Positions 1 through 56,787 of a stretch of DNA of 56,787 nt are shown piece by piece. How positions within the stretch are numbered: the first letter of the stretch is position 1; every line of letters starts with the position of its first letter. The DNA is taken from positions 1-56,787 of the forward strand of contig NZ_JAKZLF010000033.1 in the NCBI RefSeq assembly GCF_022808855.1. Reading direction: 5' to 3'. The position numbers were made by a program, and so were the translations under genes. The notes beneath the pieces are model-generated. The model saw only the letters and a list, made by a program, of their open reading frames with translations, did no database searches and was not told the DNA's origin. Source of the stretch: Anaeromyxobacter soli (GTDB lineage: Bacteria; Myxococcota; Myxococcia; Myxococcales; Anaeromyxobacteraceae).

Positions 1-28
1 TCTCGACGAACTCCAGCTTCTGGCTCAT
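1..28 (-). CDS. IS481-family transposase, N-terminal fragment (runs off left edge)
   Basis: The minus strand reads ATG at position 28 and encodes MSQKLEFVE before the window ends. From memory this matches the start of IS481-family transposases, which begin with a short MSQKxxFV-type segment ahead of the helix-turn-helix. A GGAAAG stretch lies a few bases before the ATG and could serve as ribosome binding site. Only nine codons are visible, so the family call rests on this start plus the repeated terminal sequence beside it. Whether the element is intact cannot be judged here. Confidence 0.55.
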
Positions 29-75
29 GGCTCGCTGAACTTTCCAGGGCACGCCACAGTCGAGCAGCCACGACT

Positions 76-113
76 GTCAGCGATGTCCTGACTCAAAAAG
101 CGTCAGCGATGTC
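76..113. repeat. Two 12-bp direct repeats at the IS end
   Basis: GTCAGCGATGTC is found at 76-87 and again at 102-113. Both copies lie between the transposase start and the presumed element boundary, as expected for terminal and subterminal transposase binding sites. Confidence 0.7.
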
Positions 114-120
114 TTGGTAC

Positions 121-368
121 CGCACCCGAGGAGCAGTCATGAGAACGGCGGCAAAGCAGGCATCGTGCCGCCGCCGGGACATGTTGTTGCGAGCCATTCG
201 GAGGAGCGGTCGGCAGGAGAGACCGCGCCGCGGGCGGTCGGTCCGCGGAGCGGTACTCTCGGTCGGGTGCACGCTCCAGGCGCCTCCCAGCCCTTCGGGC
301 GTCGCGGTCGTGGGCGTGCGCCGGGCGGGAGGGAGGCGTATGGGGGCGCGTGAAAGGAGGAGACGCTC
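121..368. other. Intergenic stretch without a supported gene
   Basis: Between the IS end and the first chromosomal gene I see only shadow reading frames. No conserved protein, RNA gene or clear promoter could be recognised. The only firm signal is the AAAGGAGG ribosome binding site at its right end (354-361). Confidence 0.5.
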
Positions 369-734
369 ATGAAGCTCGCCCTGTGGACGACGACGATCGC
401 GGCGCTCTTCATCGCGGCGGCGCCGAGCCTGGCGGCCGACACCACGATGGCAGGAGAGGGGAAGGGCAAGTACCTCGTGACGGTGAAGCACACGCCGGAG
501 GAGTGCCTCGCGCGGATGGACGAGGTCGCGAAGGACAAGAAGCTGCTCGGCAAGGCGGAGTGGGGCTGCATGTCGGGCGACCACACGATGTACCTCACCA
601 CCGAGGCGAAGAGCCCCGAGGACGCGATCAACAAGGTGCCGGAGGCCGAGCGGAAGGACGCGAAGGCGGTGAAGCTGACGAAGCTCAGCGAGGCGCAGAT
701 TCGCAAGCTTCACGAGGAGCACGGCGGGAAGTAG
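369..734 (+). CDS. Small secreted protein of unknown function
   Basis: A 121-residue protein with a clear Sec signal peptide (MKLALWTTTIAALFIAAAPS, cleavage probably after AxA near residue 22). The mature part is about 100 residues, rich in charged residues, with two cysteines (near residues 36 and 56). It contains a KYLVTVKHTPEECLARMDE segment that looks like a small ferredoxin-like alpha/beta fold. The start is well supported by AAAGGAGG eight bases upstream. I do not recognise a named family. The gene stands alone, and a strong stem-loop follows its stop. It probably acts in the periplasm or outside the cell. Confidence 0.75.
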   Translation: MKLALWTTTIAALFIAAAPSLAADTTMAGEGKGKYLVTVKHTPEECLARMDEVAKDKKLLGKAEWGCMSGDHTMYLTTEAKSPEDAINKVPEAERKDAKAVKLTKLSEAQIRKLHEEHGGK

Positions 735-740
735 CGGCTC

Positions 741-772
741 GCGAGCGCGGTCGACCTCCCGGCCGCGCTCGC
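741..772. terminator. Stem-loop between convergent genes
   Basis: GCGAGCGCGG (741-750) and CCGCGCTCGC (763-772) form a perfect 10-bp stem with a 12-nt loop. It lies seven bases after the stop at 734 and between two convergent genes, so it may end transcription in both directions. There is no T-tract, which is common in very GC-rich genomes. Confidence 0.6.
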
Positions 773-861
773 GCCACTCGGCGCCCGATCGTCCTCAGCC
801 GGGCCGTCGTCGGGCGGTCGCTCTGGGGTCGCGGGGGCGCGTCGGCCGGTGAACGTGCCTC

Positions 862-1302
862 TTACTTCAGCAAATCCTTCACGACGTGCGCGCCGAGCGT
901 ACGCAGCCCCTCGTCGAGCAGCGCCTTGCCGCGCGGCGTGGCGAGCGTCCCGCGCATCGCCTCGGCGGCGAGGCCGATCTCGAGGTCGAGCCGCACGAGC
1001 ACCGCCGAGACGGCCGGCGTCGCCGGGGCAGGCTTGGCGCGCGCGCGGCGCGCGAGCACGCCCGCGGAGAGCTTGTCCATGAGCTGGTCCTCGTTCGTCC
1101 GCGGGCCCTGGAGCGCGCGGAGCGCCTCCGAGAACCCGCGGTACACGTCGTCCAGCGCCGCCGGCACGGCGAGCGCCTGCGCGAGGCGGTCCTGTGCCTC
1201 CTCTTCGTCCACGCTGCGCGCCGCCGCATAGGTCGGCGCGAGCAGCAGGACGAGATCCTTCTGCGTGAGGACGTGCGGCAGGCGGCGCGAGAAGAGCGGC
1301 AT
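862..1302 (-). CDS. Hypothetical helical cytoplasmic protein
   Basis: A 146-residue protein without signal peptide or membrane segments. It is predicted to be mostly helical, with alanine-, leucine- and arginine-rich segments and a proline/alanine linker near residue 92. The C-terminus ends LGAHVVKDLLK. I do not recognise a family. The ATG at 1302 has no Shine-Dalgarno sequence, but TAGGAC lies six bases upstream, similar to the -10 boxes seen before several other genes here, so the mRNA may be leaderless. Its function is unknown. Confidence 0.6.
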   Translation of the reverse strand: MPLFSRRLPHVLTQKDLVLLLAPTYAAARSVDEEEAQDRLAQALAVPAALDDVYRGFSEALRALQGPRTNEDQLMDKLSAGVLARRARAKPAPATPAVSAVLVRLDLEIGLAAEAMRGTLATPRGKALLDEGLRTLGAHVVKDLLK

Positions 1303-1336
1303 GCGACGGTCCTATCACGCCGCGCGCGTGCGGCCC

Positions 1337-1855
1337 CTACTCCTTGCGGATCCGGACGTGGCAGTCCGCGTCGCGCAGCGCGGCCGACACGGCCCCGACG
1401 ACGCGCTGCGCCAGGCTCTCCCCGTCGATCATGGCTTCCACGGAGTGGCGCTCCCCCTGGAGCGCAGCCCCCTGCGCGACGAGCAGCTTGCCGCCGACGG
1501 TGGTCGCGTTCCCCTCGACGCGCGCGCCCTTCTCGAGGCGGACGTTCCCGCCCACGGCGGTGACGTCGCCCGTGACCGCAGCGTCGCTCTCGATGACGAC
1601 GTCTCCACCGAGCGCGACGGCCTCGTCGACGGTCGCGCCCCTCTTGACGCGTACGCTCCCGCTCAGCGCGACGACGTGCCGGGGGTGCTCGCCGGCGGAG
1701 ACCACGACGTCGCCGCTCCGGACGATCTCGTCCTTGCCGGTGATCTCCACGTCGCAGCTGCGCTTCGTGTCGGCGGCGATCGCGGCTGCGGGCGCGACGG
1801 CGAGCACGAGGGGCATGGTGACAGCGAGGGACGCCACGATCGGAAATACGCGCAT
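1337..1855 (-). CDS. Secreted bactofilin-like beta-repeat protein
   Basis: A 172-residue protein with a signal peptide (hydrophobic segment at about 5-27, cleavage after AIA). After it comes a run of short beta-repeats: GDVVVS, GSVRVKRGA, GDVVIESDA, GDVTAVGG, GNVRLEKGA and GNATTVGGKLLV. This periodicity (about 16-18 residues, G-x-V-x-[VL]) is that of polymer-forming beta-helical proteins such as bactofilins. Here it sits on an exported protein, unlike cytoplasmic bactofilins. Two cysteines (in KRSCDVEI and DADCHVRI) flank the repeat region and could form a disulphide. The start is supported by CGGAGG upstream of the ATG. The specific role is unknown; it is probably a periplasmic or surface beta-solenoid. 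Confidence 0.65.
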   Translation of the reverse strand: MRVFPIVASLAVTMPLVLAVAPAAAIAADTKRSCDVEITGKDEIVRSGDVVVSAGEHPRHVVALSGSVRVKRGATVDEAVALGGDVVIESDAAVTGDVTAVGGNVRLEKGARVEGNATTVGGKLLVAQGAALQGERHSVEAMIDGESLAQRVVGAVSAALRDADCHVRIRKE

Positions 1856-1983
1856 GGGGACCTCCGGGGCGAGAAATCGTACGCGGGTCCGACAGCGATA
1901 TTTCGCCCGCGACGTTCACACCCAGACGAGGGTCGATCCCGGCTCGAGGAGCGTGCTCGCGCGCCTGGACGTTCCACCGCCCT

Positions 1984-3246
1984 TCAGCCGAGCCGCCTCG
2001 CCACTGCCTTCAGGCCGGTCCCGAACCGCGCCATCGCCTCCCGGTTCCGCGCGAGCTCGCCGTAGGGGAGCCAGCGAACGTCGAGCTCGCCGATCCGTCG
2101 GAACGCCGGGCGGGAGAGCTGCCGCCGCACGTCGTCCTCGCGATCGTCCGGCGCGACCAGGAAGATCCCGCGGAGGCCTCCCGCCTGCGTCTCGGCGAGA
2201 TCGAGCATGCGCATCACGCCCGTCTGGATCGTCGTGGTGTGCTCCACCTCGAAGGCAGCCTCGACGCGGCCGGATCCTGGCTCCAGCCAGAGGACGTCGA
2301 TGAGCGGGATGAACCCCGATCCGGCGCCGCCCGCGAGTGACGGCGGCAGCTCCGCGAGGCATCCATCGCACAGGCGGCCATCCCCCCAGGGCCGGTTTCG
2401 ATCGTTCGACGCGATCCACACCCCATAGCCGAGCGCGCGCCCCAGGTCGCGCAGCCAGGCCTGGATCTCGGTGTGAGTCCGGTCGCCTGCCGACGCGGCC
2501 TCCCGCGTCTTCCGCTCCTTCGCGCTCTCCTCGCGCACCTTCGCGAGATCCGCCTGCCAGGCGGTGAGCGCGGCTGCGTCGTCGGCGCGCGGCGGCGCGC
2601 GGTAGCGGCCCGAGCCGACGTCGAACAGGAGGCCTGCCACGGCGCCGAGGTCGTTCGAGAGGAGGTCCCGGTGCTCGGCCACGAGCCGGAGCGCGCCCTC
2701 GCGGAGCGCGAGGTAGTCGTCCCACCGCCCGAGCTTCACCTTCGCGCCCGCGAGCGCGTTGTAGCCGTTCACGATGGCGGTGTTGAAGGGCAGCGCGAGC
2801 GTGGGGTGCAGGAAGTAGAGGAGGTTCGCCGCGGCGGGGCCCAGCCCCTTGATCCGGCGAGCGGCGAGCCGGCGGACCTCGGCGAGCAGCGCCTCCTCGC
2901 CGCCGCAGCACAGGCAGGCACCGAGGAACCGGCCGAAAGCGAGCTGGTTCTCGCGGTCCTCGTAGATGTCGGGAATGCGGAGCTTGGGCTTCCAAAGGAA
3001 CGCGTGGTCGGCGCCCTTGAAGATCTGGCGCTGCTCGGCGATCGCGCCGACGGCGGTCTCGAGGGACGAGCCCTTGTAGACGTTGCCGAACGCGCCCGCC
3101 TCGATCTCCGCGACGACCTTCTCGATGCCGCGGCGAATGGAGCGGAAGTTCTTGAGCCGCTCGTCCCACGTGAACCAGGTGCGGTAGGTGCCGCCGGGAT
3201 CGTCGCGCCAGCGTGCGACGAGGTCGCGGAGCGGGGAGGTGGTCAT
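1984..3246 (-). CDS. HhH-like region plus PD-(D/E)XK-type nuclease core
   Basis: A 420-residue protein. Around residues 130-165 the segment KGLGPAAANLLYFLHP followed by LPFNTAIVNGYN resembles the helix-hairpin-helix and following helix of HhH-GPD DNA glycosylases, but the catalytic Lys and Asp positions are Ala and Asn. The C-terminal part (about 255-360) has a restriction-endonuclease-like core: D317 in LIDVLW and E333/E335 in FEVEHTT, a D-(x)n-ExE arrangement seen in PD-(D/E)XK relatives annotated as restriction-like nucleases. The Cys residues at 111/113/114 and 293/296 are unexplained. The AlkZ-like glycosylase gene lies 74 bp upstream on the same strand, which suggests a joint role in DNA repair or defence. 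No methyltransferase is nearby. The ATG lacks a Shine-Dalgarno sequence but has TAGACT six bases upstream. The nuclease call is moderately sure; the HhH part is an inference by eye. Confidence 0.6.
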   Translation of the reverse strand: MTTSPLRDLVARWRDDPGGTYRTWFTWDERLKNFRSIRRGIEKVVAEIEAGAFGNVYKGSSLETAVGAIAEQRQIFKGADHAFLWKPKLRIPDIYEDRENQLAFGRFLGACLCCGGEEALLAEVRRLAARRIKGLGPAAANLLYFLHPTLALPFNTAIVNGYNALAGAKVKLGRWDDYLALREGALRLVAEHRDLLSNDLGAVAGLLFDVGSGRYRAPPRADDAAALTAWQADLAKVREESAKERKTREAASAGDRTHTEIQAWLRDLGRALGYGVWIASNDRNRPWGDGRLCDGCLAELPPSLAGGAGSGFIPLIDVLWLEPGSGRVEAAFEVEHTTTIQTGVMRMLDLAETQAGGLRGIFLVAPDDREDDVRRQLSRPAFRRIGELDVRWLPYGELARNREAMARFGTGLKAVARRLG

Positions 3247-3252
3247 TCCGGG

Positions 3253-3258
3253 AGTCTA
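3253..3258 (-). promoter_or_regulatory. -10 hexamer TAGACT, leaderless start
   Basis: TAGACT on the minus strand is six bases before the ATG at 3246, so transcription would start at or next to the start codon. No Shine-Dalgarno sequence is present and no good -35 is visible. Confidence 0.45.
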
Positions 3259-3320
3259 CTTCTCACGCGCGCCATTGCGATGACGGTCGCCGGAGCGCGC
3301 GCCGGCGGTCGAGGTCGCGG

Positions 3321-4421
3321 TCACCCCCGCCGCCCCCGCGCGCGAGCCGCCTCCTCGTCGTTCACCACGAACCCGACGAGCCGCTCGCCCTCTTCCTCGA
3401 GCGCGTCCCGCGTGCGTCTCGGCAGCGGCGCGAACGGCTCGAGCTCGAGCTTCGTGCGCTTGCCGGTGCCCGCGATCCGCCACCTGCCGGCGGCGAACCC
3501 GTCCACCAGGAAGGTCGGAGGCACGACCAGGTTCTTCGTGGTGAGCGCCTTCCGGTGCGCCTCGGCCACGACGCGGCGACGGTCGGCGTGGGCGAGCAGC
3601 AGGTTGTCCCACTCCGGCAGGAACCGCACGGGCGCGGGCGTGTCCTCCGGCGGACGGGGAGCGCGGGGGAGATCGAGGAGCTCCCGCCCGTCCTCGTCGC
3701 GGAAGCTCCGCAGCTTCGGCCGGATCGCCGCGAGCGCGCCGTCGAGCCTCCCGAGGCCCGACCACGCCTGCAGGTCCGCCGCGGTCGCGGGGCCGAACGC
3801 GGCGAGGTAGCGGACGGCGAGCGCCTCCGGGGAGCGCTCGTCCGGGATCGCCTCACCGAGCCACGCCTCCGCCACCGCGAAGCGCCCCGAGCCATGGAAC
3901 GCCCACGCGTCCTCGCTCGGGACCTGCACGAGCGGGAGCTGGGTGCGCACGGCGTAGGCCAGCGCGCGAAGGTCCACCCCCGGGAACCGCGCGCCGAGCA
4001 GCGGCCGGAGCTCGTCGAAGGTCCGCGGCTCCTCCTCGAAAAGCGCGCGGGCCGCGGCGATCACCCGCGCGAGGTCCACGTTCACGAGGCGGTCCGCGAC
4101 GATCCTGGACGCGGCGTCCAGGGCGGGCTGGAGGGGACCGCGGAAGGCGAGGAAGTCCGCGGCGGTGACGAGGTGGAGCGTCGCGCGCATGAGCGGCCCG
4201 CGGACCACCGCCCGCGACGCGACGAGCCGCCTCAGCTCCTCGCGGCGGAACCCCTCGACCCGCGACCAGAGGCCGATGAACGGCGGTCGCGCGAGCTGCG
4301 CCTGCAGGCCGGCGAGCCGCTCGATGGCGCGGAGCACGGGGACGCGCTGGCGGGCGAGGAGCAGCTGGCGCGCGAGGGTGGCGCGGTTCAGGGCGCGGAG
4401 CGAGAGCGGGCGGCCGGGCAC
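3321..4421 (-). CDS. AlkZ/YcaQ-like winged-helix DNA glycosylase (HTH_42, DUF1006)
   Basis: A 366-residue member of the HTH_42 family. Proteins such as Streptomyces AlkZ and E. coli YcaQ in this family unhook interstrand crosslinks and bulky alkylated bases. The N-terminal GLQAQLARPP segment gives Q40-A41-Q42, the Q-x-Q catalytic signature of the AlkZ branch (YcaQ has Q-x-D). Later family marks are RATLHLVTAADF (near 120), the winged-helix LRYLAAFGPATAADLQAWSGL-type region near 225 (AVRYLAAFGPATAADLQAWS), RFLPEWDNLLLAHADR (near 285) and FLVDGFAAGRWRI (near 325). Length is usual for the family. The start is GTG with TATCTT six bases upstream and no Shine-Dalgarno sequence. The gene lies just upstream of the nuclease-like gene ending at 1984, and the two probably form a unit. 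Confidence 0.8.
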   Translation of the reverse strand: MPGRPLSLRALNRATLARQLLLARQRVPVLRAIERLAGLQAQLARPPFIGLWSRVEGFRREELRRLVASRAVVRGPLMRATLHLVTAADFLAFRGPLQPALDAASRIVADRLVNVDLARVIAAARALFEEEPRTFDELRPLLGARFPGVDLRALAYAVRTQLPLVQVPSEDAWAFHGSGRFAVAEAWLGEAIPDERSPEALAVRYLAAFGPATAADLQAWSGLGRLDGALAAIRPKLRSFRDEDGRELLDLPRAPRPPEDTPAPVRFLPEWDNLLLAHADRRRVVAEAHRKALTTKNLVVPPTFLVDGFAAGRWRIAGTGKRTKLELEPFAPLPRRTRDALEEEGERLVGFVVNDEEAARARGRRG

Positions 4422-4427
4422 GCGAGG

Positions 4428-4433
4428 AAGATA
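4428..4433 (-). promoter_or_regulatory. -10 hexamer TATCTT, leaderless start
   Basis: TATCTT on the minus strand ends six bases before the GTG start at 4421. No Shine-Dalgarno sequence is present, and no convincing -35 box is seen. Confidence 0.45.
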
Positions 4434-4478
4434 GCGGCGCGCCCGCGCCGCCGCCGCACCTTCACCGAACGTCGCGCG

Positions 4479-4745
4479 CTACTTCTTCGCCTTGCCCGCC
4501 GGCTTCGCCTCCACGCTGGTCGCCGTCATCCGGTACTCGACCGTCACCTTCTCGCCCTTCTTCACCTCGCCCGTGATCTTCGTGTCGGGCGTGCGGGCGA
4601 TCTCCCACTTCTCCTTGCCCTTCTGGACGGTGACGCTGTCCTCGGTGACCTCGAGGACCGGACCGGTCACCTGGTAGGTCTTCGTCGCGGCGAGGGCGGG
4701 GGTGGCGAGCGAGCCGAGGAGGAGGGCGAGGGCGATCCGCTTCAT
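4479..4745 (-). CDS. Small exported protein, OB-like beta domain
   Basis: An 88-residue protein with a signal peptide (MKRIALALLLGSLATPALAA, cleavage after ALA) and a mature domain of about 68 residues. The mature part reads as alternating beta strands (YQVTGPVLEVTEDSVTVQ, KWEIARTPDTKITGEV, KVTVEYRMTATSVEAKP), similar to small DUF5666-like OB/SH3-type domains. It ends in a lysine-rich GKAKK. The ATG at 4745 follows GGAG, and an in-frame TTG two codons earlier is less likely. The gene stands between the DNA glycosylase gene and a GST. Its function is unknown; it is probably periplasmic. Confidence 0.65.
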   Translation of the reverse strand: MKRIALALLLGSLATPALAATKTYQVTGPVLEVTEDSVTVQKGKEKWEIARTPDTKITGEVKKGEKVTVEYRMTATSVEAKPAGKAKK

Positions 4746-4856
4746 GGTCAACTCCGGGTTCGGGTGGCCTTCGAGGTGGTGAGTTGGCCGCGAACGTCAC
4801 TGCGCGGAAAGAGTTCGAATGGGGTCCCTCGCGCGGGTCCGCCCGCCCGGTCCGCC

Positions 4857-5756
4857 TCACGCCTCCCGCCGTGGCTTCCGACCCTTGCCGCGGACGGTCG
4901 CAGCGGCGCGAGACTTCCCGGCGGGCGCGCGGCGCACGATCTTCGAGCGGGCTGCGGCCTTCATCGGGCCCGCCTTCCGGGCGCGCGCGCGGCCGGTCCG
5001 GGCCGCGGTTCCGAGATCGAGCTCCGGGTAGTGCCGGAAGATGCCCCACTCGTTGAAAGGGAGGCGGCGGTCGGACGCGAGGTACGCCGCGATGCGCGGT
5101 CGCGCGGCGACGGCGTCATGCAGGGCGGCGAGCCGGGGGAAGCTCCGCTCGTGCTGGCGCATCGCGTTCGGGAACGCGTAGCGGAGCCCGGCGATGATCT
5201 GGAACGTCGAGAGATCGGCGTAGCTGCAGTCGCTCCCGACGAGCCACCTCCCGCCGCCGGCGGGGTTCGAGTCGAGCGCGCGATCGAGGTACCGCAGGAA
5301 GAGCGGGATGCGCTCGCGCACGAACGCCTCCGCGTTGCGCTTCGCCTCGCGCCGCTGGGCCTCGTAGTAGAGGGAGGTCGCGACGGGGTGATGCGTGGAA
5401 TGGGTCTCGGCGACGAGATCGGCGATCGTGAGCTGGATCTGGTGCGCGCGCAGCCGGCTCGCCTCGTCCTCCGGGACGACGCCGATGCGCGGCGCGAGGT
5501 ACTGCAGGATCGCGGCGGTCTGCGCGACGAGGACCTCGCCGTGCCGGAGCGCCGGGGGCCCGAGCGGTGTGAGCCACGGCCCGGGCTCCTCGAGCAGCCG
5601 CTCGATCGCGGCGGCGCCGCCGCCCTCCGAGTCGGGCATGCGCCCCACGTCGTCGTACGGGACGCCCGCGTCCTCGAACGCGAGCCGGACGAACTCGCCG
5701 CGGCCCTGGAGGCCCGGCCAGTAGAGGAGTTCCCATCGCGGTTCGGAAGGAGCCAT
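4857..5756 (-). CDS. Glutathione S-transferase family protein with basic C-terminal tail
   Basis: A 299-residue protein. The N-terminal thioredoxin-like domain (about 7-95) starts WELLYWPGLQGRGEFVRL, as in sigma/alpha-type GSTs, with the catalytic tyrosine probably in LLYWPG. The glutathione gamma-Glu site is expected at LVAQTAAILQYLA. The all-helical C-terminal domain covers about 100-245 (CSYADLSTFQIIAGLRY includes the conserved N-capping Asp). The last 50 residues are an unusual tail rich in Arg, Lys and Ala that ordinary GSTs lack. It could bind nucleic acid or membrane, or be disordered. The start lacks a clear Shine-Dalgarno sequence. The substrate is unknown. Confidence 0.8.
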   Translation of the reverse strand: MAPSEPRWELLYWPGLQGRGEFVRLAFEDAGVPYDDVGRMPDSEGGGAAAIERLLEEPGPWLTPLGPPALRHGEVLVAQTAAILQYLAPRIGVVPEDEASRLRAHQIQLTIADLVAETHSTHHPVATSLYYEAQRREAKRNAEAFVRERIPLFLRYLDRALDSNPAGGGRWLVGSDCSYADLSTFQIIAGLRYAFPNAMRQHERSFPRLAALHDAVAARPRIAAYLASDRRLPFNEWGIFRHYPELDLGTAARTGRARARKAGPMKAAARSKIVRRAPAGKSRAAATVRGKGRKPRREA

Positions 5757-5805
5757 GGCCCGGACGTTCCCTCGGGCGGCTCCGGGGCGCGAGCGCCCGG
5801 GCGGG

Positions 5806-6300
5806 TCACACCTCCTCGAAGATGCCGCTCTGCCGGTTCTTCCGGACGTGGTCGCCCGGGAAGACGCGGCCGTTCATCGCGACGTAGACGCCGGGCGGCA
5901 GCACCTGCGCGAACGAGATCGCGCTGCCGAGGTTGAAGAGCCCGTCCGAGGAGCCGAACGCGTAGGGGACCATCGCGCCGGTCAGGACGATCGTCTTGCC
6001 GAGCCCCGCGTCCAGGAGCGCGCGGGCGGTCTCGGCCATGGTGTCCGTCCCGTGCGTGATCACGAGGCGCTGCTCGGCGGCGCTCCGGCAGTTCTCGACG
6101 ATCGCGCGGCGATCCGCGTCGGTCATGTCGAGGCTGTCGATCATCATGAGCGTCCGCACGCGCGTCTCGACGCGGCAGCGCGCGAGCCGCAGCATCTCGT
6201 GGACGTGCGTGTCCTTGAAGTACAGGCGCCCGGTCAGCTCGTCGTACTCCTTGTCGAAGGTGCCGCCGGTCACGAACAGTCGGATGGGCTCGGTCGCCAT
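5806..6300 (-). CDS. Single-domain asparaginase-like protein
   Basis: A 164-residue protein equivalent only to the N-terminal domain of type I/II L-asparaginases, which are normally about 325-350 residues. It has the first catalytic motif TGGTF (T14), the second motif HGTDTM (T85-D86), and LTGAMVP followed by SSDGLFNL. A lysine in DHVRKN (K154) could match the catalytic Lys of E. coli AnsB (K162). The C-terminal domain, which completes the active site across subunits in the classical enzyme, is absent. The start at 6300 (MATEPIRL) is preferred over an in-frame upstream start because homology begins there. It may hydrolyse a small amide or act as a binding protein. Family sure, activity uncertain. 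Confidence 0.75.
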   Translation of the reverse strand: MATEPIRLFVTGGTFDKEYDELTGRLYFKDTHVHEMLRLARCRVETRVRTLMMIDSLDMTDADRRAIVENCRSAAEQRLVITHGTDTMAETARALLDAGLGKTIVLTGAMVPYAFGSSDGLFNLGSAISFAQVLPPGVYVAMNGRVFPGDHVRKNRQSGIFEEV

Positions 6301-6378
6301 GCCCGCAGGATATTGCGGAACGCGGACAGGCGCACGGGGGGCCGCCAGCCGCACGAGACGACCAGGCCAGCCGGGGCC

Positions 6379-6828
6379 TCAGGCGCGGCGGGACCGTCTC
6401 TCCCGCTCGGCGCCGGCGTCGAACCACGCGCGCGCCGACGGGCGCAGGAGCGCGACGCCGATCGTCCCGATCGGCAGGACCACCACGAGCGCGAACGCGA
6501 GCAGGGGGAGCGCGGCCGTGCGGGCCGAGAGCAGCGCGGCCACGAGCCCGATGAGCATCGCGAACACGCCCAGGCACGCCGCGATCGGCATGGTCCAGCC
6601 GACCGCAGTCATGCGGACGTCGGGGCGCTGGAGGAGCGCACCGCGGATGAACGCGACGATCCCGCCCGCGACGAGGAGGCACAGGACCGCGGTCGCGGCG
6701 GAGCGCAGCATCGCCTCACCCTGCCCGAGGAGCCGGACGCACCAGACGCCCAGCGCCAGGGCCTCGGCGCCGACGACGCCGGCCGAGGCGATCGCCAGGA
6801 CGACGCTCTGCGGGGGGCGGCGGAGCAC
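6379..6828 (-). CDS. Four-helix integral membrane protein, unknown function
   Basis: A 149-residue protein with four predicted membrane helices, at about 9-30, 42-63, 76-102 and 107-127, and a short arginine-rich cytoplasmic tail (AERERRSRRA). There are no recognised motifs. The GTG start has no Shine-Dalgarno sequence but TAGCGT lies six bases upstream, so the mRNA is probably leaderless. It lies divergent to another four-helix membrane protein gene at 6984, but the two are not clearly similar. Confidence 0.6.
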   Translation of the reverse strand: MLRRPPQSVVLAIASAGVVGAEALALGVWCVRLLGQGEAMLRSAATAVLCLLVAGGIVAFIRGALLQRPDVRMTAVGWTMPIAACLGVFAMLIGLVAALLSARTAALPLLAFALVVVLPIGTIGVALLRPSARAWFDAGAERERRSRRA

Positions 6829-6834
6829 GCGGTG

Positions 6835-6840
6835 ACGCTA
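6835..6840 (-). promoter_or_regulatory. -10 hexamer TAGCGT, leaderless start
   Basis: TAGCGT on the minus strand ends six bases before the GTG at 6828, which has no Shine-Dalgarno sequence. Confidence 0.4.
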
Positions 6841-6983
6841 GCACATCCCCATGCACCGGCCGTCTCCCCGATCGCCTGGGCCACGGGCGCCGGGCGACCT
6901 CCCGGGTCCCACGCGGCGCGTCGTGCTTACGATCTCCAGGCGAGCCGTTCGCGCTCCAGGAGCCGGCTCGGGGAGGAGGAGGG

Positions 6984-7442
6984 ATGGCAACACCGCGCCG
7001 GACGACGCCCGGGGCCGCCTTGTTCGGCCTCATCCTGGTCGCCGAGGCGACGACGTTCCTCGTCTTCGCCGCTGCCCACCACGGGCACCCGCTCGCGCTC
7101 GGCGCCCTCCGGATCGAGGAGCCGCCCATCCCCCTCGCCACCGTCGTCGAGGGGCTCTGCGGCCTCGTCCTCCTGTGGGCGGGCTACTCGCTGCTCGCGG
7201 GCTCGTGGCGCTGCTGGCGCGCCGCCGTGTCCGCGCAGCTCGTCGCGCTCACCGGCGCGCTCGCAGGATTCGGGGCGCTCGCGCTCGGGCTCGCGCCGCG
7301 CACCCCCATCAACGACGCGTATCTCCGCGGGATGCTCGTGCTCCTCGCCGCGGGCCTCGCGCTCTCGCTCGCGCAGCTGTGGCGTGCGCGCGCGCGGAGG
7401 CGGTCCGCGGCCTTTCTCCGCTGGCGCGGCGCGACCGGCTGA
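6984..7442 (+). CDS. Four-helix integral membrane protein, unknown function
   Basis: A 152-residue protein with four predicted membrane helices (about 10-30, 50-72, 78-105 and 112-130) and an arginine-rich C-terminal tail. The first helix contains LILVAEATTFLVFAAAHHG. GGAGGAGGG lies just before the ATG and supports the start. No family was recognised. It may face the divergent membrane gene at 6828, but no shared function can be shown. Confidence 0.65.
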   Translation: MATPRRTTPGAALFGLILVAEATTFLVFAAAHHGHPLALGALRIEEPPIPLATVVEGLCGLVLLWAGYSLLAGSWRCWRAAVSAQLVALTGALAGFGALALGLAPRTPINDAYLRGMLVLLAAGLALSLAQLWRARARRRSAAFLRWRGATG

Positions 7443-7451
7443 GCCGACCCC

Positions 7452-7475
7452 GTAGGCGGCGCGCTGCCGCGCTAC
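7452..7475. terminator. Stem-loop between convergent genes
   Basis: GTAG-GCGGC and GCCGC-(G)-CTAC form a nine-pair stem with one bulged base and a 5-nt loop. It overlaps the stop codon of the minus-strand lipoprotein gene and lies ten bases after the plus-strand stop. It is a likely bidirectional terminator, without a T-tract. Confidence 0.45.
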
Positions 7476-7657
7476 CGGTCGTGCCCCTTGCCCTTGGAGT
7501 GGCAGCGGCCGTCGCTCCAGCGGTGACCGGGCGGGCAGCTCTTCGCGGGCGCAGCCACGGCGCCGCTGCTGGACCGGCGGTAGACCGGGCCGCCGTGGAC
7601 GATGCAGCCGGTTCCGAGGAGCGCGACGGCCATGACGGAGGCGACGAGGGTCTTCAT
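7472..7657 (-). CDS. Small lipoprotein
   Basis: A 61-residue protein. The signal sequence MKTLVASVMAVALLGTGC ends in a lipobox with Cys18 as lipidation site. The mature part is only 43 residues. It contains CPPGHRWSDGRCHSKGKGHDR, with two cysteines spaced as in other short secreted proteins that carry this PPGHxWSDGxCH pattern in myxobacterial and proteobacterial genomes. The ATG at 7657 has a GGAG upstream; longer in-frame extensions destroy the signal peptide. The function is unknown. Confidence 0.65.
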   Translation of the reverse strand: MKTLVASVMAVALLGTGCIVHGGPVYRRSSSGAVAAPAKSCPPGHRWSDGRCHSKGKGHDR

Positions 7658-7827
7658 GCGGGCTCCGGAGCCCTTCCCGGGCGAGGAACGAGGACGCGGC
7701 TGCACCGTGAGGCGGGCAGCCGGGCCGGGAACCTCGCACGGGCGGCCGAGGAGCCACAAGGGCGCGCGAGTGCGCCGAGGCGCGGCCGGGTAGGGCGCGG
7801 TCGGACCCCGGGCGCGGGCGCGCGACG

Positions 7828-8625
7828 CTACTGCGCGGCTTCCGGCTGGAGCTCGCGACCGACCTCCTCTACGCCCTCGCCGATCCGCTGCTGAGCGCGC
7901 CGGGCCGCGCGCACGCCGCGCCGTATCCGCCGCTCGACCGCCTCGGGCTGCACCTCCGCCCGCGCCTCCTCGAGCCTGCGCGTGAGGCGCCCGCGCGCGC
8001 GGCGCACCGCGTCCTCGCCACGGCGGAGCGCCGAGTCCACGAGCTGCCGGCTCATGTCCACCGCCATGTCGACGAGCTGGGCCAGGCCGTCGCGGCTGCG
8101 GTCGAGGGCGCCGGCGGCGAGCCCTGCGAACATGGCGCCGGGCGGCTCGTCCGGCGCGAAGGGATGGGGCCGCGTCGGAGCGATCCGCTTCGCGCGCTCG
8201 AGCGCGGCGCCGAGCTCTCGCAGCTCCTCCGTCGTGTAGGCGCGCTCCATCGCAGGAAGGAGGTCGCGCTCCTCCTCCTCGACGTGGTGGCGCACGCTCG
8301 CGATGAGCACGCGGACCTTGGCGTCGAAGCGAGGGTCGGTCGCCCGCAGGGTGCGGATCTCGGTGAGCGCGAGCTTCGCGACGTGGTGCTCCTCGAGGGC
8401 GACGAGGACCGCCGGCTCCTTGGACGCGCCGTCGACCACCTGCCGCACGCGCGGGTAGACGAGCTGCTCCTCTATCGAGGCGTGGATCGAGAGCTCGCGG
8501 ACGATCCTCGCGGCGAGGTCCTCCCGGTGCGTGGCGCTCCGGGAGCGCTCGAAGGCCTGGAAGAGCTCCTCGACCTCACGGTGATCGTCCTCGAGCACGG
8601 CTACGGCGTCGCGTGGCGTGGGCAT
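7828..8625 (-). CDS. Hemerythrin HHE-domain protein
   Basis: A 265-residue protein. The first 140 residues are a hemerythrin-type four-helix bundle with the expected metal ligands: EDDHREVEELF, HASIEEQLVYP, LEEHHVAKLAL and RHHVEEEERDLLP. Such domains bind a diiron centre for oxygen, NO or oxidant sensing or storage. After a proline-rich linker (TRPHPFAPDEPPG) comes a helical, strongly charged C-terminal region (about 160-265) of amphipathic heptad-like helices with many Arg and Glu, possibly a coiled coil. That tail is not part of the standard family and has no known function. The ATG at 8625 matches the homology start. It is probably cytoplasmic and related to oxidative or nitrosative stress. 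Confidence 0.85.
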   Translation of the reverse strand: MPTPRDAVAVLEDDHREVEELFQAFERSRSATHREDLAARIVRELSIHASIEEQLVYPRVRQVVDGASKEPAVLVALEEHHVAKLALTEIRTLRATDPRFDAKVRVLIASVRHHVEEEERDLLPAMERAYTTEELRELGAALERAKRIAPTRPHPFAPDEPPGAMFAGLAAGALDRSRDGLAQLVDMAVDMSRQLVDSALRRGEDAVRRARGRLTRRLEEARAEVQPEAVERRIRRGVRAARRAQQRIGEGVEEVGRELQPEAAQ

Positions 8626-8760
8626 GGCGCGAATGTCCGCACCTCGCCCGGCGGACGCAACGCGTCATCCGCGTCGCGCATGCCCCCGTGTCACCCGGAC
8701 GGCGTCCGTAGATCCTTTCGCCCGCTCGTCCGTTCACCTCGCGAGAGAGAGGAGCCGACC

Positions 8761-9675
8761 ATGCACGTCCGTGTACACGTCCTCGCCGCTGCCTTTGCCC
8801 TGCTGTGCGCAGTTCCCGGCGCCCGCGCCACCGCCCGTCCGCCGGAGCGGCCCGCGCAGGCCGGGCCCTACTCCATCCAGCTCACCGACGAGGAGGGCAG
8901 GGCGCTGCCGACCTTCTCCCACCGCGGGCGCACCTACGTCCTCGGCTCGCTCGGCGGGAGGTACCTCGTGCGTGTGCGGAACGACTCCGGCCGCCGCGTG
9001 GAGGTGGTCGTGTCGGTCGACGGCCGCGACGTGATCGACGGACGTCCCGCGACGTGGACGAAGCGGGGGTACCTCGTGGAGGGCTGGTCCGAGGTGGCCA
9101 TCGACGGGTTCCGGACGAGCCGCGAGTCCGTCGCGGCGTTCCGCTTCTCGAGCGTGCCGCGCTCGTACGCGGCGCTCACCGGCGATGCGCGCGACGTCGG
9201 CGTCGTCGGGGTGGCGGTCTTCCCCGAGCGCGAGCTCCGCCCCGTCGCGCCGCTCCGCCGCGCCGAGCCGCTCGAGGACGAGGGCCGCGCCGGCGCTTCC
9301 CCGGAGTCGCGCCGGTCCGCGCCGGCCGGCGAGGCGCACGCGGACGCCGCCCCGGCGCCGCAGGCCTCCGCCGGCGCGCGAGCGCTCGCGCCGGAGCCGT
9401 CCCCCGGTGCGCGCGCGACGGCGCGGCCGGGGCTCGGCACGGAGTTCGCGGAGGAGCACGCCTCCCACGTGCGCACGGTCCGCTTCGAGCGCGCGAGCGC
9501 GAAGCCCGAGGCGGTGCTCGCCCTCCGCTACGACGATCGCGAGGGGCTCGCGGCGCTCGGGATCGACGTGGACGGCCGCTGGGCGGCGCGGCGCGAGGCC
9601 TGGCTGCGCGAGACCGCCGAGCCGTTCCGCGAGCGCGGCTACGCCGAGCCGCCTCCCGGCTGGCGCGGGCGATAG
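8761..9675 (+). CDS. Secreted protein with conserved N-terminal beta domain, unknown function
   Basis: A 304-residue protein. The signal peptide (about 1-21, ending GARA) is followed by a beta-rich domain (about 28-150: YSIQLTDEEGRALPTF, GRYLVRVRNDSGRRVEVVVS, RGYLVEGWSEVAIDGFR), then a low-complexity Ala/Pro/Arg linker (about 165-220). The C-terminal region (about 225-300) carries TVRFERASAKPEAVLALRYD, LAALGIDVDGRWA and PFRERGYAEPPPGW. The overall pattern resembles envelope proteins found in many proteobacteria that lack an assigned role. The start is supported by GAGAGAGAGGAG before the ATG. Its partner or substrate is unknown. Confidence 0.65.
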   Translation: MHVRVHVLAAAFALLCAVPGARATARPPERPAQAGPYSIQLTDEEGRALPTFSHRGRTYVLGSLGGRYLVRVRNDSGRRVEVVVSVDGRDVIDGRPATWTKRGYLVEGWSEVAIDGFRTSRESVAAFRFSSVPRSYAALTGDARDVGVVGVAVFPERELRPVAPLRRAEPLEDEGRAGASPESRRSAPAGEAHADAAPAPQASAGARALAPEPSPGARATARPGLGTEFAEEHASHVRTVRFERASAKPEAVLALRYDDREGLAALGIDVDGRWAARREAWLRETAEPFRERGYAEPPPGWRGR

Positions 9676-9789
9676 CGGGTAGGTCTGGACCGCCCGGCCC
9701 GTCCGGGCGGCCCAGCTCCGCTGTGGGGGCCGGTGCGCGGGGGACGCAAAGTCGATCATGCCGATAGGGGCGTGTAGATTGCGGCTCTC

Positions 9790-9815
9790 TGCCGCACGGC
9801 CGTTCGCGTGCGGCA
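9790..9815 (+). promoter_or_regulatory. 5' leader stem-loop next to ribosome binding site
   Basis: TGCCGCACG (9790-9798) and CGTGCGGCA (9807-9815) make a perfect 9-bp stem with an 8-nt loop. It ends just before AAAAGGGAG, the ribosome binding site of the gene at 9829. A TAGATT hexamer at 9775-9780 could be the -10 box, which would put the hairpin at the very 5' end of the mRNA, where it could stabilise the transcript or control translation. Confidence 0.5.
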
Positions 9816-9828
9816 AAAGGGAGCCTCC

Positions 9829-10560
9829 ATGACGCAACCGTCCCGCCGCCTCGATCGTGCTCGCACGAACGTCTTCGCCCGCCGGTTCCTCGCGGCCGCC
9901 ACGCTCCTCGCGATGGGCCCGCTCGGCGTCCGCGCGGAGCCGTCGACGGCCGCGGCGGTCGCGGCCGCTCCCGAGGCGCCGGCCGCCGAGGCCCAGCCCA
10001 TCGTGCTCCCCGCCCCGAAGAGCTTCGCGGCCGCCGTGAAGCTCGTCGAGGACGCCGCGGGCGTGAAGGGCGGCCAGATCGACAGCGAGGTCAAGCCGAT
10101 CCCGCTCTCCGAGGGCCGTGCCTTCGCGGTCGACACCCGCACCGCGGAGCGGCTGCTCGCGGGCAGCCACACGACGTTCCGCAAGGCCGGGGTCTACCTG
10201 TTCCGCTACGAGCGCAGCTTCGGCCTCGCTGGCGAGAAGGACCTCGTGGGCCTCCTCGCGACGGCCGACCCGAACGTCGTGATCCGCCGCATCGGCACGG
10301 CAGGCCCGAAGCGCGGGGTGACGAGCGAGCAGATCGTGGCGTGGCTCTCCACCCTGGAGCGGGACGAGGCGTTCGAGCTGTACGAGATCGGGGCGGACTA
10401 CGTCGCCGGGCGGTTCCAGCGGCAGCCGAAGGACCCGGAGAAGATCGCGCGCCGGGCGGCCGAGATCGCGCCCGACCTCGTCGCCGGGCACTCGAACCCG
10501 ATCGCCGGGCTCGCGGACCTCATCGGCAAGCACCGCACGCTGTACCTGATCTGGGAGTGA
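9829..10560 (+). CDS. Exported DUF4253-like protein
   Basis: A 243-residue protein. The N-terminus has Arg residues followed by a hydrophobic stretch (RRFLAAATLLAMGPLGVRAE), probably a signal peptide, then an Ala/Pro-rich linker to about residue 60. The C-terminal half resembles DUF4253 as I recall it: YLFRYERSFGL, DLVGLLATADPNVVIRRIGT, GVTSEQIVAWLSTLER, and a C-terminal TLYLIWE, where typical members end in LYLWWD. DUF4253 has no proven function. The ATG at 9829 is chosen because GGGAG is seven bases upstream, although a GTG 21 bases earlier is in frame. Fairly sure of the gene, less of the family. Confidence 0.6.
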   Translation: MTQPSRRLDRARTNVFARRFLAAATLLAMGPLGVRAEPSTAAAVAAAPEAPAAEAQPIVLPAPKSFAAAVKLVEDAAGVKGGQIDSEVKPIPLSEGRAFAVDTRTAERLLAGSHTTFRKAGVYLFRYERSFGLAGEKDLVGLLATADPNVVIRRIGTAGPKRGVTSEQIVAWLSTLERDEAFELYEIGADYVAGRFQRQPKDPEKIARRAAEIAPDLVAGHSNPIAGLADLIGKHRTLYLIWE

Positions 10561-10589
10561 GCCGCCGTCGCGCGCCGTAGGCGCCGCGC

Positions 10590-12083
10590 TCAGCCGAGCG
10601 CCGCGAGCTCCTTCTTCAGCACCTTCCCCATGGCGTTCCGCGGCAGGCTCTCGACGAGCCGCACCGCGCGCGGGCGCTTGTGGGGCGAGAGGAGCCGGGC
10701 GACGTGCTCGGCGAGCTCCTCCGGGCGCGGGGCCGCGCCCGGGGCGGGGACCACGAACGCCACGATCCGCTCGCCGAGATCCTCGTCGGCGACGCCGATC
10801 ACGGCCGCCTCCCGCACCGCGGGGTGCTCGAGCAGCGCCGCCTCCACCTCCCCGGCGCCGACCTTGTAGCCGCCGGTCTTGATGAGGTCGGTGGCGCGGC
10901 GGCCGACGATGCGCACCTCGCCGCCCGGCCCGATCGACGCGATGTCTCCCGTGTAGAAGAAGCCGTCCGCGTCCATCGCCGCGGCCGTCGCGTCCGGCCG
11001 GTTGAGGTAGCCCGCGAACACCGTCGGGCCCTTCACCGCCACCTCGCCGAGGACGTCGGGGCCCGGCTCGAGCGGGCGCCGCGCGTCGTCCACGAGGCGG
11101 AGGGTGACCCCGGGCAGCGGCGGCCCGACCGCGCCCGGCGTGCGCGGGCCGTCGTGGCGCGCGGCGGTGAGGATGAGCGTCTCGGTGAGGCCGTAGCGCT
11201 CGACGACGCGCTGCCCGAACAGCCGGAACAGGCGGTCGTTCTCGCGGACGGGCAGCGCCGCGGACCCCGAGACGAGGAGCCGCGCGCACCCGAGCCGCCG
11301 CGCCTCGTCTGGCCTCGCCTCGCAGTGCTCGGCGAGCCGGTGGTACATCGTGGGCACGGCGAAGAGCATCGTGCCGCCGCCCTCCATCGCCGCGCACACC
11401 CCCTCCGGCGTGAAGCGGGGGAGGAGCAGGATCGACGCCCCGACGCGCAGGGACCCGAGCACGCCGAGGACGAGGCCGTGCACGTGGAAGAGCGGCAGCG
11501 CGTGCACGAGCGCGTCGCGATCCGTCCACCCCCACGCCGACACGAGCGCGTCGAGGTCGAACGCGGCGTTCCGGTGCGTGATGATCGCGCCCTTCGGCTT
11601 GCCGGTGGTGCCCGACGTGTAGAGCACGAGGAGCGGGTCGTCCGGGCGGGGCGCCGGCGGCGAGGCGCCCGGGCCGTCGAGCGTGATCCCCCGGACGTCC
11701 GGCGTGCGCGCCCGGAAGGAGGCGGGGTCGGCCGCGAGGACGAGACGCGGCGCGGCGTCGGCGAGCACGTGGCCGAGCTCGCCCTCGCCGAGCGCCGGGT
11801 TGAGCGGCACCGTCGCCACCCCGGCGAGCGCGTCGCCGATGACGGCGGCGATCGTCGCGAGCTCGGGCGTCGCCCAGAGCGCGACGCGCTCGCCTGCGCG
11901 GACGCCGTCCTGGAGCAGGCGGGCCGCGTGGGCGCGCGCGGCGCGGTCGAGCTCGGCGTAGGAGACGTCGGCGCGACGCGGCGCGGCGCCGGCGCGCGTC
12001 ACGGCCGCCGGGCCGGCGCTCGCGATGACGCGCAGCGCCACGCGGCCGCCGCGCGCCGCGAGCTCGGGGAGGAGCGGGTGCAT
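10590..12083 (-). CDS. matB: Malonyl-CoA synthetase (acyl-CoA synthetase, ANL superfamily)
   Basis: A 497-residue ANL enzyme that activates malonate (or methylmalonate) to the CoA thioester with ATP. It has the phosphate-binding loop LYTSGTTGKPKGA (154-166), the A5 motif ERYGLTETL (295-303), YTGD (377-380), the hinge/A8 region GRRATDLIKTGGYKVGAGEVE (394-414; read as GRRATDL plus IKTGGYKVGAGEVE) and the A10 lysine in NAMGKVLKKEL (K487). FAVPTMYHRLAE, VSGSAALPV and LIKTGGYKVGAGEVE closely match Streptomyces MatB, so malonate specificity is likely, and the divergent malonate decarboxylase operon supports it. The ATG at 12083 matches the homology start, and longer in-frame extensions have no homology. 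Cytoplasmic. It offers a route from malonate to malonyl-CoA beside decarboxylation. Confidence 0.88.
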   Translation of the reverse strand: MHPLLPELAARGGRVALRVIASAGPAAVTRAGAAPRRADVSYAELDRAARAHAARLLQDGVRAGERVALWATPELATIAAVIGDALAGVATVPLNPALGEGELGHVLADAAPRLVLAADPASFRARTPDVRGITLDGPGASPPAPRPDDPLLVLYTSGTTGKPKGAIITHRNAAFDLDALVSAWGWTDRDALVHALPLFHVHGLVLGVLGSLRVGASILLLPRFTPEGVCAAMEGGGTMLFAVPTMYHRLAEHCEARPDEARRLGCARLLVSGSAALPVRENDRLFRLFGQRVVERYGLTETLILTAARHDGPRTPGAVGPPLPGVTLRLVDDARRPLEPGPDVLGEVAVKGPTVFAGYLNRPDATAAAMDADGFFYTGDIASIGPGGEVRIVGRRATDLIKTGGYKVGAGEVEAALLEHPAVREAAVIGVADEDLGERIVAFVVPAPGAAPRPEELAEHVARLLSPHKRPRAVRLVESLPRNAMGKVLKKELAALG

Positions 12084-12177
12084 GTCCCCGGAGTGTAAGG
12101 CCCGTCGCCGCGGGCCCGGGTCTCCGTTGGGGCCCAGGTGGATCTTCGCGTTGCGCCGGGACCATCGTGTCGCGAAG

Positions 12178-12196
12178 CCGTAATCCATAATTACGG
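12178..12196. promoter_or_regulatory. AT-rich 19-bp palindrome in divergent malonate promoter region
   Basis: CCGTAAT (12178-12184) and ATTACGG (12190-12196) are perfect inverted copies separated by CCATA. The site lies between matB and the transporter/mdc operon, 32 bp before the first start codon of the latter. It overlaps a -10-like CATAAT (12186-12191) and is an AT-rich island in very GC-rich DNA. Most likely it is an operator for the GntR regulator encoded in the operon. The half-site spacing is wider than the usual GntR TnGTnnnACnA site, so the regulator is an inference. Confidence 0.6.
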
Positions 12197-12228
12197 AGAC
12201 GCAGCTCTCCTTCGCCCTGGAGGCGCTC

Positions 12229-13494
12229 ATGAGCACTCGCAACCCCCGCCGGCCGTACGCCCCGCTGCTCCTCGCGCTGGCCGCGCTCGCCGCGGCCGCC
12301 GCCCTCCCCGGCGCCGCGGCCGCCGCCGACAAGGACAAGATCCTGATCGGCGCGACGCTGCCGCTCACCGGCGCGGAGGCCCGCGTCGGCGGGTTCTTCA
12401 AGGAGGGCTACGACCTCGCGTTCGAGCAGGTGAGCAAGGCCGGCGGCCTCGAGGTCGGCGGCAAGAAGCTGCCGGTGCAGTTCCTCCTCCTCGACGACAC
12501 GAGCACGCAGGCGTCGGCGGTGAGCCTCGCCGACCGGCTCGTGAACAGCGACCGGGTCGACTTCCTCCTGGGCACCTACGCGAGCCACCTCGTGGAGGCG
12601 CAGAGCACGGTCGCCGAGCAGAACCGCGTGCCGTACGTGAACGGCGGCGGCGGCGCGACCAAGATCTACAAGCGCAAGTTCAAGTACCTCTTCGGCCTCA
12701 TCTCCCCCGTCGAGCTGCTCGGCGGGACGCTCATGCAGTGGATGGACGAGCAGCAGAAGGCCGGCAAGCTGCCGAAGCCCGCGAAGATCGCGCTCCTGTG
12801 GGAGAACACCGCGCACGGCAAGGACTTCCGCAAGGGCGTCTCCGACTTCGCCGGGAAGAGCGGCGGCGCGTACCAGGTCGTGGTCGACGAGTCGTTCGAG
12901 CTCAACGCGCGCGACTTCGGGGCGCTCCTCGGGAAGGTGAAGGCCGCGAACGTGGACCTGTTCCTCGTGGACGCCCACCTGCCCGACTACATCACCATGC
13001 ACCGTCAGTACGTGGCGAACGGGATGTGCCACAAGGTCGTGAGCTACGGCGCGCGCGGCGGCGAGAAGGACGCGGTGAAGGCGCTCGGGCAGGAAAACGT
13101 GAACTACGTCCTCTCCGGCGTCTGGTGGAACGCGCAGCTCGGGACGAAGCCCGGCCCCTCGCAGGAGTTCGTGAAGGCGTTCAAGGCGAAGTACGGCGGC
13201 CGCGAGCCGGAGTGGTTCCAGGCGCTCGCGTACGAGAGCGCGCGTGCCCTGTTCACCGCCATCCAGCAGGCGGGCAAGGTCGACCGGGAGGCGGTGCGCG
13301 CCAAGCTCGCGTCGATGAAGATGCCGTCGCTCCTGCCCGGCGGGACCCTCGAGTTCAAGGCCGAGTTCGGGCAGCAGGCGCAGAACTCGTTCGTGGTGCA
13401 GCAGAACCAGCCGGACGGCACCTCGCCCATCATCTTCCCGAAGGACGTGGCGAGCGCCGCCGGCGTCGCCCCGAACCCGCGCTGCGCGAAGTGA
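12229..13494 (+). CDS. ABC transporter substrate-binding protein, LivJ-type, probably for malonate
   Basis: A 421-residue periplasmic binding protein of the branched-chain amino acid/amide family (type I fold). The signal peptide covers about 1-33 (ends AAAAA before DKDK). The mature start KILIGATLPLTGAEARVGGFFKEGYDLAFEQVSKAGG is the classical LivJ opening (read as KILIGATLPLTG and YDLAFEQVSKAGG). Later marks are DDTSTQASAVSLADRLV, FLLGTYASHLV and ALAYESARAL. It is the first gene of a co-oriented unit with permeases, ATPases, a GntR regulator and malonate decarboxylase, so malonate is the most likely ligand; none of the genes suggests amino acid use. The start is backed by CTGGAGG before the ATG. 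Expression is probably controlled at the palindrome just upstream. Confidence 0.85.
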   Translation: MSTRNPRRPYAPLLLALAALAAAAALPGAAAAADKDKILIGATLPLTGAEARVGGFFKEGYDLAFEQVSKAGGLEVGGKKLPVQFLLLDDTSTQASAVSLADRLVNSDRVDFLLGTYASHLVEAQSTVAEQNRVPYVNGGGGATKIYKRKFKYLFGLISPVELLGGTLMQWMDEQQKAGKLPKPAKIALLWENTAHGKDFRKGVSDFAGKSGGAYQVVVDESFELNARDFGALLGKVKAANVDLFLVDAHLPDYITMHRQYVANGMCHKVVSYGARGGEKDAVKALGQENVNYVLSGVWWNAQLGTKPGPSQEFVKAFKAKYGGREPEWFQALAYESARALFTAIQQAGKVDREAVRAKLASMKMPSLLPGGTLEFKAEFGQQAQNSFVVQQNQPDGTSPIIFPKDVASAAGVAPNPRCAK

Positions 13495-13498
13495 TCCC

Positions 13499-14374
13499 GT
13501 GGACCGCTTCGTCGACCTCGCCGTCTCCGCGGTGCTGCTCGCCGGGCTCTACGCCACCATGGCGTACGGGCTCGGCCTCATCTACGGCGTGCTCCGCGTG
13601 GTGAACCTCGCCCATGGCGGGGTCATCATGGCCGGCGCCTACCTGGGCTGGATCCTCCACGGGTGGCTGGGGCTCGACCCCTACCTGGCCATCCCGCTCG
13701 TCGTGGGCGTCACGTTCCTGCTCGGCGTCCTCACCTACCGGGTGCTCGTGCGCCACCTGCCGCGCGGCGCCGCGGGCGGGCCCGCCTCGCTCCTGCTCCT
13801 CTTCGGCGTGTGGCTCGTCCTCCGCAACGCGGCGTACCTGCTCTTCAGCGGGAACGACCAGACCATCCGGACGGCCTACTCGACGCGGGCGATCCCGCTC
13901 CTCGGCTCGTACGTCTCGGTGAACCGCCTCGCGGTGCTCGCGATCGCGGTCGTCACCCCGGCGGCGCTGCAGCTCCTGCTCAAGCGGACGTACCTCGGCC
14001 GCGCCATCCGCGCCGTGGCGCAGAACGCGGACAGCTGCACGCTCGTGGGGATCGACGTGGAGCGCATCTACACGATCACCTTCGGGCTCGGCACGGCCCT
14101 CGCCGGGCTCGCGGGGCTCCTCTCCGCGACGATCTTCTCGTTCAACCCCGGGTTCGGGTCCGGCGAGCTCCTCAAGTCGTTCGTGGTGGTGGTGCTCGGC
14201 GGCCTGGGCAGCGTGTTCGGGACCGGGATCGCGGCCCTCGTCCTCGCGGTGGTCGAGGTGTTCGCGATCCTCGTGCTCCCCTCCTACCTCACGGCGGCGG
14301 TCGGCTTCGTCATGCTCGTGCTCGTCCTCGTGTTCCGGCCGGGCGGGCTCTTCGGCCAGCGGGTGCTCGGATGA
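13499..14374 (+). CDS. ABC transporter permease, LivH-type
   Basis: A 291-residue inner-membrane permease with about eight membrane helices. Family marks are the N-terminal GLGLIYGVLRVVNLAHGGVIMAGAYLG region (read as LIYGVLRVVNLAHG), the cytoplasmic loop RAVAQNADSCTLVGIDVERIY (read as AVAQNADSCTLVGID), which is the EAA-like contact with the ATPases, and GGLGSVFGTGIAALVLAVVE near the C-terminus (GGLGSVFGT). It starts with GTG four bases after the stop of the binding protein gene and overlaps the next permease by ATGA. It forms the channel with the LivM-type protein. Confidence 0.88.
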   Translation: MDRFVDLAVSAVLLAGLYATMAYGLGLIYGVLRVVNLAHGGVIMAGAYLGWILHGWLGLDPYLAIPLVVGVTFLLGVLTYRVLVRHLPRGAAGGPASLLLLFGVWLVLRNAAYLLFSGNDQTIRTAYSTRAIPLLGSYVSVNRLAVLAIAVVTPAALQLLLKRTYLGRAIRAVAQNADSCTLVGIDVERIYTITFGLGTALAGLAGLLSATIFSFNPGFGSGELLKSFVVVVLGGLGSVFGTGIAALVLAVVEVFAILVLPSYLTAAVGFVMLVLVLVFRPGGLFGQRVLG

Positions 14375-15354
14375 AGTTCGCCTGGCCTCCGATCGTGCCG
14401 CGCTGGGCGCTGGCGGCGTTCGTCCTCGTCGTCGCCGCGCTCGCCGTCGCGCCCGCCGCGCTCGACCTCTCCATCTACTCGAAGAACCTCGTCACGCTCG
14501 CCTTCCTGATGATCTCGGGCGCGCTCGCCTGGAACTGGATGGGCGGCTTCGTGGGGCAGGTGAGCTTCGGCCACGCGGCGCTGTTCGGCGTGGGCGGGTT
14601 CGTCGCGGCGCGCCTCATGATCATGGAGCCGCCCGCGCCGGCGCCGCTCGCCTGGCTGGTGGGCGGGATCGCGGCGGGCATCTTCTCGCTCGGCGCGCAC
14701 CCGATGCTGCGGCTGCGCGGGCCGTACTTCTCGATCGCCACCATCGGCGTGGGCGAGGCGGCCCGGCTCCTGTTCACCTACTGGGAGGACTTCACGGGCG
14801 GCTCCTCCGGCCTCTCGCTGCCCATCGACGTGGAGATGAAGGACCGGCTCTACTTCTGGGGGCTCGGGCTCGCGGCCCTGGTCGTGGCGGCGTCGTTCCT
14901 CATCCGTCGCTCGACGCTCGGGCTGCAGCTCCTCGCCATCAAGGCCGACGTGGACGCCGCCGCAGACGTCGGGGTCAACGCGACCTTCTACCAGGACCTC
15001 GTCTTCGCGCTGTCCGCGGTGGTGGTGGGCATCACCGGCGGGCTCTACGCCGCGTACTTCAGCTTCATCGAGCCGGGCGACATGTTCGGCTTCGATCGCT
15101 CGATCGCCTTCGTCCTCATGTCGGTGATCGGCGGGGTGGGGACGGTCCTCGGACCGGTGCTCGGCGCGATCGTGTTCGTGCTGCTGCGCCAGTTCCTGCT
15201 CGCCTCCTACCCGCAGCTCTACCTGGGCCTCTACGGGCTCCTCCTCATCTTCATCATCCTCTTCGAGCCGCTCGGGCTCACCGGCCTCGCGCTGCGCCTC
15301 GCCCGCGCCGTGCGGCGCCGCGCGCGCCGCGAGCCGCGCGAGTCGCTCGCCTGA
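14371..15354 (+). CDS. ABC transporter permease, LivM-type
   Basis: A 327-residue inner-membrane permease with about eight to ten helices. Typical features are WNWMGGFVGQVSFGHAALFGVGGF (read as GGFVGQVSFGHAALFG), LRLRGPYFSIATIGVGEA, the cytoplasmic loop AIKADVDAAADVGVNATFYQ (where most relatives have AIRexexAAxalGin) and SVIGGVGTVLGPVLGA. The start codon overlaps the previous stop (ATGA). The C-terminus is an Arg-rich cytoplasmic tail. It pairs with the LivH-type permease; the substrate is presumed to be malonate from context. Confidence 0.88.
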   Translation: MKFAWPPIVPRWALAAFVLVVAALAVAPAALDLSIYSKNLVTLAFLMISGALAWNWMGGFVGQVSFGHAALFGVGGFVAARLMIMEPPAPAPLAWLVGGIAAGIFSLGAHPMLRLRGPYFSIATIGVGEAARLLFTYWEDFTGGSSGLSLPIDVEMKDRLYFWGLGLAALVVAASFLIRRSTLGLQLLAIKADVDAAADVGVNATFYQDLVFALSAVVVGITGGLYAAYFSFIEPGDMFGFDRSIAFVLMSVIGGVGTVLGPVLGAIVFVLLRQFLLASYPQLYLGLYGLLLIFIILFEPLGLTGLALRLARAVRRRARREPRESLA

Positions 15355-15362
15355 CCGACCCC

Positions 15363-16100
15363 ATGCCACCGCTCCTCAGCTGCCACGCGGTCTCGAAGAG
15401 CTTCGGCGGCCTCAAGGCCGTCGACGAGGTCACGCTCGAGCTCAACGAGGGCGAGATCCTCGGCGTCATCGGCCCGAACGGCGCCGGGAAGACCACGCTC
15501 TTCAGCCTCATCGCGGGCTCGATCCGGCCGACCTCGGGCGAGGTCCGGCTCCAGGGCTGGCGCGTCTCGGGGTACGCCGCGCACCGCGTGGTGCGCGCCG
15601 GGATCGTCCGCACGCACCAGATCGTGCGGCCCTTCCCGAACCTCACCGTGGCCGAGAACGTCGCCGTCGGCGCGATCCACGGCAGCTGGCGCGCGGAGGG
15701 CACGCCGCGCCAGCGCGCCGCGGAGATCGTCGAGTTCGTCGGCCTGGCCGACCGCGCCGGCCAGCTCCCCGGCGCGCTCACCCTCTCGGGCCGCAAGCGG
15801 CTCGAGCTCGCGCGCGCCCTCGCCACGGTGCCCCGGGTGCTCATGCTCGACGAGGTCATCGCCGGCGTGAACCCCGCCGAGGCGATGAAGCTCGCCGCGC
15901 TCATCCGGCGCATCCGCGACGAGCGGAAGGTCTCGGTCATCATGATCGAGCACGTCATGCCGGCGGTGATGTCGCTCTCCGACCGGGTGGCCGTGCTCGA
16001 CCACGGCAAGAAGATCTCCGAGGGCCTGCCGGCCGAGGTAGTCCGCGATCCGCTCGTCGTCGAGGCCTACCTCGGCAAGGGCCACGAGGTGAGCGCGTGA
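15363..16100 (+). CDS. ABC transporter ATP-binding protein, LivG-type
   Basis: A 245-residue ATPase. Walker A is GPNGAGKTT (near 39-47), and the Q-loop region has GIVRTHQIVRPFPNLTVAENV, as in LivG proteins. The signature LTLSGRKRLELARAL and the Walker B end LMLDEVIAGVNP depart from the usual LSxGQQRRLEIARAL and LLLDEPxAGLNP: the signature is shortened and Val replaces Pro after the catalytic Glu. The switch His is in IMIEHVMPAVM. These changes are within what active LivG relatives tolerate, but they mark a separate subfamily, in line with a non-amino-acid substrate. It overlaps the next ATPase gene by four bases. Confidence 0.88.
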   Translation: MPPLLSCHAVSKSFGGLKAVDEVTLELNEGEILGVIGPNGAGKTTLFSLIAGSIRPTSGEVRLQGWRVSGYAAHRVVRAGIVRTHQIVRPFPNLTVAENVAVGAIHGSWRAEGTPRQRAAEIVEFVGLADRAGQLPGALTLSGRKRLELARALATVPRVLMLDEVIAGVNPAEAMKLAALIRRIRDERKVSVIMIEHVMPAVMSLSDRVAVLDHGKKISEGLPAEVVRDPLVVEAYLGKGHEVSA

Positions 16101-16813
16101 GCGAGCCCCTCCTGAGCGTCGACGCGATCGACGTGTTCTACGGGGACATCCAGGTCCTGTACGGCCTCAGCCTCGAGGTGCGCGAGGGCGAGATCGTCAC
16201 GCTCCTCGGCTCGAACGGCGCGGGCAAGACCACCACGCTGCGCGCCGTCTCCGGGCTCCGGCGCCCGCGCGCCGGGGACATCCGCTTCCGCGGGAAGTCG
16301 CTCGTGGGTCTCCCCGCCGCCGGCCGGGCGGAGCTCGGGATCGCCCTCGTCCCCGAGGGCCGCGATCTCTGGGCCCAGCTGACCGTGCGGGAGAACCTCG
16401 ATCTCGGCGCCTACCACCCGCGCGTGCGCGCGAACGCGGCGCGCAACCTGGAGCGGGTGTTCACGATGTTCCCGCGCCTCTCCGAGCGGAGCGGCCAGAT
16501 CGCGGGCAGCCTCTCCGGGGGCGAGCAGCAGATGTGCGCCATCGGGCGGGCGCTCATGGGAGAGCCCGTCCTCCTCATGCTGGACGAGCCCTCCCTCGGC
16601 CTCGCGCCGATCCTGGTCGACCAGGTGATGCGGACCGTGTCCGACCTGCACGCCCAGGGCATGACCGTCCTGCTCGTCGAGCAGAACCTGCGCAAGGCGC
16701 TCGAGGTGGCGCAGCGCGGCACCGTGATCGAGACCGGGCGCGTGCGGCTCGAGGGGACGAGCGCGGAGCTCTCCGCCAACCCCGAGATCCGCACGGCGTA
16801 CCTCGGCCTCTGA
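16097..16813 (+). CDS. ABC transporter ATP-binding protein, LivF-type
   Basis: A 238-residue ATPase that pairs with the LivG-type subunit. It has Walker A GSNGAGKTTT, ALVPEGRDLWAQLTVRENL, signature LSGGEQQMCAIGRALM, Walker B LLMLDEPSLGLAP, and the switch region VLLVEQNLRKALEVA, all canonical for LivF. The start is GTG within a GTGA overlap with the previous stop. It is followed after 15 bases by the GntR gene, so the transporter and regulator are probably transcribed together. Confidence 0.9.
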   Translation: MSEPLLSVDAIDVFYGDIQVLYGLSLEVREGEIVTLLGSNGAGKTTTLRAVSGLRRPRAGDIRFRGKSLVGLPAAGRAELGIALVPEGRDLWAQLTVRENLDLGAYHPRVRANAARNLERVFTMFPRLSERSGQIAGSLSGGEQQMCAIGRALMGEPVLLMLDEPSLGLAPILVDQVMRTVSDLHAQGMTVLLVEQNLRKALEVAQRGTVIETGRVRLEGTSAELSANPEIRTAYLGL

Positions 16814-16828
16814 GCGGAGAGCGACCCG

Positions 16829-17638
16829 ATGACGCGCATCGCCCAACGCGCGCTGTACGAGGAGGTCGCCGAGCGGCTCCGGCAGCTCATCTACGCCGGC
16901 GATCTCGAGCCGGGGACGTGGATCGACGAGCGCGCCCTGGTCGAGCGCTTCGGCATCAGCCGGACGCCGCTGCGCGAGGCGCTGAAGGTGCTGCACGCGG
17001 AGGGGCTCGTGCGCCTCACGCCGCGCCGCGGGTCGTTCGTCTCCGGCGAGCTGACGCCGCGGGACCTCGACGAGATCTTCCCGCTCATGGCGCTGCTCGA
17101 GGGGCTGTGCGCGCAGGAGGCGGTCCGCAAGGCCGGACCGGAGGACGTCCGCCGGCTCGAGGCGCTCCACGAGCGGCTCGAGCGCTGCGCCGCGGCGGAC
17201 GACGTGGGCAGGTACTACGAGCTCAACTACCTCTTCCACCAGGCGGTGCAGGACCTCGCCGCGAACCCGTGGCTGTCGCGCATGGTCTCCGAGCTGCGCC
17301 AGTTCCTGCGGCTCCTGCACGGCCGCCAGCTCCGCGTGCCCGGCCGGCTCGAGGCCTCGCTCGCCGAGCACCGCAAGCTCATGCGCGCGCTCCGGCGCGG
17401 CGACGCGGAGGAGGCCGAGCGGGTGATGCGCGCCCACCTCATGGCGCAGCGCGCGGCGCTCGCGGTGCAGGACGCGATGGCGAGGCCGGGCCGCTCGCGC
17501 GCGGCCGCGGCGGGGGCGCCGAAGGCGAGCGCCCGGGGCTCGCCGGGCGCGAGCGCCCGGGCGAGCGTCGTGCCGTCTACCGAGCCGCCGCGCCGCCCCC
17601 GCGGCCGGCCGAGGCGGCGCGCCCGGGAGGCCCCGTGA
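16829..17638 (+). CDS. GntR-family regulator (FCD type) with AT-hook-like tail
   Basis: A 269-residue regulator. The N-terminal winged helix (about 5-75) reads YEEVAERLRQLIYAGDLEPG, with ERFGISRTPLREALKVL as recognition helix. The FCD ligand-binding domain spans about 82-215, with acidic and His residues (DEIFPLMALLEG, ELNYLFHQAVQ, EHRKLMRALRRGD) that in this family bind a metal and an organic acid. The last 55 residues are a low-complexity Ala/Ser/Arg extension ending in PRRPRGRPRRRAR, whose PRGRP core is the AT-hook motif; standard GntR proteins lack this. It lies inside the malonate unit, with its stop overlapping mdcA (GTGA), and probably senses malonate or malonyl-CoA. The proposed operator is the AT-rich palindrome at 12178. 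Confidence 0.85.
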   Translation: MTRIAQRALYEEVAERLRQLIYAGDLEPGTWIDERALVERFGISRTPLREALKVLHAEGLVRLTPRRGSFVSGELTPRDLDEIFPLMALLEGLCAQEAVRKAGPEDVRRLEALHERLERCAAADDVGRYYELNYLFHQAVQDLAANPWLSRMVSELRQFLRLLHGRQLRVPGRLEASLAEHRKLMRALRRGDAEEAERVMRAHLMAQRAALAVQDAMARPGRSRAAAAGAPKASARGSPGASARASVVPSTEPPRRPRGRPRRRAREAP

Positions 17639-19284
17639 CGCGCGTCTGGGACACCGCCCGGCGGAGCCGCCTCGCTCGGCTCGCGCGCGCGAGCGCCGCC
17701 GTCGGCGGCGGACGCTGGGTCGATCCCGGGCGCGTGACGCCGCTCCTCGAGGCCCTCCTCGAGCCGGGCGACCGCGTCTGCCTGGAGGGCGACAACCAGA
17801 AGCAGGCCGACTTCCTCGCGCGCGCCCTCGCGCGGGCCGATCCCGCCCGCGTCCACGATCTGCACCTCGTCATGTCGGTGCTCGCGCTCCCCGAGCACGT
17901 CGAGCTCTTCGAGCGCGGCCTCGCGCGCCGCCTGGACTTCTCCTTCTCCGGGCCGCAGGGGACGCGCCTCGCGCAGCTCGTCGCCGCCGGGCGGATCGAG
18001 ATCGGCGCCATCCACACCTACCTCGAGCTCTACGCCCGCTACTTCGTGGACCTCACGCCGCGCGTCGCGCTCGTCTCGGCCATCGCCGCCGATGGCGAGG
18101 GGAACCTCTACACCGGCCCCAACACCGAGGACACGCCTGCCATCGTCGAGGCGACGGCCTTCAAGGACGGGATCGTCGTCGCCCAGGTGGACGAGCGCGT
18201 GGAGCGGCTCCCGCGCGTCGACATCCCCGCCGGCTGGGTGGACTTCGTCACGGTCGCGCCGGCCAAGAGCGCGATCGAGCCGCTGTTCACGCGCGATCCG
18301 GCGCAGATCGGCGAGGTCCAGGTCCTCATGGCCATGATGGTCGTGAAGGGGATCTACGCGGAGTACGGGGTCGAGCGGCTCAACCACGGCATCGGCTTCG
18401 ACTCGGCGGCCATCGAGCTCATCCTGCCCACCTACGCGGAGCGGCTCGGGCTGCGCGGGAAGATCTGCCGGCAGTGGGCGCTCAACCCCCACCCGACCCT
18501 CATCCCCGCCATCGAGGCGGGGTTCGTCGAGTCGATCCACGCGTTCGGCTCGGAGCTCGGCATGGAGCGCTACGTCGCGGCGCGGCCGGACGTGTTCTTC
18601 ACCGGGCGCGACGGGAGCCTGCGCTCGAACCGGGCCTTCTCGCAGACCGCCGGGCACTACGCCTGCGATCTCTTCATCGGCTCGACCCTCCAGCTGGACC
18701 TCGCCGGGAACAGCTCCACCGCCACGACGAGCCGGATCACCGGGTTCGGCGGGGCGCCGAACATGGGCGCGGACGCGCGCGGCCGTCGCCACGCCAGCGC
18801 GGCCTGGCTCCGCGCCGGCCGCGAGGCGCAGGCGGATCCGGCGGCCATGCCGCGGGGGCGGAAGCTCGTGGTGCAGCTCCTCGAGACGTTCCGTGAGCAC
18901 ATGGAGCCGGCGTTCGTGGAGCGGCTCGACGCGTGGAGGCTCGCCGAGACGATGGGCATGGCGCTCCCGCCGGTGATGATCCACGGCGACGACGTGACGC
19001 ACGTGGTGACGGAGGAGGGGATCGCGAACCTGCTCCTGTGCCGCACGCCGGAGGAGCGCGCCGAGGCGATCCGCGGCGTCGCCGGCTACACGCCGGTCGG
19101 GCGCGCGCGCTCGCGGCGCGCCGTCGAGGAGCTCCGCCGCCGGGGCGTCATCCGCCGCGCGGAGGATCTCGGCATCGACAAGCGCGAGGCGACGCGCGAT
19201 CTGCTCGCCGCGCGCAGCGTGAAGGACCTCGTGCGCTGGTCGGGCGGGCTCTACGAGCCGCCCGCCCGGTTCCGGAGCTGGTGA
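17635..19284 (+). CDS. mdcA: Malonate decarboxylase alpha subunit (acetyl-S-ACP:malonate ACP transferase)
   Basis: A 549-residue subunit that moves the carrier protein from its acetyl to its malonyl thioester, releasing acetate. Length and sequence fit MdcA: TRVWDTARRSRLARL at the start, CLEGDNQKQADFLARAL, LDFSFSGPQGTRLA, GNLYTGPNTEDTPAIVEATAF (read as NLYTGPNTEDTPAIVE), LNHGIGFDSAAIELILPTYA, FGGAPNMGADARGRRH and the C-terminal DLGIDKREATRDLLAARS. It starts with GTG overlapping the GntR stop (GTGA). It acts in the cytoplasm in complex with MdcC, MdcD and MdcE. Confidence 0.95.
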   Translation: MTRVWDTARRSRLARLARASAAVGGGRWVDPGRVTPLLEALLEPGDRVCLEGDNQKQADFLARALARADPARVHDLHLVMSVLALPEHVELFERGLARRLDFSFSGPQGTRLAQLVAAGRIEIGAIHTYLELYARYFVDLTPRVALVSAIAADGEGNLYTGPNTEDTPAIVEATAFKDGIVVAQVDERVERLPRVDIPAGWVDFVTVAPAKSAIEPLFTRDPAQIGEVQVLMAMMVVKGIYAEYGVERLNHGIGFDSAAIELILPTYAERLGLRGKICRQWALNPHPTLIPAIEAGFVESIHAFGSELGMERYVAARPDVFFTGRDGSLRSNRAFSQTAGHYACDLFIGSTLQLDLAGNSSTATTSRITGFGGAPNMGADARGRRHASAAWLRAGREAQADPAAMPRGRKLVVQLLETFREHMEPAFVERLDAWRLAETMGMALPPVMIHGDDVTHVVTEEGIANLLLCRTPEERAEAIRGVAGYTPVGRARSRRAVEELRRRGVIRRAEDLGIDKREATRDLLAARSVKDLVRWSGGLYEPPARFRSW

Positions 19285-19297
19285 GGGGAGGGACGGG

Positions 19298-19615
19298 ATG
19301 GAGCGCCTCGCGTTCGAGCTCGAGTCGGCGGGCCCGCCGGCGCCGCGCGCGCCGCCGGTCGTCGTCGGCGTCGTCGCGTCCGGGAACCTCGAGGTGCTCG
19401 TCGAGCCGGGGGACCTCGCGGGCCGCTGCCGCGTCGAGGTCGCCACGTCCGCGAACGGGTTCGCGGAGATCTGGGACGCCGTGCTGCGGGACTTCGCGGC
19501 CCGGAACGCGGTCGCCGGGCTCGCGCTGTCCGTGAACGACGCGGGGGCGACCCCCGCCGTCGTGAGCCTGCGCCTCGACCAGGCGGTCGAGGAGTACCTG
19601 GGGCAGCGGCCGTGA
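19298..19615 (+). CDS. mdcC: Malonate decarboxylase acyl carrier protein (delta subunit)
   Basis: A 105-residue carrier protein. The serine in GVVASGNLEVLVEP (S28) is the expected attachment site of the 2'-(5''-phosphoribosyl)-3'-dephospho-CoA prosthetic group, which is built by MdcB and attached by MdcG. The C-terminal half has VNDAGATPAVVSLRLDQAVEE, typical of MdcC/CitD-like carriers. AGGGGAGGGACGGG precedes the ATG. The stop overlaps the GTG of mdcD. The acetyl/malonyl group cycles on this subunit. Confidence 0.92.
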   Translation: MERLAFELESAGPPAPRAPPVVVGVVASGNLEVLVEPGDLAGRCRVEVATSANGFAEIWDAVLRDFAARNAVAGLALSVNDAGATPAVVSLRLDQAVEEYLGQRP

Positions 19616-20529
19616 CGCCGGGGAACCCGGGTCACCTCCCCGCGCGGAGGAGCTATCGCGAGGCGACGGCGCGGCGCAGGCTCGCGGGGATCCTCGACCC
19701 CGGCAGCTTCACCGAGCTCCTCGGCCCCTCCGAGCGCGTGACGAGCCCGCACCTCGCCGGCCTCGGCCTCGCCGTCGCCTTCGACGACGGCGTCGTGGTC
19801 GGGCGCGGCCTCCTCGGCGGCCGGGTGGTCCTCGCCGCGAGCCAGGAGGGCGGGTTCATGGGCGGCGCGGTGGGCGAGGTGCACGGCGCGAAGCTCGTCG
19901 GGCTCCTCCGCCGCGCCGAGCGGGAGCGCCCGGCGGGCGTGCTCCTCCTGCTCGACTCGGGCGGCGTGCGGCTGCAGGAGGCGAACGCGGGCCTCGTGGC
20001 GGTCTCCGAGATCATGCGCGCGCTGCTCGGCGCGCGCGCCGCCGGCGTGCCGGTCGTCGGCCTCATCGGCGGCGGCTGGGGATGCTTCGGCGGGATGGGC
20101 ATCGTGGCGCGCTGCTGCGACGCGCTCGCCATGAGCGAGGAGGGGAGGCTCGGGATCTCCGGGCCCGACGTGATCGAGGCGACGAAGGGCGTCGAGGAGC
20201 TCGACGCCGCGGATCGCGCGCTCGTGTGGCGCACCTACGGCGGCAAGCACCGCTACCTGCTCGGCGAGGCGGACCTCCTCGTGGAGGACGACCTCGCCGC
20301 CTTCCGCGACGCCGCCGCGGCGCTCCTCGCCAGCCCGCGGTCGCTCGACGAGGGCGCGCTCGCGCGCGAGCACGAGCGCCTCGCGCGACGGCTCGCGGAC
20401 TTCGGCGGCTGCACGGACGCGGCGGACGTCTGGCGCGCCGCCGCGGTGCCGGACCCGGACCGCCTCCCGCTCCTCGACGCGGACGCGTTCCGCCGCGCCG
20501 TCGCCGCTGCGCGCGGGGAGGAGCCGTGA
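19612..20529 (+). CDS. mdcD: Malonate decarboxylase beta subunit (malonyl-S-ACP decarboxylase)
   Basis: A 305-residue carboxyltransferase-fold subunit that decarboxylates malonyl-S-ACP to acetyl-S-ACP together with MdcE. Marks are SYREATARRRLAGILDPGSF, QEGGFMGGAVGEVHGAKL, LLLDSGGVRLQEANAGL, GGGWGCFGGMGIVARCCD and GISGPDVIEATKGVEELD. GTG start overlapping mdcC, and stop overlapping mdcE (GTGA). Length as usual. Confidence 0.94.
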   Translation: MTPGNPGHLPARRSYREATARRRLAGILDPGSFTELLGPSERVTSPHLAGLGLAVAFDDGVVVGRGLLGGRVVLAASQEGGFMGGAVGEVHGAKLVGLLRRAERERPAGVLLLLDSGGVRLQEANAGLVAVSEIMRALLGARAAGVPVVGLIGGGWGCFGGMGIVARCCDALAMSEEGRLGISGPDVIEATKGVEELDAADRALVWRTYGGKHRYLLGEADLLVEDDLAAFRDAAAALLASPRSLDEGALAREHERLARRLADFGGCTDAADVWRAAAVPDPDRLPLLDADAFRRAVAAARGEEP

Positions 20530-21245
20530 CCCCCGCGCTCGGGGCCCTCGTCGGCGCGCTCTTCCCCGCCGGGCACGCCGTCCGGGAGGAGGGCGGGATC
20601 GTCGTCGGCGCCGCGCACACCGCGGCCGGCGAAGTCGCGGTGCTCGGTACCGCGGGCGGGGTGGAGGTCGGCGTCGAGGCGGCGCTCGCCCTCGCGGGAG
20701 AGGTCCTCCGCACCGTGCGCGAGCACCCGGGGCGGCCCATCGTCGTCCTGGTGGACACCCGCGGCCAGCGGATGAGCCGGCGCGACGAGGTGCTCGGCCT
20801 CAACGGCTACCTCGGACACCTCGCCGCCTGCGTCGAGCTCGCGCGGCGGCGCGGGCACCCCATCGTCGCCGTGGTGAGCGGCGACGCGGTGAGCGGCGGG
20901 GTGCTGCCGCTCGGCTTCATGGCGGACGCCGTCCACGCCGTGGAGGGGGCGCACCCGTGGGTGATGAGCCTGCCGGCGATGGCGCGCGTGACGAAGCTCC
21001 CGCTCGAGCGGCTGGAGGAGCTGTCGCAAAGCTCGCCGGTGCTCGCGCCGGGCCTCGACCGCTTCGTGCGGCTCGGCGCGATCGAGCCGCGCTGGGAGCC
21101 GCCGCTCTCGGAGCAGCTCGCGGCCGCGCTCTCCCGTCCGGCCGGACGGGACCGCCGCGCGGAGCTCGGCCTCGAGCGAGGAGGGCGGCTCCTGGCGGCG
21201 GCGGTGGCGCGGCGGGTGAGCGGAGAGGACGGCGATGAGCCCTGA
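20526..21245 (+). CDS. mdcE: Malonate decarboxylase gamma subunit
   Basis: A 239-residue crotonase/carboxyltransferase-like subunit, partner of MdcD in decarboxylation. It carries VDTRGQRMSRRDEVLGLNGYL, VVSGDAVSGGVLPLGFMAD and VMSLPAMARVTKLPLERLEELS, typical of MdcE. GTG start with GGGGAGGAGCC directly before it and a 4-base overlap with mdcD; its 3' end overlaps mdcG by 11 bases. Confidence 0.94.
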   Translation: MTPALGALVGALFPAGHAVREEGGIVVGAAHTAAGEVAVLGTAGGVEVGVEAALALAGEVLRTVREHPGRPIVVLVDTRGQRMSRRDEVLGLNGYLGHLAACVELARRRGHPIVAVVSGDAVSGGVLPLGFMADAVHAVEGAHPWVMSLPAMARVTKLPLERLEELSQSSPVLAPGLDRFVRLGAIEPRWEPPLSEQLAAALSRPAGRDRRAELGLERGGRLLAAAVARRVSGEDGDEP

Positions 21246-21924
21246 CGCGGTCTCGGGCGACTTCCCGGCCCGCCACGATCTGGTCTGGCTCCGGCCCATG
21301 TGGCGCGAGGCGCTGCGCGGGGCGGTGGCGCCGTCCGCGCTGGACGCCCTCGGGGACTGGTTCGGCCGCCGGCTCCCCGCCGTCGCGTGCCGGCGCGACG
21401 GCTCCTGCGGCGACGCGATCCCGCTCGCGGTGGCGCTGCCGTCCTCCGCGGCGGGCGAGAAGCGGCGGGTGGCGCTCGCCGTGGAGCCGAGGGCCGTGGA
21501 GCGGATCGGGGCGCCGGCGACCCTCCGGGAGGCCGCCGGGAGCGCGCCGCCGGCGTGGCGGGAGCGGCTCGGAGCGCTCGACCACGCAGCGCGCGACGCG
21601 GGGCTCGTCCTGCGCGTGTACGGTTCGCTCGCGTGGCAGCACCTCTCCGGGCGGGCCTACGTGACGGAGCGCTCCGACGTGGACCTGCTCGTCGAGCCCC
21701 GCTCCGCGGGCGAGCTCCGCGGTGCGCTGGCGCTCCTCCGCGCCCGCGGCGACGGGATCCCGCGGCTGGACGGAGAGGTCCTGCTCCCCGGCGGGCGAGG
21801 CGTCTCGTGGCGGGAGCTCGCCGCGGGGGCCGCGCGGGTCCTCGTGAAGTCCGGGACGGCGGTGGCGCTCGAGCCGGCGCGGGCGCTCCTCGGGCCGCTC
21901 GCGGGGGAGGAGCCGTGGCCGTGA
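21235..21924 (+). CDS. mdcG: Malonate decarboxylase holo-ACP synthase (phosphoribosyl-dephospho-CoA transferase)
   Basis: A 229-residue nucleotidyltransferase that attaches the prosthetic group to the carrier MdcC. The N-terminus FPARHDLVWLRPMWREAL is typical of MdcG. The catalytic core is VYGSLAWQHLSG followed by YVTERSDVDLLVEP, with the DxD pair that binds the metal. The ATG lies 11 bases inside the end of mdcE, which suggests translational coupling. Confidence 0.92.
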   Translation: MSPDAVSGDFPARHDLVWLRPMWREALRGAVAPSALDALGDWFGRRLPAVACRRDGSCGDAIPLAVALPSSAAGEKRRVALAVEPRAVERIGAPATLREAAGSAPPAWRERLGALDHAARDAGLVLRVYGSLAWQHLSGRAYVTERSDVDLLVEPRSAGELRGALALLRARGDGIPRLDGEVLLPGGRGVSWRELAAGAARVLVKSGTAVALEPARALLGPLAGEEPWP

Positions 21925-22814
21925 CGACCGCCTCCGCGAGCCTCCCGGTGAAGCGTCCCCCCACCGCGAGCGTCGCGCACGCGATCGGCGAGGCGGCCGT
22001 CGCGGCGCTGCACGAGGAGCTCGAGGCCGAGCCCAAGCCGGGCCTCGTCACGCCGCGGGACCGCGGCGCGCACCGGGACATGGACGCGCGGACCTTCCGC
22101 GCGAGCATCGCGGCCCTGCGCGGCTACTTCCACGCGGTCGCGCGCGCCGGGACGGAGGGGGCCTCGCTCGCCGCCCTGCGCCCGCTCGCGCTCGACGCGG
22201 AGGCGCGCATGCTCCACGCGACCGGCGGCGTGAACACCCACCGCGGCGCGATCTTCTCGCTCGGCCTCCTGACCGCGGCGGCGGGGCGCCTCGCGGCCGC
22301 GCGCGCGCCCTTCGGGCCCGCCGCCCTCCGGGACGCCGTGCGCCGCGGCTACGGGGCGGCGATCCTGCGCGAGCTGCCGGCGCCGGTGGCGAGCCACGGC
22401 GCGATCGCCGGACGCCGCCACGGCGTCGGCGGCGCGCGCGCGGAGGCGGCGGCCGGGTTCCCGCACCTGTTCGACGTGGCGCTGCCGGCCCTCCGCGCGA
22501 GCCTGCTCCGCGGGGCCTCTCGCGAGGCCGCGGCCGTCCAGTGCCTGCTCTCCGCGATCGCGGTCCTCCCCGACACGAACCTCCTCTACCGCGGCGGTGC
22601 GGCCGGCCTCACCTTCGCACGCGCGGCCGCGCAGCTCTTCCTCGCCCGGGGCGGCGTGCACCGCAGCGGCTGGCGAGAGCACGCGCGCGCGCTGCACCGG
22701 GCGTTCGTCGGGCGGGACCTCTCGCCCGGCGGCAGCGCCGACCTGCTCGCCGCCGCGCTGTTCGTCGAGCGGCTCGGCGCGCTCGACCCCTCGCCCGCCG
22801 GGGGCGCGGGATGA
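21915..22814 (+). CDS. mdcB: Triphosphoribosyl-dephospho-CoA synthase
   Basis: A 299-residue CitG/MdcB-family enzyme that makes 2'-(5''-triphosphoribosyl)-3'-dephospho-CoA from ATP and dephospho-CoA, the precursor of the MdcC prosthetic group. Signatures are EAEPKPGLVTPRDRGAHRDMD, TGGVNTHRGAIFSLGLL and LPDTNLLYRGG. Two GTG codons are possible. The one at 21915 is chosen because GGGGGAGGAGCC stands at exactly the same distance as before mdcE; the other, at 21921, overlaps the mdcG stop (GTGA). The stop overlaps mdcH. Confidence 0.92.
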   Translation: MAVTTASASLPVKRPPTASVAHAIGEAAVAALHEELEAEPKPGLVTPRDRGAHRDMDARTFRASIAALRGYFHAVARAGTEGASLAALRPLALDAEARMLHATGGVNTHRGAIFSLGLLTAAAGRLAAARAPFGPAALRDAVRRGYGAAILRELPAPVASHGAIAGRRHGVGGARAEAAAGFPHLFDVALPALRASLLRGASREAAAVQCLLSAIAVLPDTNLLYRGGAAGLTFARAAAQLFLARGGVHRSGWREHARALHRAFVGRDLSPGGSADLLAAALFVERLGALDPSPAGGAG

Positions 22815-23749
22815 CGGGGACGGCCGGCCTCGCGGTGCTCTGTCCGGGGCAGGGGGGCCAGCACCCGGCCATGTTCGATCTCGCGCTCGCGAGCCCGCGC
22901 GGCGCCGAGGTCCTCGCCGCGGCGCGCGCGGCGCTCGGCGACGATCCGGTGGAGCGCGCGCGGCGCGGCGGCCCCGACCTGTTCGCGAACGCGCTCGCGC
23001 AGCCGCTCCTGTGCGCCGCCGAGCTCGCGACCTGGGCGGCGCTCCGCGAGGCGCTGCCCCCGGCGCGCGTGTTCGCAGGCTACAGCCTCGGGGAGCTCGC
23101 GGCCTACGGCTGCGCGGGCGCGCTCTCCCCAGGGGACACCGTGACGCTCGCCGCGCGCCGGGCGGCGCTCATGGACGCCGCCGCCCCCGCCGGCAGCGGG
23201 CTCCTGGCGCTCCGCGGGATCGCGCTCGCCCGGGCCGAGGCGCTCGCCGGGGAGGTCGGCGCGGAGCTCGCCATCGCGATCGGGCCGGATCACTGCGTCG
23301 TCGGCGGCGCCGCCGGTCCGCTCGCGCTCCTCGAGGTGCGCGCGCGCGCCCTGGGGGCCACGACCGTCCAGCGGCTCCCCGTGGGCGTCCCCGCCCACAC
23401 GCACCTCCTCGACGCGGCGGTCGAGCCCTTCGCGGACGCGCTCGGGCGCTCCGGGCTTCGCGATCCCCCCACGCCCGTCCTGGCGGGCGTCACCGGCGCG
23501 CCGGCGCGGACCCGGACCGCGGCCGTGGCGGCCCTCTCCGTGCAGCTCGCGCGGCGCGTCGAATGGGGCCGCTGCCTCGCGACCGCCGCCGAGCTGGGCT
23601 GCTCGGTGTTCCTCGAGCTCGGGCCGGGCAACGCCCTCGCGCGGATGGCCGCCGAGGCCATCCCCGGCGCGCGCGCCCGCTCGGTGGCGGACTTCCGCTC
23701 GCTGGACGGCGTCGTGCGCTGGGTGGAGGCGAGCGGCGGCCGGCGATGA
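22811..23749 (+). CDS. mdcH: Malonyl-CoA:ACP transacylase of malonate decarboxylase
   Basis: A 312-residue FabD-like acyltransferase that loads malonyl onto the carrier to start the decarboxylase cycle. It starts LAVLCPGQGGQHPAMF. The nucleophile elbow is GYSLGE, with Tyr in place of the His usual in FabD, as I recall for MdcH. The catalytic His is in VPAHTHLLD. The C-terminus has FLELGPGNALARM. Start codon overlaps mdcB (ATGA). It is the last gene of the malonate unit, and the convergent kinase gene ends 18 bases further on. Confidence 0.92.
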   Translation: MTGTAGLAVLCPGQGGQHPAMFDLALASPRGAEVLAAARAALGDDPVERARRGGPDLFANALAQPLLCAAELATWAALREALPPARVFAGYSLGELAAYGCAGALSPGDTVTLAARRAALMDAAAPAGSGLLALRGIALARAEALAGEVGAELAIAIGPDHCVVGGAAGPLALLEVRARALGATTVQRLPVGVPAHTHLLDAAVEPFADALGRSGLRDPPTPVLAGVTGAPARTRTAAVAALSVQLARRVEWGRCLATAAELGCSVFLELGPGNALARMAAEAIPGARARSVADFRSLDGVVRWVEASGGRR

Positions 23750-23767
23750 ACGGCGGCGCGGCCGCGT

Positions 23768-26368
23768 TCAGCCTCTTGCGAGGCTGGCGCCGCGCGCGCC
23801 GAGCTCCGCGAGCAGCGCCTCGACCCGGTCGAGATCGACCGGCTTCACGAGGTGCACGTCGAAGCCGGCCTCCGCGGCCCGCGCGGCGTCCTCAGGCCGG
23901 CCGTACCCGGTCATCGCCACGATGGGCGCGCGCGGCGCGGGGGCCGCCTGCCGGATCCGACGCGCCACCTCGTAGCCGTCGAGGTCCGGGAGCCCGACGT
24001 CGAGCAGGATGACGTCGTAGCCGCCCGCGGCCGCGAGCGCGAGCCCCTCCTCGCCGCGGTGCACGAGGGTGACCGCGTGGCCCCACCCCGTGAGCGCGTC
24101 CTCGAGCAGGAACGCGAAGTCGTCGTTGTCCTCGACGACGAGCACGCGCAGCGGCCTCGCGTCCTGACGCCCGGGCCGCACCGGCGCCGCGGTCACCTCC
24201 GTCCCCGGCGGTGCCGCGGGTAGCCGGACCGTGAACTCCGTCCCCGCCCCGGGCTCGCTCGCGCAGGTCACCGTCCCGCCGTGCATCTCCACGATGCGCT
24301 TCACGAGGGAGAGCCCCACGCCGAGGCCGTTCTGGTGCCGCCCGGCCGCGCGCGCGCCCTGGAAGAAGAGATCGAACACGCGCGCGCGGACGTCCGGAGG
24401 CATCCCGATGCCGTCGTCGCGGACGCGGATCACGGCGTCGGTCCCCTCCCGCTCGACCGAGACCTGGACGCGGCCTCCCGGGGGCGTGAACTTCTGCGCG
24501 TTGGAGAGGAGGTTCTCGACGACCTGCTCGAGCCGCGCGGCGTCGGCGTGCACCGGGACCGGCTCGCCCGTGGTCGCGACGAGCTCCACGCCCGCTCCCG
24601 CGAACGCGTGCGCAGCCGCGTCGACGGCGTCGGCCACGATGCGCGCCGCGTCCACCGGCGCCCGGCGCAGCTCGAGCTTGTTCTTGTTGATGCGGGTGAC
24701 GTCGAGCAGGTCGTCGACGATGCGCGCGAGGCGCCGCGTCTGGTGGGCGATGGTGGCGCGCCGCTTGCCGCCGCGCTCCGCGTCGGCGCAGTCGAGCTGC
24801 TGCACGGCCGCGGAGATCGAGGCGAGCGGGTTCCTGAGCTCGTGCGAGAGCGCGGCGAGGAACTCGTCCTTGAGCTGATCCACGCGGGCGAGCTCCTCCC
24901 GGCCCCGGCGCAGCTCCGCTCCGCTCCGGTTCAGCTCCTCGTTCTGGGCGAGCAGCTCCTCGTTCTGCGCCTGGATCTCCTCGCTCTGGGCCTGCAGCTC
25001 CTCGCTCTGCGCCTGGAGCTCCTCGCTCTGGGACTGGATCTCCTCGTTCTGCGCCTGCAGCCGCTCGTTCCGGTCCTGCAGCTCGGCGGCGAGGTGGACG
25101 GCGCGGCGGTGGGCGAGCGCGCTCTGGAGGGCGATCGCCAGCCGCGGGGCGGCGGCCTCGACGAACTCCGCCGCCGGGTCGCCGAGCTCGCGGACGCTGC
25201 CCACGAGGAGGACGCCCATCGTCCGCCCCTGGAACGGGAGCGGCGTCGCGACGAGCGAGCGCGGGGGCACCTCGTCGAAGCCGAAGCGCACGCGGAACGG
25301 CGTCTCCGCCGGGATGGCGTTCACGCGCAGCGTCGTCCCGCTCACGACCACCTGGGCCGGGAGTCCCTCGCCCCGCCCCGCGGCCTCCGCGGGCAGCGCG
25401 AACGTCGCGATGGGACGGAGCGCGCCCGCGTCCGCGAGGTAGACGGCGCCGAGCTCGGCGCCCGCGTACCCGACCACCTCCGAGAGCGCGTCGCGCGCGA
25501 TGGACTCCGGCTCGATCGTGGCGGCGAGCGCGCGCGACAGCCGGGCGTCCGACGAGAGCCGCCGCTCGCGCTCCTTCAGCGCCGCCGCCGCCGACGCGAA
25601 CGTGCGGGCGAGCTCGCGCAGCTCGTCGCGGACGGCCGGCCTCGGGCCCGGCGCCGCCGGAGCCGGCGGCGCGAGCGCGAGGGCCGGCCCGTGGTCGGCG
25701 TCGGCGAGGGCGCGGGCGGCGCTCACGAGCTCGGTCGCCGGGGTGCGCACGGCGCGCGTCGTGAGCGTCGCGACGGAGGCCGCGGCGAGGAGCGCCAGCA
25801 CCGCCGCGAGGATCGTGCGGAGCACGAGCGCCTCTCGCGCCGCCGAGGCCGACGCGCTCGCGCGTCGAAGCTCCGCCTCGATCGTCCCCTCGAGGCGCTT
25901 CACCGCCGCCGCGAGCCGGTCGCGGCGCGTGGTCATCTCCGCCTCCGGCTGCAGGAGCGCGGTCGCGTCCGCGCCGTCCTTCACGCGCTCCAGGAACCGA
26001 TCGCCCGAGACGAGGAAGGACTCGAGCAGCACCGCCGCGTCCTCGGCCCCGCGGCCGGGGACGGCCCCGCGGCGCTCGAGCTCCGAGAGGGCGCGCCGGG
26101 CCTCCTGCGCCGCCGCCGCCGCGGCGTCGAAGTGCTCGACGGAGCGCGTGATCGCGAACCGTCGCGTCGCGACGGCCCGGTCCAGCACCGCCACCTCCAG
26201 CGCCGCAGCGCCGCGGGAGAGCTCCATCCCTTCCGCCTGGTGACGCTGCAGCCGCTCGAGCTGGTGGTACCAGGCGAACGTCGAGCCGAGGGTGACCACC
26301 ACGATCGCGAGGACGACGCCGAAGCCCAGCGCGAGCCGCGCGCCGATGCCGAGGTCGAGTCGAGTCAC
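23768..26368 (-). CDS. Membrane hybrid histidine kinase with GAF, coiled-coil and receiver domains
   Basis: An 866-residue kinase. TM1 at about 11-33, an exported helical sensor (about 34-180, CHASE3-like), TM2 at about 183-203, a HAMP-like segment, a GAF-type domain (about 275-420), then six perfect heptads [LI]-x-x-Q-[NS]-E-E (437-478) forming a coiled coil. HisKA carries H509 in LSHELRNPLAS. The ATPase has N-box VENLLSNAQKF, DDGIGM and GLGVGLSL, and the C-terminal receiver (about 740-855) has D790 in VILLDVGLPD. The GTG start follows AAGGAGGT and overlaps the stop of the cheR remnant (GTGA). The Q/E heptads are typical of CheB/CheR-linked kinases, which fits its neighbour. The stimulus is unknown. 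Confidence 0.9.
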   Translation of the reverse strand: MTRLDLGIGARLALGFGVVLAIVVVTLGSTFAWYHQLERLQRHQAEGMELSRGAAALEVAVLDRAVATRRFAITRSVEHFDAAAAAAQEARRALSELERRGAVPGRGAEDAAVLLESFLVSGDRFLERVKDGADATALLQPEAEMTTRRDRLAAAVKRLEGTIEAELRRASASASAAREALVLRTILAAVLALLAAASVATLTTRAVRTPATELVSAARALADADHGPALALAPPAPAAPGPRPAVRDELRELARTFASAAAALKERERRLSSDARLSRALAATIEPESIARDALSEVVGYAGAELGAVYLADAGALRPIATFALPAEAAGRGEGLPAQVVVSGTTLRVNAIPAETPFRVRFGFDEVPPRSLVATPLPFQGRTMGVLLVGSVRELGDPAAEFVEAAAPRLAIALQSALAHRRAVHLAAELQDRNERLQAQNEEIQSQSEELQAQSEELQAQSEEIQAQNEELLAQNEELNRSGAELRRGREELARVDQLKDEFLAALSHELRNPLASISAAVQQLDCADAERGGKRRATIAHQTRRLARIVDDLLDVTRINKNKLELRRAPVDAARIVADAVDAAAHAFAGAGVELVATTGEPVPVHADAARLEQVVENLLSNAQKFTPPGGRVQVSVEREGTDAVIRVRDDGIGMPPDVRARVFDLFFQGARAAGRHQNGLGVGLSLVKRIVEMHGGTVTCASEPGAGTEFTVRLPAAPPGTEVTAAPVRPGRQDARPLRVLVVEDNDDFAFLLEDALTGWGHAVTLVHRGEEGLALAAAGGYDVILLDVGLPDLDGYEVARRIRQAAPAPRAPIVAMTGYGRPEDAARAAEAGFDVHLVKPVDLDRVEALLAELGARGASLARG
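24935..25060 (-). repeat. Six-heptad coding repeat in the kinase
   Basis: Six consecutive 21-bp units code for [LI]-x-x-Q-[NS]-E-E (residues 437-478 of the kinase). The DNA units are nearly identical, which makes the tract a candidate for changes in repeat number and hence in coiled-coil length between GAF and kinase core. Confidence 0.8.
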
Positions 26369-27211
26369 GCGGACCTCCTTCTGCGGAAGACGCGGGCCGC
26401 GGGGTCCAGCACCTCGAGCTCGGCCAGCACGGACGCGCAGGGCCACTCCGCCTCCCCGAGCCAGAGGACGCCGCCCGGCCGGACCGCGGCGAGGAGCGCG
26501 TGGAACACCCGCTCCTGCAGCTCCGGCTGGAAGTAGATGAGCACGTTCCGGCACGCGACCAGATCGAACGGCGCGCCCGCGGGCGGAGCGTCGCCGCACA
26601 CGTCGTGGCGCGCGAAGCGCACGCGCCGGCGGATGCCCGCCCGCAGCCGGACGCGCCGCGGGGGCTCGCGGCGCGGGGAGCACGGGGAGAGCGCTCCGGG
26701 AGGGCCCGCCGGCGGGCTCGGCGGGGCGGGCTCGAACGCAGCGTGAAAGGCCGGTGGGACGTCAGCGAGCGCGCTCGCGAGGTACTTTCCCTCCGCAGCC
26801 GACGAGAGCGCGAGCGGGTCGACGTCGGTGGCGAGGATCTCCGGCGCGGTCGTGTCCGCCCCGAGCAGGAGCGCGAGCGTGTACGCCTCCTCGCCCCGGG
26901 CGCAGCCGGCGCTCCAGGCCCGGAGCCCGCGGCGAGCCGGGCGCGGCCCCGCGGGCAGCGGCGCACGCCACCTCCGCGGCGCGTGCGTCCCGGAAGAAGC
27001 GGCTCACCTTGATCGTGAGCCGCTCGACCGCCCGGAACACCTCCGCGGGGTCCTCGGCGATGAGCGCGAGGTAGTCGCCGGCGTGGTGCACCCCCGCGCT
27101 GGCCATGCGCTGGCGGAGTCGCCGCTCCACGAAGTGGGGGCGGTGGTGCTGGAAGTCGACCCCGGATCGCTCGCGGATCAGGGCCAGGATCGCCTCGACC
27201 TCGGCGCGCAT
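26365..27211 (-). pseudogene. CheR-type methyltransferase gene interrupted by a frameshift
   Basis: The N-terminal frame from ATG 27211 gives a CheR N-domain (EAILALIRERSGVDFQHHRP, FVERRLRQRM, RLTIKVSRFFRD). After about 26965 homology continues in another frame without a start codon: LRAWSAGCARGEEAYTLAL (SAM motif), EILATDVDPLAL, FDLVACRNVLIYFQPELQE and VRPGGVLWLGEAEW, ending at 26365. One surplus base (or two missing) between about 26930 and 27000, in a run of G/C, explains it. It may be a true mutation, a sequencing error or, less likely, programmed frameshifting. Such methyltransferases act on receptors or on partner kinases; the coupled hybrid kinase (GTGA overlap) is the likely partner. 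TTGACG-17-TTTAAG lies upstream with the start codon nine bases later. Confidence 0.8.
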
Positions 27212-27220
27212 CGGCGGTGG

Positions 27221-27249
27221 CTTAAAGCAGACGGGGGCAGGGCCGTCAA
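27221..27249 (-). promoter_or_regulatory. Promoter of the cheR/kinase pair, leaderless
   Basis: On the minus strand TTGACG (27244-27249) and TTTAAG (27221-27226) are 17 bases apart, and the ATG at 27211 follows nine bases after the -10. Transcription would begin at about the start codon. Confidence 0.6.
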
Positions 27250-27264
27250 TCATCGGGAGGCGCC

Positions 27265-28287
27265 ATGCGCATCCGCTCGTGCACGAAGGCTCTATCGCTC
27301 GCGGTCGCGCTCGCGGTGACGTCCTGCGGGGGGCGCGACGGCACCCGATCCGGGGCTCCGGCCGGGCCGATCCCCGTGAAGGGAATGACCTGGAACGTCC
27401 TCCACGGGGGCGCGTTCGATCGGGTCCTCTCGGAGACGGGGAACCTCCCCGCCGCCTTCGACGCGCTGTGGGCGGGGGTGGTGGCGAGCGATCCGCCCGC
27501 GCGGATGCGGAAGGTCGCCGCCGAGATCGCCTCCGCGCGGCCGGATCTCGTCGGCCTGCAGGAGGCGGCGCTGTGGCGCGCGGAGCTGCGCGACGGCTCC
27601 GCCACGATCGAGTACGACCTCGTGGGGCTCGTCCTCGCGGAGCTGCGCGCGCGCGGCGCGGCGTACTCGCTCGTGTCCCTGCAGGCGTCGGCGGAGCCGA
27701 CGCTGCCGGGCGCGCGCGGCTCCTACCGCTTCGCCGATCGCGTCGCGGTGCTCGCGCGCGATGGGCTCGCCGTCTCGAACCCTCGCGGCGGTCTCTACGC
27801 GACGCGGCTGCCGCTCCCCGTGCCGCTCCCCGGCGGCGGCTCGTTCGGCGTACCGCGCGCGTGGACGAGCGTCGACGTCGAGCTCGACGGGCGGCGCTTC
27901 CGCTTCCTCTGCACGCACCTCGAGACGGTGGAGGCGGTGTCGGCGGGCCAGGCCGCGGAGCTCGTGACGCTCGCCGGGACCGACCTCCCCGTGATCGTGG
28001 TGGGGGACATGAACTCGGCGCCGGGCGACGACGCGTACGAGCTCCTCGTGAACGGCACTTCGGGGCTCCGCGACGCGTGGGAGGCCGGCGAGGGAGCGGG
28101 CCTCACCTGCTGCCGAGACTCGCTCACCGACCCGGCGGCCGGCGTGACCCAGCGGGTGGACCTCGTGCTGCAGCGTGGCTTCACCGCGCGGTCCGCGGCG
28201 CTCGCCGGCGCGGACGCCGCGAGCTTCGAGGGCGGGCGCTGGCCGTCGGATCACGTCGGGGTGGTCGCCGAGCTCGAGCTCCCCTGA
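27265..28287 (+). CDS. Endonuclease/exonuclease/phosphatase-family lipoprotein
   Basis: A 340-residue protein with a lipoprotein signal (LAVALAVTSC, Cys21) and an EEP (DNase I/sphingomyelinase-like) fold. Catalytic and metal motifs are visible: TWNVLHGG (Asn), DLVGLQEA (Glu metal ligand), FLCTHLETVE, VVGDMNSAPGDDA (Asp/Asn) and the final WPSDHVGVVAELELP (Asp-His). It is probably anchored in the envelope and hydrolyses a phosphodiester substrate (nucleic acid or phospholipid); the exact substrate cannot be deduced. The ATG follows GGGAGG. The gene is divergent from cheR. Confidence 0.82.
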   Translation: MRIRSCTKALSLAVALAVTSCGGRDGTRSGAPAGPIPVKGMTWNVLHGGAFDRVLSETGNLPAAFDALWAGVVASDPPARMRKVAAEIASARPDLVGLQEAALWRAELRDGSATIEYDLVGLVLAELRARGAAYSLVSLQASAEPTLPGARGSYRFADRVAVLARDGLAVSNPRGGLYATRLPLPVPLPGGGSFGVPRAWTSVDVELDGRRFRFLCTHLETVEAVSAGQAAELVTLAGTDLPVIVVGDMNSAPGDDAYELLVNGTSGLRDAWEAGEGAGLTCCRDSLTDPAAGVTQRVDLVLQRGFTARSAALAGADAASFEGGRWPSDHVGVVAELELP

Positions 28288-28424
28288 TCGCGCCGTGCCA
28301 CGCGCCTGCGCTCTCGCGGACGGGGGCCTGCTCGCGGCGGCGCAAGCGAACGTTTCGGGCGGCGGTGACATGCCGGAGACACGGCGCCCTTATCTCCCCG
28401 GCTCCTCGGGACCACGGAGCCGCG

Positions 28425-29279
28425 ATGCCCCTCTACGCCGATCTGTTCCGCTCGATGGAGCGCGCCCGCTGGAGCCTGGCCGACGACGTGCCCTGGGATC
28501 GCTTCGACCCGGCGAAGCTCACCGGCGAGCAGGCGCTCACGGTGAAGCAGAACGCCATCACCGAGTGGTCGGCGCTGCCCGCGACGGAGATGTTCCTCCG
28601 CGACAACCGCGACGACAGCGACTTCTCGGCGTTCATGTCCATCTGGTTCTACGAGGAGCAGAAGCACGCCCTCGTGCTCATGGAGTACCTGCGGCGCTTC
28701 CGGCCGGACCTCCTCCCCACGGAGGACGAGCTCCACGCCGTGCGCTTCGAGTTCGATCCGGCGCCGCCGCTCGAGACCCTCATGCTGCACTTCTGCGGCG
28801 AGGTGCGGCTCACGCAGTGGTACCGGCGGGCCGCGGAGTGGCACGAGGAGCCGGTGATCCGCCACGTCTACGGCCTCGTGTCCGAGGACGAGGCGCGCCA
28901 CGCCGGCGCGTACCTCAAGTACATGCGCCGCGCGCTCGAGCGACACGGCGACACGGCGCGCGCGGCGTTCGCGAAGATCGGCGTCCTCATGGCGAGCGGC
29001 GGGCGGGGCGGCAAGCCGCTCCACCCGACGAACCTGCACGTGAACCGCTCCCTCTTCCCGAACGACACCGTCCAGAGCCGCCTGCCCGATCCGGGCTGGC
29101 TGGAGCGCTGGCTCGACGACCAGATCCGGTTCGATGGAGCGTGCGAGCAGCGCGTCGTGCGCGCGATCCTCCGCAGCCTTTCGGCGCTGTTCGGCGAGCC
29201 GTTCGAGACGGTGCGCGATCTCAACCGCTTCCGGAAGGCGGGGCGCGCCGGCGCGGGGGAGGCGCGCGCCACGCAGTGA
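28425..29279 (+). CDS. Ferritin-like diiron protein, acyl-ACP desaturase-related
   Basis: A 284-residue helical protein. Two E-x-x-H motifs, EEQKH (near 79) and DEARH (near 161), plus glutamates in NAITEWSALPATEMF and HFCGEVRLTQWY, give the ligand set of a ferritin-like diiron centre, arranged as in soluble acyl-ACP desaturases and related oxidases. The WFYEEQKHALVLMEYLRRF segment (read as WFYEEQKHALVLMEYL) is the desaturase-type helix. It could desaturate or hydroxylate an acyl or other substrate, but specificity is not visible. The ATG at 28425 is supported by ACGGAGCC upstream. Monocistronic. Confidence 0.75.
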   Translation: MPLYADLFRSMERARWSLADDVPWDRFDPAKLTGEQALTVKQNAITEWSALPATEMFLRDNRDDSDFSAFMSIWFYEEQKHALVLMEYLRRFRPDLLPTEDELHAVRFEFDPAPPLETLMLHFCGEVRLTQWYRRAAEWHEEPVIRHVYGLVSEDEARHAGAYLKYMRRALERHGDTARAAFAKIGVLMASGGRGGKPLHPTNLHVNRSLFPNDTVQSRLPDPGWLERWLDDQIRFDGACEQRVVRAILRSLSALFGEPFETVRDLNRFRKAGRAGAGEARATQ

Positions 29280-29338
29280 GCGGCGGGTCGTGACCCGGAG
29301 CCGGTCTAGGAGCGAGGCGAGCTCACCGGGGCCTCGCG

Positions 29339-30550
29339 TCAGATCCGGATCTGGAGCCGGTGGATGCGCGTCTCCTCCATCCCGGCGGGATCGAGCTCGG
29401 CCTCCTTCCACGCGTCGACGTGGCTGTTGCCGATGTAGTGGAAGGCGCCTCGGTCGAGGGCCCCGGTCGTGGGCGTGTGCCAGCGCGCGTTCCCGGCCTC
29501 GACGACCCCGGCGCGGACGACGCGCTCGGCGCCCGGCGCGAGCTCGAGCCGCACGATCCGCGGTGCGCCGAGCCCGTTCTGGATCGCGACGAGGGTCCGC
29601 CCCTGGGCGGACAGCCCGTCGATCCCGCCCAGCGGGAAGCCCGTCGGTCCGGCCAGCCGCCGGGGCGCGCCGCCCGCGACCGGCACGTCCCACAGCCCGA
29701 ACGCGTCCGCCACGAGCAGCCGCGCCTCCGCGAAGGCGATCCCGTTCGCGTAGGTGAACGTGCCCGGAGGGACCACCGGCGCGAGGGCCGTCGCGCCCGG
29801 GTCGAGCCGGTACACCGCGCCGGCCTCGCTGTCGGTGACGAGCACCGTGCCGTCCTCGGCGACGGCGAGGTCGTTCAGCAGGTGCCCCTCTCCGTCCAGG
29901 GTGACGCTGCGCCTCGTCGCGCCGCTCGCGAGGTCGAACGCGTACACGCCCGAGCGCGAGCCGGTCTTCGCGGCGCCATCCGCCGCGTCGCCACGGTTCG
30001 CCACGGCCCACAGGAGCCCGCGCCGGGGATCGACCTTCACCCCGAGCACGCGCCCGAGCCCGCCAGCCTGGGCCGGGACCGCGTCGGTCGCCGCGCCTCC
30101 CGGGGCGATGCGGACGATCTTCCGCAGCCGGATGCTCCCCACGTAGAGCGTCCCGTCGCGCGGATCGACCGCGATCCCCTCCGCGACGAGGCCGCGCTCC
30201 TGCAGCGTGAACGCCACGCCTGCGTGGTCCGTCGCCGGCGCGCGGGCGGCGATCCGCGCCGCGAGGTCGCGGAACGCGTCGCGGCCGGCGAGCCCGGCGA
30301 AGTCCCGCGCGTCGAGGGGGATGTCCCAGCCGCGCGCGTAGAGCGCGCGGAGCGTCTCGAGCGCGCCGTCGGGATCGCCTCGGCCGCTCTGCGTCCACGC
30401 GCGGAGGTAGAGGCGGCCGGGATCGTCGGCGCCCGGCTCCGGCGCCGGCCGCGCCCCGTCGCGCGCGGGCGGCGCGCCGCCGGTGCGGCAGGCGAGGGCG
30501 GCGAGGAGCGGGAGCAGCAGGGCGGCGCGGGTGGACGCGGGCACGGGCAC
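29339..30550 (-). CDS. Beta-propeller lipoprotein (SMP-30/NHL-like)
   Basis: A 403-residue protein with a lipoprotein signal (LLPLLAALAC, Cys21), an N-terminal helical segment (about 45-95, YLRAWTQSGRGDPDGALETLRALYARG, with TPR-like character; read as DPDGALETLRALYARG) and a six-bladed propeller from about 105. Blades show GIAVDPRDGTLYVGS, VKVDPRRGLLWAVANRG, NDLAVAEDGTVLVTDSEAGAVYRL, YANGIAFAEARLLVADAFG and IDGLSAQGRTLVAIQNG. This matches the SMP-30/gluconolactonase/NHL group. The enzyme activity, if any, is unknown. The start is GTG with GAGG upstream. Confidence 0.75.
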   Translation of the reverse strand: MPVPASTRAALLLPLLAALACRTGGAPPARDGARPAPEPGADDPGRLYLRAWTQSGRGDPDGALETLRALYARGWDIPLDARDFAGLAGRDAFRDLAARIAARAPATDHAGVAFTLQERGLVAEGIAVDPRDGTLYVGSIRLRKIVRIAPGGAATDAVPAQAGGLGRVLGVKVDPRRGLLWAVANRGDAADGAAKTGSRSGVYAFDLASGATRRSVTLDGEGHLLNDLAVAEDGTVLVTDSEAGAVYRLDPGATALAPVVPPGTFTYANGIAFAEARLLVADAFGLWDVPVAGGAPRRLAGPTGFPLGGIDGLSAQGRTLVAIQNGLGAPRIVRLELAPGAERVVRAGVVEAGNARWHTPTTGALDRGAFHYIGNSHVDAWKEAELDPAGMEETRIHRLQIRI

Positions 30551-30623
30551 CTCGTCGAGGAGGGTGGTCCTGGAACGAGAGACGCCCGCGAGCGGGATGT
30601 GACGCTGCGAGAAGGTCGGCGCC

Positions 30624-30905
30624 CTACAGGAACTCGCAGAGGTACGCGGCCGGCGCCAGCGCCTTCACGTCGAAGCCGCTCTTCGCCGGGACCTCGAACG
30701 TCGTCCCGGCGGGGAACGGGCGGAAGGTCGCGTCCCCCGGGAGCTTCGCCCACAGCTCGCCGGACACGACCGTCATCCGCTCCGCGGCGTCCGTCCCGAA
30801 GTGGAACTCGCCCGCGTCCACGACGCCGACCGTGTGGCGCCGCCCGTTCCGCTCGAACCCGACGCTCTGGACGCCACCGTCGAAGTACGCGTTGTGCTTG
30901 AGCAT
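30624..30905 (-). CDS. ppnP: Pyrimidine/purine nucleoside phosphorylase
   Basis: A 93-residue cupin of the PpnP (YaiE, DUF1255) family, which splits several nucleosides with phosphate. It matches E. coli PpnP in length and motifs: MLKHNAYFDGGVQSVGF, TVGVVDAGEFHFGTDAAERMTVVSG (read as VVDAGEFHFGTDAAERM), LPGD and FEVPAKSGFDVKA, with the C-terminus AYLCEFL. The start has no Shine-Dalgarno sequence; TTGAAA-18-TTCAGT lies immediately upstream. Confidence 0.93.
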   Translation of the reverse strand: MLKHNAYFDGGVQSVGFERNGRRHTVGVVDAGEFHFGTDAAERMTVVSGELWAKLPGDATFRPFPAGTTFEVPAKSGFDVKALAPAAYLCEFL

Positions 30906-30912
30906 GAAGGGG

Positions 30913-30942
30913 ACTGAAGCACGGGCGCGGCCGTCCTTTCAA
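30913..30942 (-). promoter_or_regulatory. ppnP promoter, leaderless
   Basis: TTGAAA (30937-30942) and TTCAGT (30913-30918) on the minus strand are 18 bases apart, and the ATG at 30905 is seven bases after the -10. Confidence 0.55.
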
Positions 30943-31023
30943 GGGCGAGCGGCGCGCCGGCGGCGGGAGCGGCCCGCGCCGGGGAACCCGTTCGCCAGGC
31001 GGCAGATCCTCGCGAGCCGTCGC

Positions 31024-32406
31024 TCAGCGGCGCCGCTTCTGGCCGCTGCGCCCGACGCTCCACGACCCCACGAGGCGCGACTTCCCGCCGGAGCCGGAGC
31101 CCGCGTCGGTCGCGCTCGCGCCGCCTCCGTGCTGCGACCGGGAGGCGCCCGACCGCTGCGCGCGGCCGTCACCGCGCACGCGGGCGCGGGCGGGCTTCGC
31201 CTGCTGCGGGCGGTGGCGCGGCTGCGCGGGGCCCGGGTCCTTCTGGGCGGACGCAGCGCGGGCGAGCTCGACCTGGAAGATCTCCGCGTCGCGCGGCACC
31301 TCGGCGCGCGGGAGCACCGCGCGCGTGAGCCGCTCGATCGCGTGGAGGAGATCGCGCTCCTCCGGGGCGGAGAAGCTCGAGGCCCTGCCGCTCGCGGCCG
31401 CTCGCGCGGTGCGGCCGATGCGGTGCACGTAGTCCTCGGGCACGTGCGGCAGGTCGAAGTTCACGACGTGGCCGATCTCGGCCACGTCGATGCCGCGCGC
31501 GGCGATGTCGGTCGCGACGAGCACGCGGTAGGTCCCGTCCTTGAAGCCGTCGAGCGCCATCCGCCGCTGCGCCTGCGAGCGGTCGGCGTGGATGCGCGCG
31601 ACCTTGTGGCCGGCGCGCCCGATGTGCTTCCAGATCTTGTCGGCGCGCCGCTTCGTGCGGGTGAACACGAGCGTCGAGTCGCCGTCGCGCTCGAGCAGCG
31701 TGAGGAGGAGCGGGAGCTTCTCGTGCTGCCCCGCGAGGAACACCTGCTGCTCGGCGCGCGCCGCGGTGGTGCCGCTGCGCGCCACCTCGACGTGGACCGG
31801 ATCCTTGAGGTGCGCGCGCGCGAAGTCGGCCACCTCGCCCGCCGTGGTCGCGGAGAAGAGCAGCGTCTGGCGCTGCTTCGGGAGCCGCCGCAGGATCCGG
31901 TCGAGCTGGGGCTTGAAGCCCATGTCGAGCATCCGGTCGGCCTCGTCGAGGACGAGCACCTCGATCGCGTCGAGCTTGGCGTTGCCCTGCTCGAGATGGT
32001 CGACGAGCCGCCCGGGCGTCGCGATGACGATCTCGCGCCGCTCCCGGAACGCCTCGGCCTGGGCGCCCATGCCCACGCCGCCGATGATCACCGCGCCGCG
32101 CACGCGGCGGCCCCGGCCGAAGCGCTCGAGCTCCTCGCCGATCTGCACGGCGAGCTCGCGGGTGGGCGCGAGCACGAGCGCCCGCGTCCCGGCCGGCTTG
32201 CCGGCGAGCCGCTCGATGATGGGGAGGAGGAAGGCGGCGGTCTTGCCGGTGCCGGTGGCGGCCGTGCCGATGACGTCCCGGCCGGCGAGCGCCGGCGGGA
32301 TGGCCTCGGCCTGGATGGGGGTCGGGTGCTCGAACCCGGCGTGCGCGAGCGCGGTGAGCGCCTCGCGCGACAGCTTCAGATCAGCGAAGGACTTCGACGT
32401 CGACAG
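31024..32406 (-). CDS. DEAD-box ATP-dependent RNA helicase, apparent CTG start
   Basis: A 460-residue RNA helicase of the RhlE type. Motifs: Q-motif near FEHPTPIQAEAIP, I ATGTGKT, Ia APTRELA, Ib TPGR, II DEAD, III SAT, V RGID (ATDIAARGID) and VI HRIGRTARA. The C-terminal 100 residues are a basic Gln/Arg/Gly/Ser tail typical of RNA-binding extensions. It unwinds structured RNA in decay, ribosome assembly or cold shock. No ATG, GTG or TTG stands in frame near the homology start: CTG at 32406 follows GAGGAG at seven bases and fits best, while the next usable ATG (32679) lies upstream of the predicted promoter. This leaves a 5' leader of about 130 nt. Confidence 0.88.
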   Translation of the reverse strand: MSTSKSFADLKLSREALTALAHAGFEHPTPIQAEAIPPALAGRDVIGTAATGTGKTAAFLLPIIERLAGKPAGTRALVLAPTRELAVQIGEELERFGRGRRVRGAVIIGGVGMGAQAEAFRERREIVIATPGRLVDHLEQGNAKLDAIEVLVLDEADRMLDMGFKPQLDRILRRLPKQRQTLLFSATTAGEVADFARAHLKDPVHVEVARSGTTAARAEQQVFLAGQHEKLPLLLTLLERDGDSTLVFTRTKRRADKIWKHIGRAGHKVARIHADRSQAQRRMALDGFKDGTYRVLVATDIAARGIDVAEIGHVVNFDLPHVPEDYVHRIGRTARAAASGRASSFSAPEERDLLHAIERLTRAVLPRAEVPRDAEIFQVELARAASAQKDPGPAQPRHRPQQAKPARARVRGDGRAQRSGASRSQHGGGASATDAGSGSGGKSRLVGSWSVGRSGQKRRR

Positions 32407-32544
32407 AGGGTGCTCCTCGTGGGAGGCGCGCGGCGATTCGCGGCGCGCGTCTTGAAGTGAGGCCGGCTGAACGGGAGGACCGCGCGGGCCGGGATCTCCC
32501 GGCGGACAGGCTTCGGGCGCGGTACGAACGAAACGGCCGCGAAT

Positions 32545-32573
32545 GGTATACCCGGCCGCGGAAGCCGGGGCAA
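32545..32573 (-). promoter_or_regulatory. Sigma-70-like promoter of the DEAD-box helicase
   Basis: TTGCCC (32568-32573) and TATACC (32545-32550) on the minus strand are exactly 17 bases apart. Transcription from about 32538 would give a leader of roughly 130 nt before the CTG start, typical of autoregulated RNA helicase genes. Confidence 0.55.
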
Positions 32574-32677
32574 CGCGCGATCGCTCGGGGTGGGGGCGGG
32601 TGGGCGAGCGGCTGCCGGGATCGCCGCGGTCGCGCCCGGGGCGAGCGGGGCGCGCGAGAGCGCGATACCGGGGGGAC

Positions 32678-33361
32678 ATGGACGCACGAACGACGCTGAA
32701 GCGGGCCGGGCTCTTCGTGGCGCTGCCGGCCGCGGCCGTGGCGGGCTGGGCGGCGTTCGTCCGCCCCTGGCTCCGCCGCTGGGGCGCGACCGACGAGGAG
32801 ATCGCCCGCCCGATGCCGGGCGACGAGCTCGTCTCGAGGCCGCGCTACCGGTCCACGCGCGCCATCACCGTCCGCGCGCGGCCGGAGGAGATCTGGCCGT
32901 GGCTCGCGCAGATGGGCAACGGGCGCGGCGGCCTCTACAGCCTCGACCTGCTCGATCGCGCGCTCGGCGTCCTGGACGCGCCCAGCGAGGAGCGGGTGCA
33001 CCCGGAGTGGCAGGACCTGAAGCCCGGCGACGTCGTGCCCATCGGCGGCACGCCCGGGTGGCCCGTGCACGCCGTCGAGCGGGAGCGCTCGCTCGTCCTG
33101 CGCATCGAGCACGGCGAGGCGCTCGTCACGCAGGCGTGGGGGATCTACCCCGTCGACGCGGAGACCACCCGGCTCGTGCTGCGCGTCCGCGGCGCGGCGC
33201 CGCCGGGTCTCCGCAGCACCGCGCTCGTCGCGATGATCGAGCCGCAGGAGCTCATGATGGTCCGGGCGCAGCTCCTCGGGATCCGCCGGCGCGCCGAGGG
33301 GCTCGCCCGCGCCCGGCGCGCCGCGGCGCAGGCGGCGGCCGGCGGCGACCGCGGTCCGTGA
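32678..33361 (+). CDS. SRPBCC-family protein with N-terminal membrane anchor
   Basis: A 227-residue protein. A hydrophobic segment at about 11-28 (LFVALPAAAVAGWAAFV) is probably a membrane anchor. The rest is a START/SRPBCC-like lipid-binding fold: RYRSTRAITVRARPEEIWPWLAQMGNGRGG (read as AITVRARPEEIWPWLAQMG), YSLDLLDR, LKPGDVVPIGG and a long C-terminal helix (MIEPQELMMVRAQLLGIRRRAE). These proteins are often annotated as polyketide cyclase-like; the ligand is unknown. GGGGGG before the ATG is a weak ribosome binding site. Divergent from the helicase. Confidence 0.72.
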   Translation: MDARTTLKRAGLFVALPAAAVAGWAAFVRPWLRRWGATDEEIARPMPGDELVSRPRYRSTRAITVRARPEEIWPWLAQMGNGRGGLYSLDLLDRALGVLDAPSEERVHPEWQDLKPGDVVPIGGTPGWPVHAVERERSLVLRIEHGEALVTQAWGIYPVDAETTRLVLRVRGAAPPGLRSTALVAMIEPQELMMVRAQLLGIRRRAEGLARARRAAAQAAAGGDRGP

Positions 33362-33366
33362 CGGGG

Positions 33367-33846
33367 TCAGGCGTGCTCGAGGCGCGCCTTCCCGAACCGC
33401 GTGCGAGCCCACGCGTGCAGGGCGTGCGGGAACCCGGTCTCCGGGAGCACCATGAACGGACAGAGATCGGTCACGACCGAGATCCCGTGCGCGTCGCAGT
33501 AGCGGACCGCCTCCGCGCTCGCGGCGCCGACGCCCATCCCCCGGTGCATCCAGACGTAGCGCACGCCCGCGCGGGCGCAGTCGCGCACGACCTCCTCGGT
33601 CTGGGTGGGCGGGGTGAGGAGGAGCGCCGCGTTCACCGGCGGCTTCACGTCCTGGACGTGGGGGAAGCAGGCCTTTCCCTCGGCCACGTCGAGGGCGGGG
33701 TTCACCGGCACGACCTCGTAGCCCGCCTTCACGAGCGCGCGCAGCACCTGCCGGCTGAAGTCCTTCTCGTCGCGCGAGATCCCGACCACGGCGATGCGCT
33801 TCTGGGCCAGGAACTCGCGGGCGCGATCGAGCGCGATCCCCCGCAT
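33367..33846 (-). CDS. CoA-binding protein (YccU-like)
   Basis: A 159-residue Rossmann-fold CoA-binding domain, related to succinyl-CoA synthetase alpha N-domains. It shows RIAVVGISRDEKDFSRQV, LVKAGYEVVPVNP, ALLLTPPTQTEEVVRDCARAGVRYVWMHRG (read as LLLTPPTQTEEVV and VRYVWMHRG) and ISVVTDLCPFMVLP. Standalone proteins of this type bind CoA, but their role is unclear. The start is well supported by AGGAGG before the ATG. Confidence 0.85.
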   Translation of the reverse strand: MRGIALDRAREFLAQKRIAVVGISRDEKDFSRQVLRALVKAGYEVVPVNPALDVAEGKACFPHVQDVKPPVNAALLLTPPTQTEEVVRDCARAGVRYVWMHRGMGVGAASAEAVRYCDAHGISVVTDLCPFMVLPETGFPHALHAWARTRFGKARLEHA

Positions 33847-34014
33847 GGCATCCTCCTGTGACTCCGGCTACCGCCCCGGGTTGTGGGGTCCTCGGTAGAG
33901 TCTACGCGGCTCGTCGCTGCGTGAAGCGCGGCGCCGCGCCGCGCACCCGGCCGGCCAGCCGAGCCGGCCCCGGGCGCGAGGCCCATGCTGCGATCACGAC
34001 GGTCGGAGGACGGC

Positions 34015-34281
34015 ATGGCGGAACGAGCGGGGGGCAAGCGTGCGAGGAGGTCTCAGGGGCGTGCGCTCTTCCGGGCGAGGTCTTCATCCGCTCGCCTCGC
34101 GAAGACGACCTTCGCGATCGCGGTCGGCGCCGCCGCCCTCGGCGCGCTCGCGGTCGGGAGCGTCGCCGTCGGCGCGCTCGCGATCCGCAAGCTCGCCGTG
34201 AGCCACGCGCGGATCGGCCGGCTCGAGATCGACGAGCTGCACGTCCGCAGCGCGCGCGGGCTGCCGCCGCCGCCCGCGTGA
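34015..34281 (+). CDS. Small protein with AVGxLA repeats
   Basis: An 88-residue protein. After a basic N-terminus (ERAGGKRARRSQGRALF) comes a stretch of short repeats, AVGAAALGALAVGSVAVGALAI (read as ALGALAVGSVAVGALAI), then KLAVSHARIGRLEIDELHVRS. The period of five residues (A-[LV]-G-x-[LV]) resembles pentapeptide or similar beta-helix repeats, though part could also be a membrane helix. The ATG at 34015 has CGGAGG upstream. The function is unknown. Confidence 0.55.
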   Translation: MAERAGGKRARRSQGRALFRARSSSARLAKTTFAIAVGAAALGALAVGSVAVGALAIRKLAVSHARIGRLEIDELHVRSARGLPPPPA

Positions 34282-34389
34282 AGCTCCGTCCCGGAGCCCG
34301 GCCCGCGAGGCGTCCGCAGCTCCGCGCGGCGGGCGGCGGCGGGATGCGCCGTCGCCCGCTAGATTCTCGGAACGGAGGACGGAGACGAC

Positions 34390-34974
34390 ATGCTCACCCT
34401 GTGGCACGCGTGGGCCTGCCCCTACTGCCAGCGCACTCGCATCCAGCTCGACGAGATGGGGCTCGCGTGGGAGTCGCGCGAGATGGATCTCGCGAGGAAG
34501 CCTACCGAGGTGTTCGCGATGAACCCGCCGCTCGGCGGGGTGCCGATCCTGGTGGACGGCGACGCGGTGATCCCCGACTCGCTCGTCATCGCGCAGTACC
34601 TCGAGGAGCGCCACGGCGGCGAGGTCCCGCTCCTCCCGCGCGACGCGCTCGGCCGGGCGCGGACGCGGCTCCTCTTCGATCGAGTCGCTCCGCTCGCGGC
34701 GGCGATCGGGAAGCTCGCGAAGGGTGGACCGGAGGCGAGGCCCGAGGCCGAGCGGGCGGCCCGGGCCGCGCTGGAGCTCGTCGAGCGCGAGACGCCGCAG
34801 GATGGGTACCTGCTCGGCGCCTTCGGCCTCGCCGACATCGCGCTCGCGCCCTTTGCGCTGCGCCGCCCGGAGCTCTCCCCGGCGGCGCTCGGCCTCCCGC
34901 GCCTCGCGCGCTGGGCCGAGCGCGTCTCGTCCAGGCCGGCCGTCCGGCGCAACCTCGCGGCGCGCGCGCCCTGA
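34390..34974 (+). CDS. Glutathione S-transferase-like protein with CPYC motif
   Basis: A 194-residue protein. The N-terminal thioredoxin-like domain starts LTLWHAWACPYCQRTRIQL, a CPYC glutaredoxin-type active site as in omega/beta-class GSTs. It continues with GGVPILVDGDAVIPDSLVIAQYLEE (read as GVPILVDGDAVIPDSL, containing the cis-Pro and glutathione-binding Asp-Ser). The C-domain is shorter than usual but has FGLADIALAPFALR. It probably reduces or conjugates small electrophiles with glutathione. GGAGGACGGAG precedes the ATG, and a TAGATT -10-like box lies near 34361. Confidence 0.82.
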   Translation: MLTLWHAWACPYCQRTRIQLDEMGLAWESREMDLARKPTEVFAMNPPLGGVPILVDGDAVIPDSLVIAQYLEERHGGEVPLLPRDALGRARTRLLFDRVAPLAAAIGKLAKGGPEARPEAERAARAALELVERETPQDGYLLGAFGLADIALAPFALRRPELSPAALGLPRLARWAERVSSRPAVRRNLAARAP

Positions 34975-34978
34975 CCGC

Positions 34979-36592
34979 TCAGCTCCGCCGCCACCCGCGG
35001 CGCCGGTCGCGCAGCATCTCCCGCGCTGCGTTGTAGCCGCAGGCCCCCATGATCCCGCCGCCCGGGTGTGTGGCCGCGCCGCACAGATACAGGTTCGCGA
35101 TCGGCGTGCGGTAGTCGGCGAAGCCGGGCAAGGGCCGCATCGAGAAGAGCTGCGGGAGCGTCATCGCCCCCTGGAAGATGTTCCCGCCGGTGAGTCCGAA
35201 GCGGCGCTCGAGGTCGGGCGGCGCGAGCACCTCGCGCGCGAGGACCGACGCCGTGAACCCGGGCGCGTACTCCTCCAGCGCCGCGAAGCAGCGGTCCGCG
35301 AAGCGCTCGCGCTCCTCCTCCCAGCCCCCGCTCGCGAGCCGGTAGGGCGCGTACTGCACGAACATGGACATGAGGTGCTTGCCGGCGGGCGCCACGGTGT
35401 CGTCCACCGCGGAGGGGAGGGTGCACTCGAGCACCGGGGCGCGCGAGGGCAGCCCCGCGCGCGCGTCGTCGAAGGCGCGCTCGAGGTAGTCCATCGAAGG
35501 CGCGACGTGGATCGTGCCGCGGTGCTCCGGCCCCGGCTCGCCGCCGCCACCCCCCGGCCGCGCGCTGAAGCGGGGCAGCGCCGACAGCGCGACGTTGATC
35601 TTCACGGAGCCGCTCGCGTAGTCGATGCGCCGCGCCCGCTCCGCCACCGCGGGCGGGAGGTGCGCCTCGCCGACGAGGCCGAGGAGCGTGCGGGTCGCGT
35701 CCGCGTTCGAGGCGACGCGGCGGGCGAGGAGCTCCGTCCCGTCCCCGAGCGCGACCCCGCGGGCGGCGCCCTCCCGGACGAGGATCCGCTCGACGCGCGC
35801 GCCGGTGCGGATCTCGGCGCCGGACGCTCGCGCCGCGGCGGCGATGGCCTCGGACAGCGCGCCCATGCCGCCGCGCACGTAGCCCCAGACGCCCCGGGCG
35901 CCGTCCACCTCGCCCATCACGTGGTGGAAGAGGACGTAGGCGGTGCCCGGGGTGGAGGGCGAGGCCCAGGCGCCGATGATGGCGTCGGTCGCGAGCGTGG
36001 CCTTGAGCGCGTCGGACTCGAACCAGCGGTCGAGGACGTCGCGGGCCGCGCCGGCGAGGATCTCCATCGCCGCCGGGCCGTCCTCCCTGCCGAGGCGCAA
36101 CAGGCGCGCGCCCATGCGCGCGAGGCGCAAGAGCTCGCGCGGGCGGCGTGAGAACGGATCGGGCGGCGTCTCGAGGAGCGCCGGCTCGATGGCGCGGGCG
36201 ATCCGCTCGAGCTGCGCCTCGTAGGCAGGGAGCCGCGCCGCGTCGCGCGCCGAGAACCTCGCGACCTCTCGCTGGTTCCCGGCGAGGTCCGGCCCGAGGA
36301 GCAGCGAGCGGCCGTCGGGGAGCGGCGTGAACGAGGAGGGATCGCGGCGCAGCACCCGGTAGCCGTGGCGCGCGAGCTCGAGGTCGCGGACGATCTCCGG
36401 GCGGAAGAGGCTCACCACGTACGCGGCGGTGGAGACCTTGAACCCGGGCCACGTCTCCTCGGTGGTGCACGCGCCCCCGACGCGGTCGCGCGCCTCGAGC
36501 ACGAGGACGCGCTCGCCCGCGCGGGCGAGATAGGCCGCGAGGACGAGGCCGTTGTGGCCTCCGCCGACGACGATGACGTCCCAGCTGCGCAC
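34979..36592 (-). CDS. FAD-dependent oxidoreductase, PYROXD2/phytoene desaturase-like
   Basis: A 537-residue flavoprotein. N-terminal FAD motif DVIVVGGGHNGLVLAAYLARAG and EARDRVGGACTTEE; mid-region GYVRGGMGALSEAIAAAARASGAEIRTGARVERI (read as GGMGALSEAIAAAAR and GAEIRTGARVERI); C-terminal LYLCGAATHPGGGIMGACGYNAAREML (read as YLCGAATHPGGGIMG), which closes over the flavin. This architecture is that of PYROXD2-like proteins, related to carotenoid desaturases. No other carotenoid gene is near, so the substrate is unknown. The start is GTG without a strong ribosome binding site. Confidence 0.85.
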   Translation of the reverse strand: MRSWDVIVVGGGHNGLVLAAYLARAGERVLVLEARDRVGGACTTEETWPGFKVSTAAYVVSLFRPEIVRDLELARHGYRVLRRDPSSFTPLPDGRSLLLGPDLAGNQREVARFSARDAARLPAYEAQLERIARAIEPALLETPPDPFSRRPRELLRLARMGARLLRLGREDGPAAMEILAGAARDVLDRWFESDALKATLATDAIIGAWASPSTPGTAYVLFHHVMGEVDGARGVWGYVRGGMGALSEAIAAAARASGAEIRTGARVERILVREGAARGVALGDGTELLARRVASNADATRTLLGLVGEAHLPPAVAERARRIDYASGSVKINVALSALPRFSARPGGGGGEPGPEHRGTIHVAPSMDYLERAFDDARAGLPSRAPVLECTLPSAVDDTVAPAGKHLMSMFVQYAPYRLASGGWEEERERFADRCFAALEEYAPGFTASVLAREVLAPPDLERRFGLTGGNIFQGAMTLPQLFSMRPLPGFADYRTPIANLYLCGAATHPGGGIMGACGYNAAREMLRDRRRGWRRS

Positions 36593-36697
36593 CGGTACGC
36601 GCGGGCCGATGGCGCCGCGCCCGCGGGAGGCCCTAGCGGTGGGAGGGAGGCGCCGCGCGGCCTTCCCGGGCCGGGCGCGCAGCGCCTCGGATCGAGC

Positions 36698-37069
36698 TCA
36701 CGCCTGGTGGTGGATGCAGAGGATGTTGCCGTCCGGGTCCTTGAACCAGGCGCAGGTCTCCTTCCCGACCTCCGCGATGCCGTCCTTGGTCTTCAGGGCG
36801 GGGTACTCCTCGAAGCTCACGCCGCGCGCCCGCAGGTCCTTCACCTCGGCGGGCACGTCCGGCACCTCCCAGCTCATCGCGGTGTGGTCGGACTGCGGCG
36901 GGGTCTCGCGCGGATACAGCGCGAACTCACCGCCGTCCCCCTCGAACACGACGTCTCCGTTCTCCAGGGTGCGGGTCGCGTGCAGCCCGAGCTTCTCCTC
37001 GTAGAACCGGCGTGCCCGGGTGATGTCGGTGACCGGCAGCATGGCCGTGAAGTGACGATTCCCCAGCAT
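36698..37069 (-). CDS. VOC/glyoxalase-family protein
   Basis: A 123-residue single VOC module pair (beta-alpha-beta-beta-beta twice). It has FTAMLPVTDITRARRFYEEKLGL, SDHTAMSWEVPDVPAEVKDL and AWFKDPDGNILCIHHQ, typical of glyoxalase/bleomycin-resistance/dioxygenase superfamily members that bind a metal and act on small substrates. The ATG at 37069 follows CAGGAGG at a good distance. The substrate is unknown. Confidence 0.82.
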   Translation of the reverse strand: MLGNRHFTAMLPVTDITRARRFYEEKLGLHATRTLENGDVVFEGDGGEFALYPRETPPQSDHTAMSWEVPDVPAEVKDLRARGVSFEEYPALKTKDGIAEVGKETCAWFKDPDGNILCIHHQA

Positions 37070-37113
37070 GTGGCGCCTCCTGTTCCGCGGAACTGCCGGG
37101 AAGGACCGTAAGT

Positions 37114-37134
37114 GGCGCGGCAGCCTGCCGCGCC
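37114..37134. other. Perfect stem-loop in divergent intergenic region
   Basis: GGCGCGGCA and TGCCGCGCC form a 9-bp stem with loop GCC. It lies between divergent genes, so it is not an ordinary terminator; it may be a DNA operator or an RNA element near the 5' end of the glyoxalase-family transcript. Confidence 0.4.
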
Positions 37135-37229
37135 TGCCGGCTGGGATCCCGCGCGCGGGGGGCGGCGCCGACCGATCGGGCGCCGCTCCGTCCGCGCGCA
37201 GCCGGGTGGCGTCCGGCGCGCGCGGGACG

Positions 37230-37235
37230 TAGCAT
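37230..37235 (+). promoter_or_regulatory. -10 hexamer TAGCAT, leaderless start
   Basis: TAGCAT ends nine bases before the ATG at 37245, and no Shine-Dalgarno sequence is present. Confidence 0.45.
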
Positions 37236-37244
37236 GCGCGCCCC

Positions 37245-37727
37245 ATGGAGCTGGAGCACCGCACCGTGTCCCGCTACCGGCTGCGCCCGGAGGCGTCGCG
37301 CGCCACCGCGCGTCGCATGAACCGCCGCTTCCTCGCGACGCTCGTCGCGGTGGTCGCGCTCGTGCTCGCCGCGTACGGCGCCGGGCTGCGCGATCCCGGC
37401 CGCGGCTTCGACGCGCTCGTGGTCCCGTTCGCGCTCCTGCTCGTGCTCGCCGCCTTCTCGTACGTGCGCCGGATGCGCCGCTTCCGCGCGCGGTGGGCGT
37501 CGTTCGAGATTTCGCTCGAGGAGGAGGCCATCGGGCGCGCGGTGGTGGGCTTCCCGCCCGTGCGGATCCTGCGCGCGGAGGTGGCAGCGATCGAGGACGT
37601 CCCCGCCGGGCTCGCCGTGCGCGCGCGCGACGGCCGCGGCCTCGTCGTGCCGCGCGAGCTCGAAGGCTACGAGCGCGTGCGGGCGACGCTCGCCGGATGG
37701 GGGACGACCGCGGCGCGTGGGCGGTGA
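37245..37727 (+). CDS. Two-helix membrane protein with PH-like domain
   Basis: A 160-residue protein. Two membrane helices (about 30-49 and 58-75) follow an arginine-rich N-terminus. The C-terminal cytoplasmic part (about 85-150) has beta-strand pattern ASFEISLEEEAIGRAVVGFP, EVAAIEDVPAGLAVRARDG and GLVVPRELEGYERVRATL, as in bacterial PH-domain (YcxB/DUF304-like) membrane proteins. No function is known. The ATG has no ribosome binding site but a TAGCAT box nine bases upstream. Confidence 0.6.
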   Translation: MELEHRTVSRYRLRPEASRATARRMNRRFLATLVAVVALVLAAYGAGLRDPGRGFDALVVPFALLLVLAAFSYVRRMRRFRARWASFEISLEEEAIGRAVVGFPPVRILRAEVAAIEDVPAGLAVRARDGRGLVVPRELEGYERVRATLAGWGTTAARGR

Positions 37728-37794
37728 AGCCTCGCTCGCGCGTGCGCGCGCGAGCACTCGCCCGGGGGCGCCGCCCCGCGCAGCCGGGCGGCGG

Positions 37795-38226
37795 TCAGAG
37801 GTGCACGACCCGCACGCCCGGCTCCGCCGCGGCGAGCGCCTCCGCGAGCACCGAGCGGTGGCAGCGCGCGGGGTTCGCCTCCGCGCAGAGGAGCGCGGTC
37901 CGCGCTCCGGCCGCCGCGTCGAGCACCGCCCGCACGGCCTCGGGGCGCTCCGCGAGGTGCGCGCGGTAGCGCGCGAGGACGCCGGGGAGGTCGGCGGCCG
38001 CCTCCGCGTGGAACGGGTTCCCCGCCTCGGGCAGGTGGCGGTACTCGAACCCGGCGGCGACGAGGGCGCGCTCGAGCGGGCCCTTCGAGAAGCCGGGCTT
38101 CGGCGAGCGGGCGGAGCGCCTCACGTCGAGGACCCGCGTCACCTGCGCCTCGCGCAGCCGGGTGGCGAGGGCCCGCACCGAGCGTCCCTCGTACCCGATC
38201 GTGAAGACGAGCGCGGCGGGCGTCAC
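37795..38226 (-). CDS. DUF488 family protein
   Basis: A 143-residue DUF488 protein. It starts LVFTIGYEGRSVRALATRLREAQVTRVLDVRRSARSPKPGFSK (read as VFTIGYEGRS and VLDVRRSARSPKPGF) and has the C-terminal pattern ALLCAEANPARCHRSVLAEAL, with the conserved C-x(n)-CHR. These residues suggest a small-molecule or nucleic-acid enzyme, but no activity is established. The start is GTG overlapping the stop of the upstream gene (GTGA), so both are co-translated. A second paralogue is at 55856. Confidence 0.85.
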   Translation of the reverse strand: MTPAALVFTIGYEGRSVRALATRLREAQVTRVLDVRRSARSPKPGFSKGPLERALVAAGFEYRHLPEAGNPFHAEAAADLPGVLARYRAHLAERPEAVRAVLDAAAGARTALLCAEANPARCHRSVLAEALAAAEPGVRVVHL

Positions 38227-38609
38227 TGCTTGAGCTGCGGGCGGTGCTGGGCCTCCTCGTCGAAGCCGTGCGCGACCACCACGTGGTAGACGGCGTACGG
38301 CTCCTCGCCGGAGCCGCCCACCAGCTCGAACAGGAACTGCCCCTGATCCCCGTCGGGATCGGGCATCGCCTGGACGAACATCACCTCGCGCGACTCGATG
38401 AGGATCTCGCCGAGGAGCTGCTTGCCGCGGAGGACCTGGATGGTCGGCGTGCGGTCCTCGTCCTCCTCGAGGTGCCAGTGCAGGTCCTCGTGGTCGTAGA
38501 GGTAGGCGTCGGCCGTGCCCGCGCGGAGGATGCAGTTCGCGTGGCGCTTGAGCCAGCGCCAGAAGCGGTCGAAGGCGAGGGTGGTGCCGGTCTCGACGGT
38601 CACGGGCAT
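38223..38609 (-). CDS. Conserved hypothetical cytoplasmic protein coupled to DUF488
   Basis: A 128-residue protein without signal or membrane segments. It is rich in acidic and aromatic residues: FDRFWRWLKRHANCILRAG, AYLYDHEDLHWHLEEDED and GEILIESREVMFVQAMPDPDGDQG. It reads as an alpha/beta domain that I cannot assign to a named family. It overlaps the DUF488 gene by four bases. TATATT lies six bases before the ATG at 38609, without a Shine-Dalgarno sequence. Confidence 0.6.
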   Translation of the reverse strand: MPVTVETGTTLAFDRFWRWLKRHANCILRAGTADAYLYDHEDLHWHLEEDEDRTPTIQVLRGKQLLGEILIESREVMFVQAMPDPDGDQGQFLFELVGGSGEEPYAVYHVVVAHGFDEEAQHRPQLKQ

Positions 38610-38615
38610 GCGCGG

Positions 38616-38621
38616 AATATA
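38616..38621 (-). promoter_or_regulatory. -10 hexamer TATATT, leaderless start
   Basis: TATATT on the minus strand ends six bases before the ATG at 38609; there is no Shine-Dalgarno sequence. Confidence 0.5.
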
Positions 38622-38776
38622 CCGGGCGGAGGAGCGCCGCGGGGCGCACAGGGGCGAGCGTGTGGACGCCCGTCCGGGGCCAGCACGGGGTCCCCCCACG
38701 CGGGCGTGCCCCGCCTGCGCCCGCGGGCTCTATGCACGGGGAAGCGCCGGAGGCGCCGCCGGACGGGAGGTGCGCC

Positions 38777-39202
38777 ATGCTGTGTCAGGACGTCATGAAG
38801 AGCGAGGTCGAGACGTTCCGCGAGACGGACCCGGTGATCGACGTCGCCCGCCGCATGCGCGAGGTGAACATCGGCTTCGTGCCGATCTGCGATCGCGACG
38901 GTCACCCGGTGGGCGTGCTCACCGACCGCGATCTCGCCCTCCGCGTCTGCGGCGAGGACCGCCGCGCGAGCGAGACGCGGGCGGGTGCGGTGATGACGCG
39001 CGAGACCATCACCTGCCGCGACAGCGATCCCATCGAGGCCGCCGAGCAGCTCATGGCGCGCTACCGCAAGTCGCGGATGATGATCGTGGACGAGGAGGGC
39101 CGGCTGGTCGGCGTCATCAGCCTCTCCGACATCGTGGAGGAGGAGGACGATCGCCGCGCGGCCGAGACGATGCGGTCGGTCTCGGAGCGGGAGCTGCACT
39201 GA
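38777..39202 (+). CDS. CBS-domain pair protein
   Basis: A 141-residue protein made of two CBS motifs. The first covers about 5-60 (VMKSEVETFRETDPVIDVARRM, GFVPICDRDGHPVGVLTDRDLALR). The second covers about 70-130 (VMTRETITCRDSDPIEAAEQLM, RMMIVDEEGRLVGVISLSDIVEEE). Such Bateman modules sense adenine nucleotides or similar ligands and often act on unknown partners. GGGAGG lies before the ATG. It ends in two stem-loops. Confidence 0.88.
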   Translation: MLCQDVMKSEVETFRETDPVIDVARRMREVNIGFVPICDRDGHPVGVLTDRDLALRVCGEDRRASETRAGAVMTRETITCRDSDPIEAAEQLMARYRKSRMMIVDEEGRLVGVISLSDIVEEEDDRRAAETMRSVSERELH

Positions 39203-39207
39203 TCTGA

Positions 39208-39224
39208 CGGGGGCTGCGCCCCCG
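39208..39224 (+). terminator. Terminator stem-loop 1
   Basis: CGGGGGC-TGC-GCCCCCG is a perfect 7-bp stem with a 3-nt loop, five bases after the CBS gene stop. Confidence 0.6.
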
Positions 39225-39230
39225 CCCCGC

Positions 39231-39249
39231 CGACGGCTGACCGCCGTCG
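39231..39249. terminator. Terminator stem-loop 2
   Basis: CGACGGC-TGACC-GCCGTCG is a perfect 7-bp stem just before the convergent alr stop; it could serve either strand. Confidence 0.5.
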
Positions 39250-39254
39250 ATCGG

Positions 39255-40436
39255 CTACCGCGCGTCTCTCGGCTCCCGCTCGGCGAGCGTGGACACCGCC
39301 TCGACCGCGCCGCCGCGGAGGTACAGCCGCGGCACGCGGGCGGTGAGGCCGGCGAGGATCTCCCAGGAGATCGTGTCCACCAGGGACGCGAGCTCGTCGG
39401 CGTCCACCCGCTCGTCGCCGTCGCGACCGAGGAGCGTCGCGACGTCCCCCGCGCGCACCTCGGGCACCGCGGTCACGTCCACCATGCACATGTCCATGGC
39501 GACCCGGCCGACCACCGGCGCCCGGCGCCCGCGCACGAGCACGTGGGCGCGGTTGCCGAAGGCGCGACGGTAGCCGTCCGCGTAGCCGCACATGACGAGC
39601 GCGACGCGCGACGGGCGGGGCGCCGCCCAGGTGCGGCCGTAGCCGACGGTGGCGCCGCGCTCGATCTCGAGCACGCGCGCGATCCGGCTCCGCAGCGACA
39701 GCACGGGCACGAGCTCCGCGTCGGTGCCGCACCACGGCGCCGGCCGGTAGCCGTACATCGAGAGGCCCGTGCGCACGACCTCGAGCGCCATCTCGTGATC
39801 GAGGAGGACGCTCGCCGAGGCGGAGCAGTGGCGCTCCTTGACGAAGGGGAGGCGCGACGAGACGTCGCGCAGGATCTCGAACTGCCGGCGCGTGAAGCGC
39901 TGATCTCCCTCCTCCGCCGCGGCGAAGTGGGTGAAGAGGCCCTCGACCGAGAGCTCGGGGATCTCGCGCAGCCGGTTCGCGAGCGCGACCAGCGCGTCGG
40001 GCCGGAGCCCGTGCCGGTTCAGGCCCGACTCGAGCTCGAGGTGGACCGGGACCACCGCGCCGCGCCGCTTCGCGGCGGCCGCGAGCGCCTCGGCGACGTC
40101 GGCCGCGCCCACCGTCGGGCGGAGCCCGAGGGCGACGACGCGCTCGGCGTCGCTCGGGGGGGTGTAGCCGATGACCAGGATGGGCGCGTCCACGCCGGCG
40201 CGGCGAAGCTCCTCCGCCTCGTCCACGCAGACCACGCACAGCCCCGAGGCGCCGGCGGCGAGCGCCGCCCGCCCCACCGCCACCGCCCCATGGCCGTACG
40301 CGTTGGCCTTCACGACGGCGTAGAGCCGGGCAGGCGCCGCGCGGCCCGCGAGCAGGCGGACGTTGTGAGCGAGCGCGTCGAGGTCGACCTCGGCCCAGAC
40401 CGGCCGGCCGCCCCACTGGGAGGGGTTCGTGGACAT
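39255..40436 (-). CDS. alr: Alanine racemase
   Basis: A 393-residue PLP enzyme that interconverts L- and D-alanine for peptidoglycan. The PLP lysine is in YAVVKANAYGHG (K43). The barrel contains LELESGLNRHGLRPD, the second catalytic Tyr is in MCGYADGYRRAFGN, and RVAMDMCMVDVT marks the C-terminal beta domain. Length as usual. The ATG at 40436 has no Shine-Dalgarno sequence; TATATT lies nine bases upstream. Cytoplasmic. Confidence 0.95.
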   Translation of the reverse strand: MSTNPSQWGGRPVWAEVDLDALAHNVRLLAGRAAPARLYAVVKANAYGHGAVAVGRAALAAGASGLCVVCVDEAEELRRAGVDAPILVIGYTPPSDAERVVALGLRPTVGAADVAEALAAAAKRRGAVVPVHLELESGLNRHGLRPDALVALANRLREIPELSVEGLFTHFAAAEEGDQRFTRRQFEILRDVSSRLPFVKERHCSASASVLLDHEMALEVVRTGLSMYGYRPAPWCGTDAELVPVLSLRSRIARVLEIERGATVGYGRTWAAPRPSRVALVMCGYADGYRRAFGNRAHVLVRGRRAPVVGRVAMDMCMVDVTAVPEVRAGDVATLLGRDGDERVDADELASLVDTISWEILAGLTARVPRLYLRGGAVEAVSTLAEREPRDAR

Positions 40437-40445
40437 GGAGCCGTC

Positions 40446-40451
40446 AATATA
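40446..40451 (-). promoter_or_regulatory. -10 hexamer TATATT, leaderless alr
   Basis: TATATT on the minus strand ends nine bases before the alr start codon. No Shine-Dalgarno sequence and no clear -35 are present. Confidence 0.5.
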
Positions 40452-41272
40452 CCCGCCGGCCCCGCGCTGCCAGAGGGGCGATCGGGCGCCCGCCATGCCG
40501 CCGCCCTCACGAGGGCCGCCGCACCGGGGGGCCGGCGCGCGAGACGGCCCATCATTCGCGGCACCGGAGGCGAGCCGAGGTGAAAGGAACTGTGGTCTGG
40601 AGGTTCGCGTGAGCAATCGATACCAGCAGCTCTGCCAGACGCTCGAGGACGCCCGGTCCCGGTTCGCCGCCTACCACTCCGAGTGCGTGCTGTTCGCCGC
40701 CACGCTGTCGCGCGGCCTCATCGAGTACGCCGGGTGGCCCCGCGAGCTCGTCACCTACGAGCCGCTCCCCGGCGACGTGCCCGCCGCGCCGACCCACCGG
40801 ATCGAGGACGCGATGCACCTCGACGCGGACGCGTTCTGGCACGTCGGCCTGCGCCTCGCGATCGAGGAGCCGCGGGCGCGCGACTCGATCCTGCTGCGCG
40901 TCCGCTTCAAGAAGCTCGACACCCGCTACATCGTGAGCCTGTTCGGCTTCGAGGACTTCGAGGTCGCGGCGCCGACGCCCGAGCAGCTCCAGCCGATCTA
41001 CGAGTCGATCCTGAACGCGGTGAAGCGCCACTACGAGTACGGGCTGCGCCTGTTCCTCGAGAACGGCGGGCGGGGCCTCAAGATCCCCATCTCCACGGAC
41101 CGGCTGCTCGAGCTCGCGCGCGGCGCGCCGCCGGTGTCGGCGCCCGGCGAGGCCGGCGAGGGGGCGGAGGCCGGCGAGGAGGAGCCCGCGCCCGCGCCGG
41201 AGCCCGCCCCGCACGCGAGGGCGGCGCCCGCGCCGCGCGCCAAGGCCACGGGGCCGAGGGCCAAGGCGGCCG

Positions 41273-42430
<1,158 letters not shown>

Positions 42431-42441
42431 GGCGGCCCGCG

Positions 42442-43610
<1,169 letters not shown>

Positions 43611-43614
<4 letters not shown>

Positions 43615-44270
43615 GGTGTCCTCCGGTCCTTCGGCGGTGCGTCGGGCTGGCGGTCGGGGTGGGCGTCCTGGAACGGCGCGAGCGCCGCGCACGCCTCCTC
43701 GATCCGCAGGAGCGTGGGGTAGGGCGCGACGTCCAGCGAGAACCGCCGCGCGTTGTAGAGCTGGGGCACGAGGTAGCAGTCGGCGAGGCCGGGCGCCTCG
43801 CCGTGGCAGAAGCGGCCCGTCTCGTCGTCCTGCAGGGCGCGCTCGAGCGCCTCGAGGCCGCGGCGGATCCAGAGCGCCGCCCACTCCTTCTCGTAGCCGG
43901 GCAGCTTCTCGCGGAGGGTGCGCAGCACGATGGCGTTCTGCAGGGGCTGGATGCCGGAGTTCACGTGCTCGGCGAGGGCGCGGACCCGCGCCCGCCCGTC
44001 GAGGTCGCGGGGCAGGAGCGGCGCCTGCGGGTAGCGCTCGTCGAGCCACTCCAGGATCGCCATCGACTGGGCGAGCCGCACCGAGAACCCGTGCTCCGAG
44101 ACCTCCAGCACCGGCACCTGCGCCATCGGGCTCCGCTGCTGGTAGACCGGGTCGAACTGCTCCTGGGCGAGCAGGTTCACCGGGGCGTACTCGTAAGGGA
44201 GCCCCTTCAGCGCGAGCCCGATGCGCACGCGCCAGGCGGACGAGGAGCGCCAGTAGGAGTAGAGCCGCAT
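43611..44270 (-). CDS. maiA: Maleylacetoacetate isomerase
   Basis: A 219-residue zeta-class GST that isomerises maleylacetoacetate to fumarylacetoacetate. The zeta signature YSYWRSSSAWRVRIGLALKG is at the N-terminus, with AQVPVLEV and LAQSMAILEWLDERYP for glutathione binding; CHGEAPGLADCYLVPQLYNARRF (read as GLADCYLVPQLYNARRF) is in the C-domain. It shares one base with the end of fahA (TGATG) and overlaps hppD. Confidence 0.93.
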
Positions 44271-45247
44271 CACGGCGTCACCACCCGCTGGTCGATGGTG
44301 CCGAAGACGTTCCGGCCGGCCAGGTCCCGCACCTCGATCTCGATCCGGTCGCCGGGCGCGAGGAACCGCGTCCGCGGCGCGCCGTGGTCGATCATCTCCC
44401 GGGCCCGCTGCTCCGCGATGCACGAGTAGCCGCGGGCGCGGTCGGCGTTCGAGACCGTGCCGCTGCCGAGGATCGTGCCGGCCGTGAAGGCGCGCGTCCT
44501 CGCCACGTGCCGGAGGAGGTCGTGGAAGGAGAAGTGCATCTCCGGCCCCGTCTCGACGTCGCCGACCCGCTCGCCGTTCCAGCGCACCGTCATGCGCAGG
44601 TGCAGCCGGCCGCCCCGCCAGGCCTCGCCGAGCTCGTCGGGCGTGACGGCGAACGGGGAGAACGCCGTCGCCGGCTTCGACTGGAAGAACCCGAAGCCCT
44701 TGGCGAGCTCGGGGGGGACGAGGTTCCGGTGCGTGACGTCGTTCGCGAGGCAGACGAGCCGGACGTACCGCTCCGCGTCGGCCGCCGCGACGCCGCGCGG
44801 CACGTCGCCGAGCACGACGCAGACCTCCGCCTCGAAGTCCATGCCCCAGGCCGGATCGGGCAGGGGCAGGTCCTCCTGCGGCCCGAGCAGCACGCCCGAG
44901 CCGCCCTGGTAGACCAGGGGATCCTGCTCGAGGGTGAGCGGCGGCTCCGCGCCGCGCGCCTTGCGGACGAGGCGCACGTGGTTCAGGTAGGCCGAGCCGT
45001 CCACCCACTCGAACGCGCGCGGCAGGGGCGAGAGGAGCCGGGCAGGGTCGAGGGGCTCCGCCCTGGCGCGATCGGCGTCGAGCGACGCGGCGAGGGCCCG
45101 CAGCGCGGGCTCGCGCGCCTCCCAGGCGTCGAGCGCGGCCTGCAAGGTCGGCGCGACGCCGGAGGCGTCGGCGAACGCGGCGCCGTCCCGGCGCACCACC
45201 ACGAGCCGCCCGTCGCGGCTCCCGTCACGTAAGGTCGCGAGGCGCAT
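44270..45247 (-). CDS. fahA: Fumarylacetoacetase-family hydrolase
   Basis: A 325-residue FAH-family enzyme that cleaves fumarylacetoacetate to fumarate and acetoacetate. It has the metal-binding DFEAEVCVVLGDV (E-x-E), GFGFFQSKPATAFSPFAVTPDELG (read as FFQSKPATAFSPFAVTPDEL) and ILGSGTVSNADRARGYSCIAEQR (read as GSGTVSNADRARGYSCIAEQ). The order fahA-maiA-hppD-hmgA supports the tyrosine role. First gene of the operon; a TTAGAC box near 45265 may be part of its promoter. Confidence 0.92.
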   Translation of the reverse strand: MRLATLRDGSRDGRLVVVRRDGAAFADASGVAPTLQAALDAWEAREPALRALAASLDADRARAEPLDPARLLSPLPRAFEWVDGSAYLNHVRLVRKARGAEPPLTLEQDPLVYQGGSGVLLGPQEDLPLPDPAWGMDFEAEVCVVLGDVPRGVAAADAERYVRLVCLANDVTHRNLVPPELAKGFGFFQSKPATAFSPFAVTPDELGEAWRGGRLHLRMTVRWNGERVGDVETGPEMHFSFHDLLRHVARTRAFTAGTILGSGTVSNADRARGYSCIAEQRAREMIDHGAPRTRFLAPGDRIEIEVRDLAGRNVFGTIDQRVVTP

Positions 45248-45388
45248 CTTCGGGCGAAGGGTCTAATGGGCGCCCGCCCGAGACGCGAGGTGCGCGGGGC
45301 GTCCCGTGTAGGGCGAGCGGGCGGCCGTGCCGTGCCGCGTCGCGGCAGGCGACGCGCCGCCCTCGAGAGCATCCCGGGCGAGCAGGGC

Positions 45389-45394
45389 TATAAG
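45389..45394 (+). promoter_or_regulatory. -10 hexamer TATAAG, leaderless start
   Basis: TATAAG ends eight bases before the GTG at 45403; there is no Shine-Dalgarno sequence. Confidence 0.5.
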
Positions 45395-45402
45395 AACCGC
45401 CC

Positions 45403-46569
45403 GTGACCGCCCTCTCGCTCTCCGCGCACGCCTCCATCTCGGAGCTCCCCGCCGAGGAGTGGGACGCCCTCTTCGCCCACGAGCCGGCCCGGGCGAGCCC
45501 GTTCGTGCGCCACGCGTTCCTGCGGGCCCTCGAGGAGAGCGGCTCGGCCTCCCCGCGCACCGGCTGGCGCCCGCGCCACCTCGCCCTCCGCCGCGGTGGG
45601 ACGCTCGTCGCCGCCGCGCCGGCGTATCTGAGAGGCGGCTCCGACGGGGACTTCTCGCGCGACTGGGAGTGGGCGGCGGCGGCCGAGCGCGCCGGGATCC
45701 CGTACTACCCGAAGCTCGTCCTCGCCGTCCCCTTCACGCCCGCCACGGGCCGGCGCGTCCTCGTCGCCGGCGGCGAGGACCGGCGCGCGCTCGCCGCCGC
45801 GCTCCTCGCGGGCGCACGGCGGGTCGCGCAGGACGAGGGCGCGCACGGGCTCCACGTGCTCTTCGCCGACGCGGAGGAGGCGCGCGAGCTCGAGGAGGTC
45901 GGGCTCGCGCTGCGCGTGGACTTCCAGTACCACTGGCGGAACGAGGGCTACGCCTCGCCCGAGGAGTTCCTCGCGCGCTTCCCCTCGAAGCGCCGGAACG
46001 CGCTCCGCCGCGAGCGGGCCGCGCCGGAGCGCCAGGGGATCGCGATCCGCACCGTGCGCGGCGACGAGCTCTCGCGCGACCCGGAGGGCTGGGCGCGCGC
46101 GTGCTACCGGCTCCACCGGGCCTCGACGGACCGGATGGTGTGGGGGATGCGCTTCGTGAACCTCGGCTTCTACGAGCGCGCCCTCGCGTGGCTCCCCGAC
46201 GCGGTGGAGGTGGTGGAGGCGCGACGCGAGGGGAAGCTCGTCGGGATGGCGTTCAACGTCGCCGGCCCCGACCGGCTGTACGGGCGCTACTGGGGCTGCG
46301 TCGAGTCGCACCCGTTCCTCCACTTCAACGTGGCGCTGTACCACTCCATCGACGAGTGCATCCGGCGCGGCACCCGGGTCTTCGAGGGCGGCGCGGGCGG
46401 GGAGCACAAGGTCGCGCGCGGCTTCGAGCCGGCGGAGACCTGGAGCGCCCACCTCCACCTCGACCCCCGGCTCGACGTGGCCGTGCGCCGCCACCTCGCG
46501 GACGAGCGCGAGGAGCGCCTCGTCGCCGTGCGGCGCTGGCGCGAGGAGCACCCCCGGCTCGGCGGGTGA
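45403..46569 (+). CDS. FemAB/GNAT-like N-acyltransferase (DUF482)
   Basis: A 388-residue protein of the PF04339-type family with a GNAT/FemAB fold. Characteristic segments are PFVRHAFLRALEESGSAS, GWRPRHLALRRGG, PYYPKLVLAVPFTPATGRR, YHWRNEGYASPEEFLARFPSKRRNALRRE (read as FQYHWRNEGY and FLARFPSKRRNALRRER), DRMVWGMRFVNLGFYE and FEGGAGGEHKVARGFEPAETWS (read as FEGGAGGEHKVARGFEP). The family is thought to acylate or aminoacylate an unknown substrate; some members are annotated as peptidoglycan-related. GTG start without ribosome binding site, TATAAG box upstream. Divergent from the tyrosine operon. Confidence 0.82.
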   Translation: MTALSLSAHASISELPAEEWDALFAHEPARASPFVRHAFLRALEESGSASPRTGWRPRHLALRRGGTLVAAAPAYLRGGSDGDFSRDWEWAAAAERAGIPYYPKLVLAVPFTPATGRRVLVAGGEDRRALAAALLAGARRVAQDEGAHGLHVLFADAEEARELEEVGLALRVDFQYHWRNEGYASPEEFLARFPSKRRNALRRERAAPERQGIAIRTVRGDELSRDPEGWARACYRLHRASTDRMVWGMRFVNLGFYERALAWLPDAVEVVEARREGKLVGMAFNVAGPDRLYGRYWGCVESHPFLHFNVALYHSIDECIRRGTRVFEGGAGGEHKVARGFEPAETWSAHLHLDPRLDVAVRRHLADEREERLVAVRRWREEHPRLGG

Positions 46570-46581
46570 GCGGCCGGTCTT

Positions 46582-47328
46582 TCAGCGCGCCCAGGCGAGC
46601 GTGAGCTCGCGGCGCCACACCGCGCCGCCGTGGACGCTCGCGAGCGCGCGGGCGTCGGCGAGGAGCGCAGCGAGGGCGCCCTCGCCGAGCGCGGGGCCGA
46701 CGTAGGAGAGCGAGCGAAGCACGGCGTCGAGCCGCTCCGGCCCGAGCTCCTCCTCGTCGTCGAAGCCCTCCGTCTCGGGCGCGCCGAGCCCCGCGACGGA
46801 GAAGAGGAGGCCGACGGGCGGCGCCGCCGGCCGGGCCTTGAAGTTCGCGGCGGCGATCCGCTCCGTGAGCGCGGCGAGGAACGGGGTGTCCGCGAGCCGC
46901 GGGGTCACCACCGCGAGGACGCCCGCCGGGGCGAGGAGCCGCGCGGCCTCGCGCGCTCCGCGCGTGGGATCGACCCACTGCAGGGCGTCCGCGAGGACCA
47001 CGAGGTCGAACGCCGCCGCGGCGAGGCCGGTCTCCTCGGCCGCGGCGTGCACGGCGGTGACGCGCGGCGCGCCCGCCGCCGCGAGGACGTCGAGCATGGC
47101 GCGCGCCGGCTCGACCGCGTGCACCTCGGCGCCGAGCGCCGCGAGCGGGAGCGCGAGCTGGCCGGTGCCGGCGCCGAGGTCGGCGACGCGCGCGCCCGGA
47201 CCGCCCGCCAGCGCGAGCAGCCGCGCGACGAGCGGCGAGGGGTAGCCCGGCCGCTGCCGGTAGTCCTCCGCGAGCCGGTTGAAGACCCAGCGGGAGGGAT
47301 CGGAGACGCGGACGCCGTGGCGGGACAC
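46582..47328 (-). CDS. Class I SAM-dependent methyltransferase
   Basis: A 248-residue methyltransferase (type 11/25). The SAM motif is VADLGAGTGQLALPLAALGAEVHAVEPARAML (read as VADLGAGTGQLALPL and EVHAVEPA). It also has FDLVVLADALQWVDPTRGAREAARLLAPAG (read as FDLVVLADALQWVD). The family N-terminus NRLAEDYRQRPGYP is typical of small-molecule methyltransferases. The acceptor is unknown. GTG start with TAGGCT six bases upstream, no ribosome binding site. Confidence 0.85.
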   Translation of the reverse strand: MSRHGVRVSDPSRWVFNRLAEDYRQRPGYPSPLVARLLALAGGPGARVADLGAGTGQLALPLAALGAEVHAVEPARAMLDVLAAAGAPRVTAVHAAAEETGLAAAAFDLVVLADALQWVDPTRGAREAARLLAPAGVLAVVTPRLADTPFLAALTERIAAANFKARPAAPPVGLLFSVAGLGAPETEGFDDEEELGPERLDAVLRSLSYVGPALGEGALAALLADARALASVHGGAVWRRELTLAWAR

Positions 47329-47334
47329 GGGCCT

Positions 47335-47340
47335 AGCCTA
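47335..47340 (-). promoter_or_regulatory. -10 hexamer TAGGCT, leaderless start
   Basis: TAGGCT on the minus strand ends six bases before the GTG at 47328, which has no Shine-Dalgarno sequence. Confidence 0.4.
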
Positions 47341-47417
47341 ATCGAGCCGCGCCCGCCGGGCGCCACCGCGGCCGGGAGGACCGCGGTGGCGCACACGGAG
47401 CGGCGAGGCCGGTGGCG

Positions 47418-48611
47418 TCAGCGGCCGGCGCGCGGCATGCGCCACTCGAGGCCGGCGACGGCGCGCACGTTGTCGTAGCTCCAGCGGATGTCGTAGTAGC
47501 GGCCGGCCGGATAGACGCCGGGGACGTAGTCCGGGTAGTTCGTGTCGCGCGTGATCCACTCGGCCTCCGCGCGCAGCGCGAGGCCGCCGGCGAGCGCGTA
47601 GCGGAGCTCGCCGCCGAGCGCGAGGCGGTTGTCGTGGAGCCGCGCCCCGTCCGACGTGTTGGTCTTCGAGTCCGGCCCGTAGCCCCGCAGCCACGCCTCG
47701 GCGCGGAGCTCGGCCGCGAGCCGCTCGGTGAGCGGGGACTTCACGATGAGGCGAGGGTGCTGCCCCTGGTAGGAGTAGTAGCCCTGCCAGGCGTCGCGCT
47801 GGACCTCGTACCCGTAGCGGAGCGACACGTCGACCTTGCCGCCGAGCTTCGAGAGCTCCACCTCCACGGAGGGCTCGAGCGTGTCGAGCTCCTGCTCCGG
47901 GTTCCCGCTCGTGGCGCCGGTGCCGGCGTCGCGCGCGAGGAGCGTGAAGTCCTGGCGGTGGGCGTAGTCGATCCGGAACGCCGTGGCGTAGCGCTCGCCC
48001 AGGATCCGCCACGAGGCCTCGAGCTGGTTCTGGCCGTTGTCGCGGGGCGTCAGGTGCATCGGCACGGCCGGGTCGAAGTTGGGGTCCTCGACGTAGGAGT
48101 ACGAGACGTAGCGGTACTTGAGCCGCAGGTGCTGGTGCGCGAACGGCGTCGCGTAGAGGTTCACGCCGGCGCGCCACGTGAAGTAGCCGTAGCGGTCGGT
48201 GCCCGGCATGTCGCCGAGCGCGTCGCGCTGGTAGAGGTCCTCCCAGCCCGGCCGCCAGGCCCCCCCGACCGACGCCTCGGCGCCCAGGCGGAGCCGCTTC
48301 AGCACCCGGTACTCGGGCTCGACGCCGACCGAGCCGGTGGTCTCCGACAGCGTCGCGCCGAAGGTCTGCCGGTGGGCGAAGCGGACGGGCAGGTCGAGCT
48401 GGAAGGCGCCGCTCCGGAGCTCGGGCGTGAGCGCACCCTCGGCGAGGAGGAGCGTGCCCGAGTCGCGGCGGACGCCGTAGCCGTCGAAGGCGCCCGCGTA
48501 CAGGCCGGCGCGCGCGTCGAGCGTCCACTGCGGCGTGGCGTCGGCGGCACCGGCGGGCGGCGCGGCGGCGAGGAGGGTGACGGCGGAGGCGAGAGCGAGG
48601 GAGCGGATCAT
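47418..48611 (-). CDS. Outer-membrane beta-barrel protein of the envelope operon
   Basis: A 397-residue protein with a signal peptide (about 1-22, ending AGA). The rest is a run of amphipathic beta strands rich in Tyr, Trp and Arg with alternating pattern: LDARAGLYAGAFDGYGV, LRLGAEASVGGAW, WRAGVNLYATPF, LRLKYRYVSYSYVED, VSLRYGYEVQRDAWQGYYSY and LRAEAEWITRDTNY. It ends with VRAVAGLEWRMPRAGR, without the usual terminal Phe. It is probably a barrel of about 14-16 strands. Last gene of the operon, 14 bases after the lipoprotein gene. It may export or house the product of the upstream ligase system. No specific family name can be given. Confidence 0.72.
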   Translation of the reverse strand: MIRSLALASAVTLLAAAPPAGAADATPQWTLDARAGLYAGAFDGYGVRRDSGTLLLAEGALTPELRSGAFQLDLPVRFAHRQTFGATLSETTGSVGVEPEYRVLKRLRLGAEASVGGAWRPGWEDLYQRDALGDMPGTDRYGYFTWRAGVNLYATPFAHQHLRLKYRYVSYSYVEDPNFDPAVPMHLTPRDNGQNQLEASWRILGERYATAFRIDYAHRQDFTLLARDAGTGATSGNPEQELDTLEPSVEVELSKLGGKVDVSLRYGYEVQRDAWQGYYSYQGQHPRLIVKSPLTERLAAELRAEAWLRGYGPDSKTNTSDGARLHDNRLALGGELRYALAGGLALRAEAEWITRDTNYPDYVPGVYPAGRYYDIRWSYDNVRAVAGLEWRMPRAGR

Positions 48612-48625
48612 CGCGGGGTTCCTTG

Positions 48626-49843
48626 TCACGGGCAGATGCACGGCGGGGTCGCGCCGGCGAGGTAGGTCGCCGTCGAGGAGACGTAGGGGCTCGAGGGGAA
48701 GTCGGCGGAGAGCTTCGCGTAGGCGGCGCAGGCCGAGGCCGGGGCGGGATCCGACGCGTGCGGGGTGGTGCAGAACTGCCAGGTGGAGTTCACGTAGGTG
48801 CGCGCGAGGTAGTGCAGCGCGTTGTCCGCGTAGGTGCTCGTCGCCGGGACCGCCCGGAACGCGGCGTCCGCCGCGGCGAGGTCCGCCGGGTCGAGGCCCG
48901 CGCTCGCGTAGTAGAACGCGTGCGCGTAGCGGGCGCGGCCGAGCCAGTACTGCGCGGAGCCCGCGAACGTCGTCGCCGGCACCGCGAGGGTCCGCTGGAA
49001 CGCCGCGATCGCCGCCTCGAGGTTGGCCTTGCGGGCCGCCGCCTCGGAGGCGGAGAGCCCCGTGACGGTGGCGGTGGCGTTCACCGGCTCCTCGAGGTAG
49101 CTCCGCCCGAGGTAGTACTGCGCGTTGTCGTAGTAGGTGCTCGTGGCCGGCACCGCAGTCAGCTCCGCCTCGGCGAGGTCGAGCAGGGCGGCCGCGCCGA
49201 GCCCGTCGCCGGCGTTCGCGCGCGCGAGCCCCAGCTCGAAGTCGCACCGGCCGAGGTAGTACTGCGCGTTGTCGGCGTACGTGCCCGTCGGGGAGGCCGC
49301 GAGCGAGCGCTGGAACTGCGGGCGCGCGGCGGCGTAGTCGCCGAGCTGGAACCGGGCGCGGCCGTCGAAGTAGGCGGCGTTGTCGATGAAGGGCGAGGAG
49401 GCGAAGGCGGCCTGCATCGCGTCGAGGCGCAGCGCCGCGTCCTGGAGCTCCGCCGGATCTCCGCCGAGGACCCCGCGCTCGTAGCTGCAGCGACCGGCGA
49501 GGTAGGCGGCGTTGTCGAGCCGGATCGAGGTGGGGAACTGCACCGGCAGCGCGTCGAACCTCGCCCGCGCGTCCGCGTAGTCCTGGAGCGCGAGCGCCGC
49601 CTTCGCCGCGCTCGCGGCGGGATCGGTCGCGGCGAGGGCCCGCGCGTCGGCCGCGGCGACGTTGGCGGCGTCGTAGAGCGCGAGCCCCTCGGCGAAGAGC
49701 GAGTCGCCGGGGCGGTTGGGATCGATGGGGACCTTGCCCGGCGCGCTCGCGCCGTCATGCCCGCCGCTGCACGCGAGCGCGAGCGCGGCGAGGGCGGCGC
49801 AGCAGGCGAGGCCGCGCGAGATGTTCAGGTGACGCTGGTGCAC
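48626..49843 (-). CDS. Repeat lipoprotein with TPR/YbgF-like units
   Basis: A 405-residue lipoprotein (lipobox LAALALAC, Cys25). The mature part consists of about seven helical repeats of 40-55 residues with a recurrent tag: DNAAYLAGRCSYERG, DNAAYFDGRARFQLG, DNAQYYLGRCDFELG, DNAQYYLGRSYLEEP, GSAQYWLGRARYAHA and DNALHYLARTYV. The tag resembles the TPR of YbgF/CpoB and BamD-type outer-membrane scaffolds. The GTG start follows GAGGAG. It lies between the TPR membrane protein gene and the barrel gene, with short gaps, and is likely a periplasmic scaffold on the outer membrane. Confidence 0.75.
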   Translation of the reverse strand: MHQRHLNISRGLACCAALAALALACSGGHDGASAPGKVPIDPNRPGDSLFAEGLALYDAANVAAADARALAATDPAASAAKAALALQDYADARARFDALPVQFPTSIRLDNAAYLAGRCSYERGVLGGDPAELQDAALRLDAMQAAFASSPFIDNAAYFDGRARFQLGDYAAARPQFQRSLAASPTGTYADNAQYYLGRCDFELGLARANAGDGLGAAALLDLAEAELTAVPATSTYYDNAQYYLGRSYLEEPVNATATVTGLSASEAAARKANLEAAIAAFQRTLAVPATTFAGSAQYWLGRARYAHAFYYASAGLDPADLAAADAAFRAVPATSTYADNALHYLARTYVNSTWQFCTTPHASDPAPASACAAYAKLSADFPSSPYVSSTATYLAGATPPCICP

Positions 49844-49865
49844 GGGGGAGCTCCTCGGTGGGGCG

Positions 49866-51800
49866 CTAGGGCGCGACGGCGGTGGTGGGGGTGGCGAGGT
49901 GCGGGCCGGGGGCGCCCGTGCCCGCGCATCGTGAAAGGAGGCCCTGCACGGCCGGGTCCTTCGGGGCCTCGGCGAGGAGCCGTCGCGCGGTGCGCTCGCA
50001 GGCGGCGCGGTCGCCCTGGCGGGCCGTGAGCTCCGCGAGGCCGGCGCGCGCCTCGAGATCGCCGGGGACGAGGTCGAGGAGCTCCTCGAACGCCTTCCGC
50101 GCCTCCGCGAGCCGGCCGGCGTCGAGGTGCAGCTCGGCGAGCGCGCGCAGCGAGGGGGCATGGGCGGGGTCGATGGCGAGCGCGCGCGCGAGGGCGTCGC
50201 GCGCCTCGTCGCGGCGGGAGACGGTTCCGAGCACGAGGGCGAGGTCGTAGAGCGCCGACACGCTGCGCGGCGAGCGGGCGAGCAGCGCCTGGTACGCGGC
50301 GATCGCCTCGTCCGGCTTCCCGGCGCGCGCCGCCGCGACGCCGAGGGAGAGCTGCGCGGCGTCGTAGCCCGGGCGCGCCGCGAGCGCGCGCCCGAGCGAG
50401 GACCGCGCCTCGTCGAACCTCCCCGCCTCGGACTGGAGCTGCCCGAGCGCGAGCCACGCGGGCGCGTACTTCTCGTCGAGCGCGATCGCCTTGCGGTAGG
50501 CCGCCTCCCCCGCGGCGCGATCGCCGCCCGCCTCCTCGAGCTTGCCGAGGTTCACCCAGGCGGCGCCGTAGGCGGGGCGCAGGCGCAGGGCCTCGCCGTA
50601 CGCGGCGCGCGCCGCGGCGGCGTCCCCGGCGCGCTTCTCGAGCACGCCCAGGTTCAGGTAGGCCTCCGGGTAGTCGCCCTTCGCGACCTCGATGGCCTTG
50701 CGGTACGCCTTGCGCGCGTCGTCGTCGCGGCCGTCGCGATCCGCGACGAGCGCCGCGAGGAAGTGATGCTCCGGCTCCGCGGGCGCGTCGGCGACGAGCC
50801 GGTCCGCCTCGTGGCGCGCGCGGGAGAAGTCGCGCGACTGGAGCGCGAGCCGCAGCAGGCGGCGGCGGGCGTAGCGCTGAGTGGGGTCGAGCCGGAGGGC
50901 GCGGTCGTACGACTCGAGCGCCGCCGCCGTCTCGTCGGCCCGCTCGTGCGCGCGCCCGAGCAGGGAGTGGACCGCGGCGAGGTCCGGCGCCACCTCGGCG
51001 GCCCGGAGGAGCACCTGCACGGCGCGTCGCACGTCCGGGGCGGAGCCGGTGCCGAGCCAGGCGCGCGCGGTGCCGAGCAGGATCTCCGCGCTCGCCGGCG
51101 CGTACTCGATGGCCTTCGCGAAGCGCCGCTCGGCGTCCTCCCGCCGGCCGGCCGCGAGCTCGGCCGTGCCGAGCGCCACGAGCGCGCGGGCGCGGTCCTC
51201 GTTCGAGCCGGACTGGGCGGCGGGCGCGAGGATGGCGACGGCGCCGACGGGATCTCCCCGGCGGCGGAGCAGGTTCCCGAGCGCGATGCGCGCCTCGCCC
51301 GTGGGCCGGAGCGCGAGCGCGCGACGGAGATCGCGCTCGGCGCCGTCCAGGTCGTCGAGGCGCGCGCGGGCGAGCCCGACGCGGAGCGCGCGCTGCGGGC
51401 CCGGCCCGAGCTGCTCCGCCCGCACCAGGTGCGGGAGCGCCGTCGCCGCGTCGCCCGCGGCGAGGAGCACCGCGCCGAGCTCCTCCTCCACGGCGGCGGA
51501 GCCGGGGCTCTCGGCGAGGGCGGCCTCGTAGAGCTTCAGCGCCTCCGGCTTCTCGCCCCGGCGTGCGGCGCGCCGGGCGCGGGCGTGGGCCTCCGAGACC
51601 GGCCCCTCCTCCCCGGCCGCGGCGGGCGCGGCGGGCGCGTCGCCCTCGTCCCCGAGCGACTCCTCGTCGCCGGCGATGGAGATGACGAGCGGGTCGTTGC
51701 CGCGGCGCGCCGCGAACCCCTCGAGCGCGAGCGCGCCCGCGAGCAGCACGCCGAGGAACAGGAGCATGGGCCAGAGGCGGTCGAGGACGAGGCGGTTCAT
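49866..51800 (-). CDS. Membrane-anchored TPR protein of the envelope operon
   Basis: A 644-residue protein. One membrane helix (about 10-28, LWPMLLFLGVLLAGALALEG; read as LWPMLLFLGVLLAGALAL) is followed by an acidic Ala/Pro linker and then about 15 TPR units to the C-terminus: PEALKLYEAALAESPGSA, EDAERRFAKAIEYAPASA, AAALESYDRALRLDPTQ, ARKAYRKAIEVAKGDYP, AARAAYGEALRLRPAYG and DEARDALARALAIDPAHA. The TPR array is most likely periplasmic and binds partner proteins. The ATG at 51800 overlaps the stop of the ATP-grasp gene (ATGA). Confidence 0.82.
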   Translation of the reverse strand: MNRLVLDRLWPMLLFLGVLLAGALALEGFAARRGNDPLVISIAGDEESLGDEGDAPAAPAAAGEEGPVSEAHARARRAARRGEKPEALKLYEAALAESPGSAAVEEELGAVLLAAGDAATALPHLVRAEQLGPGPQRALRVGLARARLDDLDGAERDLRRALALRPTGEARIALGNLLRRRGDPVGAVAILAPAAQSGSNEDRARALVALGTAELAAGRREDAERRFAKAIEYAPASAEILLGTARAWLGTGSAPDVRRAVQVLLRAAEVAPDLAAVHSLLGRAHERADETAAALESYDRALRLDPTQRYARRRLLRLALQSRDFSRARHEADRLVADAPAEPEHHFLAALVADRDGRDDDARKAYRKAIEVAKGDYPEAYLNLGVLEKRAGDAAAARAAYGEALRLRPAYGAAWVNLGKLEEAGGDRAAGEAAYRKAIALDEKYAPAWLALGQLQSEAGRFDEARSSLGRALAARPGYDAAQLSLGVAAARAGKPDEAIAAYQALLARSPRSVSALYDLALVLGTVSRRDEARDALARALAIDPAHAPSLRALAELHLDAGRLAEARKAFEELLDLVPGDLEARAGLAELTARQGDRAACERTARRLLAEAPKDPAVQGLLSRCAGTGAPGPHLATPTTAVAP

Positions 51801-52747
51801 GCGGCGCTCCCGCTCGCGGCGAGCGCGCCGGGGACCTCGACCACCGCGGGGAGCCCCGCGAGCGCGTCCCCGAGCGCGACGCCGGTCACGTTCTGGATCT
51901 CGAGGCCCGGGCGGGCGTTGATCTCGAGGACGAGCGGGCCGCGCTCGCGGTCGACGACCACGTCCACGCCGAGGTAGCCGAGCGGCACGGCCCGCGCGGC
52001 CCGGCGCGCGACGTCGAGGATCTCCGGCCAGCGAGGCAGGGCGATCCCGACGAGCGGCGCCCCCGACTCCGGGTGGCGCTCCACGGCGCGCCCGTGGTGG
52101 AGCGCGCGGGAGGTGCGGCCCGTCTCGAGCTCCACCGCGATGCCGAGCCCGCCCTGGTGCAGGTTCGCGCGACCGCCCGACTCGGCGGTGGGGACCCGGA
52201 TCATCGAGAGCACCGGCTCGCCGCGCAGGGTGATGACGCGCACGTCGCAGAGCCCGTCGGCCCAGAGCGCGGCGAACACGTCGTGCGGGTCGACGCGGCG
52301 CTCGACGAAGGCGCGGTCCTCGAGCTGGTTCGAGTGGACCCCGAAGACCACGTCGGCGAGGTGCCGCGCGAGCGCGTGCGGGGTGAGGAGCGCGCCGCCG
52401 GCGCGGCGCCAGCCGCCGGCGTCGGGGAGCCACTCGCCCGCGACGAGGATCCCACCGCCGCCCGAGCCGTTGGCCGGCTTCACGACGAACCGCGACCGGC
52501 CGCGCAGCGCCTCGACGACCCCGGGGACGGAGAAGAGCCCGTCGCACACCGCGAGCGTCTCCGGGACCGGCACGCCCGCCTCCGCGAACCGCTCCTTCGC
52601 GAGGAGCTTGTCGTCGGCGAGCGGGTAGTCGCGCCGGTCGTTGTTCGGGTAGACGAGGACGAGGTTGCGGCGGTTGATGCCGTAGACCGCCTCGCGGCGG
52701 GCGAGGAGCGCGCGCACGCGGCCGCGCGCCGCGGCGAGGAGGCTCAC
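51797..52747 (-). CDS. Alpha-L-glutamate ligase-like (RimK-type) ATP-grasp protein
   Basis: A 316-residue ATP-grasp enzyme. NRRNLVLVYPNNDRRDYPLADDKLLAKERF (read as YPNNDRRDYPLADDKLLAKE) is the pre-ATP-grasp region, RFVVKPANGSGGGGI (K90) the glycine-rich ATP loop, DVRVITLRGEPVLSMIRVPT a core strand, and VLEINARPGLEIQN (E275, N277) the metal site. This matches the group of alpha-L-glutamate ligase-like proteins linked with transglutaminase-like 7TM proteins (described in surveys of amidoligases). It should form an amide, thioester or similar bond using ATP in the cytoplasm; the substrates are not known. Both neighbours overlap it by four bases. Confidence 0.85.
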   Translation of the reverse strand: MSLLAAARGRVRALLARREAVYGINRRNLVLVYPNNDRRDYPLADDKLLAKERFAEAGVPVPETLAVCDGLFSVPGVVEALRGRSRFVVKPANGSGGGGILVAGEWLPDAGGWRRAGGALLTPHALARHLADVVFGVHSNQLEDRAFVERRVDPHDVFAALWADGLCDVRVITLRGEPVLSMIRVPTAESGGRANLHQGGLGIAVELETGRTSRALHHGRAVERHPESGAPLVGIALPRWPEILDVARRAARAVPLGYLGVDVVVDRERGPLVLEINARPGLEIQNVTGVALGDALAGLPAVVEVPGALAASGSAA

Positions 52748-54318
52748 GGCGCGCCTCCGGTCAGGAGCCCGCGGAACCGGCGGTACTCGCTGAGGCGCAT
52801 CCCCACCCAGCGCCCGAGGTACACGTTCGCGGCGACCGCGAGCAGCAGCACCTCGGGGAAGCCGATGACGAGCACCTGCAGCGCGAGCGAGTTCATCACC
52901 ACGTAGCAGGCGAGCATCACCACGAGCGTGCCCCCGAGCTCCTTGCCCGCCGCGCGCGGGCCGTGCTCGGTGAGCGACAGGTAGAAGCGCTCCGCGCAGA
53001 TGGCGAGCACCGCGAGCGGGAACATCGTGATGTGGGTGAGCCCCGCGACGCCCAGCCGCTCCGCGAGCATCGAGGTGCCGACGAGCGTGACCACCACCGC
53101 GGAGAGGAGGATCGCGAGCGTGGGCGAGTGGAGGAGCTCGAGCCGCGCGACGGCCCAGCGCGCGGTGGCGACCGCCGCGACCACGATGAGCACCGCGAGC
53201 GCGCCGTAGCCCGCGCCGGTCTCCCCCGCCGCGGCCGCGAGGAGCGCCGGCAGGAACGTGCCGAACGTGGGCATTCCGACGACGTTCCGGAACAGCACGG
53301 TGAGGAGCGCGCCGATGGGGAGCATGAGGATCGTCCGGAGCAGGCTGAACGGCAGCTTCAGGCGATCGAACAGGCCCCACACGTCGAGGAAGGTGAAGGA
53401 GGCCTTCGCGCGCGGCGACGGCACGAGCTGCGTGCGCGTGTCGAACCGGTAGTCGAAGTTCACGTCCGAGGTGTGCCGGAACAGGACCTCGTCGCCGTAG
53501 TACAGGGAGAGGTAGCGCTCGGGCAGCTCGGCGAAGTGGTCGTTCGTCGGGCAGAACGGGATCCAGTGGCCGGACACGTACGCCTCGACCCACTGGTGCG
53601 AGGTGCGCTTCACGCCGGGCTCGAGGATGAGGCCGCCCACGAGGCGCGCGGGGATGCCGGTCGCGCGCGCGAGCGCGACGAACAGGCGGCTCTTGCCGTT
53701 GCAGCTCGCCTCGCCGAGGCGGAGCGCGGTGAGCGCGTCGGTGGTCCCCTTGAACGGCCGGGTCGTGAGCCCGTGGGTGTAGTCGTGGATCCGCCGCAGC
53801 CGCTCCATCACGGTCCCGCGGTCCGCCCCGATGCGGGCGAGGGTGGCCGCGATCTCCGGCGCGTCCACCTGGATCTCCTTCTCCGGGCGGAGCGCCGCCG
53901 CGGTCGAGGGAGGATAGGAGGATGGCACGGCGAGCTCGGCGGGGATGCGGTACGAGACGCGCCGCGGCACGATCTTGACGGTGTGCCGGATCTCCGCGCC
54001 GTCCGGCACCTGCGCGCCGACCCAGGTCGCCACGCGGTTCGGGCCGTCGAACACCTGCGAGAGGTGGAAGCCGGCGGACTCGGTCCGCTCGTCGGAGATC
54101 GTCTGCCGCGCGTCGCTCGCGGGGAGGAACGTCCGCACGCGCACGTCCCCGCCGTGCCCGTCGAGCCGCAGCGCGTACGTGACCTCGTACTGCCGCACCG
54201 GCAGGACGTCCGCGAGCGAGTAGCCGAGCGCGCGGACCTTGTAGAGCATCAGGCCGGCGGTCGCCGCGACGAGGGCGACGATCGTGACGGCTACCTTCCG
54301 GGGGTGCGCGACGGACAT
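52744..54318 (-). CDS. Transglutaminase-like/seven-transmembrane protein (UUP1-type)
   Basis: A 524-residue protein. N-terminal membrane helix (about 8-25), a periplasmic beta domain (about 40-150), a transglutaminase-like domain (about 160-265) and seven C-terminal membrane helices (about 325-510). The core is [29 protein letters not shown] (read as [21 protein letters not shown]206) and [10 protein letters not shown] (H241). At the position of the third catalytic residue, WIPFCPTND has C256 rather than the usual Asp. This fits the 'inactive transglutaminase fused to 7TM' family. First gene of the operon and translationally coupled to the ATP-grasp gene. The ATG at 54318 is chosen from the membrane anchor, and no good ribosome binding site is seen. 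Confidence 0.85.
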
Positions 54319-54505
54319 GAGGGTGCGGCGGATGATCGCGGCTACTCTCCGCCCGGTCAACCGTGCGCTCCCTCGCCCCCTTCGCCGACAGGTGGGACAT
54401 CCTGCGGCGAGCGGTGCGCACGCGCACCTCGGCCGAGCGGCGTGTTCGGGCTCCACGTCGGGCCCGACCGCGCGTAGGCTCCGCACGACCGAACCGGAGG
54501 ACCGC

Positions 54506-54874
54506 GTGACATCCGACGAGCTCCGCGCCGCCGCCCGCCGCGCCGGCGCGCTCCCCGACGAGGCGCTGCTCGCCGAGTGCGAGGAGGCGTTCTTCGTGGG
54601 CAGCGGCCCCGGCGGTCAGCACCGCAACAAGACCGAGAGCGCGGTGCGCCTCGTCCACCGCCCCACCGGCGTGACGGTCACCGCGACGGAGCGGCGCAGC
54701 CAGCTGCAGAACCGCGCGGCGGCGCTCGCGCGGCTGCGAGAGCGGCTCGGCGCGCTCGCTCACCGCCCGAAGCCGCGCCGGCCGACGAAGCCGACGCGCG
54801 GCTCCAAGGAGCGGCGCATCGCCGAGAAGAAGCGGCGCGGCGAGCGGAAGGCCACGCGGCGGGGATGGGACTGA
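54506..54874 (+). CDS. GGQ-domain release-factor-like protein (ribosome rescue)
   Basis: A 122-residue class I release-factor domain without codon-recognition domains. The catalytic loop is [18 protein letters not shown] (GGQ at 36-38), followed by [21 protein letters not shown], as in RF-type proteins. The basic C-terminal tail [30 protein letters not shown] (read as [20 protein letters not shown]) resembles ArfB, in which it reaches into the empty mRNA channel. It should hydrolyse peptidyl-tRNA on stalled ribosomes, as ArfB or mitochondrial MTRFR do. GTG start with CGGAGGACC upstream, and a TAGGCT -10-like box near 54475. Confidence 0.85.
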
Positions 54875-54942
54875 AGGACGGCCTGCGGCGCGCGAGCGGC
54901 CGCGGGCGCGAGGTGAGAGCGCGCGGCGCTCGCGGCTCGACC

Positions 54943-55296
54943 TCAGTTGCCGAGCTGCGACGCGAGCGGGATCGGCGCCACGACCCCCGCGGCGACGAGC
55001 CGCTCGAGCGAGGCGCGCACCTCATCGGCGGCGATGCCCGCCGCCTCGAGCTCGCGGACGAGATCCGGGACGCCGAGCCGCTTGCCGCGGAGCTCCGCGA
55101 GCACGATCCCGTCCGCCGGCGCCACGCGATGCGGCCCTGCCCACGCGGCGAGCGCGGCGTCGAGCGCGGCCCGGCCGCTCGAGCGCGCCTCCGCGACGAC
55201 GTTGCGGTACGCGGCCTCGGCGTCCGCGCCCTCCGGGGAGAGCGTGAACTTCTGCCCGCGCGGCCATCGCTTCGCTTCGTTGCGTTTGCCCAGCAT
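54943..55296 (-). CDS. Small hypothetical protein with winged-helix-like C-terminus
   Basis: A 117-residue protein. The basic N-terminus is MLGKRNEAKRWPRGQKFTLS. The C-terminal half (VLAELRGKRLGVPDLVRELEAAGIAADEVRASLERLVAAGVVAPIP; read as GVPDLVRELEAAGIAADEVR and SLERLVAAGVVAPI) looks like a small winged-helix domain. No family was recognised. The ATG at 55296 is preferred over an upstream in-frame TTG, because that TTG is part of a TTGACA -35 box. Confidence 0.6.
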   Translation of the reverse strand: MLGKRNEAKRWPRGQKFTLSPEGADAEAAYRNVVAEARSSGRAALDAALAAWAGPHRVAPADGIVLAELRGKRLGVPDLVRELEAAGIAADEVRASLERLVAAGVVAPIPLASQLGN

Positions 55297-55305
55297 CGGC
55301 GGGAA

Positions 55306-55335
55306 CTTATGCGGCCGAGGCCGGGTGGTTGTCAA
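55306..55335 (-). promoter_or_regulatory. Promoter TTGACA-18-CATAAG, leaderless start
   Basis: On the minus strand, TTGACA (55330-55335) and CATAAG (55306-55311) are 18 bases apart. The ATG at 55296 follows nine bases after the -10, so the transcript would begin at the start codon. Confidence 0.6.
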
Positions 55336-55415
55336 TCATCGGCTCCCCTGGGACCTGGTGGGAGCGGAGCGTCCGCCTCCCCCGGCCGCGGAGCGGCGCA
55401 GGGGCGGGCGGCTCG

Positions 55416-55736
55416 TCAGCAGCCGCCCGGCTCCAGCCGGGGGTTGAAGGCGACGAGCCCTTCGCGCCCGAAGACGCGCTGGATCTCGATGCGGAGCCCG
55501 TCCACGAGCTCCCGCTGGCGCGCCTCCGCCAGGAACCGGATCCCGTCCTCCTCGATCACCACGTCGCGCTGCGGGTCGGCCGTCTCGTCCAGAGACAGGT
55601 TGAAGCTCACGCCCCCTCAGCCATGGCCGACGTGGATCCGGACGTACTGCGCGTGCTCGCCCGTGCTGGCGAGCGCGCGGAGCGTCTCCAGGGCGCGGGG
55701 CTCGATCTCGATGACGGGGTCGGGCTGGGAGGTCAT
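55416..55736 (-). CDS. HesB-like selenoprotein (in-frame TGA as selenocysteine)
   Basis: A 106-residue HesB/IscA-like protein if the TGA at 55617-55619 is read as Sec. The part before TGA (VIEIEPRALETLRALASTGE, YVRIHVGHG) and the part after it (GGVSFNLSLDETADP, VVIEEDGIRFLAE, VAFNPRLEPGGC) are in the same frame and together make one complete HesB domain. The Sec (residue 40) falls at the place of the first conserved Cys of the domain. HesB-like selenoproteins are known in archaea and delta-proteobacteria. A hairpin fitting a bacterial SECIS follows the TGA. The domain is linked to Fe-S cluster metabolism, but its function is not shown. Standard gene calling would report two short pieces. A clear ribosome binding site is lacking. 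Confidence 0.8.
55580..55598 (-). promoter_or_regulatory. Predicted bacterial SECIS hairpin
   Basis: Starting 18 nt after the TGA, CTGTCTC-TGGAC-GAGACGG folds into a 7-pair stem (one U-G) with a 5-nt loop. The loop begins 25 nt after the TGA and has a G within its first two bases. This agrees with the published bacterial SECIS model (apical loop 16-37 nt after UGA, G near the loop start). Confidence 0.65.
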
Positions 55737-55855
55737 GGGTGCGTTGGAGCCGTTCTCCGCGTGGAGGGTTCCGGAGCTCGGGCCGTCCGTGGGTGAGGGG
55801 AGGGGGAGCGCGAGGAGGCCCCGTCGCGGGCTGGACGCAGGACCCCACTCCACCC

Positions 55856-56473
55856 ATGAGATGGCGTCGCATGGAGGAGGAACGCGAACGCCGGCAGCGG
55901 GCCGCCCCGGGGTGGGGGAAGGCCCAGGTCCTCGCCATCGGCCACTCCACGCGACCGATCGCGGAGCTCGTCGAGCTGCTCCGGGGCGCGGACGTCGTCA
56001 CGGTGGCCGACGTCCGGACCATCCCGCGCTCGCGCGCGAACCCGCAGTACGAGGGGCCGGCGCTCGCGCGCGCGCTCGCCGCCGCGGGCATCGGCTACGA
56101 GCACCTGCCCGCGCTCGGCGGCCTCCGGCGCGCGCGCAAGGACTCGCCCAACGCGGGGTGGAGGAACGCGAGCTTCCGCGGCTACGCCGACCACATGGCG
56201 ACGCCCGAGTTCGAGGAGGGGCTCGTCCAGCTCCGCACGGTCGCCCGCGGGGGGCCCGTCGCGATCCTGTGCGCGGAGGCGGTCCCGTGGCGCTGCCACC
56301 GCTCCCTCATCGCCGACGCGCTGCTCGCGCGCGGCGTCGTCGTCCAGCACATCGTCGGGCGCGGGCGGACGCGGCCGCACCGGCTCACGCCGTTCGCGCG
56401 GATCGAGGGGCGCCAGGTGACGTACCCCGAGCCCGCGCCCGACGATCGCGGCGCCGGTGGCGGAGGACGATGA
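55856..56473 (+). CDS. DUF488 family protein, second copy
   Basis: A 205-residue DUF488 protein, longer than the one at 37795. It has VLAIGHSTRPIAELVELL, VVTVADVRTIPRSRANPQYEG, LPALGGLRRARKDSPNAGWRN, FRGYADHMATPEFEEGL and ILCAEAVPWRCHRSLIADALL with the conserved C-x(n)-CHR. The C-terminal 30 residues are basic and Pro/Gly-rich. ATG codons at 55856 and 55871 are both possible, and neither has a good ribosome binding site. It is divergent from the HesB-like gene. The enzyme activity is unknown. Its 3' end overlaps the convergent SemiSWEET-like gene by 89 bases. Confidence 0.82.
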   Translation: MRWRRMEEERERRQRAAPGWGKAQVLAIGHSTRPIAELVELLRGADVVTVADVRTIPRSRANPQYEGPALARALAAAGIGYEHLPALGGLRRARKDSPNAGWRNASFRGYADHMATPEFEEGLVQLRTVARGGPVAILCAEAVPWRCHRSLIADALLARGVVVQHIVGRGRTRPHRLTPFARIEGRQVTYPEPAPDDRGAGGGGR

Positions 56474-56699
56474 CGAGCCCCACCACCGCGCTCGCGAGGA
56501 GGACGGCGTTCGTCGCGACGAACACCGGGTTGCCGACGAGCGCGCTGTAGAGCGTGAAGCCGGTCGAGGCGGCGATCTGGCCCACGAAGAGCCAGCGCGA
56601 GACTCCCTCGCTCGATCCCTCCTTCCACTGCTTGTGCACCTGCTTCGCGAGGGTCGCGACGAGGACGAGGGAGCTGAGCCAGCCGAGGAGCTCGGTCAC
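56385..56699 (-). CDS. SemiSWEET-like PQ-loop membrane protein
   Basis: A 104-residue protein with three membrane helices (about 3-20, 38-56 and 62-80), the unit of bacterial SemiSWEET sugar transporters, which work as dimers. Marks are LGWLSSLVLVATLAKQVHKQWK, SSEGVSRWLFVGQIAASTGFTLYSALVGN (read as SSEGVSRWLFVGQIAASTG) and NAVLLASAVVGLVIVL. The C-terminal 25 residues are basic. The start at 56699 (GTG) matches the family; a GTG 36 bases upstream is in frame. The transported solute is unknown. Confidence 0.78.
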   Translation of the reverse strand: MTELLGWLSSLVLVATLAKQVHKQWKEGSSEGVSRWLFVGQIAASTGFTLYSALVGNPVFVATNAVLLASAVVGLVIVLRHRRRDRRARARGTSPGAPRSARTA

Positions 56700-56787
56700 C
56701 CGTGAACGGTGCGCCTCCGCCCCGGGCCCGGCCACCGTTTGCGTTCGCCCCGCCCGTCGGGCGACACTCCCGCCCCCTCCCGCCCCC

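Follow-up and report, generated by a model that had tools for sequence, protein, structure and literature searches.

A predicted HesB/IscA-fold selenoprotein in Anaeromyxobacter soli, representing a candidate divergent subfamily of the HesB-like selenoproteins

Near the end of the window (the whole 56,787-nucleotide stretch of Anaeromyxobacter soli DNA analyzed here), a minus-strand frame runs from 55736 to 55416 and, with one in-frame TGA read through, translates to 106 residues and a final stop, with selenocysteine (Sec, U) as residue 40. Translated with table 11, the same strand yields two ORFs, 55853-55617 and 55610-55416, and conventional gene calling would cut the gene into two pieces. 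The original prediction had joined these two short frames into a single 106-codon HesB frame with the TGA at the first conserved Cys, and our translation agrees. The features of the frame are as follows:

55419-55736, minus strand: coding sequence of the putative HesB/IscA-like selenoprotein; 106 codons, ATG start, stop TGA at 55416-55418
55617-55619, minus strand: in-frame TGA, predicted Sec codon at residue 40; TGA in 12 of 12 relatives, in the column of the first conserved Cys of IscA/HesB
55580-55598, minus strand: candidate bacterial SECIS hairpin; 7 bp (one G-U), loop UGGAC, loop start 25 nt past the TGA
55419-55421, minus strand: C-terminal Cys106, the sole Cys remaining from the A-type carrier CGC motif

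The surrounding genes are of several kinds. A winged-helix protein with a sub-threshold PaaX-like match is encoded at 54943-55293 (minus strand); judged by eye, its ATG falls about 14 bases after a promoter-like TTGACA-N17-GCATAA, which would make it nearly leaderless, and this stretch, not listed by a consensus scan, is also conserved in L022. Adjoining it is a gene for an RF-1 domain (release-factor-like) protein (54284-54874, plus strand), syntenic across much of the family, and 51797-54486 (minus strand) encodes a 7TM-transglutaminase membrane protein and then a conserved ATP-grasp-like protein (the latter named by reading the sequence), syntenic in five relatives. A DUF488 gene (55742-56470, plus strand; 113 bits) overlaps at its end an antisense gene for a SemiSWEET/PQ-loop-like membrane protein (56388-56735, minus strand), a pair kept in several Anaeromyxobacter genomes. 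The setting beside DUF488 and a "leaderless" gene had been put forward as special, which was not borne out: of 24 family genomes, 23 have the winged-helix gene, whether or not they carry hesB, and in one genome (G004) the RF-1, winged-helix and DUF488 genes are contiguous without hesB. We therefore rejected an operon or functional link between hesB and its DUF488 and winged-helix neighbors.

The joined protein scored above the gathering threshold of the Pfam Fe-S_biosyn model (PF01521; 31.3 bits against 26.3), and its best NCBIfam match was TIGR00049, at 40 bits against 58.8. AlphaFold2 predicted its structure with a mean pLDDT of 84.5, the last three residues not being confident. The best PDB matches of the predicted fold were E. 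coli IscA (Foldseek E 5e-6) and also SufA, and superposition on 1r94 gave a Z of 13.4 and an rmsd of 2.2 over 96 residues. The Pfam score and the top structural match to IscA both place the protein in the HesB/IscA fold family (PF01521). The structural matches also included DsrR, a protein with the IscA fold that is not known to act as an Fe-S carrier. In alignment with E. coli IscA and HI1723, codon 40 (TGA) falls at their first conserved Cys. The three-Cys ligand pattern of IscA, SufA and ErpA, C-x(n)-C-G-C, is not present, the protein having Sec40 and one terminal Cys, and relatives with complete ends likewise terminate in Cys. The host has, besides this protein, two ordinary carriers with CGCG tails.

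A family search with alignment identified the frame, each time with a single TGA, in 10 of 24 Anaeromyxobacteraceae genomes (identities 88 to 41%), and a profile search of 195 genomes of the phylum added two more from another family of the same order; the next-best profile matches in those 195 genomes were ordinary carriers whose frames have no internal stop. A contig-database scan turned up A. terrae as the only close relative. The TGA occupies a single alignment column in all 12 genomes, flanked by conserved residues on both sides, and the ATG start is kept in the closest relatives. These 12 genomes thus display what is expected of a bacterial selenoprotein, a conserved in-frame TGA with coding sequence beyond it. 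No start codon after the TGA is conserved among relatives at the position compared: codon 43, the GTG start of the downstream ORF, appears as GTG, TGG, GTC, ATC, TAC, ATG or CCA. Downstream of the TGA, dN/dS was 0.10-0.39 in the informative pairs (G018/G019, G008/G005 and G000/G005); in the near pair G000/G008 it was about 1 on just 2 synonymous changes, making that pair uninformative. Absence of conserved sequence after the TGA would have spoken against a selenoprotein, and close relatives retain the TGA as well as the residues encoded downstream of it.

The bacterial SECIS consensus is a hairpin right after the TGA, with a G among the first two bases of the loop, which lies about 16-37 nt downstream. 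The hairpin at 55580-55598 has this form, with its 25-nt spacing and UGGAC loop, and shows covariation among relatives. The window sequence alone makes it unremarkable: in this GC-rich window, 105 of 699 TGAs (15%) have an equal or better hairpin at an allowed position, and the fold z-score is 0.17. We accordingly rejected the hairpin as significant by that measure, and an Rfam scan of the region returned only sub-threshold chance matches, with no SECIS family among them.

Comparison across genomes gave a different picture from the window alone. At codon 48, within the stem, all 12 genomes have TCT, ACT or GCT; in a sample of 5339 host codons (GC3 0.97), these account for 0.4% of Ser, 2.2% of Thr and 0.7% of Ala codons, respectively. 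CTG stands on both sides of codon 48, though the host prefers CTC 3:1. The pair 25-37 occurs as GC, UA and AU, and in three genomes the U-A pair has become A-U by way of one Ser to Thr and one Thr to Ser change. Among 20 distinct sequences, stem positions were paired in 96.4% of cells, against 27-49% (at most 48.6%) for slid controls, and double changes were found at 3 stem pairs. The covariation score of 0.363 was reached by none of 500 shuffles; as the sequences are related, this result is not a probability, and the slid controls carry the argument. One stem pair is broken in one genome (G003). Judged across genomes, these patterns clearly point to a hairpin under selection, so that the SECIS position and loop first proposed for it are upheld by this comparison and not by the window.

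The reading that comes closest to challenging a selenoprotein takes the TGA as a true stop, with the halves either remnants of a decayed pseudogene or a pair of small genes. The standard code does give two ORFs; however, the same TGA is found in 12 species without decay, purifying selection continues past it in the informative pairs, no restart codon is conserved and the SECIS is constrained, leaving this reading highly improbable.

The host was predicted to have selA, selB, selC and selD, and all four were recovered: tRNA-Sec at 75.4 bits with anticodon TCA (ARAGORN also calls tRNA-SeC), SelB at 307 bits, SelA at 538 bits and SelD at 393 bits. In the host selD (L018), too, an in-frame TGA lies at the active site, in the motif GAGUACK, and host SelD is itself a selenoprotein. 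A GC-rich inverted repeat comes after the selD TGA. All 26 genomes tested have selA, whether or not they have the hesB-Se gene, so this gene varies in presence independently of the Sec trait.

Readthrough of the UGA as Trp, or its unspecific suppression, fares even worse than a true stop, given a Cys as the aligned residue in IscA-type homologues, full Sec machinery in the host and a conserved SECIS; we consider it scarcely credible. A sequencing or assembly error is refuted by the same frame in 12 independent assemblies, single-contig genomes included. From sequence comparison, then, 55419-55736 on the minus strand almost certainly encodes a HesB/IscA-fold selenoprotein, with UGA 40 decoded as Sec by way of the SECIS and SelB.

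During synthesis of such a protein, SelB with Sec-tRNA(Sec) would bind the hairpin just past UGA codon 40, and Sec would be inserted where the first conserved, ligand-forming Cys would otherwise stand. In the finished protein, probably a dimer, Sec40 and Cys106 may hold iron, an Fe-S cluster or another soft metal. It could then serve as a specialized carrier beside the cell's two ordinary CGC-type carriers, in a setting of anaerobic or microaerobic conditions, where selenolates are stable. That Sec40 and Cys106, probably across a dimer, bind metal or an Fe-S cluster seems moderately probable by analogy with IscA, and we regard this as the likeliest use because these positions have an established role there. 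Against it stand the loss of the canonical CxC, of which a single Cys is left, and the presence of DsrR among the structural matches.

The main rival to that role is selenol/thiol redox chemistry, with Sec40 and Cys106 forming a selenenylsulfide and the protein acting as a reductase or a peroxide/metal-stress sensor, not as an Fe-S carrier. Just one Cys is left besides the Sec, and PMC13188914 regards a redox function as likely for most uncharacterized selenoproteins of prokaryotes. Yet the fold and the Sec position match the metal-ligand Cys of IscA and the protein has no UxxC/CxxU motif, and a redox role strikes us as rather unlikely. The gene offers a route to asking what selenium does within the Fe-S-carrier fold.

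HesB-like selenoproteins were, as the original prediction acknowledged, already a known family: 11 had been described in 2006 (PMC1794560) and 90 in 86 organisms by 2016 (PMC5029168). The 2006 selenoproteome of A. dehalogenans lists 11 selenoproteins, none of them HesB-like (PMC1794560, Table 3), and a literature search of main texts found no report of a HesB-like selenoprotein in Anaeromyxobacter. The present gene would add one to the genus. A "TIGR01911-type" membership did not hold. The protein scores 15.5 bits against a cut-off of 66.35 for TIGR01911 (HesB_rel_seleno) and 28.1 bits against 85 for NF038090 (IscA_HesB_Se); the UxGP motif given for TIGR01911 (PMC13188914) is absent, the Sec site reading UGGVS. 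On this sequence evidence, the host protein is best described as a divergent new subfamily within the known HesB-like selenoproteins, one revealed despite scoring under the cut-offs of curated models.

Other families of the phylum contain selenoproteins of the NF038090 type, with 7 genomes above the cut-off, each with one TGA, and 3 weaker. Their SECIS loop is UGGA(U/C) at 25-nt spacing, the variable pair is mostly G-C, and their TGA stands before the same GG/AG-P..L.LDE stretch as in the new subfamily. One NF038090-like relative (L097 in G192) reads SUCGP, with a Cys immediately after the Sec. The two subfamilies together make a clean comparative test case for the bacterial SECIS, one hairpin being kept by compensatory codon changes across both.

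Set against these known systems, the protein would share with the A-type carriers IscA, SufA and ErpA (TIGR00049, PF01521) a common fold, as modeled, and differ from them in having Sec for the first Cys and a single C-terminal Cys for the CGC motif. With TIGR01911 it has in common a HesB domain whose first conserved Cys is replaced by Sec, but it scores 15.5 against 66 bits and lacks UxGP. The likeness to NF038090 extends further, to the Sec position, the 25-nt spacing from UGA to loop, a UGGAN loop and a stem at the same codons, and 10 of 10 proteins tested from the new group matched that model; Sec position and SECIS, common to both, link the new subfamily to NF038090. The two are nonetheless distinct: the new subfamily has mostly UGG[VIWMY]S and LDETA where NF038090 has UGGP and LDEP, and a single C-terminal Cys in contrast to a Cys-rich tail. 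It also forms a separate group, with support of 90/93, in a protein tree that has long branches and no established root and fits either one or two origins of Sec. No Cys form of the Anaeromyxobacter-type subfamily was seen in the 195 phylum genomes. We tentatively propose, as a possibility that may well need revision, a separate HesB-Se subfamily, so far Sec-only in the sampled phylum, in which metal would be held by Sec and a single Cys per subunit, a mode of action distinct from that of A-type carriers with their three Cys and of NF038090 proteins with their Cys tails.
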